From Lactiplantibacillus nangangensis (lineage in GTDB: Bacteria > Bacillota > Bacilli > Lactobacillales > Lactobacillaceae), in NCBI RefSeq assembly GCF_005405065.1, contig NZ_BJDI01000011.1:1-64000 (forward strand): DNA of 64,000 bases. Direction: 5' to 3'. Positions 1-64,000 of this stretch are shown here, piece by piece. The notes beneath the pieces were generated by a model, which ran no database searches, was not told the origin of the DNA, and saw only the letters and a list, made by a program, of their open reading frames with translations. Made by a program: the position numbers and the translations under genes. Position 1 is the first letter of the stretch. Each line of letters starts with the position of its first letter.

Positions 1-46
1 GTATAACTGGAAAGGCGGTCGTTTCATATCATGATTACGAGGGCCG

Positions 47-78
47 AGCGAAGCGACACCCTCAGATAGTTTTTTGTG
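47..78 (+). terminator. Possible terminator of a gene upstream of the window
   Basis: A short stem GAGGG/CCCTC (47-51 with 62-66) encloses a GC-rich loop and is followed by a T-run at 71-76. The gene it would serve lies left of the window. The stem is only five pairs and the T-run starts several bases later, so the call is weak. Confidence 0.3.
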
Positions 79-360
79 CAATCTTTTTAATGTATTAGTT
101 GAAGCCACTTCAAATCGATTGCTTTGTAATTAAAAAACTAGTGATTAACACGATTGTATGATGACAATGCATGTAATTAAAGTGTTTGTCAGCCCAATTT
201 TGATTATTTTTTAATAAACTTTGCTAACTAGTTATTAATAGTTGTATTATAAATGTGTTAATAACTATTGGCTTTTTTAGGACGGATCTAAAAGATAGAA
301 ACAACTCTCAATAGCTATTAATTGTGCCAAAAATTATAGCAAAAGGAGTGTTTAGTTGTA
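79..360 (+). promoter_or_regulatory. Promoter and long structured leader of the LPxTG gene
   Basis: A TTGCTA (221-226), 18-bp spacer, TATTAT (245-250) is the best promoter for the surface-protein gene at 361. Downstream, GTTAATAACTATTG (257-270) is nearly complementary to CAATAGCTATTAA (309-321), which would form a 13-bp stem in the mRNA leader. The ribosome site AAAGGAGTG lies after this stem at about 343-351. Nothing gene-like is seen in 79-220. Confidence 0.45.
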
Positions 361-3300
361 ATGAAAAAATTAATCAAGATTGCCACAGGGGCCGCAACGA
401 TAGCGGGTGTGCTTTCAGTCGGGGGAACACAGTTAGTTCATGCCGATACGGGTGAATCAGTCCAGCAAGTGCCGCAAACACAGACAATGGCTGCAACAAC
501 AGATCAGGCGAATCAAGTTGAGGCCGCCCCTAATGTGGTCGCTGCCAAGACTGCAGAAACTACTGCGACAAAAGCAGTCACTACAGCCAAAACGGCAGTC
601 GATCAAGCGACACAGGATTTGAGTGATGCTCAAGCTGAGAAGAATGACGCTGCCCAAGCAGTGACACCTGCTCAAGATAACTATAATCAGGCTCAGCAGG
701 CAGCTACGACGACTAACACAAGTGCGACAAAGGCTCAGCAGGCTGTGACAGCTAACCAAGCTAAAGTTGCTGTTGCTCAGGATACAGTTGAAAGCGCTAC
801 CTCAAGTGCTGAAACTGCTCAATCTGCAGTTAAGGCAGCCCAAACGACAGCTGATAATGCGACATCGGACAGCATTTCACAAACTCAAAATAAAATAACG
901 GTAACAAAACAACAGATTAAGACTGATAAGGAAAACGAACAGACTAATCAAGCTAATTTAGATGTTGGTCAAACGCAACAACAGGCTGCGTCTGCAAAGC
1001 AAGTCCAGGCACAACAACAAGTTAAAACGGCGCGAACAGCGGTTGATGTGGCACAAGCAAGTGTCCAGCAACAGCAAGCAAATATGAATTCTGATTTGGT
1101 AGCGACCCAGCAGGCGGCCGTTGATCAAGCTAGCCAGCAAGTTACCACTAATCAACAAAAAATTGATCAAACCAAAACCGAAATTGAGACGACTAATGCA
1201 ACGCTGACTGGTACGACCAAAGAACAGGCGGATGCCCAGACAGCTTTAACGGCAGCGACTAACAAGCTAAATACGGCTAACACTGCTGTTACGGTGGCTC
1301 AGACACAGCTCGACCAGCGGCAAGCGGCGGTAACGACAACCCAGGCTAAGTTGGATAGCGATAAGGCAACATTAAATGCAGTCGCGAATACAATTACGAT
1401 TCCTAAAGGGATGACTAACGATTTAATCCAAAGTTATGTTGATGGTAAAGTACCTGCTACCAATCTTGAAGCAGTGATGAAGCCGGGGCTCAGTCTGCCA
1501 GCTAATACTTATCACTCAAATGCGGCTGATGCGGCGATTAAAGTTGCTGATTCAGGTCAGTTAACGCTAGCACAGCGGCAAGAATTATCAGAATTTGCGG
1601 TCAACTTGATTAACCAGGTACGAACGCAAATCGGCAATCCGCAGACCATCGTAACGGCTGATATATTAGACTTTGCCAATCAAGTCTCAAATTATTATGA
1701 TCAAGATCAATGGTCAATCTATAAAGGACATAACGTTAACCGTATTAATCAGGTCGCAGTTAGTTATGGTTTATATGATTATCCTGGTCAGAATCTTTAT
1801 GAAAACGCATCGGCTGGTTTTATTTATGGTGATCAAACCATGGATACGCTCAAAGCGGGAGTCTATAACTCGTTTGTTTCAATGCTGTTTGATGATCAAG
1901 CTTCTGGATTTGGCCATTCAATCGCACTTACTGGTGTAGACTCGGGCTACCCATATAGCGAAGAGGCATTTGGTGTTGACTATGACAGCATGGGTCAATT
2001 ACACATTCTTAGCGTAACTGATCAAGTCAAGTCACTGACAAATAATACCAGTTTTAACATCACAAAGGCCCTATCCAGTCCAGTAGTTGATTCAGCTACT
2101 CTCAAGACTGAAATTAAAACTTTAACGGCGACTTTGACGAAGCAAACGGCGGCTGTGGAATCTGCTAATCAAGTCGTCAAGGCGGCACAAAATCAAGTTA
2201 AACAAGCCAAAGACGGGCAGTCAACTGCTCAGATTCAGTTAAAAGAAGTTAACGCCGATGCCCAGAACTTGAAGCAAACGTTAGCAACACAACAAAGTCA
2301 GTTGGCTGCTAGTCAACTGAAACAAGCCACCCTAGAACAAACACTAGCAGGCCTTAAATCCAAGTTGACTGCTTTACAAGCAACTGCGACTGCAGCTCAA
2401 AAAGCTTTAGCAGCCAGTCAAAATAAACTAGCGCAAGCAAAAGTCACTCTAGCGGGAACAGTCAGCGATGCTAAGACCCAAGATTTGGCTGTAAGCAAAA
2501 CAAATAAGCAAGTTGCTGATTTACAAGCTAACGTTGTTGCGGCGCAGGCCCAGACTAAACGTGACCAACAGACACTTGATCAGTTGTTAGCACAACTTGA
2601 TCAGGCTCAGAATGCTCAGCAAAATTTGAGTGCTAAAAAGGTTGCCTTAGTTGCAGCGCAACAAGGGGTTACGGCGGCTCAAACAAGTTTAGACATGGCA
2701 CAAGCACAACTCAAAACTGCGCAAGCCGATTTTGATGCTAAGAGCAAAGCTGCGGGCAATGCCGCGGACGCTTTCAATTCTGCAGTAGATTATTTAGAAA
2801 AGACTAATCTTGTATTATCAGAAGCAACTGATAAGGTTGACCAAGCGACAAAGAACTTAGCTGTTCAAAAAGAGGCTCTTAGCACAGCAGAAGCTAAACT
2901 AAAGCAGGCTCGGGCTCAAGTTGTGACCGAACGAGCTAAGGCTTTACAGACAATTATTGATGCAACAACGGACAAACCAAGCACTGGCAATACAGGTTCA
3001 ACAACGGACAAACCAAGCACTGGTGACACAAGTTCAACAACGGATAAACCAAGCATTGGCGATACAGGCTCAACGACGGATAAGCCAAGCACTGGTGATA
3101 CAGGTTCAACGACGATGGAGCAGTCAAAGCCTGACAGTAATAATGCAACGACGATTAAAGCGCCCGCCGCTGATAATACTGAAACAACGAATTCGGATCA
3201 GGCTCAGCTTGAAAAAGTGGTTAATGGGCATTATGCAACAGGAAATGCCACGATAATTACGACGACTAAACAGCAGCAGCCTGATCAAACTGTTTTACAA

Positions 3301-3516
3301 TTGACCGGTAATCAGCCAGCTCGTCAAGCAACAATCGTTATGCCGGCTGTTCAGAAGCATGCTGATACATTGACTGTTGTACCAACAGAAGCCAAGCAAG
3401 TGGCAACGTTACCGCAAACCGATGAAAAAACTACAATGGGAACTAGTTTAATGGGATTGGTTTTATTAGGATTAACTAGTCTGTTAACATACGCTGGCAT
3501 TCGGCGAGAACATTAA
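361..3516 (+). CDS. Cell-wall anchored LPxTG protein with SEC10/PgrA-like domain
   Basis: A 1051-residue secreted, sortase-anchored surface protein. Residues 1-29 are a signal peptide (MKKLIK, hydrophobic core, cleavage near VHA|DT). Residues about 50-340 and 590-860 are Ala/Gln/Thr-rich heptad-like sequence typical of long coiled coils. The middle (about 345-580) resembles the SEC10/PgrA surface-exclusion domain with a CAP/SCP-like core (FAVNLINQVR, GHSIAL). A spacer of four 12-residue TTDKPSTG-type repeats precedes the anchor LPQTDE, a hydrophobic span and RREH. LPQTxE is the motif known for L. plantarum sortase substrates. A likely role is adhesion or aggregation; the ligand cannot be told from sequence. 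Confidence 0.88.
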   Translation: MKKLIKIATGAATIAGVLSVGGTQLVHADTGESVQQVPQTQTMAATTDQANQVEAAPNVVAAKTAETTATKAVTTAKTAVDQATQDLSDAQAEKNDAAQAVTPAQDNYNQAQQAATTTNTSATKAQQAVTANQAKVAVAQDTVESATSSAETAQSAVKAAQTTADNATSDSISQTQNKITVTKQQIKTDKENEQTNQANLDVGQTQQQAASAKQVQAQQQVKTARTAVDVAQASVQQQQANMNSDLVATQQAAVDQASQQVTTNQQKIDQTKTEIETTNATLTGTTKEQADAQTALTAATNKLNTANTAVTVAQTQLDQRQAAVTTTQAKLDSDKATLNAVANTITIPKGMTNDLIQSYVDGKVPATNLEAVMKPGLSLPANTYHSNAADAAIKVADSGQLTLAQRQELSEFAVNLINQVRTQIGNPQTIVTADILDFANQVSNYYDQDQWSIYKGHNVNRINQVAVSYGLYDYPGQNLYENASAGFIYGDQTMDTLKAGVYNSFVSMLFDDQASGFGHSIALTGVDSGYPYSEEAFGVDYDSMGQLHILSVTDQVKSLTNNTSFNITKALSSPVVDSATLKTEIKTLTATLTKQTAAVESANQVVKAAQNQVKQAKDGQSTAQIQLKEVNADAQNLKQTLATQQSQLAASQLKQATLEQTLAGLKSKLTALQATATAAQKALAASQNKLAQAKVTLAGTVSDAKTQDLAVSKTNKQVADLQANVVAAQAQTKRDQQTLDQLLAQLDQAQNAQQNLSAKKVALVAAQQGVTAAQTSLDMAQAQLKTAQADFDAKSKAAGNAADAFNSAVDYLEKTNLVLSEATDKVDQATKNLAVQKEALSTAEAKLKQARAQVVTERAKALQTIIDATTDKPSTGNTGSTTDKPSTGDTSSTTDKPSIGDTGSTTDKPSTGDTGSTTMEQSKPDSNNATTIKAPAADNTETTNSDQAQLEKVVNGHYATGNATIITTTKQQQPDQTVLQLTGNQPARQATIVMPAVQKHADTLTVVPTEAKQVATLPQTDEKTTMGTSLMGLVLLGLTSLLTYAGIRREH
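2968..3111 (+). repeat. Four tandem 36-bp repeats in the LPxTG gene
   Basis: Four near-identical 36-bp units each encode TTDKPSTGNTGS or a close variant. They form the wall-spanning Thr/Ser/Pro spacer before the sortase motif. Such in-frame repeats can change copy number by slippage or recombination between strains. Confidence 0.9.
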
Positions 3517-3540
3517 CGCTATATTTTGATTGATTTAACT

Positions 3541-3569
3541 AAAGCTCACCAGTTATTGGTGGGCTTTTT
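3541..3569 (+). terminator. Terminator after the LPxTG gene
   Basis: AAAGCTCACCA pairs with TGGTGGGCTTT across a short loop and is followed by T residues, 24 bases after the stop codon. Confidence 0.85.
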
Positions 3570-3685
3570 GTAGCCAACAGGAATGTTTAATTTAAGTAGT
3601 TAGATGGTTAAATACGATAAAAATGAAAGTTCAACGAAGAGATAACGCAGCTGTTCCGTACTATCATATTTATGAGGTGATCACG

Positions 3686-3964
3686 ATGTCAGGTACCGGC
3701 AAGAAGAAAGCATCAATTTCTGTCAAAATCAGTACAGAAGATAAGCAACGGGCGACGGAACTGTTTGAAGAATTGGACCTCAGCCTTTCAGCCGCAATTA
3801 GGATCTTCATCAAGAAGAGTATTGCAGAAGACGGCTTGCCATTTGAAGTTGAAGACTCATTTTATAGTGCAACGAATCAGGCAGAACTTAACCGGCGCTT
3901 CACGAAAGTCACCAATAATCAGAATGGCCATAACCGGCACCTTTTAGACAATCGGGAACAATAA
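3686..3964 (+). CDS. RelB/DinJ-family antitoxin, no toxin partner visible
   Basis: A 92-residue protein. The start at 3686 is chosen because GAGGTGATC lies just upstream; a longer in-frame ATG at 3623 has no such site. The N-terminal part (KASISVKISTEDKQRATELFEELDLSLSAAIRIFIKKS) fits the ribbon-helix-helix DNA-binding domain of RelB/DinJ antitoxins, and the charged tail would normally wrap the toxin. No RelE/YafQ-like ORF follows: the next gene, at 4102, is unrelated and has its own promoter. It may be a solitary antitoxin or a remnant of a lost pair. Confidence 0.75.
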   Translation: MSGTGKKKASISVKISTEDKQRATELFEELDLSLSAAIRIFIKKSIAEDGLPFEVEDSFYSATNQAELNRRFTKVTNNQNGHNRHLLDNREQ

Positions 3965-4048
3965 ATCACGTGAGTTGAAATCCAGTGATTAAAAATTGAG
4001 TTAGTGTCAATGACGCACAGCTGGATGTGGCCAAATCAGCACCAACTT

Positions 4049-4077
4049 TTGACACCACCGCCAACCCTCGCTATACT
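4049..4077 (+). promoter_or_regulatory. Strong sigma-A promoter for the 4102 gene
   Basis: TTGACA (4049-4054), a 17-bp spacer and TATACT (4072-4077) make a near-consensus promoter about 25 bases upstream of the TTG start at 4102. The leader is therefore very short. Confidence 0.85.
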
Positions 4078-4101
4078 AAAAAATGAAGTGAGGGATTCGT
4101 T

Positions 4102-4410
4102 TTGAAAAATCATGAAGTCTTGGATTTGATTCAAGAAATTACGCGTAACGATGGCACAACTTACATGGAAATTGGCAACATGGTCATGAATGGCCGGGCA
4201 GAATTAGCCGCCGAACGAAAATTCATTAAGCAGGTGCGAATTTTGCAACTGAATATTCCACATTCAACACACGTGGAGAAGTACCAAGCTTACATTAATG
4301 AAAATTTTGAAATCCCAGATGAATCCATGGATCATTGGGAAGAGTGGACAAAGACGCCTGAAATGCAGGCAGAAGTGGATCAAATTTTAAAAGAGAATCA
4401 TATCGGGTAA
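4102..4410 (+). CDS. Hypothetical protein, 102 residues
   Basis: I do not recognise the family. The start is TTG with GTGAGGG eight bases upstream. The protein is soluble, acidic at its C-terminus and likely helical (NHEVLDLIQEITRNDGTTYMEIGNMVMNGRAELAAE at the N-terminal end). It has no signal peptide or membrane span. It has its own near-consensus promoter (4049-4077) and its own terminator (4417-4445), so it is probably a monocistronic gene. Confidence 0.7.
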   Translation: MKNHEVLDLIQEITRNDGTTYMEIGNMVMNGRAELAAERKFIKQVRILQLNIPHSTHVEKYQAYINENFEIPDESMDHWEEWTKTPEMQAEVDQILKENHIG

Positions 4411-4416
4411 GTCGAT

Positions 4417-4445
4417 GGCATCAGGTCAAGCTGGTGCCTTTTTTC
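4417..4445 (+). terminator. Terminator after the 4102 gene
   Basis: GGCATCAG pairs with CTGGTGCC (one G-T pair) around a six-base loop and is followed by TTTTTT. Confidence 0.85.
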
Positions 4446-4506
4446 GTGTGTCGTGTTTGTGAACGTGTTATCGTAGACCAAGACGTTTTTTGAGAGGAAG
4501 GTTCCA

Positions 4507-4917
4507 TTGAGAAAAGAATTGTTACAATTTATTCAGAGCCGTTTTCAAACTCGTTTTCGTTTTCGCAATGAGTTTGAAGCGGTACTGACTTTAAAAATAC
4601 TTCTGCGACTAATTACCGAGCATCCCGAAAGTTTGTTGCTGACTAGAAGTGAGATTGAATCGATGGTGGGAACGCCGTTAGACGCACCGGAATTGCAACG
4701 CGAGTATTTCCCCAAGCAGTCGATTACCTTGCTAGAAACGGCCTTAGATGAGCTGACAACGCTAAGTGTGGTGCAGCAACAATCGACTGGGCGGACACGT
4801 TACCCGCTATTTCAAAGTATTCAGATCGACCAGACTTGCGAGCGGATCGTGTTCAATTTGAACGTGGCCGTCTTGCCACAGTTAACGCAGTGGTCGACCG
4901 AACTTGTCGCAGGATAG
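4507..4917 (+). CDS. Hypothetical protein upstream of nitroreductase
   Basis: A 136-residue protein with a TTG start preceded by GAGAGGAAG. It ends nine bases before the nitroreductase start, so the two are probably co-transcribed. I do not recognise a family. The pattern of a helix-rich N-terminus and a C-terminal strand-like stretch (FQSIQIDQTCERIVFNLNV) faintly recalls winged-helix units of plasmid replication initiators, but that is only an impression. It has no signal peptide, metal-binding motif or membrane span. Confidence 0.65.
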   Translation: MRKELLQFIQSRFQTRFRFRNEFEAVLTLKILLRLITEHPESLLLTRSEIESMVGTPLDAPELQREYFPKQSITLLETALDELTTLSVVQQQSTGRTRYPLFQSIQIDQTCERIVFNLNVAVLPQLTQWSTELVAG

Positions 4918-4926
4918 GAGGAAATA

Positions 4927-5679
4927 ATGACTAACTCAGTAACCGATATTTTAGAAGCGCACCGAACGCACCGCAATTTTACCGACCAACCGGTGTCAGA
5001 TGACACCTTAGCTAAGATTATCTCGACTGCACAACATGCGCCAACCAGTCAGTATTTGCAGGCCTATAGCTTGATTGAAGTGACTGATCCGACAACTCGT
5101 GCGGCTTTAGGCAAAATAACAACGCGCGCCACGGTCGGAACTAAAGGCCGATTGTTAGTTGTTTTAGCGGATCAACACCGCAATGCCAAATTGGCGGCGA
5201 CCCCTGACGCGAAGCGAGCCTTGACCGAATTGGATCGGTTCATGGGCAGTGTGGAAGATGCCACCTTGATGACTGAAGCCATGGTGATGGTCACGGAAAG
5301 CCTCGGCTTGGGTAGCGTGGTACTGGGATCAATCAATAATGATACCCAAGCCGTTATTGATTTATTACAGTTACCAGCGTTGACGTTGCCGGTCTTTGGC
5401 GTTCAAATCGGCTATCCAGCTAGTCAACCAGAGACCAAGCCACGATTGGGGCTAGATGCGTTGCTATTTAAAGACCATTATGCCGAACCGGAGACTTATC
5501 AAGCTGAACTGGATAAATTTGATGCACAACTGCATGCCTACTATCAGCAACGAGGCAGCAATGCCCGTGATGAACACTTGGCGGATATGACTCGCGAAGC
5601 ATTAGGGACTGCGGCCAAACGACGCGACTTCTTAAAGATTGCACGGCGGGCAGGGTTCTTGCCGGAAATTGAGGACTAA
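4927..5679 (+). CDS. Nitroreductase-family NAD(P)H flavin oxidoreductase
   Basis: A 250-residue protein with the NfrA-like nitroreductase fold. Residues 8-20 (ILEAHRTHRNFTD) carry the FMN-binding R-x-x-R segment, HAPTSQYLQAYS (residues 38-49) is the conserved FMN/substrate loop, and GLGSVVLGSINN and the VFGVQIGYPA region close the flavin site. Known relatives reduce flavins, nitro compounds or quinones in the cytoplasm with NADPH. AGGAGG lies seven bases before ATG. The gene follows the unknown gene at 4507 closely and ends at a terminator shared with the convergent WxL gene. Confidence 0.85.
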   Translation: MTNSVTDILEAHRTHRNFTDQPVSDDTLAKIISTAQHAPTSQYLQAYSLIEVTDPTTRAALGKITTRATVGTKGRLLVVLADQHRNAKLAATPDAKRALTELDRFMGSVEDATLMTEAMVMVTESLGLGSVVLGSINNDTQAVIDLLQLPALTLPVFGVQIGYPASQPETKPRLGLDALLFKDHYAEPETYQAELDKFDAQLHAYYQQRGSNARDEHLADMTREALGTAAKRRDFLKIARRAGFLPEIED

Positions 5680-5709
5680 GCAGTCAGTGAATTGACTGTA
5701 ATTAAAAAG

Positions 5710-5751
5710 AATTCGTTAGGCTAGTGTAAAAAGCTTAACGAATTTTTTTTT
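5710..5751. terminator. Bidirectional terminator between nitroreductase and WxL gene
   Basis: AATTCGTTAGGC (5710-5721) pairs with GCTTAACGAATT (5733-5744), followed by a long T-run; an A-run on the left can serve the minus-strand gene. A smaller stem (CAGTCA/TGACTG) lies just before it. Confidence 0.85.
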
Positions 5752-5773
5752 TTGAAATAGCTCAATTAGTGAA

Positions 5774-7675
5774 CTAGGGTGCGGAAGTAATGGTCCAGTC
5801 AAGTGTTGTCACATAGTTACCTACTTGAATGGGAGCATTTGCGAGTTGTAATTTTAGACTTTGACCATTATCTGGTCCAATGGAAGGCACTGTCATATCA
5901 TCCCTAGTACTGGCAATTTCTTGATCAGCAGTATTTAATGGTGTTATCTTACCGTTGTTATCAAAAGATAAAGTCGCTGCCAGGTCGTGACCTCCATTAT
6001 TGAATGGGGAATTTTGTCGGAGCGTGATGATTTGAGCGTTTTTATCTCGCCGGTTGTCAGTAACTTTTAGTAAATAGTCACCATCGGTACTCCCAGTGAT
6101 TTGGTCACCTACATCAGCGTAGGTTAATGTTCCAAAGTCAACGTTAGAAGCGTCAGCATGCAATAGTCCGTCAACAAAGTTAATGGTCAATTTTTCACCG
6201 TTATACGTGTCTAACCTATTCCCACTACTGTCAGTCCCGAGCAATTGTGCATTGGTAGTAAACGGTGTATTAGTCGCGGTGTTCGAGGTGAAATCAAGTT
6301 CAAACGTATGCTGCTTTTGAGATGTGAAATCGATGTCTTTAGCAGTAATGGCTGCGTTACCATTGCCGTCAGGTACCGGCATACCATAGTTATACTGTTT
6401 ACCGTCAATGTATAGCGTCGTATTAGAGATATCGCCGGGCATCGTTAGTGAAAAGGTTCCTTTAGCCAAGTTCGAATCACCGTTTTCATCATTCATTGTG
6501 CCACTAATCTTGACTTGATCACCAGCCATGACGTTGGTCAGTTCATGGTCGGTATTGCCATCATTGTTCGTTAGATTTTCCATTTTGCTCGTGATGATGA
6601 CTTTGGGGGTTCGGTCGATGTGCACATTAAGAGTGGCTTGGTTGGTGGTTATTGTATTCGAATTACTATCAACTGTAGCCTTAATAACTGCGTAGTACTT
6701 GGCTTTATCATCCGCTGCGGTTGTTGCTGGGGTGGTGTAAGTTGTACTAGTGCCATCGCTAACCACGGTATCCTTGTTGTTAGTGTCAACCTTATGCCAA
6801 ACAATCGAATCAGGGGTTGTACCAAAATCTCCTCGAATTGAGAAAGTAGCTGTCTTCCCCTGGTCAACCGTTTGATCATCAAGGCCACCGCCAATATCAA
6901 CAGTAGTGGAAGCCGATATTGAATCTGTTTTATCATTAGTCATGGTACCAGTTACTTTAACCGTACCAGATTTATTATCTTTATTAGCTGTAATTTCGCC
7001 AGTTGTTGGGTTAATAGTAGCCAAATTGTTGTTATCAATTGACCAAGTTAAATTTCCAGTTGCGTTGGCTGGGGTCGGAGTTGCCGTCGCATAAGTTGTA
7101 GCAGCAGTTGATTGGTTGTTGTATAAATAATTGTCTTTAGTGGTTACGTTTAAACCGGTCGCACTGACAGCACTAGGAAGTGTTTTGACGAATACAACAT
7201 TCGAATAGTAGGTTGGCGCTGTGAGGCCTGCAATAGGGGTCGAGTAGTATTTGAAAGACTGTTGGTAATAAGTTGTACCAGTTTCTGTAGGTGTAACAGT
7301 TAGGTCCTGACTAGTTCCGTTCGTTGTGACAGCTTGCCAAGTAGCACCATTATCAGTTGACTGATACCACGTAAAATAATCTTTACCAAAAAGGTTGATG
7401 TTGTCTAACACTGAATGGACAGTGGCCGTAGTCAATTTTTTAGGATTGTTCACAAAAGTATATTGACTAGTCGGTTGCAGACTGTAACCAGTGTTCATGT
7501 AGATTCCAAATGAGCCGATTGGCGGAGCACTGGGTGTGCCATGAGGGGTGGGTGTAGTTGTTTCATCCGCCTGCACCGAAGTTGCCATGGTCTCCAAACC
7601 CCATACCATACCACCAATGGTTAACATCACAGTCAGCGTGCTTAATACCCACCGACTAATCTTTTTCACTAACAT
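5774..7675 (-). CDS. WxL-domain surface protein, paralogue of 9362-11269
   Basis: A 633-residue secreted protein. ATG at 7675 is chosen because GGGGGAGGA lies nine bases upstream; the longer in-frame ATG at 7699 overlaps that site. A signal peptide (MLVKKISRW... ends near VQA|DE) is followed by Ig-like/BIG2-type repeats (TWSIDNNNLATINPTTGEITANKDNK is characteristic). The C-terminal WxL domain has the NVDFGTLTYADVG, LLKVTDNRRDK and final TLDWTITSAP signatures. WxL domains bind peptidoglycan non-covalently. It is about 50% similar by eye along its length to the other WxL gene, so the two arose by duplication. The promoter is at 7861-7905. Confidence 0.88.
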   Translation of the reverse strand: MLVKKISRWVLSTLTVMLTIGGMVWGLETMATSVQADETTTPTPHGTPSAPPIGSFGIYMNTGYSLQPTSQYTFVNNPKKLTTATVHSVLDNINLFGKDYFTWYQSTDNGATWQAVTTNGTSQDLTVTPTETGTTYYQQSFKYYSTPIAGLTAPTYYSNVVFVKTLPSAVSATGLNVTTKDNYLYNNQSTAATTYATATPTPANATGNLTWSIDNNNLATINPTTGEITANKDNKSGTVKVTGTMTNDKTDSISASTTVDIGGGLDDQTVDQGKTATFSIRGDFGTTPDSIVWHKVDTNNKDTVVSDGTSTTYTTPATTAADDKAKYYAVIKATVDSNSNTITTNQATLNVHIDRTPKVIITSKMENLTNNDGNTDHELTNVMAGDQVKISGTMNDENGDSNLAKGTFSLTMPGDISNTTLYIDGKQYNYGMPVPDGNGNAAITAKDIDFTSQKQHTFELDFTSNTATNTPFTTNAQLLGTDSSGNRLDTYNGEKLTINFVDGLLHADASNVDFGTLTYADVGDQITGSTDGDYLLKVTDNRRDKNAQIITLRQNSPFNNGGHDLAATLSFDNNGKITPLNTADQEIASTRDDMTVPSIGPDNGQSLKLQLANAPIQVGNYVTTLDWTITSAP

Positions 7676-7860
7676 ACCAAATTCCTCCCCCGAAAGCATT
7701 GATGATTTTGACTAATTATATTTTCTAGATTAATAATGAAATTTATATAATCATGGCCGTTATTTCAAGCTGGTCTCGCTTTCATAATTAGATACGAAAA
7801 AAGTCTTAAGCTTCAATTAACACATATGTAAGTTGACAAAACAAACACTATCTAAAAACT

Positions 7861-7905
7861 ATTATACTCACACACCGAATCAAATACCACTGTTATTGTT
7901 CATCA
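7861..7905 (-). promoter_or_regulatory. WxL promoter with conserved upstream box (copy 1)
   Basis: On the minus strand GTGGTA (7890-7885), an 18-bp spacer and TATAAT (7866-7861) match the spacing of the second WxL gene's promoter at 11464-11507. The block AACAATAACAGTGGTA is shared with that copy (AACAATGATAGTGGTA). The weak -35 next to a conserved box suggests an activator. The predicted leader is about 180 nt. Confidence 0.6.
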
Positions 7906-8236
7906 CCTTAATCATAACATTAGCAAATGCTAAAGTCAGTTATTGTCGACATAATAATGCAGTGGTAGGGAATATTAATTATTAAATCACACTCGATTCT
8001 TGACAGCGTATTTGACGGATTGTAAGGCTAAACGGTTTTTCATATTTGGGGAACTTTATTGAGAAGTGGTCAAATTTGGCTAGAGTTTCAACATATGACC
8101 TGGCAACTATTGTTAATTCAGCTTAAATCTGATACATTGTGAATAAAGTGGGTAACTGTCGATAGGGTTGAAGAAACACAATTTCCCAACAACTGACGTG
8201 GCAGTGCTCAAATGAGTATTGGGGGACGATTCGCGG
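7906..8236. other. Divergent intergenic region, no gene seen
   Basis: AT-rich spacer between the divergent WxL and DUF916 genes. I see no ORF with a ribosome site and no clear promoter for the plus-strand gene. Confidence 0.5.
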
Positions 8237-9295
8237 ATGCTAAGAAAAAAGAATTGGCTAAAAAGCTTAAATTGGTGCTTAGGGTTGATACTGGGGTTAA
8301 GTCTGTTTGGTGTGTCGCTGCTGGCTCAGGCGGAGACGAGTAATTTCTCCGTTCGGCCAGAGTTACCGAAAAATCAAGTCGATCGTGACTTGGGGTATTT
8401 TGATTTAAAGGTCGCGCCCAAACAAACCCAGACGTTGTCAATCATTTTAGTGAATGCAGACAAGGTGGCTCATCAGTATGATATTGCCACGAACTTAGCC
8501 ACGACTGGGGACAACGGGACCATCGTTTATAGCAATGCTGATCCTGAAATTGATCCATCACTACAATTTAATATTGCTAATGCCGTTACCGGTCCGAAAA
8601 CTGTGACGGTACCTGCGCAACGCTCTAAAAAAGTGACGCTGAAATTAACTGTGCCTGAGAAACGGTTTGACGGGGTGGCGTTAGGTGGCATCAACGTCCA
8701 GCAGCGGCTGGCCACGCCTAAAAAAGGGCAGGCTGGGGTAAGTGTGCGGAATCGTTTCTCATACGTGATTGGGTTGCAATTGCGTGAACAGGCGAAACCA
8801 ACGATTAAACCTGAACTGAAGCTATTAGGTGCTGGGTCGCACAAAGTCGGTTATCAGACTTACATTTCGGCGCACTTACAAAATCCGCAAGCGGTAGTCA
8901 TGTCGAATTTAAAAATCGAGGGCTATGTGACGAAAGTTGGTAGTAGTAAGCAACAATTGAAAACAACTAAAAGTCAGTTTAAGGTTGCGCCTAATAGTCG
9001 TTTCTACTTCAACTTAGGTGATGGTAGCCAACGTTTGACTCCTGGCAAGTATCAGCTACATTTACAAGCTAAGGCTGCAGACGGGACGGGGCAATGGCGC
9101 TTCACCAAAGCCTTTACAGTCAAATCAACGCAGGCTAAAAGTTCTCAACAATCAACGACTACGACCGCCTTACCGGACAAACCAGTTAAGCAGACCAATT
9201 GGGGCTTGATCGGCGGCCTTGTTGCAGTGATTGTCATCCTAGTGGGATTGATTATTTGGGTACTGAGCCGTAATCGTCATCATCGTCATCACTAA
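8237..9295 (+). CDS. DUF916/DUF3324 WxL-interacting membrane protein
   Basis: A 352-residue protein. ATG at 8237 follows GGGGGA; the TTG at 8219 would put that site inside the gene. Residues 1-30 are a signal peptide (LLAQAETSN). DUF916 (WxIP peptidoglycan-binding) occupies about 30-150 (NFSVRPELPKNQ, GYFDLKVAPKQTQTLSIIL, ALGGINVQQR), then DUF3324, then one transmembrane span (GLIGGLVAVIVILVGLIIWVL) and a basic His-rich tail. The family is known to pair with WxL proteins at the cell surface, which matches the two WxL neighbours. No small LPxTG (CscD-like) partner is present. Confidence 0.88.
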   Translation: MLRKKNWLKSLNWCLGLILGLSLFGVSLLAQAETSNFSVRPELPKNQVDRDLGYFDLKVAPKQTQTLSIILVNADKVAHQYDIATNLATTGDNGTIVYSNADPEIDPSLQFNIANAVTGPKTVTVPAQRSKKVTLKLTVPEKRFDGVALGGINVQQRLATPKKGQAGVSVRNRFSYVIGLQLREQAKPTIKPELKLLGAGSHKVGYQTYISAHLQNPQAVVMSNLKIEGYVTKVGSSKQQLKTTKSQFKVAPNSRFYFNLGDGSQRLTPGKYQLHLQAKAADGTGQWRFTKAFTVKSTQAKSSQQSTTTTALPDKPVKQTNWGLIGGLVAVIVILVGLIIWVLSRNRHHRHH

Positions 9296-9312
9296 TTAAA
9301 ACTAACTAAATG

Positions 9313-9354
9313 AAAGCACCGCTAATCTCGATAGTGAGACCAGCGATGCTTTTT
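9313..9354. terminator. Bidirectional terminator between DUF916 and WxL genes
   Basis: AAAGCACCGCTAATCTC pairs imperfectly with GAGACCAGCGATGCTTT and is flanked by A and T runs. It serves the two convergent genes. Confidence 0.8.
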
Positions 9355-9361
9355 CAATCGA

Positions 9362-11269
9362 TTATGGTGCCGCCGTCACAGCCCAATCGAGGGTCGTGGT
9401 ATAGTTACCTGGAATAATGGCGGCGTTGCCCAATTGTAATTTCAAGTATTGATTATTTTTGGAACTAACAGAGGGCACGGTATCGCCCTTATTGGCCACG
9501 ACGACAGTTTGCTCCGAATTGGTAAGCGCTAGGGAAGTGTCGCCTTCAGTCATGAAGAGCGTTGCTGCAAGGTCATGGTTACCGTTATTAAACGCCCCAT
9601 TTTGGCGTAGGGTGATGACCGAGCGAACTTTGTCACGCCGATTGTCCGTAACCGTTAGTAAATTGTCGGCATTGACCGTCCCAGTGATTTTCTGACCAAC
9701 GTTGGCGTAGGTTAAGTTACCAAAATCAACGTTGGCGGCGGTGGCGTGTAACGCGCCGTCAATAAAATCAATGATCAAGTCTGGGCCGCTGTAACTGCCG
9801 ATTTCGGTCCCATTGGCGTTATGACCAGTGAGTTTGACAGCTGTTGTAAGGGTCTTATTCGTTACCGTATGTGATGAGAAGCCTAGTTGGAATGTGTGAG
9901 TCTGGTGGTCAATAAAGTTAATATTGGTGACCTTAATGACGACATTACCGTTGCCATCAGCCATTGGTGGATTCTGTATTGGCATTTGACCATCAATCAA
10001 CAGGGAAGTATCCGTGGCATCGCCGGGCAGGGTGATGGCGAAATCGCCGCTGGTTAGGCTGGAGTCGGGATTACTATCACCGAAAGTCCCACTGATCTGC
10101 ACACTGTCACCTGCAATAACATTGGTTAAGTGGTGTTCAGTGTTTCCGGTATCAGTCGCCAAGTTGGTCATGCTACTCGTAATTGTGACTTGGGGATTTA
10201 AGTTTGGTAGCACAGTCAGCGTGGCTTGGTTGGTTGTAATGACACTTTCCTTTTTGCTCGATTCGGTTCCGTCGCTGTCTGGAAAGCTCATGGCGGCGTA
10301 GACTTTGGTTTGGTTGTCGGCGTTGGTAGTCGCGGGGGTGGTATAGGTCATGCCACTTTGGTTCGCGATGACGGTATCCTTGCCCTTTGTGTCAATTTTG
10401 TGCCAAACGACCTTTGTTGGGGTCGCTTCTGAAGTCCCTTTAATGCTAAAGGTCGCAGCTTGGCCAACTGTCACGTGTTGATCCTCAAGGCCACCACCAA
10501 TTTCAATAGTGGTCGATCCTGAAATTGGGGTACCATCTTCATTGGTCATTGTCGCGGTGACTTTAACGGTGCCACTGTTACCAGACCTGTTCGCTGTGAC
10601 GACCCCAGTTGTCGTATCGATCGTCGCTAAGGTTGGGTTGTCGATATTCCAAGTGATGTTACCCGTTGCATCGGCGGGTGTCGGCGTAGCATGTAACGTT
10701 GTACTGGCAGCGACGGATTGATTATTGTATAAATAAGCGCTATCGGCGGTTACCTGAAGGCTAGTGGCATCAATCGGATGATCAAGCGTTTTGAAAGCGA
10801 CAACATTTGAGTAGTAAGTTGAAGATAGGAGTCCGGTTAAGGCATAATATTGGAAAGTTTGCTGATAGTAGACCGTCCCAGCTTGCGTTGGCGTGACCGT
10901 TAGATTGGCTTTTGTACCGCCGCTGACCTTAGTCCACTTGGCACCAGTATCGGTTAACTGATACCATTGAAAATTTTCTCTTCCGAGTAGGTTGATACTG
11001 TTCAGCATTGAGTGGACAGCGGCCGTTGTCATGGTCTTAGAATGGCCGACAAATGAGCTCTGATCAGTGGGTTGTAAACTAAAGCCGGAATTAATATAAA
11101 ATCCAAACATGCCAATTGGTGCCGCACTGGGCTTACCTTTGCCATCGACCGTGGCCGCAGTCGCTTCAATTGGCATTGTTAGTCGTTGACCGCTGAGAGT
11201 GAAAGTTCCGACGGTTGCAAGGATGAGTATTAAACTTAGTAGCCATTGGCCTAATTTGTATTTTGACAT
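9362..11269 (-). CDS. WxL-domain surface protein, paralogue of 5774-7675
   Basis: A 635-residue secreted protein with the same architecture as the first WxL gene: signal peptide (to about residue 38), PIGMFGFYINSGFSLQPTDQ block, BIG2-like repeats (NITWNIDNPTLATIDTTTG), and a C-terminal WxL domain (NVDFGNLTYANVGQKITG, LLTVTDNRRDK, final TTLDWAVTAAP). The start is supported by GGGGAGG about 12 bases upstream. Codon choice is more GC-rich than in the first copy (for example GCC/GCG against GCT/GCA), suggesting divergence long ago or different origin after duplication. Role: peptidoglycan-bound surface protein with the DUF916 partner. Confidence 0.88.
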   Translation of the reverse strand: MSKYKLGQWLLSLILILATVGTFTLSGQRLTMPIEATAATVDGKGKPSAAPIGMFGFYINSGFSLQPTDQSSFVGHSKTMTTAAVHSMLNSINLLGRENFQWYQLTDTGAKWTKVSGGTKANLTVTPTQAGTVYYQQTFQYYALTGLLSSTYYSNVVAFKTLDHPIDATSLQVTADSAYLYNNQSVAASTTLHATPTPADATGNITWNIDNPTLATIDTTTGVVTANRSGNSGTVKVTATMTNEDGTPISGSTTIEIGGGLEDQHVTVGQAATFSIKGTSEATPTKVVWHKIDTKGKDTVIANQSGMTYTTPATTNADNQTKVYAAMSFPDSDGTESSKKESVITTNQATLTVLPNLNPQVTITSSMTNLATDTGNTEHHLTNVIAGDSVQISGTFGDSNPDSSLTSGDFAITLPGDATDTSLLIDGQMPIQNPPMADGNGNVVIKVTNINFIDHQTHTFQLGFSSHTVTNKTLTTAVKLTGHNANGTEIGSYSGPDLIIDFIDGALHATAANVDFGNLTYANVGQKITGTVNADNLLTVTDNRRDKVRSVITLRQNGAFNNGNHDLAATLFMTEGDTSLALTNSEQTVVVANKGDTVPSVSSKNNQYLKLQLGNAAIIPGNYTTTLDWAVTAAP

Positions 11270-11279
11270 GTGAACGAAT

Positions 11280-11712
11280 CCTCCCCAAAGAAAATGTTGT
11301 TGATCCCCATAGTAAGGTCTATGTGTGAGTGTGAAAAATGACGAGTAAGTTACGAATCCATAACTGGAAACGGTTGGTTGAATAAAAAAACTAATACTGA
11401 TAATTATTTTGTAAATTGGCCGTTAATCATAGCGATGAACAATCAAACAGATTAACCATTATTATTATAACTATATCTGCAATTAATTACCACTATCATT
11501 GTTTACATAATTAACGAGTGGACAGTACTTAGTATAAGTCCAAAACAGGTTAGATAAGTCGTTTCAATCCTGAAAATGTCTTTATCTATGTTAAGCAGCT
11601 AACTAGAGTGTAACGTCAATTTTGTCTTGATTGATAAGGACTTGAGCCAGTAAGGGTCTTCAAAAAATGACACCGATGACTGATAGGCATACTGTGTATT
11701 TAGCTAATGAAC
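11280..11712. other. Intergenic region upstream of WxL copy 2
   Basis: A 430-bp AT-rich spacer. It holds the WxL promoter at 11464-11507; I see no ORF with a ribosome site in the rest. Confidence 0.5.
11464..11507 (-). promoter_or_regulatory. WxL promoter with conserved upstream box (copy 2)
   Basis: On the minus strand GTGGTA (11493-11488), an 18-bp spacer and TATAAT (11469-11464) repeat the arrangement of copy 1, with the AACAATGATAGTGGTA block in the same register. The predicted leader to the start at 11269 is about 190 nt, nearly the same length as in copy 1. Confidence 0.6.
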
Positions 11713-11713
11713 C

Positions 11714-11750
11714 AAAAAACTTCTCGAGCAGCCGCTCGGGAAGTTTTTTA
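11714..11750 (-). terminator. Terminator of glpK
   Basis: CTTCTCGAGC pairs with GCTCGGGAAG around AGC, with A-run on one side and T-run on the other, just beyond the glpK stop. Confidence 0.9.
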
Positions 11751-11752
11751 GG

Positions 11753-13276
<1,524 letters not shown>

Positions 13277-13299
13277 CTATCTTTAAATCATTATTTTAA

Positions 13300-13314
13300 T
13301 TGAAATCGTTGTCA
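13300..13314. promoter_or_regulatory. cre site upstream of glpK
   Basis: TTGAAATCGTTGTCA matches the CcpA consensus WTGNAANCGNWNNCW at every fixed position, 36 bases before the glpK start codon. Confidence 0.75.
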
Positions 13315-13592
13315 TTAGTTTTAATAGTAGCATGTAGGGTGATTTTTGTGAATAAACAGCTGGGTTGAATCGGCTAGTTAACGTTTTATCTAAGGGTTAA
13401 CCTTTAATAAAATTTAACTATACCAATTTCGAAAAATTGAAAGGGGATACCATTGTCAATAAAATTGACTTGCCACTTTGTATCGGTTAGTTCTGACAAT
13501 GAACAAAGACTTGTGTCCAATTGAAAAATAGACCAATCCAGTTATAATGGACTTCCAATGAGTTAAATCTAAACATTGTGGAGGCCCAGCGT

Positions 13593-14375
13593 ATGCAAAA
13601 AACGAGATTTTTTCTAAAGGGTTCTGCTGCTGAAACCGCCTGGCTCAATCGGTTAGCGCAGCAAGGACAGCAGTTGACGCAGATTGACGGTTGGCACTAT
13701 CAATTTAAACCGGTTGATCAACCGGGGCAGGTTTTGGCGGAGTATCTGCCAGCTGAAACGTTGACGGCGATGGCGGATACCTTTCGGCCATTGGCGAGCT
13801 ATCGTTTCAAACATAACAAGTTTGCGGTGGCCTATTCAAAGGTCGCGGCAGTCAATCGGATTGTTAAGGCGGATGATAATTATCGTTTAAAGGTCACTCG
13901 GCAAGCACGCGATATGGCGTTAAATTGGATTAATGGCAGCATTGTTGGGTTTTGGTTGATGCTGTGTGCGGCGATTTTATTAGCCAATCAGACACGCATC
14001 ATGATTCCAACGGCGACCTTCTTAAGTGGACTGGCATTGGGCACGGCACTGATGGCAGTGTTTACGACAATCAGCTTGGTAGCCGCGATTCGGTTGCATC
14101 GGCAAGTTCATCAATTAGTTCAACTCACCGGTAACGACGAGGGCACGTGGAAGCCAACCTTTCATGTGATGTTCCGTCATCAAAAAGACGTCCCAGATAC
14201 GGATCAATTTGGCGAGCTTGGCAAATGGCTACTGTCTGTCCACAATGACAAGGGCGATTACTACTTTGACTTGCGATCGAGCTTAAGTGAGTACGACATT
14301 CGAAGTACCATTCAAAAAGTAATTAATAAAGAAGATTTTACGGTGATGTCTTGTTTCGGTCTCTATCCGCTCTAG
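13593..14375 (+). CDS. DUF2812-like two-span membrane protein
   Basis: A 260-residue protein. ATG at 13593 is used because GTGGAGG just upstream is the ribosome site and would otherwise be coding. The N-terminal soluble part (about 1-115; TAWLNRLAQQGQQLTQIDGWHYQF) resembles DUF2812. Two transmembrane spans follow near 118-140 and 145-170, and then a soluble C-terminal part. DUF2812 proteins are often linked to PadR-type regulators, but none is next to this gene. Function unknown. Confidence 0.7.
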   Translation: MQKTRFFLKGSAAETAWLNRLAQQGQQLTQIDGWHYQFKPVDQPGQVLAEYLPAETLTAMADTFRPLASYRFKHNKFAVAYSKVAAVNRIVKADDNYRLKVTRQARDMALNWINGSIVGFWLMLCAAILLANQTRIMIPTATFLSGLALGTALMAVFTTISLVAAIRLHRQVHQLVQLTGNDEGTWKPTFHVMFRHQKDVPDTDQFGELGKWLLSVHNDKGDYYFDLRSSLSEYDIRSTIQKVINKEDFTVMSCFGLYPL

Positions 14376-14474
14376 AATTACAGATTAGTAATCTCTGTGA
14401 ACAAATTAAAAATAAATTAGAGAATTCATTGATTTTGATTTGGTAAATGTGTTATAACTATTGAGTAGCAAAAT

Positions 14475-14546
14475 TGCCCAGTAGTTCAGCGGTAGAATAA
14501 TTGACTGTTAATCAAGAGGTCGCTGGTTCGATCCCAGCCTGGGCAG
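14475..14546 (+). tRNA. tRNA-Asn (GTT), divergent copy
   Basis: A 72-nt cloverleaf: acceptor TGCCCAG/CTGGGCA, D stem GTTC/GAAT, anticodon loop CTGTTAA (anticodon GTT), T arm GCTGG-TTCGATC-CCAGC, discriminator G, no encoded CCA. A U1-A72 end pair is normal for tRNA-Asn. Two oddities are an A27-G43 mismatch at the top of the anticodon stem and a G-T pair in the D stem. It stands alone, not in a tRNA cluster. Confidence 0.9.
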
Positions 14547-14564
14547 TTAGTAAGTTGAAGCGGT

Positions 14565-14600
14565 TTGAGCGGTATCTCGTCACTGAGATACCGCTTTTGT
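14565..14600 (+). terminator. Terminator after tRNA-Asn
   Basis: GCGGTATCTC pairs with GAGATACCGC around GTCACT and is followed by TTTT. Confidence 0.85.
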
Positions 14601-14672
14601 CGCCGGTCGCTTAGTTTTGAATTTGGTCTAACATAAATCACAAAAACGTCAATAAAAAAGTTCTGACAAACC

Positions 14673-14701
14673 TTGACTATTCTTGACTAACAACGTATAC
14701 T
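14673..14701 (+). promoter_or_regulatory. Promoter of the Spx-like gene
   Basis: TTGACT (14673-14678), 17 bp, TATACT (14696-14701). A direct repeat CTTGACTA overlaps the -35 (14672 and 14682), and AGTAAG...CTTACT (about 14712-14735) forms an inverted repeat in the early leader, a possible operator. Confidence 0.75.
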
Positions 14702-14757
14702 TACTATATAAAAGTAAGTAAGAAAATTGCTTACTGTAAACTTAGGAGGAATTCATC

Positions 14758-15180
14758 GTGACAGTAAATTTATATTATTCAACATCTAGCAAGTCAAGCC
14801 GTAGTGCGCGCGCATGGTTGGTTGCTAACAACATTGATTTCAATGAACGCGACATTATTGCAAACCCTCTAGATCGCGATGAATTGAAACAAATCCTCCG
14901 GCTAACCGAAAATGGCTTTGAGGACATTGTTTCAACGCGTTCTAAGGCTTTCAAAGCATTGCACATCGACTTGTCAGATCTCGGCTTTAACCAGTTGTTA
15001 GATTTGCTCGTTGAAAAGCCACAATTACTCAAACGACCGATCATCTATGATGGCCGTCGTCTGCAAATCGGGTATAACGAAGAAGACATTCGGGCATTCT
15101 TGCCGCGTTCAGTACGTAAGTCTGAACTACGTGAAATTCAACAAAGACTATGTGATGACGACCAACAAGCTGTTGGTTAA
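14758..15180 (+). CDS. Spx/ArsC-family regulator lacking the CXXC switch
   Basis: A 140-residue Spx homologue; GTG start with AGGAGG seven bases upstream. In Bacillus Spx the RNA-polymerase alpha-CTD-binding protein starts ...TSPSCTSCRKARAW with a redox-sensing C10-x-x-C13. Here the aligned stretch is STSSKSSRSARAW, so both cysteines are serine (positions 11 and 14). The rest is well conserved: ISTRSKAF-type loop (VSTRSKAFKAL), LLKRPIIYDGRRLQIGYNEEDIRAFLP and the RxxR-E C-terminus. Binding to polymerase is therefore likely kept, but thiol sensing at this site is lost. It is probably one of several Spx paralogues in the genome. Confidence 0.88.
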   Translation: MTVNLYYSTSSKSSRSARAWLVANNIDFNERDIIANPLDRDELKQILRLTENGFEDIVSTRSKAFKALHIDLSDLGFNQLLDLLVEKPQLLKRPIIYDGRRLQIGYNEEDIRAFLPRSVRKSELREIQQRLCDDDQQAVG

Positions 15181-15188
15181 TGGGCATC

Positions 15189-15222
15189 ATGGGATTCCAG
15201 TTAACGCTGGAATCTTTTTTTT
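15189..15222 (+). terminator. Terminator after the Spx-like gene
   Basis: GATTCCAG pairs perfectly with CTGGAATC around TTAACG, followed by eight T. Confidence 0.9.
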
Positions 15223-15320
15223 ATTGTTGCCAGGTGAGCTAATGAGTTGTTCAAATCTGTTATCTTGTGTACAATTTAAATGGCTAAACACGGTATAATT
15301 TATTAAAGGAGTTTTTTATC

Positions 15321-15524
15321 ATGAGTGAAGCAGATCAATCAGCATGGGCAATTGCTGAGCTAAAAAAGTTACGAACCACTGAAAATGACGCCACGATTGC
15401 TGGAATCATCAAGGTTATCGATGACCAGCAGGCCGAAATCGACAGTTTACGTGGCTCAATGGAAGGCCAACTTTGGAGCCCCGGCAGTTGGAAAAAGGAT
15501 CAAGACGAACAGCACGGCAAATAA
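15321..15524 (+). CDS. Small acidic protein of unknown function
   Basis: A 67-residue soluble protein (MSEADQSAWAIAELKKLRTT at its start) with AAAGGAG before ATG. It is predicted mostly helical, with a Trp-containing C-terminal segment (LWSPGSWKKDQDEQ). No known domain is recognised. It has its own terminator and stands between the Spx-like gene and mntH. Confidence 0.65.
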   Translation: MSEADQSAWAIAELKKLRTTENDATIAGIIKVIDDQQAEIDSLRGSMEGQLWSPGSWKKDQDEQHGK

Positions 15525-15538
15525 GCTGTTAGTTGAAT

Positions 15539-15586
15539 AAGGTTGCTATGAAAGCTGATGGACTGGCTTTTATAGCAGCCTTTTTT
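15539..15586 (+). terminator. Terminator after the 15321 gene
   Basis: GGTTGCTATGAAAGC pairs with GCTTTTATAGCAGCC, followed by TTTTTT. Confidence 0.9.
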
Positions 15587-15697
15587 GATGATTTGAGGCA
15601 TTCTGCTAGGCTTAACAAAAGTGTTGTCAATAAGATTTAAAAGTTAGGGTGTCAGAAAAGTTTTAAAAAATTTTCACTAATTTTAAGGGGCTTTTTG

Positions 15698-15817
15698 ATG
15701 ACAATATCGCTACGAAACGTAAGCGCTGTCTTGGCTGAAAAATTGGTGTTTCATGTCCATCAGTCGTCGATTAAAATTATTTTGGAGAAAGTATTGATTC
15801 AGCTAATCATTTTCTAG
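15698..15817 (+). CDS. Possible 39-residue small protein upstream of mntH
   Basis: ATG at 15698 follows AAGGGG by seven bases and opens a frame of 39 codons (MTISLRNVSAVLAEKLVFHV at the start, hydrophobic KIILEKVLIQLIIF at the end). Its stop codon lies inside the MntR-like box. It could be a leader or small-protein gene of the manganese locus, or a chance ORF; no family is recognised. Confidence 0.3.
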   Translation: MTISLRNVSAVLAEKLVFHVHQSSIKIILEKVLIQLIIF

Positions 15818-15833
15818 GCATACCTAAAAAACA
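15811..15833. promoter_or_regulatory. MntR/DtxR-like operator upstream of mntH
   Basis: TTTTCTAGGCATACCTAAAAA is an imperfect palindrome (TAGG-CATA-CCTA in AT flanks) of the type bound by DtxR/MntR-family repressors. It lies just before a candidate promoter TTTCCA (15834-15839), 17 bp, TACAAT (15857-15862). Manganese repression of mntH is the natural reading. Confidence 0.6.
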
Positions 15834-15907
15834 TTTCCATTTCAGTTTGTTTATAGTACAATAACAACTGTTCAAATGATTCAAGAGAAACAAAGGGGGA
15901 AATTCAC

Positions 15908-17494
15908 TTGAATAAAGAAAATGTGGGGAACGGCCAGAAACATAAGCTGATCCAATATGCGAATGGTCCTTCGCTAGAAGAAATTAATGGCTCGATTGAG
16001 GTACCCAAGAATCTTAGTTTTTGGCGGACACTGTTTGCCTACTCTGGGCCAGGTGCGTTAGTTGCGGTTGGTTATATGGATCCAGGTAACTGGTCGACGT
16101 CAATCACTGGTGGGCAAAACTATCAGTACATGTTAATGTCTGTCATCTTGATTTCAAGTTTGATTGCGATGTTACTTCAATACATGGCAGCTAAACTTGG
16201 TATCGTGAGTCAGATGGATTTGGCTCAAGCCATTCGTGCCAGAACCAGTAAGTCACTCGGAATTGTATTGTGGATCTTAACGGAATTTGCCATTATGGCG
16301 ACCGATATTGCGGAAGTTATTGGGGCGGCCATCGCCTTGTATTTATTATTTGGAATTCCGCTAGTGGTAGCGGTATTTATTACCGTTTTTGATGTTTTAG
16401 TTTTGCTATTATTGACCAAAATTGGCTTTCGGAAAATCGAAGCAATCGTGGTTTGTTTAATTCTGGTTATCTTGTTTGTCTTCGTTTATCAAGTAGCGCT
16501 TTCTAGTCCTGATTGGGGTGGCGTTATTAAAGGTTTAGTCCCAACAGCTGCGACTTTTTCAACGTCACGTAGCGTGGCTGGGATGACGCCACTTTCTGGG
16601 TCACTCGGGATTATTGGGGCCACTGTGATGCCACATAATTTGTACTTACATTCTGCGATTTCGCAGACGCGTAAAATTGATCATACCGATGAAAATGATG
16701 TGGCGCGGACAGTTAAGTTTGCTGCTTGGGATTCAAACATTCAGTTGACCTTCGCATTTGTCGTCAATGCGTTGCTCTTAATTATGGGTGTCGCCGTCTT
16801 CAAGAGTGGTGCGGTTAAAGATCCATCATTCTTCGGATTATATGAAGCCTTATCGAATACCTCAATGTTGAGTAATGGGATTTTGATTGGCGTCGCTAAG
16901 TCAGGGTTACTTTCAGCCTTGTTTGCTATCGCCTTGTTAGCTTCTGGTCAAAATTCAACCATTACTGGGACGTTGACTGGTCAAGTTATCATGGAAGGCT
17001 TCGTGCACATGCGGATGCCACTATGGTTGCGGCGGTTAGTGACGCGGCTGATCTCAGTTATTCCAGTATTAATTTGTGTCATGCTGACTAGTGGCAAGAG
17101 TGCGATCGATGAGCATACGGCGTTGAACAACTTGATGAATAATTCGCAAGTCTTCTTAGCCTTTGCGTTACCATTTTCAATGTTGCCATTATTGATGATG
17201 ACCGATAGTAAAGTTGAAATGGGGAATCGTTTTAAGAACTCCTTCGTGATCAAAGTGTTAGGTTGGCTGTCTGTGATTGGTTTGACCGTCTTAAACATGA
17301 TTGGCTTACCAGATGCGGTGTTGGGCTTCTTTGGGGATAACCCAACCGCTGGTGAACAAACGTTGTCAACGATTATTGCTTATGTGCTCGTTGCGGCCAT
17401 TCTAGCTTTGCTCGTTTGGACCGTCTACGATTTACGGCGCGGGAATCGTCGTTATGCTGAACAACAAGCTGCAACTGCCAAGGATGGTGAATAA
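15908..17494 (+). CDS. mntH: Nramp-type Mn(II)/H+ symporter
   Basis: A 528-residue transporter with about 11 membrane spans. The Nramp metal-site motifs are present: DPGNWSTSI in TM1 (residues about 58-66) and [10 protein letters not shown] in TM6. TTG start with AAAGGGGGA upstream. The protein imports Mn(II) at the cell membrane, which matters greatly in L. plantarum because it uses Mn instead of superoxide dismutase. A universal-stress protein gene follows after one base, so the two are co-transcribed. An MntR-like box precedes the promoter. Confidence 0.95.
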
Positions 17495-17495
17495 G

Positions 17496-17927
17496 ATGAA
17501 AACAACTTTTAAGCGAATTTTAGTGGGGGTCGATGATTCGGCGGACGCGCTATTGGCATTCGAATATGCCATTCAACAAGCCGTTCAAACGGATGCGGAA
17601 CTCGTGATTGTTTCCATTTTGGAAAATGATGACATGAATGTCTATCAAGCGTTAAACAAAGATTTCGTCCATGGGGAACGCGATGAGCTACAACAGCATT
17701 TGGCGAAGTATCAAAAGCAAGCTGAAGCCGCTGGCGCTAAAAAGGTCCGAACGTTGATTGCTGAGGGTGAACCTGGTGAAACGATTGTGAAAGATGTCAT
17801 TCCACATTTACAACCAGATTTATTGATTATTGGGTCAATCGCCAAAAAAGGCTTAGCACGGCATTTTGGGAGCCAAGCAGCCTATATGGCGAAGTATTCA
17901 CCAATTTCAGTTTTGGTAATTCGCTAA
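17496..17927 (+). CDS. Universal stress protein (UspA family) after mntH
   Basis: A 143-residue Usp-domain protein: KRILVGVDDSADALLAFEYA at the start and the nucleotide-binding-type end LLIIGSIAKKGLARHFGSQAAYMAKYSPISVLVIR. The start is the ATG one base after the mntH stop; an earlier in-frame ATG lies inside mntH. mntH-usp pairs are known in lactobacilli. The G-x2-G-x9-G-S/T ATP loop is altered (GSIAKKG...GSQA), so ATP binding is plausible but not certain. Confidence 0.9.
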   Translation: MKTTFKRILVGVDDSADALLAFEYAIQQAVQTDAELVIVSILENDDMNVYQALNKDFVHGERDELQQHLAKYQKQAEAAGAKKVRTLIAEGEPGETIVKDVIPHLQPDLLIIGSIAKKGLARHFGSQAAYMAKYSPISVLVIR

Positions 17928-17943
17928 ACAGTTGAAATTAAGT

Positions 17944-17989
17944 TAAAACGGTCAATCGAGCGCAAGTTGCTTCGATTGGCCGTTTTGTT
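17944..17989 (+). terminator. Terminator of mntH-usp
   Basis: AAAACGGTCAATCGA pairs with TTCGATTGGCCGTTTT, followed by GTTTT. Confidence 0.9.
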
Positions 17990-18000
17990 TTGCTGAAATT

Positions 18001-18212
18001 TTCCGTCTCCGGTTGCCACTGATGGCATGCGGTCGCGGGACCGGGTCAAGCCTGAGAAACGTCTTGACCCTCACCCGGAACAGTTGCAAAGCCCGCAATT
18101 GTCCCGGCTGGTCCGTGGCGTAAGGCCGGCAGCCCACCGTCCAAACGCCACCTTCACGACCGATGTCATCAGCGGCAACCTCCGGCTAGATAGTAGCTTC
18201 ATATGATTAGTG
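18001..18212 (+). repeat. Family A structured repeat, copy A1 (core subtype)
   Basis: About 185 bp starting TTCCGTCTCCGG and ending with CTCCGGCTAG plus a short tail ending in CATATGAT. The end stem GGTTGCCACTGAT (18011-18023) pairs with ATCAGCGGCAACC (18168-18180) with one mismatch, and GGTCG (18031-18035) with CGACC (18157-18161). These differ from other copies by paired changes. Inserted just after the usp terminator. Confidence 0.85.
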
Positions 18213-18287
18213 TCTTTTATTCATAAATTAGTAGTGTAGTCGATATATATCAGAGTGGTCTCGTCTCTGCTCACAGCGTGTTTAAAT

Positions 18288-18405
18288 TTGGAACTGTTAT
18301 TGCTGAGTTTACAATGTGGATGATAGCTGTAGTCCTTTCAGATGTGAACCAATAAAAAAACGACTAGTCATCAAGAGTTGTATGATGACTGGTCGTTTTT
18401 TTTGA
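18288..18405 (+). ncRNA. Candidate small RNA with own promoter and terminator
   Basis: TTGGAA (18288-18293), 16 bp, TACAAT (18310-18315) would start an RNA near 18322. It ends at a strong terminator: AAAACGACTAGTCATCA pairs with TGATGACTGGTCGTTTT (about 18357-18400) followed by TTTTTT. No ORF lies between. The terminator belongs to no neighbouring gene (usp has its own). Predicted length about 80 nt. Confidence 0.4.
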
Positions 18406-18715
18406 CCTAAAGGTTTAAATGTCATAAATCTAGTAATACTAGCGTTGATTATGCCCCAAACGGCCTCAAACGCCTTATCACTCTGTCGATTTAAACAACT
18501 AACTAAGCACTCAAGAACAGTTGATTAGCTGTAGGTTGTGGTTGAGTGCATCGGCCGCGATGGTGGCGTTTGACCGGCGCTTTTCCGGTCTTACACCACG
18601 GACCGTGCGGGAGATTTGCGATTTGTGCAAAGCTTCCGCACGAGGGGCAAGACGTTCTTCAGGCTTGACCCGGTCCCGCGGCCGCATGTTATCAACCACA
18701 ACCGGAAGCGGTAAT
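18404..18715 (-). repeat. Family A repeat inside a truncated MITE, copy A2
   Basis: Reverse orientation. The right end of the long form is present (ACCTAAAGGTTTAAAT at 18406-18421, matching the terminal repeat of copies A4/A6). The core is at 18528-18711. The left part is missing, cut at the ppx stop. The end stem GGTTGTGGTTGA (18534-18545) pairs perfectly with TCAACCACAACC (18692-18703), a paired change relative to the GTTGTTGTTGA type. Confidence 0.8.
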
Positions 18716-18720
18716 CCACC

Positions 18721-19674
18721 TTATTCCGTGACTTTGCTATTTTGTTCCGCTAAAGCGGTCAAATGTTCAAATAACACACCTTCGCGAAGACCGTTTTGGG
18801 AGAAGATAATGCGGTCTGAATCGAGAAAACGCATCAACATAATCGCTGGAATCATCCCACCGACGATAATATCGGCGCGATCTTTGGCGAGCCCTGGAAT
18901 CTTCGCGCGGCCAGCGGCGTCTTGTTTGAGGACTTCGTTGAATGTTTGATAGATAGCCGTGTCACGTAATCGGTAGCCATGGATATCTTCAAAGTTTAAA
19001 AAGTTACTCTTACGGCGATTGATTTTGGCTAGTGTTCGGTTGCTACCGCCTAAACAAACTAGTGGCAAGTTTTGGCCGTTGCGTAGCCACCAAACACTAT
19101 TGAACAGTTTATCCACAAACGTCATGGTGTCAAAGAGGGCGCTGGCTGGAATCTGATCGTTCAACTTGAATTTTTCAGATAAGCTCACGGCGCCAATTGG
19201 TAAACTGATCAAGTTTTTGGCTTGACCATTAATAATGAGGACCAGTTCGCAACTCCCACCACCGGTATCCATCATGACACAGTTAGTGGTTGGTAAGGTG
19301 TTCACAACGCCCAGATAGTCATAGTAAGCTTCGGTTGTTCCAGGAATGACTTGAATGTCTAAGCCAACCTCGGTTTTAACTTGCTTGAGAAATTTTTTCT
19401 GATTGGCAGCTTTACGGGTCGCAGCGGTTGCCACGGCTTTTAATGTCAAATTAGGTAACTTATCGTAGACGACTTTGAAAGACTGCAACGCTGCAATCGT
19501 CCGTTCAATCGCAGCTGGTTGTAAAGTCGGTGTTTCAGCTTCATTCTCATTTTCTGAGAGGCGCACCATCTCTTTTAAACGGTGGGTGACTTTATAACTC
19601 CCATCATCCTGAATTTGGGTCACCGTCATGCGACAAGAATTAGAACCTAAATCAATTACGGCAAAATTTTCCAT
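18721..19674 (-). CDS. ppx: Exopolyphosphatase / GppA-type phosphatase
   Basis: A 317-residue Ppx/GppA protein of the ASKHA fold. Motifs: FAVIDLGSNSCRMTV (phosphate-1), ATAATRKAAN, MDTGGGSCELVLI (phosphate-2) and LGGSNRTLAKI. It releases phosphate from polyphosphate or acts on pppGpp. It is short, having only the N-terminal catalytic core. ATG at 19674 is chosen, one base after the ppk stop, with GGAG 12 bases upstream; ATG at 19686 would overlap ppk. Third gene of a ppx-ppk-ppx operon. Confidence 0.9.
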   Translation of the reverse strand: MENFAVIDLGSNSCRMTVTQIQDDGSYKVTHRLKEMVRLSENENEAETPTLQPAAIERTIAALQSFKVVYDKLPNLTLKAVATAATRKAANQKKFLKQVKTEVGLDIQVIPGTTEAYYDYLGVVNTLPTTNCVMMDTGGGSCELVLIINGQAKNLISLPIGAVSLSEKFKLNDQIPASALFDTMTFVDKLFNSVWWLRNGQNLPLVCLGGSNRTLAKINRRKSNFLNFEDIHGYRLRDTAIYQTFNEVLKQDAAGRAKIPGLAKDRADIIVGGMIPAIMLMRFLDSDRIIFSQNGLREGVLFEHLTALAEQNSKVTE

Positions 19675-19675
19675 C

Positions 19676-21832
19676 TTAGTGTTCATCTCCATCATCGTTG
19701 AACGGGCTTGGTTCATTCTTCGGACTCATCATTGGAATAAATTGATGGGCCGTACTCGTTGGTGTCGGCGTTGGATGGTCAGCGGCAACTCGTTTCTCGG
19801 CGCCAGCCATGAAGCTAGCTTGTGAGTCTAAGGTTGGTAAGCCACGACGATCACATTTCTGATACGTGTTGTCTGCCTGTAAAATGCGCGTCTTCACGGT
19901 ATCGTGCCACATAGTCGAGAAAATAGTCATTGCACGATTGCTGATTTCCGGTTGTAAGAGTGGGAAAAGTAATTCCACCCGTCGATTCAGGTTCCGTGTC
20001 ATCATATCGGCACTTGATAAGTAAATCTGCGGTTCGCCGTCATTGCTAAAGTAGTAGATCCGACTGTGTTCCAACAACCGACCGATAATTGAGTGAACTT
20101 CAATATTATCGGAAATCCCTTTGATACCGGTCCGCAAGCAACAAATGCCACGAATGATCAATTGGATTTTAACGCCAGCATGGGAAGCTTCGTAGAGTTT
20201 GCTAATAATTTGTGGGTCTGAAAGGGAGTTCATCTTCATTTTGACGATGGCTGGCCGACCAGCTTTAGCAATTTCAATTTCGGCATCGAGCTTTTCATTG
20301 ATGAAGTCGCGAATACCGTCTGGTGAAATGTGCAATTTGTGGAAATAAGGTGGTTCGGAATAGCCGGACAGCATGTTGAAGATGTTTGAGGCGTCAATCC
20401 CCATATCGGTATCGGCAGTGAATAAGCCGAGGTCGGTATAGAAGTGGGCGGTGACGTCATTATAGTTCCCGGTACCCATGTGCATGTAGCGTTTGATGCC
20501 TTCGCTTTCACGCCGAACGACTAAGGCTAATTTACAGTGGGTCTTCAAGCCGATTAGCCCATAAATGACGTGACAACCCATTTCTTCGAGCTTCTTCGCC
20601 CAGTGGACGTTATTCTCTTCATCAAAACGGGCCTTAACTTCAACTAAGACGGTGACTTGTTTGCCGTTTTGGGCGGCTTGACCGAGGTACTTGATAATCG
20701 GTGAATCTGCCGAAACCCGATAGAGCGTCATTTTAATGGCTAAAACGTTCTTATCTTCGGCAGCTTCATGAATAAAGTCGACCACTGGTTGGAAATCATC
20801 GTAAGGATACTGCATCAAAATATCATGATCTTTGATCAAATCAAAAATCGATTTTTCACGATAAACGGCGGGATAGTAAGCCTGATATTTTTGATAATTC
20901 AAGTCGTCATGACCGGTGATTGATTTAACCAACTTCGATAAGAAAGTCAAATCGAGCGGGCCGTTGACGACGTACAGCGCGTTTTCAGTGGTGCCAAGGG
21001 CTTTCGCTAAGCGTGCACGTTGGTGTTTACTCATACTCTTTTCGACTTCTAAGCGCATGACTTTCCCGCGTTCGCGCATTTTAAGTTGTTTCTGAACTTC
21101 CTTCAATAAGTCGGAAGTATCTTCTTCGGCGACATCTAAGTCGAGGTCCCGAATGACGCGATAGGCGCTGGTTTCCTTGACGGTATAGTTGATGAAGAGG
21201 GAGCCGACGAAAGCTTTAATGATATCTTCTATTAGAATAAATTGGTTGGCTGCGCCTGGCAGAACGACGACCCGTGGAAAGACGTCAGGAACTTGAACGG
21301 TCGCAAATTTGCGCTCTTTTTTATTACCATTCTTATAAATGCGCAATGCAATGTTCAACGTGTTGTTGGCAATAAATGGGAATGGGCGTGAAGAATCATC
21401 CGCCATTGGGGTCAGCGCCGGATATAGCTCGTCATCAAAGTAGTTTTTGACAAATGTTCGCTGTTCGTCCGTCAAGTCAGCCATGGTGAGCAACTTAATG
21501 TCATGTTGTTCCAGCAATGGTAAGAGTGAGCGGTTCAACGTATTATATTGCCGTTTGACCATTTCATGGGCCTGATCACTAATCGCCGCAACTTGATCCG
21601 CTGGGGTTAAGCCGGCTGGATCAGGTTTCGTGTAGTTTACGGACATTAATTTGCGCAGTGAGGCGACTCGCACAGTGAAAAATTCATCCAAGTTACTCTG
21701 CGTGATGCCTAAAAAGCGCACCCGTTCCAGTAATGGATTATCTTTGTCGCGGGCTTCGTCTAACACGCGGTAGTTGAAGTCCATCCAACTCAATTCACGA
21801 TTGGTATAATAACTTTCCTTTTGGTAATTCAT
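19676..21832 (-). CDS. ppk: Polyphosphate kinase 1
   Basis: A 718-residue PPK1 that polymerises the gamma-phosphate of ATP into polyphosphate. N-terminal domain SWMDFNYRVLDEARDKDNPLLERVRFLGI; the phosphorylated-histidine motif is KTHCKLALVVRRE; the second conserved histidine is in EHSRIYYFSND. The D/E-rich and KMTLYRV regions of the catalytic core are present. The start lies two bases after the upstream gppA-HD stop. Placement between two phosphatase genes gives one operon for making and degrading polyphosphate, a Mn/phosphate storage polymer in lactobacilli. Confidence 0.97.
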   Translation of the reverse strand: MNYQKESYYTNRELSWMDFNYRVLDEARDKDNPLLERVRFLGITQSNLDEFFTVRVASLRKLMSVNYTKPDPAGLTPADQVAAISDQAHEMVKRQYNTLNRSLLPLLEQHDIKLLTMADLTDEQRTFVKNYFDDELYPALTPMADDSSRPFPFIANNTLNIALRIYKNGNKKERKFATVQVPDVFPRVVVLPGAANQFILIEDIIKAFVGSLFINYTVKETSAYRVIRDLDLDVAEEDTSDLLKEVQKQLKMRERGKVMRLEVEKSMSKHQRARLAKALGTTENALYVVNGPLDLTFLSKLVKSITGHDDLNYQKYQAYYPAVYREKSIFDLIKDHDILMQYPYDDFQPVVDFIHEAAEDKNVLAIKMTLYRVSADSPIIKYLGQAAQNGKQVTVLVEVKARFDEENNVHWAKKLEEMGCHVIYGLIGLKTHCKLALVVRRESEGIKRYMHMGTGNYNDVTAHFYTDLGLFTADTDMGIDASNIFNMLSGYSEPPYFHKLHISPDGIRDFINEKLDAEIEIAKAGRPAIVKMKMNSLSDPQIISKLYEASHAGVKIQLIIRGICCLRTGIKGISDNIEVHSIIGRLLEHSRIYYFSNDGEPQIYLSSADMMTRNLNRRVELLFPLLQPEISNRAMTIFSTMWHDTVKTRILQADNTYQKCDRRGLPTLDSQASFMAGAEKRVAADHPTPTPTSTAHQFIPMMSPKNEPSPFNDDGDEH

Positions 21833-21834
21833 GT

Positions 21835-23364
21835 TTAACGTACCCCCCGACGCTTAATGACTGGGGTGAGCCCGAAGACTTCTTTGAAGAATTCAGCCTT
21901 CTGGGAGAACACCCAGTTTTCTAGAAATAGATCATCATGCGCATAGCAAGTGATGATGACTTGTGGATTTTTAATTGAAACGGAAATTTTACTGATTTTT
22001 TGTTGCCGGCCGTCATCCAAGGCATCCGCTAACCGTAAAATGGCAGATAGTTTGGAGACGACTAAGCGTTGTTCCAGACTCATGTGTTCGAAGTGCTTGA
22101 TATCTTTCGATGGTGTCTGGGCACTGTGGTACCGGGCAATTGTCGCAATCGTTTGCTTTTCATCATTCGTTAAGCCGGTCAGTTCGGTCGCTCGCAAAAT
22201 GTAATCCGAATGCATGTAGTGTTGATGTGGGTCAATATAACTGCCGACATCATGCACGATTGAGGCGACTTGGAGTAACAGGCGATCCCGCTTGCCTAAA
22301 TGGTGTAGCGGTTTGAGTTGATCGAATAAGTGCATCGAAAACTTGGTGACTAAGTCGCGGTGTTTCGGTTCAACATTGTAACGATCCGCGAGGTTTTTAG
22401 CCGCGGTGACGATTTGATCATTAAAGTTATATTTTTTATAACCTAACTTAACGGCTTCTTGAATAATCAAGCCATCAAGGGCAGTGACATTGCCTAGCCA
22501 GATAGTTTCCGCATTGGTCAACTGTAATAATTCGTTGATCAATAGGAGTTCTGGGATGATTAGTCGAACGTCACTTTCATCGACTTCGTATTTGTCCATT
22601 AAGTACTGGTCAGACGCGTTGATAATGTCATCGTAGAGTGCTTTAAAGTCGGCCTTGCTCAGTTCTTCGACGCCAACTTTGGATTGTTGCTGGCGGAATA
22701 GGTTGGAGAACGGCGCGACCCCGAGCATCACAACATTGCTCGGTTGTTGCCGCGTCGCTGGTAAGAAGCGGCCAAAGTCAGCAATTTGGCTGGAAATGTA
22801 GTCATCTAAGACTTCGACGTAGTTTGGCACACTTGATTGTAAGTCTTCCAAAACTTCAGCGATACGGACCGGTCCGAGCCGCAAGCTGCGTGAAAAGGCG
22901 AAGGCGCCTTGATCGTAATGAGAGATGCCGACGCTACCAGAGTTAATGCCTAAGAGGTAAGTCGGGTCGGCGATAATTTGTTTGAATTTTGGAAAATGGA
23001 CCGCCACGGCGGCTGAACGTAAATAAGTTTCCTGACTGCTAGAGAGCCAGTCGATTTTGAGACCAGTGCGCACGAACAGTTGGTCTTGAATGTAGTCCGC
23101 ATTATTCGCGGTCGATAGTGACCATGACCCCCACAGATGATAGTCGTGGACGCCATAATCGTGCATGATCTGAATAAAGCCAGTTAGCGCTTGCGTGGCT
23201 TGTTCGACGGAATCGTAGTCAATTGTATGTTGGTCGTAAATATCCTCACCTAAAGAGACGTCAGAACGAACCCTTTCGATCTGGCGTAAGGTGCGTAAAT
23301 TGACGATGGAAAGCTCAATGCTTTGGACATTGATCATCATAATACCGAATAATTTTGCTGCCAT
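21835..23364 (-). CDS. Ppx/GppA phosphatase fused to an HD domain
   Basis: A 509-residue protein, first gene of the polyphosphate operon. The N-terminal two-thirds (about 1-310) is a Ppx/GppA domain (IMMINVQSIELSIVN, LLGINSGSVGISHYDQGAFAFSRSLRLGP, GVAPFSN). The C-terminal third is an HD-type domain (LLLQVASIVHDVGSYIDPHQHYMHSDYIL and RYHSAQTPSK, with the H..HD..D pattern). The first glycine-rich loop is weak (NVQSIELS instead of DxGSNS), so catalysis by the Ppx part may be reduced. GGGGGA precedes ATG. Confidence 0.88.
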   Translation of the reverse strand: MAAKLFGIMMINVQSIELSIVNLRTLRQIERVRSDVSLGEDIYDQHTIDYDSVEQATQALTGFIQIMHDYGVHDYHLWGSWSLSTANNADYIQDQLFVRTGLKIDWLSSSQETYLRSAAVAVHFPKFKQIIADPTYLLGINSGSVGISHYDQGAFAFSRSLRLGPVRIAEVLEDLQSSVPNYVEVLDDYISSQIADFGRFLPATRQQPSNVVMLGVAPFSNLFRQQQSKVGVEELSKADFKALYDDIINASDQYLMDKYEVDESDVRLIIPELLLINELLQLTNAETIWLGNVTALDGLIIQEAVKLGYKKYNFNDQIVTAAKNLADRYNVEPKHRDLVTKFSMHLFDQLKPLHHLGKRDRLLLQVASIVHDVGSYIDPHQHYMHSDYILRATELTGLTNDEKQTIATIARYHSAQTPSKDIKHFEHMSLEQRLVVSKLSAILRLADALDDGRQQKISKISVSIKNPQVIITCYAHDDLFLENWVFSQKAEFFKEVFGLTPVIKRRGVR

Positions 23365-23524
23365 GTTAATCCCCCGTTGAAGTATTTTGGTGCGACGCTT
23401 GCATATGTATTTAACTGGTTAAACTGGGTACTCTTCAGTTTAACATACGCAAAAGGCTGTAGATTTCCACCAAAATAATGTAAAAATTTTTTTATTCGTG
23501 TAAAGATTCGGTTAACGCTAAAAA

Positions 23525-23566
23525 AAGCGCAGTTCAGCAGCAAACGAGTCGTTCCTGAACCGCACT
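23525..23566 (-). terminator. Terminator of licD
   Basis: On the minus strand GCGGTTCAG pairs with CTGAACTGC around a long loop, followed by seven T. It ends the licD transcript. Confidence 0.75.
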
Positions 23567-23574
23567 AGTGGGGC

Positions 23575-24384
23575 TTACAAAATTTCTTGATTATTAATAA
23601 TTAGTTTGTTCAGATGCTTTTCAACTCGTTGCTCAACTGGTGGTAATTGTTGGTAGTCGCCATACATGCGCGTCAAGATGTGGTCGTAAGCCTTAGGAAT
23701 CTTGACTTGCATCGTCTCAAATGGGGCCATTTCCAGCTCGGTGAGTTCGGCGTATGACAAGATTTCTTTGTCATAGTCGTATTGCGAAGCCAGATTTTTG
23801 TAGGTCCGTGAGTCTGACTGTTCATAGAGACGCATGTAGCCTTCACGATCTTGTTTCTGCGCATTCACTTCTGCCAGTTGTTGCGCCGTCTTCTTTTTTA
23901 AAATGTTGCGTAATGGTGTTTTAACGAAATTATAGTTTAACCGCAATAAGATAGCGGCATCTTCCAACCGATAATGCATGAGTTGAGATCGGCGTAGCGC
24001 TTCGTCGTCAGGAATCTTGTCGAATGGAAAGATGTCGACAAAGACGCCCTTAAACGCGTTATTGACGTTATTTTTTTCCTCGATATAAGTATTCACATCG
24101 AGCAGTTTCATGTAACTCAACCCATAATCTGGGTCACTCGCGCCAGTTTGGAGAAAATATTGATTAGGGTCCAAATAACGGTTGGCGACGGTGATGAAGC
24201 GTTGATACTCACTACGACGCATGCCGAGGTCAATATCATCATCCCACGGAATAAAGCCATGGTGACGGATGGCGCCGAGTAGCGACCCACCAATCAGAAA
24301 GTAGTCGATTTTTTCCGTGTCACAAATGTGAATCACGGTTTGCATGAGATTTAATTCGACCTGATGCAGGGGTGAAAGAGACAT
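23575..24384 (-). CDS. LicD-family phosphotransferase
   Basis: A 269-residue protein with the nucleotidyltransferase-like LicD core: YFLIGGSLLGAIRHHGFIPWDDDIDLGMRR, including the D-D-D-x-D metal site, and VDIFPFDKIPDD. Family members transfer phosphocholine or other phospho-groups onto teichoic acid or surface glycans. ATG at 24384 is chosen for AAAGGAG 12 bases upstream, instead of ATG at 24417. Not part of a glycan cluster here, so the acceptor is unknown. Confidence 0.9.
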   Translation of the reverse strand: MSLSPLHQVELNLMQTVIHICDTEKIDYFLIGGSLLGAIRHHGFIPWDDDIDLGMRRSEYQRFITVANRYLDPNQYFLQTGASDPDYGLSYMKLLDVNTYIEEKNNVNNAFKGVFVDIFPFDKIPDDEALRRSQLMHYRLEDAAILLRLNYNFVKTPLRNILKKKTAQQLAEVNAQKQDREGYMRLYEQSDSRTYKNLASQYDYDKEILSYAELTELEMAPFETMQVKIPKAYDHILTRMYGDYQQLPPVEQRVEKHLNKLIINNQEIL

Positions 24385-24572
24385 TTTCTCAGCTCCTTTT
24401 CGTAAGCGTTTCCTCACTCTCTATCATACACTTTGTAAGCCTGAATTGTTAGGCAGGATGCTTTACATAGGCAAATCCGGGGAAACTGCAAGTCATTCTG
24501 TGCAAAGTGGTTAAAGGCGTGTTATATTCTAAAAAATGCTATGAATGCAAATTTGAAATGATGGTGAGTGCA

Positions 24573-25049
24573 ATGACAAATGCTGATTTAAGCAAATTAT
24601 TAAACAACTATTTTGAAGCCTATCAAAATACAACCAAAATTATGGCGGATTTGGTTGCCTGGCCATTGAGTCAAAATAAGCTGTCGTTTGAGCAATTTTT
24701 GATTTTACGCCGCATTGCGACGACGGATGCGGTGACATTAAATGATATCGCGATTCAACGCCAAGTGACGCGCAGTGCAATCTCACGCCAAATTAAAGCG
24801 CTATTGGCGCAACACTATGTTTTTCAAGTGCCTGATCCCCAAGATCGCCGTCGATTATATTTACATTTGACGGAAGCGGGCCAACGGGTAGAAGTTTTAG
24901 TGAGTGACGCCATTACGACGCACTTCGACAAGTGGGTCGATAAATTAGGCGAGTCACAAATCAACGAAGCCTTAAAGATGATGGAAACGATTAGTAATCA
25001 AGTGATGGCAATTGGGCAAACCGGCGATGATGACCTACATTATCGGTAG
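24573..25049 (+). CDS. MarR-family transcriptional regulator
   Basis: A 158-residue winged-helix regulator: LSFEQFLILRRIATTDAVTLNDIAIQRQVTRSAISRQIKALLAQHYV is the recognition region, followed by DPQDRRRLYLHLTEAG, the beta-wing. ATG at 24573 with GGTGAG upstream is the likeliest start; in-frame ATGs at 24558 and 24561 are possible. It stands between divergent licD and a repeat-filled spacer, so its target is not obvious from context. Confidence 0.85.
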   Translation: MTNADLSKLLNNYFEAYQNTTKIMADLVAWPLSQNKLSFEQFLILRRIATTDAVTLNDIAIQRQVTRSAISRQIKALLAQHYVFQVPDPQDRRRLYLHLTEAGQRVEVLVSDAITTHFDKWVDKLGESQINEALKMMETISNQVMAIGQTGDDDLHYR

Positions 25050-25051
25050 TT

Positions 25052-25166
25052 TGAGGTGGTGGGTACTTCTCACTCTGGGCGGTCTCGTAAGCCTGGCTTT
25101 ATCTAAGACGGAAAGTCACCGTCTAAGATAAATTTCACCACTGAGCCAATTGCGGACCGCCCGCCG
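25052..25166 (-). repeat. Family B structured repeat, copy B1 (truncated)
   Basis: Reverse orientation, three bases after the MarR stop. It keeps the conserved GCTCAGTGGTGAAATT block, an internal hairpin (ATCTAAGACGG / CCGTCTAAGAT) and GGCTTACGAGACCG, but the outer right arm is missing, so the 19-bp closing stem cannot form. Confidence 0.75.
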
Positions 25167-25463
25167 TTCATATTGTCGAATTTATTAAGCCAGTGGTAAT
25201 ACTGGATAAAATCAATATGACAATGTTAATAAGTACTATTGTGCCTATACCATTGATGGAATATTAATGTGATGGCTATTGGTTATTCAATGTTTTTAGA
25301 TATTGCCATATAGGGTGGAAATCTTATTTAATGACTTGCCGAAAATGTAGCTCGATTTCATGACAGCTTTTTCCAATCCCATTGTGCTCATACCAAGTTC
25401 AATTATTGGCTGATTCCTAAATAGTAGGGCGTACTTCAAAATTTGTCACAGTTAGTTAGCGCA
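25167..25463. other. AT-rich spacer between family B copies B1 and B2
   Basis: About 300 bp, no ORF with a ribosome site, no terminator or tRNA. It is bounded by two divergently oriented family B repeats, the same arrangement as 47824-48154. Confidence 0.6.
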
Positions 25464-25602
25464 GGTCAGGCTGGTTGATGCTCAGTGGTGAAATTTTACT
25501 TAGCCGCGTGGGTTTGGCGCGACTTAGTAAAAGGCCGGCTTACGAGACCGCTTTTTGGCTCGTAACCGTGCCCACCACGTTTCAGCGTCAACCGGCCTGA
25601 CC
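25464..25602 (+). repeat. Family B structured repeat, copy B2
   Basis: The closing stem GGTCAGGCTGGTTGATGCT (25464-25482) pairs with AGCGTCAACCGGCCTGACC (25584-25602), 19 pairs with two G-T. Inside are GTGGTG/CACCAC, a variable hairpin (TTTTACTTAG.../...CTTAGTAAAA) and ACGAG-A-CC/GGCTCGT with a bulged A. Confidence 0.85.
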
Positions 25603-25621
25603 GGAGCGGAAATCGAAAACC

Positions 25622-25670
25622 AAAAAACCCGCCCATTTCAATGGCTGAATTGAAATGGGCGGTTTAACTA
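25622..25670 (-). terminator. Terminator of the phospho-beta-glucosidase transcript
   Basis: CGCCCATTTCAA pairs with TTGAAATGGGCG; on the minus strand it is followed by GGTTTTTTGG. It lies 125 bases beyond the stop at 25795; 25671-25794 shows nothing else. Confidence 0.8.
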
Positions 25671-25794
25671 TTTAGGATTGGTGTTCATTACTGGACCACC
25701 TTGCGCTACTGGCTAGGTATCACGTGGTGGGGTTTGCTTTCTAGTGGGTCATGGTTTGACAAACTGCAGTCAATCAACACCAAGTTAAGCGTTT

Positions 25795-27297
<1,503 letters not shown>

Positions 27298-27360
27298 TCA
27301 GTCACTTGAATGATTGTTGTTCCTGTCAAAGTGAGGTTGTTAAGTTAATTAATAGCTTAA

Positions 27361-27375
27361 TTATAAGCGCTGCCA
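27361..27375. promoter_or_regulatory. cre-like site upstream of the phospho-beta-glucosidase
   Basis: TTATAAGCGCTGCCA matches the CcpA consensus with one mismatch, about 80 bases before the start codon. Confidence 0.5.
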
Positions 27376-27410
27376 AACTTGCTGCCTAGGGCTTTAGCAC
27401 TTCCTGATAA

Positions 27411-27460
27411 GTTGTACCATCAGGTTGAAACATTGTACCGTTAATGGTACGGATTGTACC
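27411..27460. promoter_or_regulatory. Three TTGTACC repeats, putative operator
   Basis: TTGTACC occurs at 27412, 27433 and 27454, exactly 21 bp apart (two helical turns), with an inverted GGTAC at 27446-27450. The spacing suggests an operator bound cooperatively on one DNA face, controlling the phospho-beta-glucosidase gene downstream on the minus strand. Confidence 0.5.
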
Positions 27461-27464
27461 ATGA

Positions 27465-28208
27465 TTAGTGATGTGGCAGTTGGGCTTGCCGGCGAATCGT
27501 GCGGGCCAGCGCCTCAACGATGGTCATCGCTGGCAGTTGACTCGTCAGATCATAGTGGCCATGAATCCGATGTTCCGTGGTATGGTACGTGAGTGCATAA
27601 GTACTGATCATGGCAATGGGACTGTCACGATGCCCGGTAATACTGATCAAAGTGGTGGCCGGATCATTTTGAAATTGGCGTAACATGCCAAGGACTTCGG
27701 CAGCCTGACCTGAAACGGACAAGGTAATGAGGACGTTTTTGGTCGTTTGTTTCAGCTGTGGAATCAGTGGGTAGTAGGGATCGGTTACGGGGAAACTATT
27801 GATCCCTAAGGTTGACGTTAGGCGGCTCGCATATTCGGCCACGTTTGCGGAAGAGCCCGTGCCAGTGAAGACCACATTGTTGGCGGTCAAAATAGTTTGC
27901 GCGACGAGATCAAGTGTCCGTTGTAAGGTGCTCGGAAACGTTTCTGCGGTCAACAGTTGGACACCAGTCTCGAGGTCCGGTGAGGCTTCCAAAGATTGCT
28001 TGTGAAAAGCGACTTTAAATTCAGGAAAACTACTGTAACCCATTTTACGAATGAACCGCATCACGGATGAATTGGAGACGTGCGCGCCCGCTGCGAGATC
28101 CCGAACGTGCATGAAAGGCACACCGGTCTCATGTGCCAAAATATATTCATAGATTGCAACGTCAACGCCCACGAGGGTCTTGGCGTCATTATAGCCGAAA
28201 AATGCCAT
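27465..28208 (-). CDS. RpiR-family regulator (HTH + SIS)
   Basis: A 247-residue regulator. The N-terminal HTH (about 15-80: VPFMHVRDLAAGAHVSNSSVMRFIRKMGYSSFPEFK) is typical of RpiR proteins, and the SIS sugar-phosphate domain follows (VVFTGTGSSANVAEYASRL, LITLSVSGQAAEVLGML). TAAAGGAG precedes ATG. Placed upstream of the phospho-beta-glucosidase on the same strand, it probably senses a phospho-sugar and controls that gene. Confidence 0.9.
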   Translation of the reverse strand: MAFFGYNDAKTLVGVDVAIYEYILAHETGVPFMHVRDLAAGAHVSNSSVMRFIRKMGYSSFPEFKVAFHKQSLEASPDLETGVQLLTAETFPSTLQRTLDLVAQTILTANNVVFTGTGSSANVAEYASRLTSTLGINSFPVTDPYYPLIPQLKQTTKNVLITLSVSGQAAEVLGMLRQFQNDPATTLISITGHRDSPIAMISTYALTYHTTEHRIHGHYDLTSQLPAMTIVEALARTIRRQAQLPHH

Positions 28209-28240
28209 GTAAAAAACTCCTTTAGTAAAGCGATTACATT

Positions 28241-28264
28241 AATTATACGACAGTGTTCGAACAC
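28241..28264. promoter_or_regulatory. rpiR promoter region with 12-bp palindrome
   Basis: TATAAT on the minus strand (28246-28241) lies beside the perfect palindrome GTGTTCGAACAC (28253-28264), a likely operator in the promoter. Confidence 0.4.
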
Positions 28265-28303
28265 AAACGAGCGTGAGAATCATTGATTCTCACGCTCGTT
28301 TGT
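28263..28303 (-). terminator. Perfect 19-bp inverted repeat, probable terminator
   Basis: ACAAACGAGCGTGAGAATC pairs perfectly with GATTCTCACGCTCGTTTGT around ATT. It lies just after the stop of the small gene 28307-28468. The T-run beyond it is weak (TTTGTGTT). Confidence 0.6.
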
Positions 28304-28306
28304 CGG

Positions 28307-28468
28307 TTAATGTTTGAAAAAGTTGCAGTAGACACCTTCGCACGCTTCCAAGAACATGCCAATGGCCATCAGATACATGGCCGCCATGTTATGGTCAGCG
28401 AACACTAAGTAAAGTAAGACCGCGTACAGAATTAGAAAGAAAATTGCACTAAATTTGGAACTTGCCAT
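28307..28468 (-). CDS. Small membrane protein, 53 residues
   Basis: ATG at 28468 follows GGGGGTGGCAAA; the longer frame to 28597 has no ribosome site. The protein is almost wholly hydrophobic (FSAIFFLILYAVLLYLVF, then MAAMYLMAIGMFLEACEGVY), suggesting two membrane segments. No family recognised. It is divergent from the purine permease gene. Confidence 0.6.
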   Translation of the reverse strand: MASSKFSAIFFLILYAVLLYLVFADHNMAAMYLMAIGMFLEACEGVYCNFFKH

Positions 28469-28575
28469 TTTGCCACCCCCAAAGACTGCTTGAAACTTGA
28501 ACAATTGTAACCACTTACAGTTTAGCGCTAATGGTTTCACTTTAAAAATAGAAATAAATTTATATTTAAATGAAT

Positions 28576-28651
28576 AGTGTTCGGGTATTGCTTTCAATCA
28601 CGACAGATGATATTATAATAACTATCATAAATAAATAAAACACGAACATTT
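28576..28651. promoter_or_regulatory. Two inverted PurBox-like sites and promoter
   Basis: GTGTTCGGGTATT (reverse complement AATACCCGAACAC; 28577-28589) and AAACACGAACATTT (28638-28651) each resemble the PurR PurBox AWWWCCGAACWWT, in opposite orientation. TATAAT at 28614-28619 lies between them. The spacing is wider than in Bacillus. Confidence 0.5.
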
Positions 28652-28694
28652 ACAATTGTGCATTTTCTGTTATTTCAATTATCTGGAGGAAATC

Positions 28695-30002
28695 ATGAAC
28701 AAAATCGCGGCATATTTTAATTTTTCAGAATTAAAGACCAATGTGCGGACGGAAACGTTAGCCGGTTTGACCACGTTCGTTTCCATGGCTTACATTCTTT
28801 TTGTTAACCCGAGTGTCTTAGGGGCTTCGGGGATGAGCCAAGGGGCGGTCTTTACGGCCACGGCCTTAGCTTCAGCGTTAGGGTGTTTATTGATGGGGCT
28901 TGTTGCCAAGTACCCAATTGCGATTGCGCCAGGTTTAGGGGTCAACGCCTTCTTTACTTATTCAGTTGTTATCGGGATGGGTGTGAAGTGGGAGACTGCG
29001 TTAGCCGGAGTGTTCGTTGCTTCCGTGATTTTCATGATCATCACACTTTTCAAATTACGTGAAATGATTATTGATGCGATTCCACGTGACATGAAATTAG
29101 CTATTTCTGCCGGAATCGGGTTTTTCATCGCCTTTATCGGGTTGCATGGTGGGGGCTTGATTGTTGCCAATAAATCAACGGTCGTTGGTTTGGGCTCATT
29201 GAGTGTTGGGACGACTTGGTTGACCATCTTTGGTTTGTTAGTCACGTTAATTTTAATGAGTCGTAAAGTGCCCGGTGGGATTTTTATCGGGATGGTCTTA
29301 ACGTCGATTTTAGGGTTAGCGACTGGCTTGATTAAAATGCCAACACATTGGGTTTCAGCTGCGCCATCATTGAAGCCAACATTCGGGGTTGCGATTGCGC
29401 ACGTTGGCGATATCAACAGTGTCCAATTGATTATTGTTGTTTTAACCTTCCTATTAGTTACCTTCTTTGATACGGCCGGCACGTTAGTTGGTTTGGCTGA
29501 ACAAGCTGGTTTTATGAAAAATAACAAAATGCCACGGGTTGGGAAAGCCTTGATGGCCGACTCCACTTCGATGTTAGTGGGTTCTGTCTTAGGAACGTCA
29601 CCAACTTCAGCTTACGTGGAATCTTCTGCCGGGATCGCCGTTGGGGGTCGCTCAGGATTTAGTGCCGTTGTTACGGGCTTATTGTTCATCTTAGGTTTAT
29701 TCTTCTCACCATTATTGAACGTGGTGACGGATCAAGTCACGGCGCCAGCGTTAATTATCGTCGGGGTCTTGATGGCCGAATCCTTGAAAGAAATTCACTG
29801 GGAACGCTTTGAAATTGCCGTGCCAGCCTTTTTGACGGTCATTGGGATGCCATTGACTTACAGTATTTCTGATGGGATCGCCTTGGGCTTCATCTCTTAT
29901 GTGGTGACGATGGTTGCGACGAAGCATGCCAAAGAAGTTCATCCATTAATGTATGTGTTATTCTTCATCTTTATTATCTTCCTCTGGATCTTGAATATTT
30001 AA
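28695..30002 (+). CDS. NCS2-family purine permease
   Basis: A 435-residue transporter with about 12-14 membrane spans, AzgA/PbuG-like: RTETLAGLTTFVSMAYILFVNPSVLGASGM at the start, ALGCLLMGLVAKYPIAIAPGLGVNAFF, and DTAGTLVGLAEQAGF and GTSPTSAYVESSAGIAVGGRSG in the substrate region. Family members import guanine, hypoxanthine or adenine with H+. ATG at 28695 is used because CTGGAGG lies just upstream. PurBox-like sites at 28577 and 28638 fit purine control. Confidence 0.92.
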   Translation: MNKIAAYFNFSELKTNVRTETLAGLTTFVSMAYILFVNPSVLGASGMSQGAVFTATALASALGCLLMGLVAKYPIAIAPGLGVNAFFTYSVVIGMGVKWETALAGVFVASVIFMIITLFKLREMIIDAIPRDMKLAISAGIGFFIAFIGLHGGGLIVANKSTVVGLGSLSVGTTWLTIFGLLVTLILMSRKVPGGIFIGMVLTSILGLATGLIKMPTHWVSAAPSLKPTFGVAIAHVGDINSVQLIIVVLTFLLVTFFDTAGTLVGLAEQAGFMKNNKMPRVGKALMADSTSMLVGSVLGTSPTSAYVESSAGIAVGGRSGFSAVVTGLLFILGLFFSPLLNVVTDQVTAPALIIVGVLMAESLKEIHWERFEIAVPAFLTVIGMPLTYSISDGIALGFISYVVTMVATKHAKEVHPLMYVLFFIFIIFLWILNI

Positions 30003-30017
30003 CTTAACGATAAAAAT

Positions 30018-30060
30018 AGCGGCTCAACATTAGGTTTTATGACTAATGTTGAGCCGCTTT
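30018..30060 (+). terminator. Terminator of the purine permease gene
   Basis: AGCGGCTCAACATTAG pairs perfectly with CTAATGTTGAGCCGCT, then TT. Confidence 0.9.
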
Positions 30061-30072
30061 AGATTGTTGTGG

Positions 30073-30389
30073 GAGCTTGAAAACCGCTAATCCAGCTCAC
30101 TGTGATTCCTAATCAAGATAGTTGATAATAGCCGCTTCCGGTTGTTATTGATAACATGCGGCCGAGGGACCGGGTCAAGCCTGAGGAACGTCTTGCCCCT
30201 CGCCTGGAAGCCTTGCACAACCCGCAAATCTCCCGGACGGTCCGTGGTGTAAGACCGGAAAATCACCGGTCAAACGCCACCCACACGGCCGATGCCATCA
30301 ACAACAACCTCCAGCTAGTCCACTGTTTCGACTGATTAGTCAGTTATTCGGATTTAGCTCCGACTGTCAGAATTGGTGTGTTGTCTGCT
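30073..30389 (+). repeat. Family A repeat, copy A3 (both ends eroded)
   Basis: The core at 30131-30320 is flanked by sequence homologous to the long form (GAAAACCGCTAATC on the left; TGATTAGTCAGTTATTCGGATTTAG on the right). The left terminal repeat is degenerate and the right end is lost at the antitoxin stop. Confidence 0.8.
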
Positions 30390-30659
30390 TTAGGCGTTAG
30401 GCTTTTCTTTGCCGATTGGGAATAGGCTGCGTGGATTGTAGCCTAAATCTGTTTGTTCTTCATGACGTAATTTAAGGTAGTCAAGGTTGTCCAAACTTGA
30501 GTCTGACCATAAATCAGATTCAGCCTTGTGGATTGGTCTAAAGATGATAGTGCCGTCGTTATCTTGGGACACATTAAACTCAGTGTTTGCAGGTACTTTG
30601 ATGGATTTAGGAATCGATAGAACTGTTGAATGGCCGTGACGACGTGTTTTTACAATCAT
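30390..30659 (-). CDS. AbrB/MazE-like antitoxin, orphan
   Basis: An 89-residue protein with the swapped-hairpin AbrB DNA-binding domain (VKTRRHGHSTVLSIPKSIKVPANTEFNVSQDNDGTIIFRP) and an acidic tail. AAAGGAGG precedes ATG. No MazF/PemK-like toxin gene lies on either side: a family A repeat is downstream and an oxidoreductase gene upstream. Copy A3 could have replaced or displaced a partner, but that is a guess. Confidence 0.75.
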   Translation of the reverse strand: MIVKTRRHGHSTVLSIPKSIKVPANTEFNVSQDNDGTIIFRPIHKAESDLWSDSSLDNLDYLKLRHEEQTDLGYNPRSLFPIGKEKPNA

Positions 30660-30748
30660 GGACTAATCCTCCTTTGAAAGTTGGCCTTAGTATACCTGGT
30701 AATCAAAATTTGAGTGTTTAATTGAACTCGTTTTAGATTATTTTTTGG

Positions 30749-31339
30749 TCATAGCTTAAAGTTACGCAAAATGGTTTCTCGTTCTGCTAAGGATTTCTTT
30801 TCTACTTGGGCAAAGTTGTGCCAGTGGAAATGCCAAAGGCGGGTCTTGAGAAACGTGCCGCGGAAAAGCGCCTTTGCGAGTGGGGCGCCGAAAATCAGGC
30901 GATAGGCCCAGTTGGGGGTGCTCATGGTTGTGATTAGCTCGATCTTAGGTTGCTTGACCAAGGTCGTGCGCATGGATTTGGCATCGTAGAGTTGGCCCTT
31001 GGCATAAACTTTATCTAAAAAGCCTTTGGTCATTGCGGGCACCACTTCCCACCAAACGGGGAACATGAAGATAATTCGGTCGGCGTCTCGTAGTCGCTGC
31101 TGATAATTGGCTACTTGTGAATCAGTTGGTAAACCGCGTCGCCAGTTTGTGAGGTCGTCGGCGGTCATAACAGGATTGAAGTGATCGGCATGCAGGTCGA
31201 TTAAATCAATCGTCTCTCCAGCCTGGGTTAATTTTGCCATGGTCGTTTTCAATAAAGCGGCCAAAAAGGAGCGATGGTGCGGGACATTTTCACCGGCAGT
31301 CGCGGTATAAGGGTGGTCAAAAATAATAACAGTTTTCAT
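30749..31339 (-). CDS. NAD(P)H quinone oxidoreductase, flavodoxin-like fold
   Basis: A 196-residue protein of the NQO/MdaB/KefF type: VIIFDHPYTATAGENVPHHRSFLAAL for FMN binding, DLIDLHADHFNPVM, and RIIFMFPVWWEVVPAMTKGFLDKVYAKG, the classic family motif. It reduces quinones or similar acceptors in the cytoplasm. Divergent from a Crp-type regulator gene, with a perfect 16-bp palindrome in between, which suggests control by that regulator. Confidence 0.9.
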   Translation of the reverse strand: MKTVIIFDHPYTATAGENVPHHRSFLAALLKTTMAKLTQAGETIDLIDLHADHFNPVMTADDLTNWRRGLPTDSQVANYQQRLRDADRIIFMFPVWWEVVPAMTKGFLDKVYAKGQLYDAKSMRTTLVKQPKIELITTMSTPNWAYRLIFGAPLAKALFRGTFLKTRLWHFHWHNFAQVEKKSLAERETILRNFKL

Positions 31340-31399
31340 TAGTCAAAACTTCTTTCATGAGTTAATAATGGTAGTATAGTGGCAAATAAGGAACGCGGC

Positions 31400-31415
31400 C
31401 TTAACATATGTTAAG
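31400..31415. promoter_or_regulatory. Perfect 16-bp palindrome, likely Crp-type operator
   Basis: CTTAACATATGTTAAG lies between the divergent oxidoreductase and Crp/Fnr-type genes, 24 bases before the regulator start. Confidence 0.6.
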
Positions 31416-31438
31416 TGGTTCGCGGAAGGTGGTTGACG

Positions 31439-32002
31439 ATGGGGTTAACGGACTATTTAGCGCAACAATTTCCGGTGATCAATGCGCATTGGGATGAGGT
31501 TCAAAGTCGGTTCACGGCAAAAAAGGTACCCGCTGGAACAACGTTGTTGACGGAAGGTGACGTGGCGACCAACTTGTATTTCATTTTAAGTGGCGCCGCG
31601 CGATTGAGTCATAGCAGCGCTGACCGTGAAATTACGCTACAATTCTTTTTTGAAAATCAGATTGTGGCTTCGTTTGAAAGCTTCTATCTTAATCAACCGA
31701 GTGGCTTTGCCTTAACTTGTTTTGAAGCGAGCGATTTGTTGGTACTCAGCAAAACTGACTTTGATTGGTTGCGCCAGACTTATCCGGAGATCGAACCTGA
31801 AGTGACGCGTTTTGTCTGCGAACGTTTTATCACGTATCGCAAGATTCTTTTCAATCAGCTGGAACAATCGCCCGTGGAACGGTATCAAAATTTGGTTGAA
31901 AATGAGCCTGAAATTTTGGATCGAGTGCCATTACATTTGGTGGCCTCTTATTTAGGGATTACTCCCGTTTCGTTAAGTCGTATTCGGGCACGGTTAAAAT
32001 AA
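31439..32002 (+). CDS. Crp/Fnr-family regulator
   Basis: A 187-residue protein: cyclic-nucleotide-like jelly roll (about 15-125; VPAGTTLLTEGDVATNLYFILSGAARL) and a short C-terminal HTH (LHLVASYLGITPVSLSRIRARLK). ATG at 31439 has GGAAGGTGG seven bases upstream. No N-terminal cysteine cluster, so it is not an oxygen-sensing Fnr. Probably controls the divergent NAD(P)H oxidoreductase and itself through the palindrome at 31400. Confidence 0.88.
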   Translation: MGLTDYLAQQFPVINAHWDEVQSRFTAKKVPAGTTLLTEGDVATNLYFILSGAARLSHSSADREITLQFFFENQIVASFESFYLNQPSGFALTCFEASDLLVLSKTDFDWLRQTYPEIEPEVTRFVCERFITYRKILFNQLEQSPVERYQNLVENEPEILDRVPLHLVASYLGITPVSLSRIRARLK

Positions 32003-32021
32003 ATTTATAAATTGTGTCGTC

Positions 32022-32074
32022 ACAAAAATAGCGACTCAGAAATTCTAAACGGATTTCTGAATCGTTATTTTTGT
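32022..32074. terminator. Bidirectional terminator (Crp gene / SDR gene)
   Basis: ACAAAAATAGCGACTCAGAAAT pairs with ATTTCTGAATCGTTATTTTTGT (two mismatches), with T-runs for both strands. Confidence 0.9.
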
Positions 32075-32090
32075 GATAATTGTCTTGTGG

Positions 32091-32816
32091 TTAGCTATCT
32101 TGACGGGTCGCTGCGATGTCGACTTCACGAATGTTAACTTCTTGTGGCATGTCATACATGAACTTCACGGTTTCAGCGACATGTTTTGGATCGAGCGTGA
32201 TACCGCCCATGGTTTGCTTCCAAGATTCGTATTCAGTCAATGCGTGCTCATCGGTGACGTGCGTCAATAAATTAGTTTCGGCGGCACCGGGGGCAACCAG
32301 CATGATACGGACGTTTTTAGCGGCGACTTCTTGGCGAATCGTTTCAGTCAAACCGTGGACGCCAAATTTGCTAGCAACGTAGGCGGCATGATTTTGAAAG
32401 GCTTTGAAACCGGCAATCGAAGACACGTTGATAATCGTGCCATGTTCACGTTCAGTCATTTGAGGTAAGACGAGTTGAATGCCATTTAATACGCCCATGA
32501 CGTTAGTGTCGAGCATTGTTTGCCATTCAGTTGGGGATTGTTGCCAAACGTTACCTAATAACATGACGCCAGCATTGTTGATCAACAGGTCGGTTGGGCC
32601 ATAGACCGCTTCGGCAGCTGCGATGGCGTCCCGTAATTCAGCTTGATCAGTGACATCAGCATGCTTAATCATGACGTCACCGGCCAGATTAAGTGCGGCG
32701 ATTTTGTCGGTATTGCGGCCAAGCAACAATAGTGGATGTTGGTCGGCGTTGAAAATTTTGGCCATTTCGGCTCCAAAGCCGGAACTTGCACCGGTAATAA
32801 CGATTAATGATTTCAT
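32091..32816 (-). CDS. Short-chain dehydrogenase/reductase
   Basis: A 241-residue classical SDR: TGASSGFGAEMAK (NAD(P) loop), NNAGVM, INVSSIAGF with the catalytic Ser, and YVASKFG with Tyr/Lys. YdfG-like in overall look; the substrate is unknown. AAAGGAAG precedes ATG. Divergent from an HxlR regulator gene 120 bases away, an arrangement typical for regulator and target. Confidence 0.92.
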   Translation of the reverse strand: MKSLIVITGASSGFGAEMAKIFNADQHPLLLLGRNTDKIAALNLAGDVMIKHADVTDQAELRDAIAAAEAVYGPTDLLINNAGVMLLGNVWQQSPTEWQTMLDTNVMGVLNGIQLVLPQMTEREHGTIINVSSIAGFKAFQNHAAYVASKFGVHGLTETIRQEVAAKNVRIMLVAPGAAETNLLTHVTDEHALTEYESWKQTMGGITLDPKHVAETVKFMYDMPQEVNIREVDIAATRQDS

Positions 32817-32935
32817 TTTAGATAAAACTTCCTTTTAATTAATTTTCTGATTTGACGACTACGAAATATTAGTATAGTCTGAATTGGCAATTTGCCTAGT
32901 ACGCACTTTTTGGTAACCGGCAATGGGAGGAAAAT

Positions 32936-33271
32936 ATGTATGCAAATGAATTTGATGCCACGATGCAAATGATTCGTGGTAAATGGAAAATCTTGATCTT
33001 GTATGAACTGGACGATGGTGATGGCCGATTTAACCAGCTCCAACGTACGCTGAACGTGACGCATAAAATACTGGCTGAACAACTGCAACAGTTAATGGCG
33101 GATGGCTTGGTGCAACGGCACGATTTTCATGAACAACCGTTACATATCGAATATCAATTGACGGCCAGGGGGCAATCAATGATTCCGGTGCTGGATACAA
33201 TTTGTGATTGGGGCTTAGCCCATGTGGATCGTGATCAGCTAACAAACGTGCTCTGCGATGAAACTGAGTAA
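32936..33271 (+). CDS. HxlR-family regulator
   Basis: A 111-residue winged-helix protein: MQMIRGKWKILILYELDDGDGRFNQLQRTLNVTHKILAEQLQQLMADGLVQRHDF followed by the wing and YQLTARGQSMIPVL. GGGAGG precedes ATG. It lacks the N-terminal Cys seen in redox-sensing members. It probably regulates the divergent SDR gene. Confidence 0.9.
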   Translation: MYANEFDATMQMIRGKWKILILYELDDGDGRFNQLQRTLNVTHKILAEQLQQLMADGLVQRHDFHEQPLHIEYQLTARGQSMIPVLDTICDWGLAHVDRDQLTNVLCDETE

Positions 33272-33276
33272 AACTA

Positions 33277-33322
33277 ATATGGCGTCATCAATCCAATTTA
33301 GGGTTGATGACGCCATATTTTT
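33277..33322. terminator. Bidirectional terminator (HxlR / CPBP genes)
   Basis: AATATGGCGTCATCAA pairs perfectly with TTGATGACGCCATATT. Confidence 0.9.
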
Positions 33323-34094
33323 AATTGAATAATTGTTTTTCGATATTAATATGCCGGGTCTGCCAGTAGACGAAGCCGACGACGAGCAGAAAGAGGATCG
33401 CAGCGACGAGGACTATTAACAATGAAATTGTCCACGGCGTGTTTAAACCGGCCCGATTATGAGTATGACTCATAAAGGTGTTAATCATGTTTAGGTCACT
33501 AGCTGCATGTAACAAAATGGGTAAAATTAAGTTTTTGGTTTTGAGATAGACGCCGCAGAGTAAGACGCCAGTTACAGCAGCCAGAAATAGTTGTGGCAAA
33601 ACATAGCTCCAATTTAGACCGGTGAGGTTAATCAGGTGCACGCTTCCGAAGGCAAGACTGTCGATGATGATAACCAATAGTGTTTTTCCTGGTAGCGCCT
33701 TGGCTAATAGTGGCAGTAAGACACCACGATAGATATATTCTTCTGTCAGCCCAATGAGTAAAATATAGCCAGCATAAAAGAAAATCATCGGACTGAAAGA
33801 CAACTTGCCTAGTGCAATCCAAGCAGGCAGTTTTGGAATCAGCAATAGCACTAAAGCGGGTAGGCAAGCTAAAAATTGTTGCCAGCCATGCGTTGAGTGC
33901 CACCACTTGATTGGTATCTTGAACAAATAGTGGTTCAGCCCCCAAGTGGCGACTAGAATAACTGCATCTTGCACGATTCCAGAATAAAGCCCAGGCACGA
34001 AACGACTTGTGAGTGAAGGAACTAGTAGAAATAACCCCGGAACTAAAACAATTAACAAAATAGCGAACCATGGATAATGGCGCGATTGTGACAT
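33321..34094 (-). CDS. CPBP-family intramembrane metalloprotease
   Basis: A 257-residue protein with about seven or eight membrane spans and the CPBP/Abi motifs: EEYIYRGVLLPLL (motif 1), FGSVHLINL (motif 2) and LHAASDLN (motif 3). In lactobacilli such proteins include bacteriocin-immunity and CAAX-type proteases; no bacteriocin gene is nearby. GGGGGATG lies before ATG. Confidence 0.88.
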   Translation of the reverse strand: MSQSRHYPWFAILLIVLVPGLFLLVPSLTSRFVPGLYSGIVQDAVILVATWGLNHYLFKIPIKWWHSTHGWQQFLACLPALVLLLIPKLPAWIALGKLSFSPMIFFYAGYILLIGLTEEYIYRGVLLPLLAKALPGKTLLVIIIDSLAFGSVHLINLTGLNWSYVLPQLFLAAVTGVLLCGVYLKTKNLILPILLHAASDLNMINTFMSHTHNRAGLNTPWTISLLIVLVAAILFLLVVGFVYWQTRHINIEKQLFN

Positions 34095-34199
34095 GATAAC
34101 ATCCCCCTAGACTAATTTGAGTTAATCTTAAGTTAAGTCTAGCACTGCTTTGACACTGTTTACAGCTCGTTTGTGAATTATGTACAAACTTTTTAGGCC

Positions 34200-34231
34200 A
34201 AAAAAATCCCGCCAGCAAGCTGACAGGATTT
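34200..34231 (-). terminator. Terminator of the prolyl iminopeptidase gene
   Basis: On the minus strand AAATCCTGTCAGC pairs with GCTGGCGGGATTT, followed by TTTT. Confidence 0.8.
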
Positions 34232-34237
34232 AAGTGC

Positions 34238-35143
34238 TTATTTGTTAAAGGTGTCGTTTTCGACGTCTTTGATAAATTGTTCCAAGTGGTCGAAGTAAAC
34301 GGGAGCATTATCGATCATATGATGATGACCACCGTTTGGCGTCGTCACTAAGCGTGAGTTAGGAATATCACGCGCCATCCGCCGAGCTGAAGCCAGTGGC
34401 ATGGTTTCGTGTTCGCCAAAAGTCAATAACGTTGGAACTTTAATGTTATGGATTTGGTCACGAACGTCCCATTCCTTCAACTTACCAGTGATCACGAATT
34501 CATTGTCACCTTGGAAAGCGTTGTAAACGGGAGTAGCGGTCGTATCGATCAAATGTGAAATTGCTTTAGGTTGTTTGCGGTCAACATAGTTGGCGTTCAA
34601 CACATCCACATATTTTTGGTATTGTGGATCATTCCAGTTGCCTTCAGCTTCTTTTTGCTTCATATAAGCAACAGCATCGGCAGGTAAGCATTCTTCACGA
34701 CATTTGTTGACGTTAACCACGTATTCTTCAATGTTGTCGACCATACTTGAAATGATGGCACCCTTGAGGTGTTTGCCGTATTTCAAAGCGTACATCATGA
34801 CGAGCGCGCCGCCCCATGATTGGCCGATTAAATAGAAGTTTTCCAAACCAAGCTTTTGACGAACTTCTTCGACTTCATCCAAGAAATAGTCATAAGTGAG
34901 GTATTTCTTAGCAATTTCAGGGTCGGAATAGTCAGGTTGGTCAGAATAGAATGAGCCAAGTTGATCATACATTGTCACTTGGACGCCGAGGTCAGCTAGC
35001 TTTTCACCAAAGTTTTCCCAGTATTCATGATTGCCACCAGGTCCACCATGCAAGCAGAGCAAATGAATATCGCCTTCGCCTTGGGTGTTGGTCCATAAAT
35101 GGTAGCCATTATCGAGTGTGAGGATCGTTGTACCTTGTTTCAA
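34238..35143 (-). CDS. pepI: Prolyl iminopeptidase, alpha/beta hydrolase
   Basis: A 301-residue serine peptidase releasing N-terminal proline. HGGPGG is the oxyanion-hole motif, GQSWGG holds the nucleophile Ser, and GGHHHM the catalytic His. The start is taken as TTG at 35143 because TTAGGTGATCA lies right before it and LKQGTTILTLDNGYHLWT then begins as in family members; the ATG at 35194 would add 17 residues that look like promoter sequence. Works with PepX in breaking down proline-rich casein peptides. Confidence 0.9.
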   Translation of the reverse strand: MKQGTTILTLDNGYHLWTNTQGEGDIHLLCLHGGPGGNHEYWENFGEKLADLGVQVTMYDQLGSFYSDQPDYSDPEIAKKYLTYDYFLDEVEEVRQKLGLENFYLIGQSWGGALVMMYALKYGKHLKGAIISSMVDNIEEYVVNVNKCREECLPADAVAYMKQKEAEGNWNDPQYQKYVDVLNANYVDRKQPKAISHLIDTTATPVYNAFQGDNEFVITGKLKEWDVRDQIHNIKVPTLLTFGEHETMPLASARRMARDIPNSRLVTTPNGGHHHMIDNAPVYFDHLEQFIKDVENDTFNK

Positions 35144-35221
35144 ATGATCACCTAATTTCCAATTATTTATACCGTTATGGCATATGATTGTCATTATCTT
35201 ACCACTGTTAACGAGTGAGGG

Positions 35222-35443
35222 TCAAAAGGGACTGTCGGCGGGAGTCAGGTGGATGTCTTCCAACTGTGAAAAGTCATGAGTAGCAACAAAATGGGCATTT
35301 AAAAAAGGGTTCAAGTGTTGCGGCGTGAAAGTGATGACGCCATCACGTCCTTGATAGGCATCATAGTCCTGTGCACTTAATTTAAATGATGCTGGGATTG
35401 GCAAGACGGTGGTTGAGCCGATTTTGTAAGGCTTGACAGTCAT
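35222..35443 (-). CDS. AbrB/MazE-like antitoxin, orphan
   Basis: A 73-residue protein with an AbrB-type swapped hairpin (VKPYKIGSTTVLPIPASFKLSAQDYDAYQGRDGVITFTP) and an acidic tail (FSQLEDIHLTPADSPF). AGGAGG precedes ATG. The next gene on the strand is pepI; no toxin gene is visible. It resembles the orphan at 30390 in fold but little in sequence. Confidence 0.7.
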   Translation of the reverse strand: MTVKPYKIGSTTVLPIPASFKLSAQDYDAYQGRDGVITFTPQHLNPFLNAHFVATHDFSQLEDIHLTPADSPF

Positions 35444-35632
35444 ATTTCTGACCTCCTAGGTTGACTTAAGTATACGGTGCAGTTGCAATTTGAACGAAGA
35501 ATGTGACTTAAATAGTTGTCTTAGATGATCATTAGGCAGTGGTAGCCCGAGCCAAAATTAACGACATTTACCAAAATGTCACCACTAATCTCCTTAAATG
35601 AAAAATGTAATATTACAAAACAATGGAACCGA

Positions 35633-35672
35633 TTGCGGTTTGTTAACCGATATGAAATAATGGGTTAACAAA
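35633..35672 (+). promoter_or_regulatory. BirA operator over the birA-bioY promoter
   Basis: TTTGTTAACC (35639-35648), 14 bp, GGTTAACAAA (35663-35672) is a perfect inverted repeat of the BirA biotin-operator type. It overlaps a promoter TTGCGG (35633-35638), 17 bp, AATAAT (35656-35661). Confidence 0.85.
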
Positions 35673-35695
35673 TCGATAGGAGAGGTGGGTTGCGG

Positions 35696-36682
35696 ATGGC
35701 AACGCAGACGGAAGTCTTAACACAATTGATGCAAACGGCACCAGCCTATTGCTCTGGTGATGAGCTGGCGCAACTATTTGGCATTAGCCGAACCGCCATT
35801 TGGAAAACGATTCAAAGTTTACAGGGGGCTGGTTATACCATTGAAAGCCGCCACGGTCGCGGTTACCGCTACGTGCCGAATAACCAATTGAGTGCGACGG
35901 TCATTCAAGCAGCGCTACCATCAAAGATTGCGCCTCAATTGGTGGTCTTGCCAACGGTTGATTCGACCAATGCCTACTTAAAACGGTTGGTCAGTCAAAC
36001 GCCGTTAAGTCAGCCCACGGTCGTTATTTCGGACACACAAACAGCGGGTTATGGGCGTTCTGGTCGCGCATTTTATTCGCCAGAAGCGACGGGAATTTAT
36101 CTCAGCATTGGTTTACCGATGCATCCGCAGCAGTCGTTTGATCCAGGCTTGCTCACGACGGGGACGGCCGTTGCGGTGGCAAAAACGTTGACGGAATTGT
36201 TCGAAGTGCAAGTTGAATTAAAGTGGGTCAACGATGTGTTAGTTAACCATCATAAAGTCGTCGGTATCCTGTCGGAAGCGGTCGCTGATCTCGAAGCGGG
36301 GCAGCTTTCGACGGTCATTGTGGGAATTGGTATCAATTTAATGACGACTGATTTTCCGAAAGCCTTGGCGACGAAAGCTGGAGCCGTCACTGCTAAGATG
36401 GATGTGACGCGCAATGAAGTCATCAGCACCTTATTAACTGAATTCTTTACCAGCTATCAAACTTATACCACGGGCGACTTTATGGCCGATTATCGGCGGC
36501 TGTCGATGGTCATCAATCAACAAGTTGAATTGAAAAGTGGCACCAAAACCGTTACTGGTATCGTGAAAGACATTGATTCGACAGGGGCATTGGTTGTACA
36601 ATTGCCGTCGGGTCAGATCCAACGGTTAAACTCTGGTGAAATTACCAAAGTTAATTTATTAACGGGGGCGTATCATGGTTAA
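35696..36682 (+). CDS. birA: Bifunctional biotin ligase / biotin repressor
   Basis: A 328-residue BirA. N-terminal HTH (about 1-65: SGDELAQLFGISRTAIWKTIQSLQGAGYTIESRHGRGYRYV), central ligase (DSTNAYLKRL, GYGRSGRAFYSP biotinyl-AMP loop, KWVNDVLV, GIGINL) and a C-terminal SH3-like domain. It biotinylates carboxylases and represses its own operon. AGGAGAGG lies upstream of ATG 35696; TTG at 35690 is an alternative. The BirA operator just upstream shows autoregulation. Overlaps bioY by eight bases. Confidence 0.93.
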   Translation: MATQTEVLTQLMQTAPAYCSGDELAQLFGISRTAIWKTIQSLQGAGYTIESRHGRGYRYVPNNQLSATVIQAALPSKIAPQLVVLPTVDSTNAYLKRLVSQTPLSQPTVVISDTQTAGYGRSGRAFYSPEATGIYLSIGLPMHPQQSFDPGLLTTGTAVAVAKTLTELFEVQVELKWVNDVLVNHHKVVGILSEAVADLEAGQLSTVIVGIGINLMTTDFPKALATKAGAVTAKMDVTRNEVISTLLTEFFTSYQTYTTGDFMADYRRLSMVINQQVELKSGTKTVTGIVKDIDSTGALVVQLPSGQIQRLNSGEITKVNLLTGAYHG

Positions 36683-37220
36683 GCACACGCAGTTAAGTCG
36701 CCTGATCATTGCCGCAGAGCTTGCGGTTGGCTTGGCAATTTGTTCTAAGATAACGATCCCACTGGGGTTGGTTCCGCTGACGGGGCAAACTTTAGCCGTG
36801 GGATTGATTGCGAGTATTGTGCCACCACTGGTCGGAACTTGGGCTATTGGCATCTATTTGTTATTAGGGTTAATTGGGTTACCGGTCTTTGCGGGGAGCA
36901 CGGCCGGTTTAGCCGCCTTATTTGGGCCAACTGGTGGTTATTTATGGGGTTTCTTCCTATATATCTGGCTTGTCGGTGCTTTTAGTAATCTCACCAAACA
37001 AACACCAGCTTTGATTATTGGCAATATAGTTGGTGCCACGATACAATTATTTGCAGGTGCATACTGGCTAGTAATATCAGCCCACTTATCATGGACAGCT
37101 GCGATTAGTAGCGGTGTGACCCCATTCTTGTTACCAGCAATTATTAAGGTAGTCCTTGTGGTTGTAGTGGCTAAGGCGATTCTAAAACGTTTGCCACAAA
37201 AGCTGCGTTTAAAGGGATAA
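36675..37220 (+). CDS. bioY: Biotin transporter, ECF S component
   Basis: A 181-residue membrane protein with about six spans and the BioY signature: LTGQTLAVGLIASIVPP, GTWAIGIYLLLGLIGLPVFAGSTAGLAALFGPTGGYLWGF and IIGNIVGATIQLFAGAYWLV. It binds biotin and works with the shared ECF module encoded elsewhere. Translationally coupled to birA, so biotin uptake is repressed when biotin is plentiful. Confidence 0.93.
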   Translation: MVKHTQLSRLIIAAELAVGLAICSKITIPLGLVPLTGQTLAVGLIASIVPPLVGTWAIGIYLLLGLIGLPVFAGSTAGLAALFGPTGGYLWGFFLYIWLVGAFSNLTKQTPALIIGNIVGATIQLFAGAYWLVISAHLSWTAAISSGVTPFLLPAIIKVVLVVVVAKAILKRLPQKLRLKG

Positions 37221-37400
37221 ACCGGAAACTTAAAAATAGTACTTATACCGATGAATAAATAAAGTGGTTAATAAAAATAACTAAAGAAGGCAAACTAATA
37301 CTAGTCAAGTGGTACCCAAACATATTATAGTTAGGGTATTAGCGCTACTAGATGAAGAGTTAGTAGTTACTGACAGAAACAAATCAAGGGGTAATGGGAA

Positions 37401-39383
37401 ATGAACGAAAAATTGCAGGGCGTGAACATCAGCCGCACGATGGCTCGGATGAATCGGCATAAGATGCATCCGCGTCGATACATCACCGGCTTTGATGGCA
37501 TCCGGACTTTAGCGGTGCTGGGAGTCATCATCTATCACTTAATGCCAGCGTCACTACAAGGTGGATACTTAGGAGTACCAATTTTCTTCGTTGTTTCCGG
37601 CTATTTAATTACGGATATTTTGTTGCAAGAGTGGGAGACCCACGATTCAATCCGCTTGTGGAACTTTTATGGGCGACGCTTGCGACGACTCTATCCGGCA
37701 TTGGTGGCGATGCTGCTGGCAACGACGGCGTATATCACGCTGTTTCAGCGGTCGTTATTGACGAATATTCGGGCAACGGTCATGACGAACTTAATGTATG
37801 TCTACAATTGGTTCGAAATTGGTCACGGTCAGAGTTACTTTGATCGCTTTAATGGCGAGTCACCTTTTACACATTTGTGGTCGCTGTCGATCGAAGGACA
37901 GTATTACTTTTTTTGGCCGTTAGTGGTCATCTTTTTAATGTTAGTCTTTAAAAAACGAAGCCGAATTTTCGCAATTATGATGGTTGCGGCATTGCTTTCA
38001 GCTTTAGCGATGGCCTTATTGTATGATCCGGCTAATACTAACCGGGTGTATTATGGGACTGATACGCGGATGTTCGCGATTTTGATTGGGTCGGGGCTCG
38101 CCTTTATCTGGCCGTCTCGTGAGTTGCCGGAGGACGTTAACTTTGGTAATCAGGTCACGCTGGACGTTTTGGGTGGCGGGTCACTACTTGCTTTGATCGT
38201 CATGTTCTTCCAGATGTCCGGTCAATCAGCGTTCACATATCGTGGTGGAATGTTGATCTTCACCATTTTGTCAGGGGTGTTAGTGGCAACGGTCGCCCAT
38301 CCGGCCAGCCACATGAACCGCATCTTAACGAATCCAGTCTTTACCTATATTGGGCAACGAAGCTACGGGATTTATTTGTACCAGTTCCCGGTCATGATTT
38401 TTTACGAAACGAAAGTGCATAACATTGGTGATCATCCATTGATTAATAGCTTGATTGAAGTGGCGTTAATTATGTTAGTCACGGAACTAAGCTATCGTTT
38501 CATCGAAAATCCAATGCGGCGCTACGATTACGGTCAATTATTCTCGGATATTCGCAACTTTATGCGGGCACCACACTTTAACCGAGTCACCGGGACGATT
38601 GCGAGCTTTGCGACCATCCTGTTCGTGATTACAGCGGTGGGCTTCGTGCAACAACCAAGCAAAGCGTCCAGCAATAAGAAGACTGCGATTCAGAATACGA
38701 TTACAAAGAATACCAAATCCGTTAAGAAGCAGAATGCGGCCGCTTTGAAACGTCAAAAAGAAGCGGCTAAGGCGTCGGCTGAGTCGAAGCAAGTCGCAAC
38801 TGAAAAGTTGAAGACGAAACAAGCTTACGATAAGTTGACGGATGCCCAGAAGAAAGTTGCCAACGACTATAGCTTGAAACCACAAGTGGTCTTGGCCATG
38901 AATGGTACGGCACTATCGGCAATCGGGGATTCAGTTTTGCTGGATGTTTCTAGCGACTTACAACAGGTCATTCCAGGAACCACGGTTCAAGGAAAAGTTG
39001 GTCGTCAAGTGACAGAAGTGCCGGGTATTGTCGGCGCGTTGAAGAACCAAGGTCAGTTAGCCCATAATGTGTTAGTCAACATTGGGACGAACGGGACGAT
39101 TACCGGTGCCCAAGCGGATCAAGTGGTCAATGCCATTGGGAGTGACCATCAGATTTTCTGGGTCACCGCGCACGTCCCAACGCAAAGCTGGCAAAATCAA
39201 GTTAACCGGCAGATCAATGCGACTGCTAAGAAGTATAACAATGTGCATGTGGTGGATTGGTATACGGAAGCGTTGAATCAGGGGACTTGGTTTGCAAGTG
39301 ATAATGTTCATCCTAACCCAACTGGGAATAAGAAATTAACTGCTCTGATTGCTAATCAAATTGCAAAAGTGAATAACAACTAA
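37401..39383 (+). CDS. Peptidoglycan O-acetyltransferase, OatA-like
   Basis: A 660-residue protein: an acyltransferase_3 membrane domain (residues about 25-420, roughly ten or eleven spans; GFDGIRTLAVLGVIIYHLMP, FFVVSGYLITDILL, HLWSLSIEGQYYFFWPL, SYGIYLYQFP, FIENPMRR), a charged Ala/Lys linker (440-495) and an extracellular SGNH domain with GDSVLLDV, NIGTNG and the catalytic DNVHPNPTG. This is the OatA layout: acetyl groups cross the membrane and are added to MurNAc or GlcNAc, giving lysozyme and autolysin resistance. AAGGGG precedes ATG. Confidence 0.92.
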   Translation: MNEKLQGVNISRTMARMNRHKMHPRRYITGFDGIRTLAVLGVIIYHLMPASLQGGYLGVPIFFVVSGYLITDILLQEWETHDSIRLWNFYGRRLRRLYPALVAMLLATTAYITLFQRSLLTNIRATVMTNLMYVYNWFEIGHGQSYFDRFNGESPFTHLWSLSIEGQYYFFWPLVVIFLMLVFKKRSRIFAIMMVAALLSALAMALLYDPANTNRVYYGTDTRMFAILIGSGLAFIWPSRELPEDVNFGNQVTLDVLGGGSLLALIVMFFQMSGQSAFTYRGGMLIFTILSGVLVATVAHPASHMNRILTNPVFTYIGQRSYGIYLYQFPVMIFYETKVHNIGDHPLINSLIEVALIMLVTELSYRFIENPMRRYDYGQLFSDIRNFMRAPHFNRVTGTIASFATILFVITAVGFVQQPSKASSNKKTAIQNTITKNTKSVKKQNAAALKRQKEAAKASAESKQVATEKLKTKQAYDKLTDAQKKVANDYSLKPQVVLAMNGTALSAIGDSVLLDVSSDLQQVIPGTTVQGKVGRQVTEVPGIVGALKNQGQLAHNVLVNIGTNGTITGAQADQVVNAIGSDHQIFWVTAHVPTQSWQNQVNRQINATAKKYNNVHVVDWYTEALNQGTWFASDNVHPNPTGNKKLTALIANQIAKVNNN

Positions 39384-39387
39384 AGTT

Positions 39388-39428
39388 AAAGCGCCAACCG
39401 CGAAAGATATCGTGGTTGGCGCTTTTAT
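39388..39428 (+). terminator. Terminator of the OatA-like gene
   Basis: AAAGCGCCAACCGCGA pairs with TCGTGGTTGGCGCTTT (one mismatch), followed by T. Confidence 0.9.
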
Positions 39429-39437
39429 GGTTCAATT

Positions 39438-39918
39438 AGTAAAGGTTGAAAGATGAAAACCGCTAATCTATCCCACTGTGATTAGTAACCAGGCTATGAA
39501 AGATAGTTGATAACCGCCGCTTCCGGTTGTTGTTGATAACATGCGGCCGAGGGACCGGGTCAAGCCTCAGGGACGTCTTGACCCTCGCCCGGAAGCTTTG
39601 CCTAAACCGCAAATCTCCCGGCTGGTCCGTGGTGTAAGACCGGAAAAGCACCGGTCAAACGCCACCCACACGGCCGATGCCATCAACAACAACCTCCAGC
39701 TAGTCAACTGTTTCGAATGATTAGTCAGTCATTTAGATATTTAGATTTAGCGGAATCAGTCAGAATCAATATGCTGTGTCAGCAAGGTTAGCTGGCATGG
39801 CGTTGAGGCGAAAAATCGGATTCTGCCTGAGCGATAATCCACGTATGAGAACAGTTTAGGCATAACCAACGCCAGTATCAGTGGGTTCACAACAGTTTGG
39901 GCACTTTCAACCTTTAGT
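39438..39918. mobile_element. Full-length MITE-like element carrying family A core, copy A4
   Basis: 481 bp. Left end AGTAAAGGTTGAAAG and right end CTTTCAACCTTTAGT are terminal inverted repeats. The flanks carry CAATT on both sides (39433-39437 and 39919-39923), a 5-bp target duplication. The core is at 39511-39705, with GGTTGTTGTTGAT (39525-39537) pairing perfectly with ATCAACAACAACC (39682-39694). No ORF. The insertion sits exactly at the pepX stop codon. Confidence 0.8.
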
Positions 39919-39921
39919 CAA

Positions 39922-42366
39922 TTATTTAGCTTTCAATGTTTTCAATGGAATTCGTAACTTAATATCGTTTAAATTCAGTGAGTACTGTAAGTCTTGGTTG
40001 CCACGAACCGTCATCTTCATATCGGTTGCGTAAATCACGAGGCCCAGTTGATGACCAGCGAGTAAACGATGGAAGATTGGCTGGAGTTCAACACTGAAGT
40101 CATTGAACTGGTTTGGCTGAATGGCTTCAGCATGCCAAGGCTCGTGCCGGTTTTGTAAATTCAAATGACCTTTTGTGATCATCTTGAATGGCGTCGCTGG
40201 GGCTAACTTGAAGTCTTTCAAATCATCTTCACGCCAGTGGTAGCCAAGGTCGAGGGCTTTAGAGGCAATTAGTTGAGGACTAACGGTTAGCCGTTGTGCT
40301 AGACCAAAGTCAATCAACATGAAACTCAGCATCCCAAAGTTTTGGTTAACGGCGACCGTCCCACTCACTTGTGGTCGTCCAACAAGTAATTGATCCGCAG
40401 GTGCTTGCCAAGATTTAAACAATAGCCGGTGATTATACAACGGATTCGTCTTATCTTCGCTAAGCAAATCGTTTTGCCAATCATTGAGATGTTGCTGATA
40501 ATGCGCAAATAACTTGTCTGGCAATTTGTCTGTGAAGTGGGCCGCCCGTTGATCAACGGGATGGTCAGCCGGGACAAGTTCCTTATATTGAACCTTGAAG
40601 TCGAGTGACTTGTCGGCATCCTCCCACCAATTATCATGAGCCGTCCAAGTTTCAGCGGCCGTGTTATCTTGCACGAGCACGTTCGGCAAGAGGGCTTCAG
40701 CATGGTTGTCTAAGTCATAGAGTTCGTGGCTGAGCCAGAGATTCATCATGTCAGTGAAATCGAGCGACTGTAAGTTGTTGATGTAAATGTGTTGACCTTG
40801 ATGCAAGATCAACTTTTTGGCAACCGGCACGTCTTGGAGCTTGTCCCAAAGATTGGCCACGTTGCGTGGTTTAACGTTCCAGTCGTTGAGCCCGTGAACC
40901 ATCACGATGTCCGCCTTGATTTTGTCTACGTTCTTCAAGTAATTGCGTTCGTCCCAGAAACGGTTATAGCTCCCCGTTTCGCGATCTTGGTCGGCAGTCA
41001 ATTCAGCTAATTTTTGATTGAATTTTCCTTGGATATGGTGGGCGTCACCGGCTTTAAGACTCCGTGAAAAGACTTCAGCGGCCAGCACGTCGGTATCTTC
41101 CCCTTGGAACGTGTCTGGTGCGACCACGAGACCGTTGTCGCGGTAGTAGTCGTACCAACTGGAAATAGCGGCTTCAGAAATAATGGTCTTCAACCCATCA
41201 ACCCCGGTTGTTGCGGCAGCCGTCGCTAACGTGCCGAGGTAAGAGCGACCAGTCATCGCAACTGAGCCGTTTGTCCACCAAGCTTTGATAGCAACGTCGC
41301 CGTCACGAGTGGTGAAGGCGTGACGTTTGCCAGTTAGCCATTCAATGATGGCGATAGTTGACGTCGTTTCATCTTCATCCCCAGTGGGTGCGAGGCCATC
41401 AGAGTCGACGGAACCGATTCCGGCGGCGTAAACAACCGCAAAGCCCCGTGCTAAGAAGTAATCATTTAGCGTGTAAGAGCGTTCCCGACCAAAGCTTTCT
41501 TCGGCCTCAGTCGTGGTCTCGTCAACGGAACGGGCGGCTGGCAATTTTGGTGTCGTTGCTTTGAATTCAACGTCTGCGTAAGTGTTGTCGTCCGGTGTCT
41601 TGGCAGTCAATGGGACGTCGACATTATGCATCTGCGCCTTGCCGGCTTGGTCGTCGATACCTTGGTTGTAAGGACTCGCGGTATATAAGACCGGTACTTT
41701 TAGGCCATGGTTTGTTTCAGCGGGCCGCAAAATTTCAACTTTTAATAAGTCGCGTTGGCCGTCATCGTCGGTGTCTAGTGGGGCTTCGACGTAAACGACT
41801 TCACGGATGAGTTTGTCAGTATCAAAGACGGCTTGCGCTTTACCATTGAAGAAGAGGGGCTTTTGCGCCGAATCAGCTTGATAGAATGGCGCAAAAAAGC
41901 CGCGCGTAGTCAAGAGTTCAATCAACGTTTGTCCTTGGACGCCACGGGTATTTAATAATAAATACCAGGCGTAGTAAAGTGATTCGCGATCGAAGGCGGA
42001 TTCACCGACCATGGGTAAGTGAATGTCGCGCATCGCCAACAGCGGATCAGCGAGGTCGAAATCTTGGCCGGGCAAGAAGCCGAGCAATTGTAAGCCGACG
42101 TTGTAGAAGACTTGGTTGTTCACGATGTGGGCCGTGTCTAGCCATTCAGCGAGTGTTTGTTGGCTAGTGGCCATTAAGTTGGCAAATTTGTGCTTTAAGC
42201 CGGCTTCGGAATGAACCTCGGGGAAGCTTTTGGCTAAAAGGGCCCGGTAAACGGCTGGAACGGTTGTTAACGTGTCCATGTCAGCGGTAATAAAATGAGT
42301 TTTGGTGAGTTCGGCAATCGCTGCTTCAGAATCAGTAGGGACGATTGCAAATTGATTATTTTTCAT
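39922..42366 (-). CDS. pepX: Xaa-Pro dipeptidyl-peptidase
   Basis: An 814-residue S15 serine peptidase that cuts X-Pro dipeptides from peptide N-termini. The core is an alpha/beta hydrolase (VYVEAPLDTDDDGQRDLLKVEILRP; GRSYLGTLA with the nucleophile Ser; VHGLNDWNVKPR with Asp; HQGQHIY with His) followed by a jelly-roll C-terminal domain. Cytoplasmic, part of casein peptide use. ATG at 42366 follows GAAGGATAACGCT; ATG 42381 lies on that site. A MITE is inserted against the stop codon, and no other terminator is seen. Confidence 0.96.
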   Translation of the reverse strand: MKNNQFAIVPTDSEAAIAELTKTHFITADMDTLTTVPAVYRALLAKSFPEVHSEAGLKHKFANLMATSQQTLAEWLDTAHIVNNQVFYNVGLQLLGFLPGQDFDLADPLLAMRDIHLPMVGESAFDRESLYYAWYLLLNTRGVQGQTLIELLTTRGFFAPFYQADSAQKPLFFNGKAQAVFDTDKLIREVVYVEAPLDTDDDGQRDLLKVEILRPAETNHGLKVPVLYTASPYNQGIDDQAGKAQMHNVDVPLTAKTPDDNTYADVEFKATTPKLPAARSVDETTTEAEESFGRERSYTLNDYFLARGFAVVYAAGIGSVDSDGLAPTGDEDETTSTIAIIEWLTGKRHAFTTRDGDVAIKAWWTNGSVAMTGRSYLGTLATAAATTGVDGLKTIISEAAISSWYDYYRDNGLVVAPDTFQGEDTDVLAAEVFSRSLKAGDAHHIQGKFNQKLAELTADQDRETGSYNRFWDERNYLKNVDKIKADIVMVHGLNDWNVKPRNVANLWDKLQDVPVAKKLILHQGQHIYINNLQSLDFTDMMNLWLSHELYDLDNHAEALLPNVLVQDNTAAETWTAHDNWWEDADKSLDFKVQYKELVPADHPVDQRAAHFTDKLPDKLFAHYQQHLNDWQNDLLSEDKTNPLYNHRLLFKSWQAPADQLLVGRPQVSGTVAVNQNFGMLSFMLIDFGLAQRLTVSPQLIASKALDLGYHWREDDLKDFKLAPATPFKMITKGHLNLQNRHEPWHAEAIQPNQFNDFSVELQPIFHRLLAGHQLGLVIYATDMKMTVRGNQDLQYSLNLNDIKLRIPLKTLKAK

Positions 42367-42500
42367 AGCGTTATCCTTCATAATTATGATTAGTTTTAAT
42401 TAACATTATACCGCTATTTAGGCTTAGACCAAATTTAAACCTGACAGCGCTAACAGGCTGTGCTACATTAAAGTAAATTTAAATTTGGAGTTGAAAAGAC

Positions 42501-42902
42501 ATGGCTAAATTTCCGATTTTGTATACGACTAAAGCAATCAATGAAGATGGCATTCATGGTGAAGCTTATATCGAAGATGGGCTGCGGGTGCCGTTGGCCA
42601 GTCCGATGAAATCTGATCCGGGGTCGAATCCAGAACAATTGATTGGTTTAGCGTTGAGTACCTGTTTGAATGCCACGCTGGAAGCCATTGAAAAAGAACA
42701 TGATGTGCCGCATCAAAGTAAGGTGGTCACGACGGTCAAGATGTCACGCGACCGGTTTGGCTATCAATTCTTTTTAGATGCGCAAGTCACGATTCCAGAG
42801 GTTGATCTCGCAACTGGCTCGCACTGGTTAGCGATTGCGGAGACGCGCTGTCCCGTTGCCAAATTGTTGGGAGACAACGTGAATGTTAAGATTCACCTGT
42901 AA
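42501..42902 (+). CDS. OsmC/Ohr-family peroxide-detoxifying protein
   Basis: A 133-residue protein with the OsmC fold. The two reactive cysteines are in LALSTCLNATLEAI and ETRCPVAKLL. The family reduces organic hydroperoxides using dithiols. ATG has TTGGAG upstream. A family A repeat starts immediately after the stop codon and separates the gene from its terminator. Confidence 0.9.
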   Translation: MAKFPILYTTKAINEDGIHGEAYIEDGLRVPLASPMKSDPGSNPEQLIGLALSTCLNATLEAIEKEHDVPHQSKVVTTVKMSRDRFGYQFFLDAQVTIPEVDLATGSHWLAIAETRCPVAKLLGDNVNVKIHL

Positions 42903-42903
42903 A

Positions 42904-43107
42904 GTTCCGTCTCCGGTTGTTGTTGATAACATGCGGGCGAGGGACCGGTTCAAGCCTGAAAAACGTCTTGACCCTCGCCCGGAAGCTTTGCTTAAAATCG
43001 CAAATCTCCCAGACGGTCCGTGGCGTAAGACCGGAAAAACACCGGTCAAACGCCATCCACACGCCCGATGCTATCAATAACAATCTACAGCTAAATAGCT
43101 AATATGA
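42904..43107 (+). repeat. Family A structured repeat, copy A5 (core subtype)
   Basis: Starts TTCCGTCTCCGGTTG like copy A1 and ends CTAAATAGCTAATATGAT like A1's tail, so A1 and A5 form a short subtype. GGGCG (42935-42939) pairs with CGCCC (43062-43066), a paired change relative to GGCCG/CGGCC in A3 and A4. Confidence 0.85.
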
Positions 43108-43111
43108 TGTT

Positions 43112-43160
43112 GAAAAAAAGACTGATTGACTACAATTTAGTGTAATCAGTCAGCCTTTTT
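43112..43160. terminator. Bidirectional terminator (osmC / 43170 gene)
   Basis: AAAAAGACTGATTGACTACA pairs with TGTAATCAGTCAGCCTTTTT, with T-runs for both strands. Confidence 0.9.
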
Positions 43161-43169
43161 TAATGGATT

Positions 43170-43451
43170 CTATTTGCAGCCATGATGGAATGGGCAATGT
43201 GGATGGGCGGCCTTAACGACGTCTTCTACTTTGTCCACTTGATCAAGTGCTTGGCGCTTAGTCTTTTCGCGTTCAATTTTGAGTTCTAAATACTTGCGAT
43301 GGGTCTTGTAAAAGCCATGAATGGCAATGGCTAACGGAACCGTGTGTAATAAGGTCAAAGCTGGAATCAACCAAGGATAGTCGTGCGCCATGTTGTAGAC
43401 GCGTTCGTGATGTAACTTCCAAGCTTCGTGCATTTCTTTTGGTGGTAGCAT
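43170..43451 (-). CDS. Hypothetical single-span membrane protein
   Basis: A 93-residue protein. ATG at 43451 has AAAGGAG 12 bases upstream. One membrane segment (YPWLIPALTLLHTVPLAIAIHGFY) is followed by a charged helix and a His/Cys-rich tail (AHPHCPFHHGC) that could bind a metal, although that is inference. No family is recognised. Confidence 0.65.
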   Translation of the reverse strand: MLPPKEMHEAWKLHHERVYNMAHDYPWLIPALTLLHTVPLAIAIHGFYKTHRKYLELKIEREKTKRQALDQVDKVEDVVKAAHPHCPFHHGCK

Positions 43452-43775
43452 ACTAAGATCACGCTCCTTTAAATTGTTGCCTCCAGTATAACGGTTATTG
43501 TAACCGCTGTCACTAATGAGAAACGACCCCATCTGCTATTTCAAACGAACACGCTTAAATCAGCATGCTGGTTAGATGGGATAACACTGATGATTTTAAT
43601 TGCAGTAGTGATTAGTCATTTATTAGCACTCAGTCTTAGGTTTGGTGCAACTAGGCTGAGTTTTAAAAACGCCTTAATAAGCCGGTTTGAAAATTGAAAC
43701 AATGTTATGATTATTTGGTGGCAAAGTATGGATTACTAGGAACGCATTAATTTAAACCATTGGGGGAACTGGAGC

Positions 43776-44645
43776 ATGTATCAGATACTGACTGATTCGG
43801 AATGTGATTTACCGCTAGCGGTTTTAACGGCAGGCAACGTGACTGCCATTAGTTTTCATACCAAGCTTGGTGATCAAGATTTAATCAATGATTTTGGGAA
43901 AAGTTATGATATCAATGACTTTTATCAAAAAATTCAAGCGGGAACGATGCCGACAACGACCCAAGTTAATGTTGGCGAGTACGTTGAGTTCTTCAAACCA
44001 TATGTTGAGCAGCAACAGCCGATTGTGTACGTTGGTTTTTCGGGTGGTCTGAGCGGGTCAATGTCGAGTGCGCATCAGGCGCGTGCGATGTTGTTGGAAT
44101 CACATCCCAACGCTGATATCCGCATTGTGGACAGCTTGGCTGCTAGTGGCGGTGAAGGCTTATTGGTGTTGCAAGCAATCAAGTTACAACAAGCCGGGGC
44201 AACCTTAGACGAATTCGTCAACTGGTTTGATGAGAACAAGTTGTGTCTGCAATCATGGTTTACGGTCGATAATTTAAATTATCTTTATCATGGTGGCCGC
44301 ATCTCCAGAACATCGGCTGCTTTAGGCACGTTACTAAAAGTTAAGCCAATCTTGGACGTTGATCCAGCCGGCAAGTTACGCCAAGTTTTTAAAACTAGAA
44401 CGCGGAAGAAATCTTTAGTTGAACTTGCCGATAAAACGTTAGCAGCGATGCAACATGATCCCGCTCAGCCGATAATCGTAACGACCAGCGGGGACTATGC
44501 AGCGGCGAAAGTGGTTAAGACTCGGATTATCGAAAAGATCAGTACGGCGGATGTGCAGATCTATCCGATTGGGATGACGATTGCTAGTCATACCGGCTTT
44601 GGCTGTGTCGCAGCCTTTGCAATGGGTGATGGGCCAAGAAGTTAA
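43776..44645 (+). CDS. DegV-family fatty-acid-binding protein
   Basis: A 289-residue DegV/FakB protein: ILTDSECDLP at the start, VGFSGGLSGSMSSAHQAR, DSLAASGGEGLLVLQA, LYHGGRISRTSAALGTLLKVKPIL and the IGMTIASHTGFGCVAAF end. Relatives hold a fatty acid for phosphorylation by FakA. GGGGGAA precedes ATG. No fakA is adjacent; a hairpin at about 43627-43658 lies in the upstream region. Confidence 0.92.
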   Translation: MYQILTDSECDLPLAVLTAGNVTAISFHTKLGDQDLINDFGKSYDINDFYQKIQAGTMPTTTQVNVGEYVEFFKPYVEQQQPIVYVGFSGGLSGSMSSAHQARAMLLESHPNADIRIVDSLAASGGEGLLVLQAIKLQQAGATLDEFVNWFDENKLCLQSWFTVDNLNYLYHGGRISRTSAALGTLLKVKPILDVDPAGKLRQVFKTRTRKKSLVELADKTLAAMQHDPAQPIIVTTSGDYAAAKVVKTRIIEKISTADVQIYPIGMTIASHTGFGCVAAFAMGDGPRS

Positions 44646-44674
44646 GTCATTATTATTTAAAAATAAGACCAAAG

Positions 44675-44724
44675 AAAAGTGGTGTCAATTGTCGAAAAAA
44701 CGGCAATTGACACCACTTATTTAG
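44675..44724. terminator. Bidirectional terminator (DegV / permease)
   Basis: AGTGGTGTCAATTG pairs perfectly with CAATTGACACCACT. Confidence 0.9.
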
Positions 44725-44731
44725 TTCAATT

Positions 44732-46129
44732 TTAGTCTAACTTTTGATTCATTTTACTATGGCGAATCCCGTAGCTAAAGTAAATCACGAGTCCGAAGAC
44801 AAACCAAGCGAGTGAGGCTGCCCAAGTTTCAATCGAAAGCTGGGTCATCATGAAGAGACACAATAGTCCTGAAACGATTGGCAGTACGGGATAAAATGGG
44901 ACTCGGAAACCTTTGATTTTATTTAAAGTTGGGTTCTGACGTAGTAACAGAATTCCAAATGAAACGAAAGCAAAGGCAATCAAGGTCCCGATATTAACTA
45001 AGTTTGCTAATTGATCGAGCGGAATGAAGCCAGCGAGGACTGAAATCACAACTGTCACAGTGATCATCGCGTGTTTTGGCGCATGGTGCTTGTCGATTTT
45101 GCCTAAGAAACTTGGTAACAAGCCATCACGGCCAATCGAGTAGAGTAAGCGTGAACTACTGTAGATCATAGTGACCATCATTGTAAACATCCCTGCTAAG
45201 GCACCAATTGAGACAATCCCAGCGACAAAGTTTTGATGAACAAGTTGTAATGCGAAAGTAACCGCATCATCGACGTTCAAGAGTTTGTAGGAAACCATCC
45301 CAGTTAAGACGCCGGAAACCATAATGTAGAAGACGGTACAAACAATTAGCGTCCCAATGATCCCGATAGGCATGTTCTTTTTGGCATTCTTAACTTCGGC
45401 GGCGGAACTTGAAACCGCGTCAAAGCCTAAGTAGGCGAAGAAGACGACGGCCGCACCCTTGAAGATGCCGCTGACACCGAATGGGGCAAATGGCGTCCAG
45501 TTGGCTGGCTTCACATAAAATGACCCAACTAATAAGAAAATAACAATAATAGCTAATTTTACGGCAACAATAATATTGTTTAACCGGACTGAGGTTTTCA
45601 AGCCTTCGTCGATGATCCAGGCAATTAAACAAACAATTAAAATTGCCACGATATTCACGTAAGTCCCGTGCGCTGGGTCAAAGGAACCCGTAATGGCTTT
45701 TGGCAATTTCAGTCCGAAGCCAGCGATAAATGAATTAAAGTAGGCGGCCCAACCGACCGCAACCGCGGCAACGGCTAAAACGTATTCGAGCACTAACGCC
45801 CAACCGATGATCCAACCGACCATTTCCCCGTAAACGATGTTGCCGTATGAATAGGCGGAACCGGCGACAGGTAGCACGGAGGCGAACTCGGCGTAACACA
45901 TTGCGGCGAGCGCACAGACGATTGCGGCAATGACGAAGGATAAAATGATCCCTGGACCAGCTTTGGTGGCGGCCACGGTCCCTGGTAAGATAAAAATTCC
46001 AGTCCCGATAACGGCCCCAATGCCTAATGCAATTAAGTCAATGGCGGATAGGGTCCGCTCGAATTGACTGTCTTTTTGTAAATAGCGCGACAGATTTTCT
46101 TTCTGAAAGATGCGCTGACGAATCCCCAT
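44732..46129 (-). CDS. APC-superfamily amino-acid permease
   Basis: A 465-residue transporter of the CAT/YfnA type with 12 spans: LIALGIGAVIGTGIFILPGTVAATKAGPGIILSFVIAAIVCALAAMCYAEFAS is the TM1-TM2 signature, then AGSAYSYGN and FFAYLGFDAVSSSAAEVKN in TM6. Likely imports a cationic or branched amino acid; the substrate cannot be read from sequence. AAGGGAG precedes ATG. Confidence 0.92.
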   Translation of the reverse strand: MGIRQRIFQKENLSRYLQKDSQFERTLSAIDLIALGIGAVIGTGIFILPGTVAATKAGPGIILSFVIAAIVCALAAMCYAEFASVLPVAGSAYSYGNIVYGEMVGWIIGWALVLEYVLAVAAVAVGWAAYFNSFIAGFGLKLPKAITGSFDPAHGTYVNIVAILIVCLIAWIIDEGLKTSVRLNNIIVAVKLAIIVIFLLVGSFYVKPANWTPFAPFGVSGIFKGAAVVFFAYLGFDAVSSSAAEVKNAKKNMPIGIIGTLIVCTVFYIMVSGVLTGMVSYKLLNVDDAVTFALQLVHQNFVAGIVSIGALAGMFTMMVTMIYSSSRLLYSIGRDGLLPSFLGKIDKHHAPKHAMITVTVVISVLAGFIPLDQLANLVNIGTLIAFAFVSFGILLLRQNPTLNKIKGFRVPFYPVLPIVSGLLCLFMMTQLSIETWAASLAWFVFGLVIYFSYGIRHSKMNQKLD

Positions 46130-46368
46130 AAATATTTGTCTCCCTTTTTAGTTATTATTAACAGCTCATTGTAACTATTCGACAATTTACTATGCTCACA
46201 TGATACCGTGACTGATTATTAAAAGTCAATTAGAATTGGGTGCTAATTTAAAAAGTGACCAGTTTAACCGGTTTGTTAGCGCGCTTAACGGAAGGTTGGG
46301 TCGTTACAAGCGACTTGAATTCTGATAAGATGATTAGTGAAAAATGATTTTTTAGGAGGGTTTAAAAC

Positions 46369-47184
46369 ATGTCATCGATGTTAGTGGCGGAAGATCTGTC
46401 AGCGGTGGGTGGGATTTCATTGAGTGCTGCCGTACCAGTATTGACGGCGATGGATTACCAAGTGGCGGCGTTACCGACCAGTTTGTTGTCGACCCATACG
46501 AGTGGTTATGGGCGCCCGGCTGTCGTTAATTTAGCCGACTGGTTGCCCAAAGTCTTTGAACACTGGACAACGGCCCAGTTAGATTTCCAGCAGGGGCTGA
46601 TTGGCTACGTTGGCACGGTGGAACTTTGCCAGTTATTACATGATTACTTAGCGCAACAAAAGTTAGACTTGCTCGTGGTAGATCCGGTCATGGGCGATCT
46701 CGGGCAGTTGTATTCGGGCTTCGATGACCAGTATGTGACAGCGATGCGGCAACTGATCCAATTGGCGGATGTCATTTTGCCCAATGTGACCGAAGCAAGT
46801 TTGTTGGCAGGCTTGCCATATACGACGCAACCAGATTTGCCAACAATTTTGACGGCGCTACAAAAGCTGTTGAAACCTGGTGCACATGCTGTAATTACCG
46901 ATGTGACGCAGAATGACCAGATTGGCTGTGCTTGGCTAACGGCCGATGGGGTGCAATTTATCGGTGAGCCACGTTTGGCCGGTCATTATAATGGCACGGG
47001 TGATACGTTAGCGGCCGTGATTGCTGGCTTATTGGGGCGTGGCTTTTCATTGACTAGAACGTTAGAATTAGCTAATCAGTGGCTACATATTGCGGTTGCC
47101 GAGACGTTAGCCGACAAGCGGGCGGATGAGCGCCAAGGCGTGGCATTGGGTGGCTTGTTGCGCGCAATTTTAACGTTAGGCTAG
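46369..47184 (+). CDS. Pyridoxal/hydroxymethylpyrimidine kinase family protein
   Basis: A 271-residue ribokinase-superfamily enzyme: EDLSAVGGISLSAAVPVLTAMDYQVAALPTSLLSTHTSGYG at the start, VVDPVMGDLGQLYSGFD, LPNVTEASLLAG and HYNGTGDTLAAVIAGLL with the anion-hole G-T-G-D. It most resembles pyridoxal kinases (PdxY/PdxK) that make PLP from vitamin B6. AGGAGGG precedes ATG. Confidence 0.88.
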   Translation: MSSMLVAEDLSAVGGISLSAAVPVLTAMDYQVAALPTSLLSTHTSGYGRPAVVNLADWLPKVFEHWTTAQLDFQQGLIGYVGTVELCQLLHDYLAQQKLDLLVVDPVMGDLGQLYSGFDDQYVTAMRQLIQLADVILPNVTEASLLAGLPYTTQPDLPTILTALQKLLKPGAHAVITDVTQNDQIGCAWLTADGVQFIGEPRLAGHYNGTGDTLAAVIAGLLGRGFSLTRTLELANQWLHIAVAETLADKRADERQGVALGGLLRAILTLG

Positions 47185-47247
47185 TGTTGGAAGATGTTAT
47201 ACTACTAAGTAGTGTTTTGAAATCGAATTTAGAAGGAGTTATTCGAG

Positions 47248-47667
47248 ATGAGTATTGAAGTTACAAGCGGTGCCGTAGTTTATCAACAAAAGGATGGGCA
47301 TCCCGCTTATCTCTTATTACAAAGTGCGACCAGTGACTTTTGGGGCTTTCCAAAGGGGCACGTTGAAGGCGAAGAAACGTTAGCCGAAGCGGCTTTACGA
47401 GAAATTCGTGAAGAGACTCAGTTGGAAGTGACGTTAGATACTAAGTTTAAAGGTTACACGGAATATGATTTACCAAATGGTAATCGCAAACAGATGACGT
47501 TATTTGTCAGCGAAGTGCCAACCGGTGTGGCAGTGACGCGGCAAAAAGTTGAGATCAGTGCTAATGGCTGGTTTGACTATGCAACGGCCCGCGAACGGCT
47601 GTCCTACGATAATTTGAAAACCTTATTAGATCAGGCCAACGACTATATTGAAAAGAAGCTAAGCTAG
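47248..47667 (+). CDS. Nudix hydrolase, Ap4A-type
   Basis: A 139-residue Nudix protein. The box is GHVEGEETLAEAALREIREE followed by TQLEV, complete in the catalytic REUxEE glutamates. The FWGFPKGHVEGEE lead-in is typical of bis(5'-nucleosyl)-tetraphosphatases. AGAAGGAG precedes ATG. No terminator follows directly; the next feature is a family B repeat. Confidence 0.9.
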   Translation: MSIEVTSGAVVYQQKDGHPAYLLLQSATSDFWGFPKGHVEGEETLAEAALREIREETQLEVTLDTKFKGYTEYDLPNGNRKQMTLFVSEVPTGVAVTRQKVEISANGWFDYATARERLSYDNLKTLLDQANDYIEKKLS

Positions 47668-47686
47668 TTCTGTCGGTTCTCGCTTC

Positions 47687-47823
47687 GGGTGGGCTGGCTG
47701 AGGCTGGAACGCGGTGGCCACGGTTTCGAGCCAAAAGGCGGTCTCGAAAGCCGGGCTTCTTCTAAGTCGGGAAACCCACCCAACTAAGAAGAATTTCACC
47801 GCTGAGCCTCAGCCAGCCCACCC
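47687..47823 (-). repeat. Family B structured repeat, copy B3
   Basis: Reverse orientation. The closing stem GGGTGGGCTGGCTGAGGCT (47687-47705) pairs perfectly with AGCCTCAGCCAGCCCACCC (47805-47823). The inner pair is GCGGTG/CACCGC where the other copies have GTGGTG/CACCAC, and the bulged stem is TTCGAG-A-CC/GGCTCGAA. Confidence 0.88.
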
Positions 47824-48154
47824 TGCGCTAATATTGTGTTTGAATTGTGTTAGCAGAGTGGGAGACTAACCGTGACTAGTATTTCCAGTTTGATTTATTG
47901 GCTAGGTGACTATTCTGACGGTTTACGGATGTTGATTTAAGCCATGACTTAAATGAAAGTGTCGAACAGGTTCATTTAAAGGAACAAAATAGGCCATGTA
48001 AATTGCTCATACAGAATGAAAAGCGGCTATCTAAGAAATTTACTTTTGAAACTGACTAGCATGTCCTTTCACGATTAAATGTGCCAGTTTTAAAGATTGG
48101 TTAGTGGGAACTAGAATCCAGAATTAACTAAGAATAACGTGGTTATGTAGCGGA
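47824..48154. other. AT-rich spacer between family B copies B3 and B4
   Basis: About 330 bp, no gene, tRNA or terminator. Little similarity to the B1-B2 spacer, apart from a TAGCG(C/G)AGG motif bordering the repeats. Confidence 0.6.
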
Positions 48155-48293
48155 GGTTGGGCTGGATGACGCTCAGTGGTGAAATTTCACTAGGTCGAGG
48201 GGGTTGTCTCGACCTAGTGAAAGCCCGGCTTGGGAGACCGCACTGTGGCTTCCAACCGTGGCCACCACGTTCCAGCGTCGATCCAGGCCAACC
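48155..48293 (+). repeat. Family B structured repeat, copy B4
   Basis: The closing stem GGTTGGGCTGGATGACGCT (48155-48173) pairs with AGCGTCGATCCAGGCCAACC (48274-48293) with a small internal mismatch. The internal hairpin TTTCACTAGGTCGAG/CTCGACCTAGTGAAA is perfect. The bulged stem is TGGGAG-A-CC/GGCTTCCA. Confidence 0.88.
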
Positions 48294-48333
48294 GGAGCGG
48301 CAAGTTTCGCCAATCCAAACGGGTCTAAGGACA

Positions 48334-48378
48334 AAAAAATTACTGGCACCGTCGCATAAACGGGTACCAGTAATTTTT
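48334..48378 (-). terminator. Terminator of the 48442 small gene
   Basis: AAAAATTACTGGCACCGT pairs with ACGGGTACCAGTAATTTTT; on the minus strand a T-run follows. Confidence 0.85.
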
Positions 48379-48441
48379 AAACTATTAAACTACGTTAGAA
48401 CTTAAAAAGTACATCAATTTTTGAATTATAATGAACGATTT

Positions 48442-48591
48442 TTAGGCTTGAGTTTTCAAGTTAGCAACTGCATCTTCGATTGTAACGCCTTCAGCGCGCA
48501 ATTCTGGATGAAGTTTGTCAGTTGCAACGAATAATTGACGCTGGGTATCCAAAACGATACTGAACCAGCTGTTTGTCGGTTGAAATTTCAT
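48442..48591 (-). CDS. Small 49-residue protein, HicB-like C-terminus
   Basis: A 49-codon gene too short for common ORF cut-offs, but with a strong AGAAGGAGG eight bases before ATG and its own terminator. The end HPELRAEGVTIEDAVANLKT resembles the GxTxEEAxxN helix of HicB-type antitoxin folds, although the rest of the domain is missing. It begins MKFQPTNSWFSIVLDTQRQL. Divergent from the guanylate kinase-like gene. Confidence 0.65.
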   Translation of the reverse strand: MKFQPTNSWFSIVLDTQRQLFVATDKLHPELRAEGVTIEDAVANLKTQA

Positions 48592-48741
48592 GTGACAAAA
48601 CCTCCTTCTGAAAATTGTTTGGTTTTGCTACGAGATGCTTACATCATCTGTGAACCTTACAATTCATTTACTATACGCTGTTCCGCGGTATAATGCAAAT
48701 GAAAAGCCTTACAGAAAACATAAATTTAGGAGAATGACCCA

Positions 48742-49320
48742 ATGACCCATAACAAAGTTTTTGTGATTACCGGTCCGACTGGGAGTGGTAAAACGACCGT
48801 CAGCCAGTATTTGAAAGAACACTATAACATGCCACAAGTGATTACGCACACAACTCGCTCGCCACGCGCTGGCGAACAAGATGGTGTGGATTATTATTTT
48901 GAAACGCCCACGAGTTTTCCAACCAAGCATTACTTGGAACATGTGACTTATAGTGGTAACCAATACGGTTCGTCGCGCGAAGGCCTTGCCGCTGGTTGGG
49001 AGAGGTCACCATATATCAGTATCGTGCTTGATACGGCTGGCGCGGTAACCTATGCCCGTGAGCTCGGCGACCAAGCCGTAATCATCTATTTAGAAGTTAG
49101 CAATCAGCAAGCTTTGATCGACCGGTTGACGAAACGGGGCGACCAACAAGTACGCATTGAACGCCGGGTCGCTAGCAAAGAATATTTACGCGACCAGCAA
49201 TTGCCCGCTGGCTTAGTCGGCCATGCGCAAGTTATCGTCAATGACGATTGGTCACAAACGCAACAGGAATTGGACGCTTTAATCGCGCAGTATCAGACGG
49301 ACTCCCAGTCGGCCAATTAA
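48742..49320 (+). CDS. Guanylate kinase-like protein
   Basis: A 192-residue GMP-kinase-fold protein: VFVITGPTGSGKTTVSQYL (Walker A), THTTRSPRAGEQDGVDYYFET (GMP-binding), SGNQYGSSREGL, VLDTAGAVTYA and the lid region RIERRVASKEYL. AGGAGA precedes ATG. It is shorter than the usual Gmk and diverges in the lid, so it may be a second, specialised copy rather than the essential enzyme. Confidence 0.85.
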   Translation: MTHNKVFVITGPTGSGKTTVSQYLKEHYNMPQVITHTTRSPRAGEQDGVDYYFETPTSFPTKHYLEHVTYSGNQYGSSREGLAAGWERSPYISIVLDTAGAVTYARELGDQAVIIYLEVSNQQALIDRLTKRGDQQVRIERRVASKEYLRDQQLPAGLVGHAQVIVNDDWSQTQQELDALIAQYQTDSQSAN

Positions 49321-49367
49321 TTCACTTTCGGTCGGCGATATGCTAAACTAAATAGTAATGATTATGA
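49321..49367 (+). promoter_or_regulatory. fur-family gene promoter with 7-1-7 box
   Basis: TTCACT (49321-49326), 17 bp, TAAACT (49344-49349). Just downstream, TAGTAAT-G-ATTATGA (49353-49367) is a 7-1-7 inverted repeat of the Fur/PerR type, suggesting autoregulation. Confidence 0.55.
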
Positions 49368-49391
49368 TTTAGTTGAATGGAGGTCAGCCGG

Positions 49392-49835
49392 ATGGAAGCG
49401 ACTCTTGAGCAGGCGGTCACGATTTTACGCCGTAACCAATTAAAAATTACGAAGCAACGGCACGCGCTGTTGGACTATTTAGTGACGTACCAAGATCATT
49501 ACGTGGCAATTTCGGCGGTGGATGACCATATGCGGACCTTGTTTGCAGGCATGAGTCATAATACGATTTACCGCAATATCAAGGAATTTGAGACCCTCGG
49601 GTTGTTGGAAGTGAAATCCGCTGACAATCAAACGTTGGTCAAATATCAATGTGACTTTGAGCATCAGCACCATCATCACTTTGTCTGTTCGAATTGTGGG
49701 CGGGTGATCGAGCTACAAGCGTGTCCGCTGGATGCCTATGAAGCCCAGCTCCCCGGCTGCACAATTACCGGTCATCGAATGGAAATCTATGGTTTGTGTG
49801 AGACTTGCACAGCCAAACAGGCGCAAGCAAATTAG
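49392..49835 (+). CDS. Fur-family metalloregulator
   Basis: A 147-residue Fur/PerR/Zur protein. N-terminal winged helix (QLKITKQRHALLDYL, MSHNTIYRNIKEFETLGLLEV); dimer domain with the metal segment HQHHHHFVCSNCG and structural zinc cysteines CSNC and CETC. ATG at 49392 is used because TGGAGG lies upstream; ATG 49377 is inside that site. Whether it senses Fe, Zn, Mn or peroxide cannot be fixed by eye. Confidence 0.92.
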   Translation: MEATLEQAVTILRRNQLKITKQRHALLDYLVTYQDHYVAISAVDDHMRTLFAGMSHNTIYRNIKEFETLGLLEVKSADNQTLVKYQCDFEHQHHHHFVCSNCGRVIELQACPLDAYEAQLPGCTITGHRMEIYGLCETCTAKQAQAN

Positions 49836-50001
49836 TCGACAGTTCGTCGGCTTTTTTCATGCCCGCAGAATTGGTTGCCGTGGTAAACTTGTCCTAAAGA
49901 CTTTATTAATTTCGACCACTTTTGATGCATTCACCGGGTAAGCATGGTTTAATTGAACATTAGAGATTGTAGAACGGCAAGATTAGAAGGGAATGACCTT
50001 G

Positions 50002-50481
50002 ATGGCTTATCGAACACCACCATTTATTACACCATTTGCGATTGTTTCGATCGTTTTAGCGCTCGGCGCAACCAACGTGGTCGTGAATAAGACGACGCAT
50101 ACGGTCAATGGTGCCAAGGCAACTAGCAGTAGAGTTGTGAAATCTTCAAGCAGTACCACTGATGATAATGATAAGGCTAGCGACAAGAACGCTAGCGATA
50201 AAAATAAAGATAGTTCCAGCGATGAGTCATCAAGCAGCACTGACTCACAGTCGTCATCAACGGACAGTAGTAGTTCGACGACTGATAACTCGACCAATAG
50301 CAGTTCTTCAACGACGGACAATGACTCGTCAAGTGAGTCGACTGAGTCAAGTTCAAGCTCAACTGAGAGTTCATCTACCGAAGAGAGCAAAGCGTCGTCA
50401 TCGTCCAGTTCGACCGAGTCTAGTTCGGCGGCCGCGACGACTGAATCGACGACTGAGTCATCGGATGACGGGGGCGAATAG
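50002..50481 (+). CDS. Membrane-anchored Ser/Thr/Asp-rich protein
   Basis: A 159-residue protein. ATG at 50002 is chosen for AAGGGA nine bases before it; ATG 49993 is too close to the site. One N-terminal membrane span (PFITPFAIVSIVLALGATNVVV) is followed by about 110 residues made almost only of Ser, Thr, Asp, Glu and Lys, outside the cell if the N-terminus is inside. Low-complexity tails like this are often surface stalks or glycosylation targets. Two bases before the 50484 gene, so co-transcribed. Confidence 0.7.
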   Translation: MAYRTPPFITPFAIVSIVLALGATNVVVNKTTHTVNGAKATSSRVVKSSSSTTDDNDKASDKNASDKNKDSSSDESSSSTDSQSSSTDSSSSTTDNSTNSSSSTTDNDSSSESTESSSSSTESSSTEESKASSSSSSTESSSAAATTESTTESSDDGGE

Positions 50482-50483
50482 GA

Positions 50484-51302
50484 ATGTTTAGTGTTTTAGA
50501 TATGATTAACCACGCCTTAGGTTACGTCAATGTTAACTTAAAGATTAAAAATCAGATTTATATTGGGATTGGGATTGCCGGCGACTTATACCTCGGCTAT
50601 GTCGCCATTCAATTGATGCGTAACGGTGCTTGGATGCGGGGCCTGCTCTACATGCTCGTCTTCCTAGTACTGATTTACTTCATTACGTTGAACGTGATCT
50701 ATTACTTTACGAACAAAAAGGCTAAGTACGATTTATCACCAAAAATCGAAAAATTATTAGGTGGTAAGCCGAAAGAAGCCATTGCCGCAGAAAAGCAAGC
50801 ACAACAAGGCGCCCAACAACCGTATATTCCAGCTAATGGGATCTTTGATGGTCAGGAACTGTTACCCGCGGCCGTCAAAACGTCGCACGAAGAACAACGT
50901 AACGTTCATCAAATCGTCGATCAGTTGCAAGCGGCGAATATTGTCCGTTTGGATTACGGTGGGATGAGTGACAATGCGATTATGCAACAAGTGAAGACGA
51001 CTGGTGAACCGGTGGCCGCGATTGGTCAAGGCATTCAGGTGCCTTATTCAGAATTGCGGTTGGAAAATCATCGCATGACGATTTATGCGGGTATCAATCA
51101 GATTGATCAGTTGCCAGTAGGCCACATCACCCGTGTCGGTTTGACGGATGTGCACGATGCGCATGAAGATTACAAGCTATATCTGGCTTCGACCGTGATT
51201 ACCGGTGGCATGTCAAAGATTGCTGGGCGTTCAGCAACAATTGAGCAACCTGGTGATTACCAAGTGACGGCACAAGTCGCCTTTGAAAATCGAGAAAATT
51301 AA
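50484..51302 (+). CDS. Conserved two-span membrane protein, DUF6681-like
   Basis: A 272-residue protein with two membrane segments near residues 24-45 and 50-72, then a cytoplasmic domain with a Gln/Ala-rich linker (EAIAAEKQAQQGAQQPYIPANGIFDG) and a beta-rich C-terminus. I think it matches the Lactobacillales family DUF6681, but I cannot check. It follows the Ser-rich gene by two bases, so the pair likely works together at the envelope. Confidence 0.6.
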   Translation: MFSVLDMINHALGYVNVNLKIKNQIYIGIGIAGDLYLGYVAIQLMRNGAWMRGLLYMLVFLVLIYFITLNVIYYFTNKKAKYDLSPKIEKLLGGKPKEAIAAEKQAQQGAQQPYIPANGIFDGQELLPAAVKTSHEEQRNVHQIVDQLQAANIVRLDYGGMSDNAIMQQVKTTGEPVAAIGQGIQVPYSELRLENHRMTIYAGINQIDQLPVGHITRVGLTDVHDAHEDYKLYLASTVITGGMSKIAGRSATIEQPGDYQVTAQVAFENREN

Positions 51303-51315
51303 GAAATTGACTAAA

Positions 51316-51364
51316 GAAAAGTCGTTGTAGTTGACCTGTTAGGTTTAACCACAACGACTTTTTT
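51316..51364 (+). terminator. Terminator of the 50002-51302 operon
   Basis: AAAGTCGTTGT pairs with ACAACGACTTT, followed by TTTTT. Confidence 0.9.
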
Positions 51365-51373
51365 TAGATTACT

Positions 51374-51844
51374 ACTGAAGGTTGAAAGTTAAAAAGTACT
51401 GAACCATCCCGCAGTGATTCCTAATCAGGCTATGAAGGATAGTTGATAATTGTCGCTTCCGGTTATTGCTGATAACATGCGGACGAGGGACCGGGGCAAG
51501 CCTCAGGAACGTCTTGCCCCCCTGACTGGAAGGGCTGCCAAACCCGCAAATCTCCCAGACGGTCCGTGGTGTAAGACCGGAAAATCACCGGCCACACGCC
51601 ACCCACACGCCCGATGCTATCAACAACAACCTCCAGCTAGTAAACTGTTTTGAATGATTAGCTAGTTGTTTAGTTTGGATAGCAAAGTCAGCCAAAGTTG
51701 GTGTGCTGTGCCGGCAGGATTAGCCGTCCCTCATAGCACACCAATTCTGACTGACAGAGCGATACGCAATATAAAGACATTTTAGACATAGCCAACAATT
51801 GCATTACTGAATTTATGCGTACCTTGTTGTTTTCAACCTTTAGT
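51374..51844. mobile_element. Full-length MITE-like element carrying family A core, copy A6
   Basis: About 471 bp. Left end ACTGAAGGTTGAAAG and right end TTTTCAACCTTTAG form terminal inverted repeats, flanked by TTACT on both sides (51369-51373 and 51844-51848). The core (51456-51640) has GGGGCAAG (51493-51500) pairing with CTTGCCCC (51513-51520), a paired change relative to GGGTCAAG/CTTGACCC in A4. Flanking arms match A4 along their length. Confidence 0.8.
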
Positions 51845-51862
51845 TACTATTATTTTTAAGGC

Positions 51863-52318
51863 TTAAAAGGTACCCAGATTTTGATTGGCGGTGACCTGAT
51901 CATTATCAGCCAGTTTTAGTTGTGAAACACCTTCAAAGGCGACGATGACGGTTGTTTGTTTGCCTTGCTTGGCGATTGCTGAAAAATCAGCTGTTGCTAA
52001 TTTTGTGGTTTGGTCCACGGGCTGGCCTTCAGTAACATGGACTTCAATCCCTTGACCGTTCAGTTCGACAGTGTCGATGCCAATATGGACTAAGGTTGAT
52101 TGTCCTTTTTTAGTTTTCAAGAGGACGGCGTGTTTTGTTGGAAAAACGCTGACCACTTTACCAATGATTGGACTATAGATTTCTGTGGCACTTGGTTCAA
52201 TCCCGAAACCAGTCCCCATTGCTTTAGAAGCAAAAACCGGGTCATTAACTGTTTCAATCGGCATCATGGTTCCAGTTACTGGGGCAAATATTTCTTCTTT
52301 TTTCTTATTAAAAAACAT
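51863..52318 (-). CDS. PTS EIIA component, glucose family
   Basis: A 151-residue stand-alone EIIA: IFAPVTGTMMPIETVNDPVFASKAMGTGFGIEP, FPTKHAVLLKT (H63) and LVHIGIDTVELNG (phosphorylated H78). It passes phosphate from HPr to an EIIB. Its start is one base after the alpha-galactosidase stop. The EIIBC gene at 56876 lacks a IIA domain, so this protein is its likely partner. Confidence 0.92.
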   Translation of the reverse strand: MFFNKKKEEIFAPVTGTMMPIETVNDPVFASKAMGTGFGIEPSATEIYSPIIGKVVSVFPTKHAVLLKTKKGQSTLVHIGIDTVELNGQGIEVHVTEGQPVDQTTKLATADFSAIAKQGKQTTVIVAFEGVSQLKLADNDQVTANQNLGTF

Positions 52319-52319
52319 C

Positions 52320-54512
52320 TTAATCAGACTCCATTTCTAGTTTAGTTAATTTAATTTTTTGAACGGTAAAATCACCTTTGATAATTGGTAATGCTAAACC
52401 ACAGTTAATCAGTTCTGAGCCAGAATAGATTTGTTGAGTCGTGCAGTCTTGATATAACGCATTGGGTTCCAGTCCGGGTAATTTAATCAAATTGGTCAGG
52501 GCATCAACGTGGTAGCGATTATTAAAAGCATAAATCAGCACGGTCGTTGGCGTGACAAACATCCAGGCACAGTTGTCTGAAGTGAACGGTGATTGTAATC
52601 GGTAAAAGCGACTAGTCGTCAGTAAAGACCGCTCTTGTTTGGCAACCTTTAGCTGGTTTTGAATCGCCTTTTTTTGGTCAGCAGTTAAGTCTAGAATCGG
52701 CATCTCATAGCCTAGATTGGTCGAGGCAGCCAGTGCTGTCCGAGTAGTAAAGGGCACGCTGCGGCCTGTTTGAAGATTTGGAATCGCCGAAATGTGACCA
52801 GTGATCGTGCTGGGTGGAAAAAGGTAACTGGCTCCGTATTGAATCTGTTGCCGATCGAAACCGTCCGTATTGTCGCTGAGCCAGGTTTGTGGAAAATAAT
52901 AAGCCATGCCAGGATCGAGGCGGCCACCGCCACTGGAACAGTTTTCAAAGAGGACTTGCGGGTACTTGGTCGTCAATTGGTCAATGACGTGGTACAGCCC
53001 TAGCCAATAGCGGTGGGTATATTCCGAAGCCATAAAGTGCTGGCTTTGGGAAAATGGGTCGGTCATATGACGATTCATGTCCCATTTAATATAAGCGAGG
53101 CCTAAGTCGTCAATCGTTTTTGACAGTGTGTCAATGATGAAAGCTTGAACGGCCGGGTTTGTCAGATCAAGGCAGTATTGGCCGCGTCCTAAGATTGGCG
53201 CGTAACTTTGACTCCGCATGACCCAATCTGGATGAGCTTTAATTAAAGCTGTTTTTGGTGAAATCATTTCTGGCTCAAACCATAATCCAAACTGGAGACC
53301 TTTTTGTTTGGCGTACGTCACTAGTGGTTTGAGCCCATTCGGAAACTTCTGCTGATCAGGAGCCCAATCACCTAGTGAGGTTTGACTATTGTTGCGGCCA
53401 TGGTACCAACCATCATCAAGTACGACCATCTCGAAGCCTAACTCACTAGCAGCGTCGATTAATTGCCGAATAAGGGAGTCGTTGACTTGAAAGCCACTCA
53501 TTTCCCAACTGTTAATGAGCAGTGGTCGTTTTCGCTGACGCCAAAATGGTGGTAACAGATGAGCGGTCAAAAAGTGATGGAAATTTTGGGAGTTGCCGTT
53601 GAAACCGTTTGAACTGTAATTGAGCAAAGCTTGAGGACTCTGAAAAGCTTCACCGGGAGCTAGGTTCCAAGTAAAAGTATCACTGTTTAAGCCAATTTGT
53701 AGTCGGAGCTGATCGTATTGATCTCTTTCAATACTGGCTTCATGATTACCGCTGTAAATCAGGCTGAGAGCGTGCACGTCACCCGTAAATTCGGTAGCAT
53801 TTTGCGACAATGCCAAGTAAGGTGGATGCTGCGGTCCGCTGGCACCTCTGGAACTACCAATCCTAAAGGTTCCATGTTCGATTTCTGTCCGGTCAAGCTG
53901 AAATTCTTTTTGGTGCGTGCCATGAAAAGTTGTCAGTTGTTGGTGATCATAAGGGGTATCAATTGAAGCACTTAGTAAGCGCTGAATTTGAATGGTTTGA
54001 TTACCTTCATTTTTGACGCTCACGGAGCGGACAATCACCGCTGAGTCAGCAAAGATTGTGTAGTATAGATTCAATTGAACCTTAGCCACATCATCATATA
54101 GTGTAATAATTAAGGTTTCTGAATGCGCTTGGCTTTCACGTGCGTGCGGAAGTGTTGGCAAATCCACGGCACCAGTTTTAATCTGATAACTTTGATAATG
54201 ATATCTGGTGGGTGATTCAGCGTTGAGCGGTTGAATTTGAACCGTACTACTGCGGTAATCACCTTGAAAGGCAATCGGACATTCAAACGGTAAAAAATCG
54301 GGTGATAGCTCCGGTTGCTTTGGATCAGGTGTTGCGGCAAAGGTTCTTTTTTTGAGTTGCGGTCGGTTACTAAAGTGATAACTCGTCAGCGGATGGCCCC
54401 AGTAACGATGAATTAAATCATGATTGGCGACGATTTCCATAATATAAGTAACTTGTGGATTACTTAGTGTAAATGTGTGATTGAGCTGATCAAAGTGAAT
54501 AAGTTGTGCCAT
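52320..54512 (-). CDS. aga: Alpha-galactosidase, GH36
   Basis: A 730-residue GH36 enzyme without signal peptide, so cytoplasmic. It hydrolyses alpha-1,6-galactosides such as raffinose or melibiose. The nucleophile is D478 in IKWDMNRHM and the acid/base aspartate lies in SDNTDGFDR (around 547-550); VLDDGWYHGRNN and CSSGGGRLDPG are family marks. ATG at 54512 follows AAAGGAG, one base after the araC stop. It is the middle gene of araC-aga-EIIA. Confidence 0.94.
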   Translation of the reverse strand: MAQLIHFDQLNHTFTLSNPQVTYIMEIVANHDLIHRYWGHPLTSYHFSNRPQLKKRTFAATPDPKQPELSPDFLPFECPIAFQGDYRSSTVQIQPLNAESPTRYHYQSYQIKTGAVDLPTLPHARESQAHSETLIITLYDDVAKVQLNLYYTIFADSAVIVRSVSVKNEGNQTIQIQRLLSASIDTPYDHQQLTTFHGTHQKEFQLDRTEIEHGTFRIGSSRGASGPQHPPYLALSQNATEFTGDVHALSLIYSGNHEASIERDQYDQLRLQIGLNSDTFTWNLAPGEAFQSPQALLNYSSNGFNGNSQNFHHFLTAHLLPPFWRQRKRPLLINSWEMSGFQVNDSLIRQLIDAASELGFEMVVLDDGWYHGRNNSQTSLGDWAPDQQKFPNGLKPLVTYAKQKGLQFGLWFEPEMISPKTALIKAHPDWVMRSQSYAPILGRGQYCLDLTNPAVQAFIIDTLSKTIDDLGLAYIKWDMNRHMTDPFSQSQHFMASEYTHRYWLGLYHVIDQLTTKYPQVLFENCSSGGGRLDPGMAYYFPQTWLSDNTDGFDRQQIQYGASYLFPPSTITGHISAIPNLQTGRSVPFTTRTALAASTNLGYEMPILDLTADQKKAIQNQLKVAKQERSLLTTSRFYRLQSPFTSDNCAWMFVTPTTVLIYAFNNRYHVDALTNLIKLPGLEPNALYQDCTTQQIYSGSELINCGLALPIIKGDFTVQKIKLTKLEMESD

Positions 54513-54513
54513 A

Positions 54514-55368
54514 TTAAGGGTGCTCCTTTCGATATGCTGTTGGTGCGCAGCCCAAGCCTTTTTTGAAGAATTTGGAAAATGAAAGGGCATCTGTGAACCC
54601 AACCGAACCAGCGATAACATTGATTGGATCATCACTTTCAGTTAATAATTTTTTGGCCTTGTTAAGTTTTAAACTCGTTAAGTACGTTTTAGGTGAGACC
54701 CCAATTTCCTGTTTAAACATCGCTGATAGATAGTTCGGATGAATGCCTAAAGAGTAGGCAATATCTGAGATTTGAATATCATCGTGATAATGATGTTCCA
54801 TATAACGCATGGCTTGAGCAGACACTGAGCCGTCATAATTGGCCGCAACGTTAATGCCGTGTTCACCTAACAAGTTGCCAACGATGTCATACATAATGCC
54901 ATTGATTTTAAAATAGGCTGCCAATGTATTTTGACTCAACTCAAGAATACGTTCGATCCGTTCTTCGTAGAAGTTGCTGTCTGCACAATCCATGACATAG
55001 TTGTTAGGGCTGGCTTGCCGCAAAGTTTGAACCAGGTTCAGTGACTCAATCCCTGTGAAACCAATCCAGGCATATTTCCATGGTGCCTTTTCGTCTGCGG
55101 TATAGGTAGAAACGGTATTGGCTGGTACAATAAAGAGTTGATTCTCATGAACTTCAAGTGTTTGTCCTTCGATTTCTAGTTGGCCTTTGCCCTCCGTTAC
55201 AAAGTGAATGAAGTGATAGTCGCGTCGTTTGGGACCGTAGCTATACCGCGGCTGACACGCTTCAATCCCACTATTATATAGGATGAAGTCTGAGATACTC
55301 TTCTTTGAAAAATCGGTAAATTTATCTGTATATTCTCGCATATTGTTGTTCATGTTGTCATTATACAT
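54514..55368 (-). CDS. AraC-family regulator of the sugar locus
   Basis: A 284-residue MsmR/RafR-like regulator: N-terminal cupin (HFIHFVTEGKGQLEIEGQTLEVHENQLFIVPANTVSTY) for sugar binding and C-terminal double HTH (DIQISDIAYSLGIHPNYLSAMFKQEIGVSPKTYLTSLKLNKAKKLL, GFTDALSFSKFFKKGLG). First gene of araC-aga-EIIA and divergent from sacA-EIIBC, so it probably activates both. No clear ribosome site before the ATG, where a cre-like sequence lies instead; other in-frame ATGs (55353, 55341) are possible. Confidence 0.9.
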   Translation of the reverse strand: MYNDNMNNNMREYTDKFTDFSKKSISDFILYNSGIEACQPRYSYGPKRRDYHFIHFVTEGKGQLEIEGQTLEVHENQLFIVPANTVSTYTADEKAPWKYAWIGFTGIESLNLVQTLRQASPNNYVMDCADSNFYEERIERILELSQNTLAAYFKINGIMYDIVGNLLGEHGINVAANYDGSVSAQAMRYMEHHYHDDIQISDIAYSLGIHPNYLSAMFKQEIGVSPKTYLTSLKLNKAKKLLTESDDPINVIAGSVGFTDALSFSKFFKKGLGCAPTAYRKEHP

Positions 55369-55382
55369 GGCAGCGCTTTAAT
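55368..55382. promoter_or_regulatory. cre-like site at the araC start
   Basis: On the minus strand ATTAAAGCGCTGCCA matches the CcpA consensus with one mismatch, just overlapping the presumed start codon. Confidence 0.4.
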
Positions 55383-55475
55383 TTAGATGGTCATCTTAGA
55401 AATTTCCATATGTTCGTTAACTTTTTCCATACTCCTTATCAGTCACGGAATGGTAAGCTTTCATCAATCAAGATT

Positions 55476-55490
55476 ATGAAAGCGCATTAT
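55476..55490. promoter_or_regulatory. cre-like site before the GH32 gene
   Basis: ATGAAAGCGCATTAT matches the CcpA consensus with one mismatch, in the divergent promoter region. Confidence 0.5.
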
Positions 55491-55524
55491 TAGCGTTGTG
55501 AGCTATCGGGAGGTATTAGAAAAG

Positions 55525-56865
55525 TTGGATAACCAATACAGGAATTCTTTCCATATTGAGCCGGTCAAGGGATTGATGAATGACCCCAATGGCTTAGCCC
55601 AATTTAAAGGCAAATATTATTTTTTCTATCAATGGAATCGATTTGCAACCAATCATACTTATAAGGCCTGGGGATTATTTACGTCTGAAGATTTAGTCCA
55701 TTGGCAGGATCAAGGCGCGGCATTGCTACCAGACCAAGCTGATGATAAAGATGGGGTCTATTCAGGCAGTGCCGTGGCGGCTAATGATAAGTTGTATCTT
55801 TTTTATACTGGTAATAGTCGGATTCAGGGTAAGCGGCAGAGTCACCAAAAGATGGCATGGTCCACGGATGGTCAGACGTTTATCAAGCAGGACATGGCAG
55901 TCTGCACGCCGACTGGCTTAACGGAGAATCATCGTGATCCTAAGGTTTGGCAACATGCTGGTAAGTGGTGGATGGTGACAGGAGCCCAAACAGAGACTGA
56001 TGGTGGGGCTGTTGCACTATTTGAATCAACCGATTTAAAACGCTGGCGCTATCAAGGTATTTTATATGCAGGCTCAGATCTTGATCAGATGTGTGAGTGT
56101 CCAGACGTGTTCTCATTAAGTCCAGAAGCCGATATCTTGACAGTTTGTCCACAAAAACGGACAGCAGCCAGTGGTACGGATACTGCAATTTCTAGTTTTG
56201 CAGGTTATTTGGTTGGTAAAATTGACTATCAACAGAAAAAATTCATTGTTAAACAGGAGTTAGCTAAACTAGATCTTGGTTTTGACTTCTATGCGCCGCA
56301 GACATTTGTAGATGATCATGGCCGCCGAATAATGACAGCGTGGATGTCACGGATGACGGCGGCTGAGGAACAGGCCTGCCCGACGATTGCTGCAGGCTAT
56401 GTGCACTGCTTGACAATGCCTCGAGAACTAAAATGGCAACATCAACAACTCTATCAACAACCGTTAGTCGACTATCAACAATTGAGGGAAGCTCGTCAGA
56501 CGTATATAGCCAAGTCAGGTCATCTTGAAAATGATAGTCCAGCTTATGAGGTTATTGTTAAATTTAAAGCCATCCCGGAAACGTTTTCACTTGCCTTAAA
56601 TGGCGGGGCAAACAGGATCAATTTTGATAAGGGACAACTAGCTATTAGCCGAATCAATTGGGCTTCGGGAAAACAGGAGATTAAAAAAATACCGTTGACT
56701 TCACTAGATAAGCTTCAGATTTTCAATGATCATTCAACGATGGAAATATTCATCAATGATGGTCAGTCAGTTTTCTCAATGCGAACCTTTAATGACGGTT
56801 GTAAGCACGATGGCAATTATCAGGGGCTACCTTCAGCTGGAAAGTTAACGTTTTATCATTACTAA
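55525..56865 (+). CDS. GH32 sucrose-6-phosphate hydrolase
   Basis: A 446-residue GH32 enzyme, no signal peptide. Motifs: LMNDPNG with nucleophile D20, HRDPKV with D138, ECPDVF with acid/base E191; a beta-sandwich domain ends the protein. It cleaves sucrose 6-phosphate or related phospho-fructosides. TTG at 55525 is chosen because GGGAGG lies 11 bases upstream; the GTG at 55498 has no ribosome site. EIIBC follows after ten bases. Confidence 0.9.
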   Translation: MDNQYRNSFHIEPVKGLMNDPNGLAQFKGKYYFFYQWNRFATNHTYKAWGLFTSEDLVHWQDQGAALLPDQADDKDGVYSGSAVAANDKLYLFYTGNSRIQGKRQSHQKMAWSTDGQTFIKQDMAVCTPTGLTENHRDPKVWQHAGKWWMVTGAQTETDGGAVALFESTDLKRWRYQGILYAGSDLDQMCECPDVFSLSPEADILTVCPQKRTAASGTDTAISSFAGYLVGKIDYQQKKFIVKQELAKLDLGFDFYAPQTFVDDHGRRIMTAWMSRMTAAEEQACPTIAAGYVHCLTMPRELKWQHQQLYQQPLVDYQQLREARQTYIAKSGHLENDSPAYEVIVKFKAIPETFSLALNGGANRINFDKGQLAISRINWASGKQEIKKIPLTSLDKLQIFNDHSTMEIFINDGQSVFSMRTFNDGCKHDGNYQGLPSAGKLTFYHY

Positions 56866-56875
56866 GGAGAATACA

Positions 56876-58255
56876 ATGAATAATAAAAAAATTGCGGGCG
56901 AAATATTAAAATTTGTGGGTGGTGCTGGTAATGTGCAGTCAGTGACGCATTGTGCGACCCGTTTACGGATCATCACCAACGATAAAGCTCAAATTGATAG
57001 CAAAGCAGTTGAAGCAGTTGACAAAGTTAAAGGGACCTTCTTTAACTCCGGTCAGTATCAGGTGATTTTGGGTACTGGTTTAGTGGATAAAGTTTATTCT
57101 GAATTTGTGCCATTACTGAGTGCTAGTCCGGCAGATCAGGCTGCGCCTAAAAAAGAAAAAATGACGTTTAAGCGTGCAATTCGGATTTTCGGTGATGTCT
57201 TCGTGCCCATTATTCCAGTGTTAGTGGCGACGGGGTTATTTATGGGATTACGAGGGTTATTAACCCAACAAGCAGTGCTTGGTATGATTGGGTTGACACC
57301 AAGCCAAATTCCTAAAGAGCTTTTAGTTTTTACCCAAGTCTTGACTGATACCGCTTTTGCCTTCTTGCCGGCTTTGGTTGCTTGGTCAACCTTTAAGATT
57401 TTTGGTGGGACGCCGATTCTTGGCATCGTTTTGGGGCTGATGTTGGTCAGCTCGGTGCTGCCGAATGCGTATGCTGTGGGTGAGGGAACTGCTAAACCGC
57501 TGATTTTCTTCGGCTTTCTCAAAGTTGTCGGGTATCAAGGCTCGGTTCTACCAGCCTTTGTCACTGGGATTGTCGGTTCTAAAATTGAAATCTTTCTTAA
57601 AAAGTATATTCCAGATTCCTTAGATTTGATTTTAACGCCATTCTTGACGTTATTATCTGGACTGTTATTGGCATTGTTCATTATTGGCCCAATCTTTCAT
57701 GGCGTTGAAACGGGTGTTTTACAAGCGGTTGAATTTTTATTAGCGCTACCATTGGGGATTGGCGGGTTAATTTACGGTAGTTTTGGTCAATTGTTAGGGA
57801 TTTTTGGGATTCATCATATTTTAAATTTCTTAGAGATCAGTATGTTAGGCAAGGATGGTTGGGATTACTTAAATCCCATTGGTTCTTGTGGCAATGTGGC
57901 CCAAGCTGGAGCGGTATTGGCAGTTTCGATTAAATCGTTATCGCCAAAAATTAAACAAATTGGTTATCCGTCAGCATTGTCAGCTGCTTTAGGGATTACT
58001 GAACCGGCAATTTTCGGGATCAGCTTACGCTTGATTAAGCCATATATTATGGCCATGATTGGTGGCGGTGTTGGTGGCTTCTTGGCCTCAATTCTACATT
58101 TGAGAGCAGATGGTATGGCTTTAACTGGGATTCCTGGGATGTTGTTATATCTAAATGAACAGTTGCCATTATTTATTTTTGTTAATCTAGTCGCGTTTGG
58201 TGTTGCATTTGGGTTGACTTGGTTTTTCGGCTATCAGAAAAATCAAGAATTGTAA
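56876..58255 (+). CDS. PTS EIIBC component, sucrose/glucoside type
   Basis: A 459-residue permease. The EIIB domain (1-85) carries phosphorylated Cys26 in THCATRLR; the EIIC domain has about ten spans with FGDVFVPIIPVLVATGLFMGLRGLL, GIHHILN and GITEPAIFGI. It lacks the C-terminal IIA domain found in many relatives, so the separate EIIA at 51863 is needed. AAGGAG precedes ATG. Sugar not certain: sucrose, raffinose or melibiose fit the neighbours. Confidence 0.92.
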   Translation: MNNKKIAGEILKFVGGAGNVQSVTHCATRLRIITNDKAQIDSKAVEAVDKVKGTFFNSGQYQVILGTGLVDKVYSEFVPLLSASPADQAAPKKEKMTFKRAIRIFGDVFVPIIPVLVATGLFMGLRGLLTQQAVLGMIGLTPSQIPKELLVFTQVLTDTAFAFLPALVAWSTFKIFGGTPILGIVLGLMLVSSVLPNAYAVGEGTAKPLIFFGFLKVVGYQGSVLPAFVTGIVGSKIEIFLKKYIPDSLDLILTPFLTLLSGLLLALFIIGPIFHGVETGVLQAVEFLLALPLGIGGLIYGSFGQLLGIFGIHHILNFLEISMLGKDGWDYLNPIGSCGNVAQAGAVLAVSIKSLSPKIKQIGYPSALSAALGITEPAIFGISLRLIKPYIMAMIGGGVGGFLASILHLRADGMALTGIPGMLLYLNEQLPLFIFVNLVAFGVAFGLTWFFGYQKNQEL

Positions 58256-58271
58256 GGGTATACAAAATTAA

Positions 58272-58318
58272 GCAAAAACAAGCTAAAGTCATTTTCGACT
58301 TTAGCTTGTTTTTGTTTA
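58272..58318. terminator. Bidirectional terminator (EIIBC / TetR gene)
   Basis: AAAAACAAGCTAAAGTC pairs perfectly with GACTTTAGCTTGTTTTT. Confidence 0.92.
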
Positions 58319-58858
58319 GAGCCCATTTTCAATCAATTTCCAGAGGCGTTCAAAGCGGACTTGGTAGTCTGGGTCATTCCAAGTTTCTTTAAAGTTGGGC
58401 AAGCTGAAAATTGCGAAGGCAGCGAGAATCATTTCGGCACGTTCATGGTGGGGGTCATGGTAGTCCATAATGTCATCGATGATTTGGTCAGCATCAAGGA
58501 GAACTTGTCGAAGGGCTTCTGGATTGTTGTCGATGTATTCCGTGTTGAGCGTAAACATTCGCTGGTTAGTGTTATAGGTTTCTTTTTTAGCCTTGGCGAA
58601 AGCCCATAACCAATCGTGTAATTGGGTTTTCGGTGCATCACTCTCAACAAGCTTGATTTTGTCAATAATTTCGCGCTTAAACCAAGTTGCCGCCACGGCT
58701 TCCCAAAGCGCCTGCTTATTTCGGAAATGTTTATAAATCGCCGCGTGGGTCATGCCCAGCGTTTCAGCGATTTGGTTTAAAGTGATCCCGGCATCGCCGG
58801 TCTGGTCAATTAAATTTTGGGCGGTGGCAATAATTTTGTCACGAGTCTTTTGTGCCAT
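58316..58858 (-). CDS. TetR-family regulator
   Basis: A 180-residue repressor: TRDKIIATAQNLIDQTGDAGITLNQIAETLGMTHAAIYKHFRNKQALWEAV is the HTH; the C-terminal domain binds an unknown ligand. ATG 58858 follows AAAGGAG. Divergent from the MDR-type reductase and hydrolase genes, which it probably represses through the operator at 58934. Confidence 0.9.
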   Translation of the reverse strand: MAQKTRDKIIATAQNLIDQTGDAGITLNQIAETLGMTHAAIYKHFRNKQALWEAVAATWFKREIIDKIKLVESDAPKTQLHDWLWAFAKAKKETYNTNQRMFTLNTEYIDNNPEALRQVLLDADQIIDDIMDYHDPHHERAEMILAAFAIFSLPNFKETWNDPDYQVRFERLWKLIENGL

Positions 58859-58933
58859 GTAATTGGCTCCTTTCAACGTCTGGTGCTTTTTAATAGTTTA
58901 ACACAAAAAAATATAAAAGTTACTTTATTTGAT

Positions 58934-58974
58934 TTTTGTAACTTAGTTTGTTAAACTAATTTTGAGTTACAAAA
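58934..58974. promoter_or_regulatory. TetR operator, nested inverted repeats
   Basis: TTTTGTAACT (58934-58943) pairs with AGTTACAAAA (58965-58974), around a perfect TTAGTTT-GTT-AAACTAA (58943-58959). More AAAGTTACTT half-sites flank it (58915, 58982). Confidence 0.65.
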
Positions 58975-59024
58975 CTAGATAAAAGTTACTTAATCATTAT
59001 GACAATTAAGAGGAGTTTAAAACC

Positions 59025-60026
59025 ATGAAAGCAGCGCAGTTAACCAAATACGAGTCAGATTTTAAGTTAGTCGTACGTGACATTCCAACCCCAACGCCAA
59101 GTGAAAATGAAGTTTTAGTGCAAGTTAAAGTCGCCGCCGTCAATCCAATCGAGCATCTGATTGGCAGTGGCAGTGTGAAATTGATTCAAAATTATGACAT
59201 GCCACTGACGATGGGCAATGAACTATCCGGTATCGTCACAGCAGTTGGCTCAGCTGTGAGTCGTTTCAAGGTCGGCGATGCCGTTTATTCCCGCTTACCG
59301 TTGACCAAGATTGGTGCGTTTGCGGAGTTTGTTGCGATTGATGAACAAGCGGTAGCCTTAAAGCCCAAAACGCTCGATTTTGAACACAGCGCGGCCGTGC
59401 CCTTAACCGGTTTGACTGCCTATCAAGGGTTTACCGAAGAACTCGCGGCACAGTCTGGTCAAAGCGTCATGATTCCCGGTGGTTCTGGTTCATTTGGACA
59501 ATTGGCGATTCCAATTGCGAAAGAACTGGGCTTGAAAGTCATGGTGAGTGGTAACGCCCGTGGCAGAGAAAACGCAGCGACAATGGGCGTCTCACAATAT
59601 TTTGATTATAAACAAGAAAATTATTGGGAATCGCTTGCTCCCGTTGATTATGTGATTGATACGATTGGTAAACCAGAATTATCCCATGAACTGTCCGTGT
59701 TGAAATCGGGTGGTCGGTTACTTTCTTTGCGGATGGGACCTAATCGTCGGTTTGCAAAACAACATCAGTTATCTTTTTTGAAGACAACCCTCTTCTCGCT
59801 AGCAGGCACTCAGCTTGACCATCAAGCGAAAAAAGCGGGCGTCCAATATCATTTTATTTTTGTTCGTAGTGATGGCGCGCAATTAGCCAAGATTACTGAG
59901 ATCGTGGAACGTGAAAATATCGTGCCAGCGATTGATCCAACCCAGTTCAGTTTAGCGCAAGTCAATGAAGCCCTGGAGCTAGTGGCCAATGGTCATCCTA
60001 AGGGTAAAGTCCTGATTCGTTTCTAG
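59025..60026 (+). CDS. MDR-family NADP-dependent oxidoreductase (quinone reductase type)
   Basis: A 333-residue zinc-free medium-chain dehydrogenase: MGNELSGIVTAVGSAVSRFKVGDAVY, the NADP loop SVMIPGGSGSFGQLAIPIAKELGLKVM, and a typical GxxVPAIDPTQFSLAQVNEALE-like end. Zinc-ligand cysteines are absent. It reduces quinones or enones. GAGGAG precedes ATG. First gene of a two-gene operon with an alpha/beta hydrolase. Confidence 0.9.
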   Translation: MKAAQLTKYESDFKLVVRDIPTPTPSENEVLVQVKVAAVNPIEHLIGSGSVKLIQNYDMPLTMGNELSGIVTAVGSAVSRFKVGDAVYSRLPLTKIGAFAEFVAIDEQAVALKPKTLDFEHSAAVPLTGLTAYQGFTEELAAQSGQSVMIPGGSGSFGQLAIPIAKELGLKVMVSGNARGRENAATMGVSQYFDYKQENYWESLAPVDYVIDTIGKPELSHELSVLKSGGRLLSLRMGPNRRFAKQHQLSFLKTTLFSLAGTQLDHQAKKAGVQYHFIFVRSDGAQLAKITEIVERENIVPAIDPTQFSLAQVNEALELVANGHPKGKVLIRF

Positions 60027-60039
60027 AAAGGTGATTCAA

Positions 60040-60882
60040 ATGAAAAATACAACTTATACAAAAGTCCCAACTCAAAAAATAACGGCTAGCAATGGCGTCA
60101 CGTATGCTTATCGCGATTTAGGCGATCCAGTCGGCGTGCCATTAGTTGCGGTGACGCATCTTTCTGCAAATTTGGATAATTGGGACCCTGAAGTGATTGA
60201 TGGGTTAGCTCGGCATCAACGTGTGATTACGTTTGATTATCAAGGCGTTGGGAGTTCAAGTGGCCACGTGCCAACGAGTATCCAAGGGATGGCTAGTGAT
60301 ACGTTGAATTTCATCAAAACCATGCATTTGACTAAAGTTAATCTGCTCGGTTTTTCAATGGGTGGCATGGTTGTACAAGAAATGTTGTTGCAACAACCTA
60401 AGCTCGCGCAGCATGTGATCTTGGCGGGGACTGGTCCTCGGGGTGGCGAAGGCATTGAGAATGTGACTAAGATTTCAGACATGGACTTGGTTCGTGCGAT
60501 ATTCACCTTAACAGACATTAAAACGTCCTTATTCTTCACGCGAACAGAAAACGGGAAGACTAGTGCAAAACAGTTTTTAAAACGGCTGAAACGGCGGCAA
60601 CAACAGCGTGACCGTACGATTTCATGGGTGGCTTATCGTCGGCAACTCAAAGCGATTAACCATTGGGGACGTGACGAACCAGCTGATCTTTCGGGGATTA
60701 CACAACCGGTGTTAATTTTGAACGGTGACCATGACCGCATGGTACCGACTGACCCGAATACCTATGACTTACATCGGCAATTAACCAACAGTGAGCTGGT
60801 CATTTATCCGGATGCTGGCCATGGCAGTATTTTCCAAAATGGCCCTGACTTTGTTAGAAGAGCTAATGCCTTTTTAGCGTAG
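60040..60882 (+). CDS. Alpha/beta hydrolase
   Basis: A 280-residue hydrolase with the nucleophile elbow GFSMGG, the Asp in LNGDHDRMVPTDP and His in DAGHGSIFQ. Similar to non-haem chloroperoxidase-like/esterase enzymes; the substrate is unknown. ATG at 60040 follows AAAGGTGATT; GTG 60031 lies on that site. Thirteen bases after the oxidoreductase stop, so both are under the TetR protein. Confidence 0.9.
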   Translation: MKNTTYTKVPTQKITASNGVTYAYRDLGDPVGVPLVAVTHLSANLDNWDPEVIDGLARHQRVITFDYQGVGSSSGHVPTSIQGMASDTLNFIKTMHLTKVNLLGFSMGGMVVQEMLLQQPKLAQHVILAGTGPRGGEGIENVTKISDMDLVRAIFTLTDIKTSLFFTRTENGKTSAKQFLKRLKRRQQQRDRTISWVAYRRQLKAINHWGRDEPADLSGITQPVLILNGDHDRMVPTDPNTYDLHRQLTNSELVIYPDAGHGSIFQNGPDFVRRANAFLA

Positions 60883-60989
60883 TAGGGCACTTGTTAATAT
60901 AATTAAACATCGTTGTTATAACGGCGATAGGTTTGGCACTTATTCTCTGATATAATTATTTTTATAGATAATATTGGGGATGAAATGAG

Positions 60990-61604
60990 ATGCGGGTAAA
61001 ACGGCTTAAGGGAATTTTTAGTTGGGTGATACCGATTGTGGTTGGCTTGGCACTGGCTTTATTAATTCGCCAATTTTGGTTCACGATGGTTAAGGTACAA
61101 GGCACGTCGATGCAACCAAACTTGCAATCAAAGGAACGTGTTATCGCTGTAAAAACGGTTCCGATTAAGGCTGACTCAGTGATTGTTTTCAAGGCATATG
61201 GAGTGAATCAGGAAGAACAAGACCGGCGTGCTGATTATGTGAAACGTGTGATTGGCCTTCCAGGTGATACGGTTCGCTATACCAGGCGCGGTCAATTGTA
61301 TGTGAATGATAAATTAGTCAAGCAGTCCTATTTGAAAAATCAATTTCAACAAACGACTGGCACTTATATGGCAAATCGTCATAGCCAGATGACCGGCTGG
61401 ACATTGACTAGTTTGAGTCACGATCAATCCGCCTGGCAAGTTAAAGTGACGACTAATCGGGTGCCTAAGGGTTACTATTTTGTGATGGGTGATCATCGTA
61501 GCGTTTCTAATGATAGCCGGAGTTGGGGCTTTGTCCCTAAAAAAGCAGTTGTTGGCGTCGTTCATACTTGGCCATGGCAAGCCCGCAAACAATATCTTAA
61601 TTAA
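60990..61604 (+). CDS. lepB: Signal peptidase I
   Basis: A 204-residue type I signal peptidase. One N-terminal membrane anchor (VIPIVVGLALALLIRQFWF), catalytic Ser in VQGTSMQPNL, catalytic Lys in RRADYVKRVIGLPGD, and box E GDHRSVSNDSRSWGFV. It cleaves signal peptides of secreted proteins on the outer face of the membrane. GGGGATGAAATGAG lies before ATG. Confidence 0.95.
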   Translation: MRVKRLKGIFSWVIPIVVGLALALLIRQFWFTMVKVQGTSMQPNLQSKERVIAVKTVPIKADSVIVFKAYGVNQEEQDRRADYVKRVIGLPGDTVRYTRRGQLYVNDKLVKQSYLKNQFQQTTGTYMANRHSQMTGWTLTSLSHDQSAWQVKVTTNRVPKGYYFVMGDHRSVSNDSRSWGFVPKKAVVGVVHTWPWQARKQYLN

Positions 61605-61682
61605 ACGCGATATTTAGATGAACTCTGATGCACACAAACTTTAATATTTAACGTTTAATTTGTTAAACATATTGGACAACCA

Positions 61683-61732
61683 AAATAAAGCAGAAACTGT
61701 GATTGAATGCTATCAGTTTCTGCTTTATTTTG
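61683..61732. terminator. Bidirectional terminator (lepB / 61769 gene)
   Basis: AAAATAAAGCAGAAACT pairs perfectly with AGTTTCTGCTTTATTTT. Confidence 0.92.
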
Positions 61733-61768
61733 TTGATTGGAAATTTTCAGATACTTTGCAATGACGTT

Positions 61769-62143
61769 CTAACGAATAGCAATGTCATTGGTCGGCGATT
61801 TTTTAGATATTTGAAAATTGGGTTCTAAGAGTGTATTAGTGCTTCGAAGTTGGAAAGTTGAAGTATGATAATCGAAAATGACTTGCATGTCCTGATCTAG
61901 CGTCAGTTCGGTGTCGTGGTTAAAATAAACTTTACCAGCATTTGACATCAAAACATTACTGAAGGTAACGGGGATTGTTTTAGCAGGTGTAATAAATAAA
62001 TTATATTTCAAACCGTTTTGTGATAAATAGTCTGAGAACTCGCCAATGCCGTCGTCAAGGTCTAAAACAAGCTCATCTTGTGTGTTTTTGAGTTGGTTAA
62101 TTTTATTAAGTGCGTTGTTATCAAAAGTTAATTTCATCATCAT
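61769..62143 (-). CDS. HesB/IscA-like fold protein without cysteines
   Basis: A 124-residue protein of the FeS-biosynthesis (HesB-like) fold: KLTFDNNALNKI, ELVLDLDDGIGEFSD, then strand-rich C-terminus. True A-type carriers need three cysteines; none occurs in this protein, so it should not carry a cluster. Starts directly after the TetR stop (TGA followed by ATG), so it is translationally coupled to the regulator. Confidence 0.7.
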   Translation of the reverse strand: MMMKLTFDNNALNKINQLKNTQDELVLDLDDGIGEFSDYLSQNGLKYNLFITPAKTIPVTFSNVLMSNAGKVYFNHDTELTLDQDMQVIFDYHTSTFQLRSTNTLLEPNFQISKKSPTNDIAIR

Positions 62144-62716
62144 TCAGTCCTTTTTGAGTGATTTAATTGTAGTGGCAACAATTGCGTGAATGTTAGCAGA
62201 TTCCTTGGGATTACGAATGACTTGCTGGATACCGTTATGCAAGAGTAATAACTCCGATGCAAGTGTTTCGATTGGTAAATCTGCTCTTAACTCATGCTTC
62301 ATACTAGTTAAAACAAGCATAAAATTAGCTGCTAGTTCGTCAAATTGCTTGTTAGCGATTTGCGTTAGGCGGGGATCGATTTGGTCGAGTTTAGCTAAAG
62401 AATTTACGACTAAACAGCCTTGAGGGTAGTTAGCTGGTTTTGTATCAAAAATTAACAAGTCACGTAGCTTTTGTTCGGGTGTCTTATTGCTCTGAATAAT
62501 TTGAGTTGATAATTGACTGAATGTTGAAACATAACGATTCAGTGCTTGATAGAATAGCTCATTTTTATTGCCAAAGGCGTTATACAAACTTTGCGTCTTA
62601 ATGCCAGTGGCGATAGTTAATTCACGGAAACCAGTTGCCTCGAAACCGTTTTTCCAAAAATAGATCATTATTTTTTCTAAAATGACATCACTGTTAAAAC
62701 TAAGTTTTCTTGCCAT
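62144..62716 (-). CDS. TetR-family regulator
   Basis: A 190-residue repressor: FNSDVILEKIMIYFWKNGFEATGFRELTIATGIKTQSLYNAFGNKNELFYQAL is the HTH, and the C-terminal part has a TetR_C-type YPQGCLVVNSLAKL. ATG 62716 is chosen for AAGGAG upstream; ATG 62788 would put the operator inside the gene. First gene of a two-gene operon. Confidence 0.9.
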   Translation of the reverse strand: MARKLSFNSDVILEKIMIYFWKNGFEATGFRELTIATGIKTQSLYNAFGNKNELFYQALNRYVSTFSQLSTQIIQSNKTPEQKLRDLLIFDTKPANYPQGCLVVNSLAKLDQIDPRLTQIANKQFDELAANFMLVLTSMKHELRADLPIETLASELLLLHNGIQQVIRNPKESANIHAIVATTIKSLKKD

Positions 62717-62735
62717 TGATGAGTTTTCTCCTTTT

Positions 62736-62751
62736 TTGAACGGCCGTTCAA
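62736..62751. promoter_or_regulatory. TetR operator, perfect palindrome
   Basis: TTGAACGGCCGTTCAA, 20 bases before the TetR start codon, is a perfect 16-bp palindrome of a common TetR-site type (autorepression). Confidence 0.75.
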
Positions 62752-62821
62752 CAATTTGAAGTATAGTGCCATCTGTTTTGATTGTCAATAATTAAAATGT
62801 GTCAGTTTGCTTATTTGGACT

Positions 62822-62858
62822 CAAAAAGGCCCGCCGACAGTTGTCAACGGGCCTTTTA
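62822..62858. terminator. Terminator after the HAD gene
   Basis: AAAAGGCCCG pairs with CGGGCCTTTT around a 15-base loop. Confidence 0.85.
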
Positions 62859-62863
62859 GTGGC

Positions 62864-63487
62864 TTAAAAGAGTGTCAAAATATCTAAAGGTTGTTTAAAA
62901 CGATAAGCGGTTTGTTGATGATTAGCGTTCGGGTCCATGCCCCAAACGGCTAAGCCAAAATCAACCTTGGCTGCGGCGGCGGTTTGTTCATCGCTGAGAG
63001 AATCCCCAACGAATAGGGCATCGCTAGGTTGAACGCCAACCCGAGCTAACGCCGTCAACAATGGTAACGGATCTGGCTTTCGTTTTGGCGTGTCGTCGGC
63101 ACTGATCGTAACAGCCAACCGGTCCATAAAGTCATACTGAGCCATGCCGCTTTCCATTTCGTTGCGACGTTGTGAGGTCACGATACCTAGTTTTACGTCG
63201 GTCGGTAGCTGTTGCAAGAGGGGTGCGATTCCAGGATACAAGGTAATATCTTGATAATGGTCGGCCATCACAGCTTCATAGCGAGCTTGGAAGTGGTCAA
63301 AGTCATCCGCGGCAATGCCGAGGTGGGCCATCGCTTGTTCAGCGGCCATTGGGAAAGTCGCTTGCGCATCCGCGGCACTAAATGGTTTGTCGTATTCGCT
63401 TAAAACTTGGGCCATGACCTTGGCATAGGCGGGCTGGCTATTGGTGAGCGTTCCATCGATATCGAACATGATGGCTTGATAAGTCAT
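62864..63487 (-). CDS. HAD-superfamily phosphatase
   Basis: A 207-residue HAD hydrolase of the Gph/PgmB subfamily: MFDIDGTLTNS (nucleophile Asp), LGIVTSQRRNEMESGM, and the late motif KPDPLPLLTAL, FVGDSLSDEQTA. A small cap domain lies at about 18-80. Likely a phosphoglycolate phosphatase-like or sugar-phosphate phosphatase; substrate unknown. Confidence 0.92.
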   Translation of the reverse strand: MTYQAIMFDIDGTLTNSQPAYAKVMAQVLSEYDKPFSAADAQATFPMAAEQAMAHLGIAADDFDHFQARYEAVMADHYQDITLYPGIAPLLQQLPTDVKLGIVTSQRRNEMESGMAQYDFMDRLAVTISADDTPKRKPDPLPLLTALARVGVQPSDALFVGDSLSDEQTAAAAKVDFGLAVWGMDPNANHQQTAYRFKQPLDILTLF

Positions 63488-63537
63488 TGAAGATCATCCT
63501 TTCAACCTGATTTACTCTCAGTATATCAAATTAACCG

Positions 63538-63566
63538 TTGACAGTGATTATTTGGATTGTTATAGT
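63538..63566 (+). promoter_or_regulatory. Strong promoter of the leader-peptide operon
   Basis: TTGACA (63538-63543), 17 bp, TATAGT (63561-63566), about 30 bases before the leader peptide start. Confidence 0.9.
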
Positions 63567-63596
63567 TAGATTAATAATTGATGAGGAGCTAATGAT

Positions 63597-63659
63597 ATGT
63601 CATTACCATTGAACCAACCAAAAAGATCAACTAGCTTTTACTTTTGGTATTTTCGCTAG
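63597..63659 (+). CDS. Leader peptide with six consecutive aromatic codons
   Basis: A 20-codon ORF (MSLPLNQPKRSTSFYFWYFR) with a strong ribosome site GAGGAG nine bases before ATG. Residues 14-19 are F-Y-F-W-Y-F. It is followed by an attenuator and the start of the next gene. A run of regulatory codons like this marks ribosome-mediated attenuation by aromatic aminoacyl-tRNA supply. Confidence 0.85.
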   Translation: MSLPLNQPKRSTSFYFWYFR

Positions 63660-63831
63660 TGTTTGTGCCCGCTGCTTAGGTGCAAACACGAATCCGATGT
63701 TTGCATCGATGCGGCTTGCCAAGAGCTTTTTGCGATTCAATGGCGCCCATGGATGTTTGAAAATTCCAAGGGTGGCTAAAATAAGTTTTTTCGCGCAACA
63801 CACCCTTTGAATTTTCGACGGGTGTGTTTTT
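63641..63831 (+). promoter_or_regulatory. Transcription attenuator: four mutually exclusive RNA segments
   Basis: Segment 1 (63641-63654, inside the F-W-Y-F codons) can pair with segment 2 (63759-63772; one mismatch, two G-U). Segment 2 extended (63759-63774) pairs with segment 3 (63801-63816; 15 of 16). Segment 3's CACCC is also the 5' arm of the terminator ACACACCC/GGGTGTGT (63798-63805 with 63820-63827) followed by a T-run. A stalled ribosome on segment 1 would free 2 to pair with 3 and prevent termination. A further hairpin (63659-63669 with 63679-63689) lies after the leader stop. Confidence 0.85.
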
Positions 63832-63903
63832 GTTTTCTCAGAAACACCTCATAAATCAGCCATCAGACCCCGAGCCAATCAAAAATTCTGGGAGGAAACC
63901 CTT

Positions 63904-64000
63904 ATGTCTATTGATTCTGAAACTTTAGTGCAACACATGAATAACCAACTTAGTGCCATCCAACCGTCCGATATTTTAGCTTTTAACGCTGAAATTGCCA
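63904..64000 (+). CDS. 5' end of a gene under aromatic attenuation, possibly an aminotransferase
   Basis: The frame starts MSIDSETLVQHMNNQLSAIQ with GGGAGG 9 bases upstream and runs off the window after 32 codons. The stretch IQPSDILAFNAEIA resembles the start of class I aromatic/branched aminotransferases (AraT/PatA-like), which would fit the aromatic leader peptide, but 32 residues cannot prove it. Confidence 0.45.
   Translation, partial: MSIDSETLVQHMNNQLSAIQPSDILAFNAEIA

Follow-up and report, generated by a model that had tools for sequence, protein, structure and literature searches.

A probable leader-peptide attenuator with aromatic control codons ahead of an aminotransferase gene in Lactiplantibacillus nangangensis

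Attenuation by leader peptides is a textbook mechanism known from enteric bacteria, whereas the aromatic genes of Firmicutes are generally assigned to control by T-boxes or TRAP; aromatic regulation in low-GC Gram-positives is reportedly the subject of a study by Panina et al. from 2003. At the end of the 64,000-nucleotide stretch of L. nangangensis DNA that we analyzed (the window), a short open reading frame (ORF) with six aromatic codons in a row stands between a promoter and an intrinsic terminator, upstream of a further gene. This raises the question of whether a Firmicute that uses T-boxes also controls a gene by the translation of an aromatic leader peptide, as an earlier note on this DNA had proposed from the letters alone. 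To answer it, we analyzed the anatomy of the leader, its conservation within and outside the genus, the pairing of its control codons and the predicted effect of the ribosome position on its folding.

Anatomy of the leader and its conservation in Lactiplantibacillus

The leader and the gene behind it comprise the following features:

63538–63566, + strand: promoter TTGACA-17-TATAGT with a TG before the −10 element (consensus scan and aligned upstream regions)
63584–63588, + strand: ribosome-binding site AGGAG of the leader peptide (sequence; AGGAG in all 21 rows of alignment A3)
63597–63659, + strand: leader peptide gene of 20 codons, MSLPLNQPKRSTSFYFWYFR plus a stop codon at 63657 (sequence; kept in 21/21 genus genomes)
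63636–63653, + strand: control codons Phe-Tyr-Phe-Trp-Tyr-Phe (sequence; Phe and Tyr in all 100 compiled leaders)
63641–63647, + strand: codon arm CUUUUGG of helix P0, from the Tyr, Phe and Trp codons (C-UUU-UGG; pairing counts and alignment)
63659–63669, + strand: segment 1, which begins inside the stop codon (11 pairs with segment 2, −13.0 kcal/mol; invariant in 21 species)
63679–63689, + strand: segment 2, with segments 1 and 3 as alternative partners (helix energies and genus alignment)
63698–63721, + strand: segment 3 (63698–63707 and 63711–63715) and its tail (63709–63721), the tail being able to pair with segment 4
63719–63725, + strand: partner arm CCAAGAG of helix P0 (pairing counts and alignment)
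63741–63753, + strand: segment 4, which pairs with the tail of segment 3 or with segment 5 (helix energies and genus alignment)
63757–63775, + strand: segment 5, the 5' arm of the antiterminator, complementary also to the control codons (63638–63655)
63797–63831, + strand: intrinsic terminator (stem 63797–63805 with 63820–63828, inner pairs 63807–63810 with 63815–63818, then a T run; −16.6 kcal/mol), with segment 6 as its 5' arm and segment 7 as its 3' arm
63904–65103, + strand: regulated gene, encoding a class I/II aminotransferase of 399 amino acids (the window ends at 64000)

The promoter matches the consensus at 11 of 12 positions. Its score by itself does not exceed the chance level (the scanned 1 kb contains 2 promoter-like sites, against 1.9 expected), but it is conserved in 22 of 22 aligned upstream regions, from 21 genus members and from locus L039 of another genus. 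The earlier note had described this promoter, a 20-codon peptide with a ribosome site and an F-Y-F-W-Y-F run, and a terminator at 63798–63827, all of which are present; the terminator spans 63797–63828 and is one that a simple terminator scan did not list. The antiterminator, described there as 15 of 16 pairs with 63801–63816, is formed by 63757–63774 and 63801–63818 (17 pairs, −20 to −22 kcal/mol), and the gene at 63904, which the note had left to be identified, encodes the aminotransferase. Compared with shuffled sequences, the leader folds with a z score of −5.0 and the part from 63661 to 63850 with one of −4.3. The energies of the successive helices in the window are −13.0 (1:2), −23.2 (2:3), −10.4 (3':4, with the tail of segment 3), −11.7 (4:5), −20.2 (5:6) and −16.6 kcal/mol (6:7). 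Three of these helices, 63659–63669 with 63679–63689, 63679–63688 with 63698–63707 and 63744–63753 with 63765–63774, go beyond the earlier note, which also lacked the second partner of the control codons at 63719–63725. Its trp/phe-type logic is supported as far as an aromatic leader-peptide attenuator in a T-box-using Firmicute is concerned, but the element is longer than the four segments proposed and contains further alternating hairpins.

Leader DNA was found in 21 of 21 genus genomes searched, and in all of them ...SFYFWYFR is encoded ahead of the aminotransferase. Loss of the ORF or of its aromatic run, named in the earlier note as evidence against attenuation, was therefore not seen within the genus. 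The N-terminal half of the peptide is variable, and four differences in leader length occur, each of 3 nt and in frame. Relative to L003, the codon differences in 16 genus members with leaders of the same length amount to 34 synonymous and 61 non-synonymous ones, an excess of the latter that counts against the attenuator reading. Compensatory changes, which the note had suggested looking for, were found in the terminator, where 8 of the 9 outer pairs have changed on both sides (alignment A3), but neither in the duplex of the control codons with segment 5 nor, above the shuffled level, in the antiterminator state (91.8% paired, 1 double-change cell against a shuffled mean of 1.1). The 3':4 helix is 92% paired in the genus, and the pair 63721:63741 is broken in 13 of its 21 members. 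Because all pairs of 1:2 and of the main 2:3 helix (63679–63688 with 63698–63707) are invariant in 21 of 21 species, covariation cannot test these two helices within the genus.

Aromatic leaders and the codon helix across Lactobacillaceae

Genomes of the family were searched for a ribosome-binding site, an ATG and the run [FY][FY][FY]W[FY][FY], using the reversed pattern as a control. The pattern matched 84 of 397 family genomes, from 15 of 40 genera, and the reversed pattern matched 2 genomes; among the pattern matches listed, 13 look by eye like ordinary coding sequence. In the order as a whole, 14 of 395 genomes matched the pattern, and 3 of the 14 belong to other families. Two outside matches were rejected: the one in G656 (L241) has no leader-like layout, and the one in G527, identical in sequence to a Vagococcus record (L138), reads on as coding sequence. 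Plasmids gave no match.

We compiled 100 distinct leaders from 15 genera of the family, 93 of which precede aminotransferase homologues. Every one of them has at least two Phe codons and at least one Tyr codon, and 11 have no Trp codon. The proposal that Phe, Tyr and Trp are sensed together is thus borne out for Phe and Tyr, but Trp is not essential. Outside the genus the order of the residues varies (YYFWFF, RYYFRFF, FYFKYF, FALWYF, FFFGFF), as does the tail of the peptide (R, QS, HKHL, HECL, G). A further 39 upstream regions of aminotransferase homologues were fetched regardless of the presence of a leader, second copies from three genomes included; 25 have an aromatic leader and 14 do not. 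Retention of the terminator after loss of the leader was another outcome that the earlier note had counted against attenuation: within the last 350 nt, 11 of the 14 leaderless regions also lack a terminator-like hairpin, but 3 have one.

Several leaders depart from the common layout. In L087 and L089, which are of the Weissella type, a frame change leads to the reading Y-F-T-F-G-F-F-R and the codon-helix sequences CTTTTGG and CCAAAAG are retained. The leader of L268 (G033) has lost its usual stop codon, and its peptide extends across the P0 partner to LLARSIS, the partner pairing being retained within coding sequence. The leader of L039 (G128) reads F-A-L-W-Y-F and has a matching codon helix (CCUUUGG with CCAAAGG); the aminotransferase behind it is 83% identical to that of the window, and several listed congeners have no match at E 1e-120, which suggests that the operon may have been transferred horizontally together with its attenuator.

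The codon helix P0 forms 7 of 7 pairs, wobble included, in 93 of the 100 leaders when the best partner is chosen for each leader, compared with 550 of 2000 shuffles. Of the 7-mers within about 75 nt the best was taken as the partner, and the controls were mononucleotide shuffles of the downstream sequence, so that the choice of the best match flatters the helix; in L060–L063 the 7-mer lies at +59 and may be there by chance, which would leave 89 of 100. Since the chance rate of a best partner is this high, the argument for P0 is carried by its steady position, its flanking sequence and its compensating changes. In an alignment of 40 leaders without any choice of partner, 99.3% of the cells are paired, with double changes in one pair only (3 cells; 12 of 500 shuffles did as well). 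The 24 distinct arm combinations together form 164 pairs, and shuffling the partners 1000 times never gave more than 154; here too, choosing the best partner biases the control in favour of the helix. The codons and the partner change together in several leaders: UGG is replaced by CGG with partner CCGAGAG (L263), by UAU with AUAAGAG (L250), by AAG with CUUGAGG (L273) and by UUG with CAAAGAG (L267), and UUU is replaced by UAU with CCAAUAG (L090–L093) and by UUC with CCAGAAG (L285 and L051). Thus the Trp codon has given way to Arg, Tyr, Lys or Leu in some leaders with the pairing retained. On these comparisons, we read P0 as a helix that is probably under selection, and Trp as probably dispensable where Phe and Tyr are not. 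Such changes from codon to partner, including the loss of the Trp codon, are a natural experiment that sets the signal that is sensed apart from the pairs that hold the RNA together.

The other helices were analyzed in alignment A1 (group B), which consists of 40 of the 79 non-genus leaders chosen for a GATCTGTG-like segment 1 and the helices of which were read from one of its members; both the choice and the reading favour the structure. A further alignment, A2, with 9 leaders, was left out of the counts. With this in mind, the terminator-state helices are 96.4% paired and contain 129 double-change cells, compared with 34.5 in shuffles (reached in 0 of 500), and in the antiterminator state the helices pair in 96.1% of the cells, and double-change cells number 10, compared with 1.4. 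The 2:3 helix pairs in 100% of the cells, and one of its pairs occurs as G-C, A-U and C-G. When the stop-codon region was paired with its best partner downstream, at most 1 of 20 shuffles did as well in 72 of the 100 leaders; the start of segment 1 was restricted here to between 6 nt before and 7 nt after the first base of the stop codon, and its position is therefore partly by construction. A covariance model (R1) built from the 40 A1 leaders, none of which comes from the genus of the window, finds the window leader (63632–63842) at E 3.4e-10, as the only match in this genome at E 1e-3. R1 matches 80 of 201 family genomes at the same threshold, and the weak end of these matches includes T-box-like sites.

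Ribosome position, proposed mechanism and alternatives

To analyze how the position of the ribosome affects folding, the RNA was cut at the end of the terminator 5' arm and the mean probability that this arm pairs upstream was calculated as a function of the ribosome front. For a ribosome halted on the aromatic codons (front 5 nt short of the stop codon) the A1 mean is 0.67, and for one at the stop (front 13 nt beyond the stop codon) it is 0.34, with a drop in all 37 leaders (out of 40) in which a terminator was located. Because the A1 selection favours the structure, the test was repeated on the other 39 non-genus leaders, 36 of which have a located terminator: the values were 0.65 and 0.44, with a decrease in 31 of 36 and a response in the wrong direction in 4 (L099, L113, L268 and L280). 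Altogether, the predicted antiterminator pairing outside the genus falls in 68 of 73 leaders as the ribosome moves from the codons to the stop, and starvation should therefore cause read-through. In the genus of the window, the same equilibrium test showed no effect of the ribosome position (mean −0.03, positive in 9 of the 20 leaders, out of 21, with a located terminator), and in L039, the closest outsider, the effect is 0.009. When 1:2 was imposed instead of 2:3, however, upstream pairing in the genus was 0.51 compared with 0.23 and went up in 17 of 21 members, so that the sign of the response in the genus would depend on the order of folding. In this model a kinetic relay must be assumed for the genus of the window; 1:2 is transcribed before 2:3.

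We propose that the window element is a ribosome-mediated transcription attenuator that is read through upon aromatic starvation, and we give this reading a probability of about 85%. The front edge of a ribosome lies some 13 nt beyond the point where the A-site codon begins, and a ribosome at the stop codon would cover segment 1. When charged Phe-tRNA and Tyr-tRNA, and usually Trp-tRNA as well, are plentiful, the ribosome translating the leader would reach the stop codon at 63657 and cover segment 1, upon which 2:3 and 4:5 would pair, the terminator would form and transcription would halt ahead of the aminotransferase gene. When these tRNAs are uncharged, the ribosome would stall on FYFWYF and 1:2 and 3:4 would form; segment 5, free of both segment 4 and the codons, would then pair with the terminator 5' arm and allow read-through. 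P0, and in the genus also the pairing of the codons with segment 5, would act in the same direction by favouring termination whenever the codons are free.

The model of the earlier note is simpler: in the genus only the pairings of the codons with segment 5, of 5 with 6 and of 6 with 7 would matter, as in trp, and 1:2 and 2:3 would be spacers. We hold this to be possible but rather unlikely. Its core, the pairing of codons 63641–63654 with 63759–63772, is real and part of a longer duplex between 63638–63655 and 63758–63775 (17 of 18 pairs, −15.9 kcal/mol), in which 98.6% of the cells are paired in 21 species. For ten genus members, the downstream 140 nt were shuffled 100 times with dinucleotides preserved: the codon pairing was matched by none of the shuffles in five members, by 1 in two, and by 11, 21 and 8 in L013, L021 and L023, and segment 5 was the best codon partner in 9 of the 10. 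The finding that masking segment 1 has no effect on equilibrium folding in the genus also agrees with this simpler model. The duplex is strong, but it is seen within the genus only and shows no covariation, and the codon helix found across the family is the one with CCAAAAG-type partners: in 12 of 13 leaders tested from other genera, with 85 nt searched, the codons find their best partner at a site that begins no more than 7 nt upstream of the P0 partner. Moreover, segments 1–3 are among the best-conserved parts of the leader, with pairs invariant in 21 of 21 species, and they have counterparts in other genera, in which the fully paired 2:3 helix shows three pair types. The control codons of the genus thus have two downstream partners, both of which would favour the terminator when the codons are free.

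TnaC is an arrest peptide, and by analogy the nascent FYFWYF could sense free aromatic amino or keto acids in the exit tunnel rather than uncharged tRNA, in which case the signal could be an excess. FYFWYFR directly precedes the stop codon in 21 of 21 genus members, and a catabolic role is conceivable given the part of a Pediococcus aminotransferase in phenyllactate formation, as stated in the available text of PMC10175570. Sensing in the tunnel is nevertheless improbable, as outside the genus the order of the residues and the tail of the peptide differ while the content of Phe and Tyr codons and the RNA pairing are kept, and as leaders rich in Ser, Val or Ile occur at sites found with the same model R1. 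A reading as a degenerate T-box, or as a different leader that binds tRNA or protein and has an incidental ORF, is very improbable, since the presence at 63768–63775 of AAGGGTGG, which we take to resemble the start of the T-box motif, and the weak R1 matches to sites with T-box motifs are set against the lack of any match to the T-box covariance model RF00230 in 60000–64000 at E up to 5 in a genome (G000) with 34 such matches at E 1e-3 or better (13 above the Rfam cut-off, none at the attenuator locus), the lack of GGTGGNACC on the + strand of 63001–64000 and an ORF that is kept in 21 of 21 members with length changes in frame. A TRAP leader has about eleven closely spaced (G/U)AG triplets; 63567–63800 has only seven, which are scattered, and control of this kind is not supported.

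Proposed target genes, sister sites and comparison with known systems

Directly 3' of the aminotransferase gene lies a gene for a D-2-hydroxyacid dehydrogenase; beyond a gap come the genes for an ABC transporter of the amino-acid type. A family scan assigned the aminotransferase to Aminotran_1_2, with PRK07309 as the best NCBIfam model (574.8 bits, cut-off 576), and related the second protein to D-lactate dehydrogenases at scores below the cut-offs. The substrates of the aminotransferase would belong to the aromatic class, and the pair would interconvert aromatic amino, keto and hydroxy acids, with induction upon aromatic starvation as its role. According to the available text of PMC10175570, the formation of phenyllactate from phenylalanine, and that of hydroxyphenyllactate, needs an aminotransferase in Pediococcus. 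Control by starvation would imply that the pair mainly makes or recovers Phe and Tyr from keto and hydroxy acids and that phenyllactate is an overflow product. If this is true, an aminotransferase and hydroxyacid dehydrogenase pair of the type that the available text of PMC10175570 links to antifungal phenyllactate would be induced by aromatic starvation and not by excess.

Aromatic leaders also occur at other genes. Forty secondary R1 sites, picked by hand from the match list, were read by eye: 23 are aromatic leaders, 10 are other short leaders, 5 have a T-box motif and 2 show nothing clear. In 23 of the 23 secondary aromatic leaders, the codon helix forms 7 of 7 pairs at the best partner. 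Family scans identified the genes behind them as those for a PTS_EIIC_2 membrane protein (L349), shikimate dehydrogenase (L353 and L358), transketolase (L354), DAHP synthase (L356), chorismate synthase (L366) and a TrpX-like binding protein (L382; 346.7 bits, cut-off 390), and at the remaining secondary aromatic sites the genes were assigned by eye from the first residues. The first leader set likewise contains aromatic leaders before a PTS_EIIC_2 gene (L088) and a transketolase gene (L094). Membrane proteins of the PTS_EIIC_2 type stand behind aromatic leaders in two genera (L085, L088, L349–L352 and L380; L088 and L349 by scan, the rest by eye), which suggests that they handle an aromatic amino acid or a precursor.

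Other sites have leaders with different codon runs. Two Ser-rich leaders, TSSSWS (L373, 174–236) and SSSRSCC (L381, 175–246), lie on the reverse strand of their loci in a layout with hairpins and a terminator; the gene in L373 encodes a phosphoserine transaminase of the serC type, and that in L381 a class-V aminotransferase (family scan). Within their first 330 bases in leader orientation, L363, L364, L367, L376, L377, L378, L385 and L386 have short ORFs with runs of Ile, Val, Leu/Ile, Ala or His codons, which are followed by hairpins and terminators. Hydratase-like, amino-acid transporter, lactate-dehydrogenase-like and aminotransferase genes are among those behind the Ile, Val, Leu, Ala and His leaders. 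We take these Ser, Val, Ile, Leu, Ala and His candidates as leads.

We lean towards the view that these elements form one family of leader attenuators in Lactobacillaceae, in which a shared RNA relay (P0, a segment starting near the stop codon, alternating hairpins and a terminator) would have been re-targeted by codon swapping. It would include the aromatic leaders before aminotransferase, DAHP synthase, shikimate dehydrogenase, chorismate synthase, transketolase, EIIC-like and TrpX-like genes as well as Ser-, Val-, Ile-, Leu- and Ala-rich leaders before other genes; it would provide a codon-programmable alternative to the T-box within a single family and would place the phenyllactate-type pair under starvation (anabolic) control. 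If real, the conserved Phe/Tyr(/Trp) leaders add a regulon that covers several steps from transketolase to the aminotransferase.

The window leader would work like the trp and his attenuators of E. coli and Salmonella, in which a short leader peptide has consecutive codons for the amino acid under control, the position of the ribosome picks between exclusive helices and an intrinsic terminator precedes the first gene. Its proposed multi-helix relay resembles the his leader in particular. Unlike them, it has Phe, Tyr and usually Trp codons in one run, its segment 1 begins at or near the stop codon, its codon arm has a conserved partner that changes together with the codons, and as searched it occurs in Lactobacillaceae only. 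There is also no relation in Rfam: a comparison of all families of Rfam 15 with the window gave nothing at or near the cut-off, and among 20 related loci searched at E up to 0.1, two matches to microRNA families, both in L263, fell below the cut-off. The pheA and pheST leaders of E. coli also place Phe codons in a leader peptide that governs transcription attenuation, but they use Phe alone and differ in genes, lineage and structure. A T-box (RF00230) senses uncharged tRNA and controls a terminator, whereas the window element would sense it through the translation of the leader ORF; in a genome with 34 T-box matches, the aromatic leader attenuator is used once.

Among Firmicutes, leader-peptide attenuators have been described for other amino acids. 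These are the His leader of hisS paralogues in bacilli (PMC2965389), His leaders in lineages without HisR and His T-boxes (PMC9413887) and the Leu-rich leader of ilvD in Staphylococcus aureus, together with predicted branched-chain leaders in Lactococcus and Streptococcus (PMC5794164). As far as their available text goes, these leaders follow the same principle and replace T-boxes, but for other amino acids and genes than the window leader, and the three sources describe no aromatic leader and none in Lactobacillaceae. Our search of the open literature found no description of an aromatic or Lactobacillaceae leader-peptide attenuator; subscription work may hold one. The window leader has the structural features of a leader-peptide attenuator, and it stands apart from the known ones by the set of codons used, the genes targeted, the lineage and a relay that is longer.
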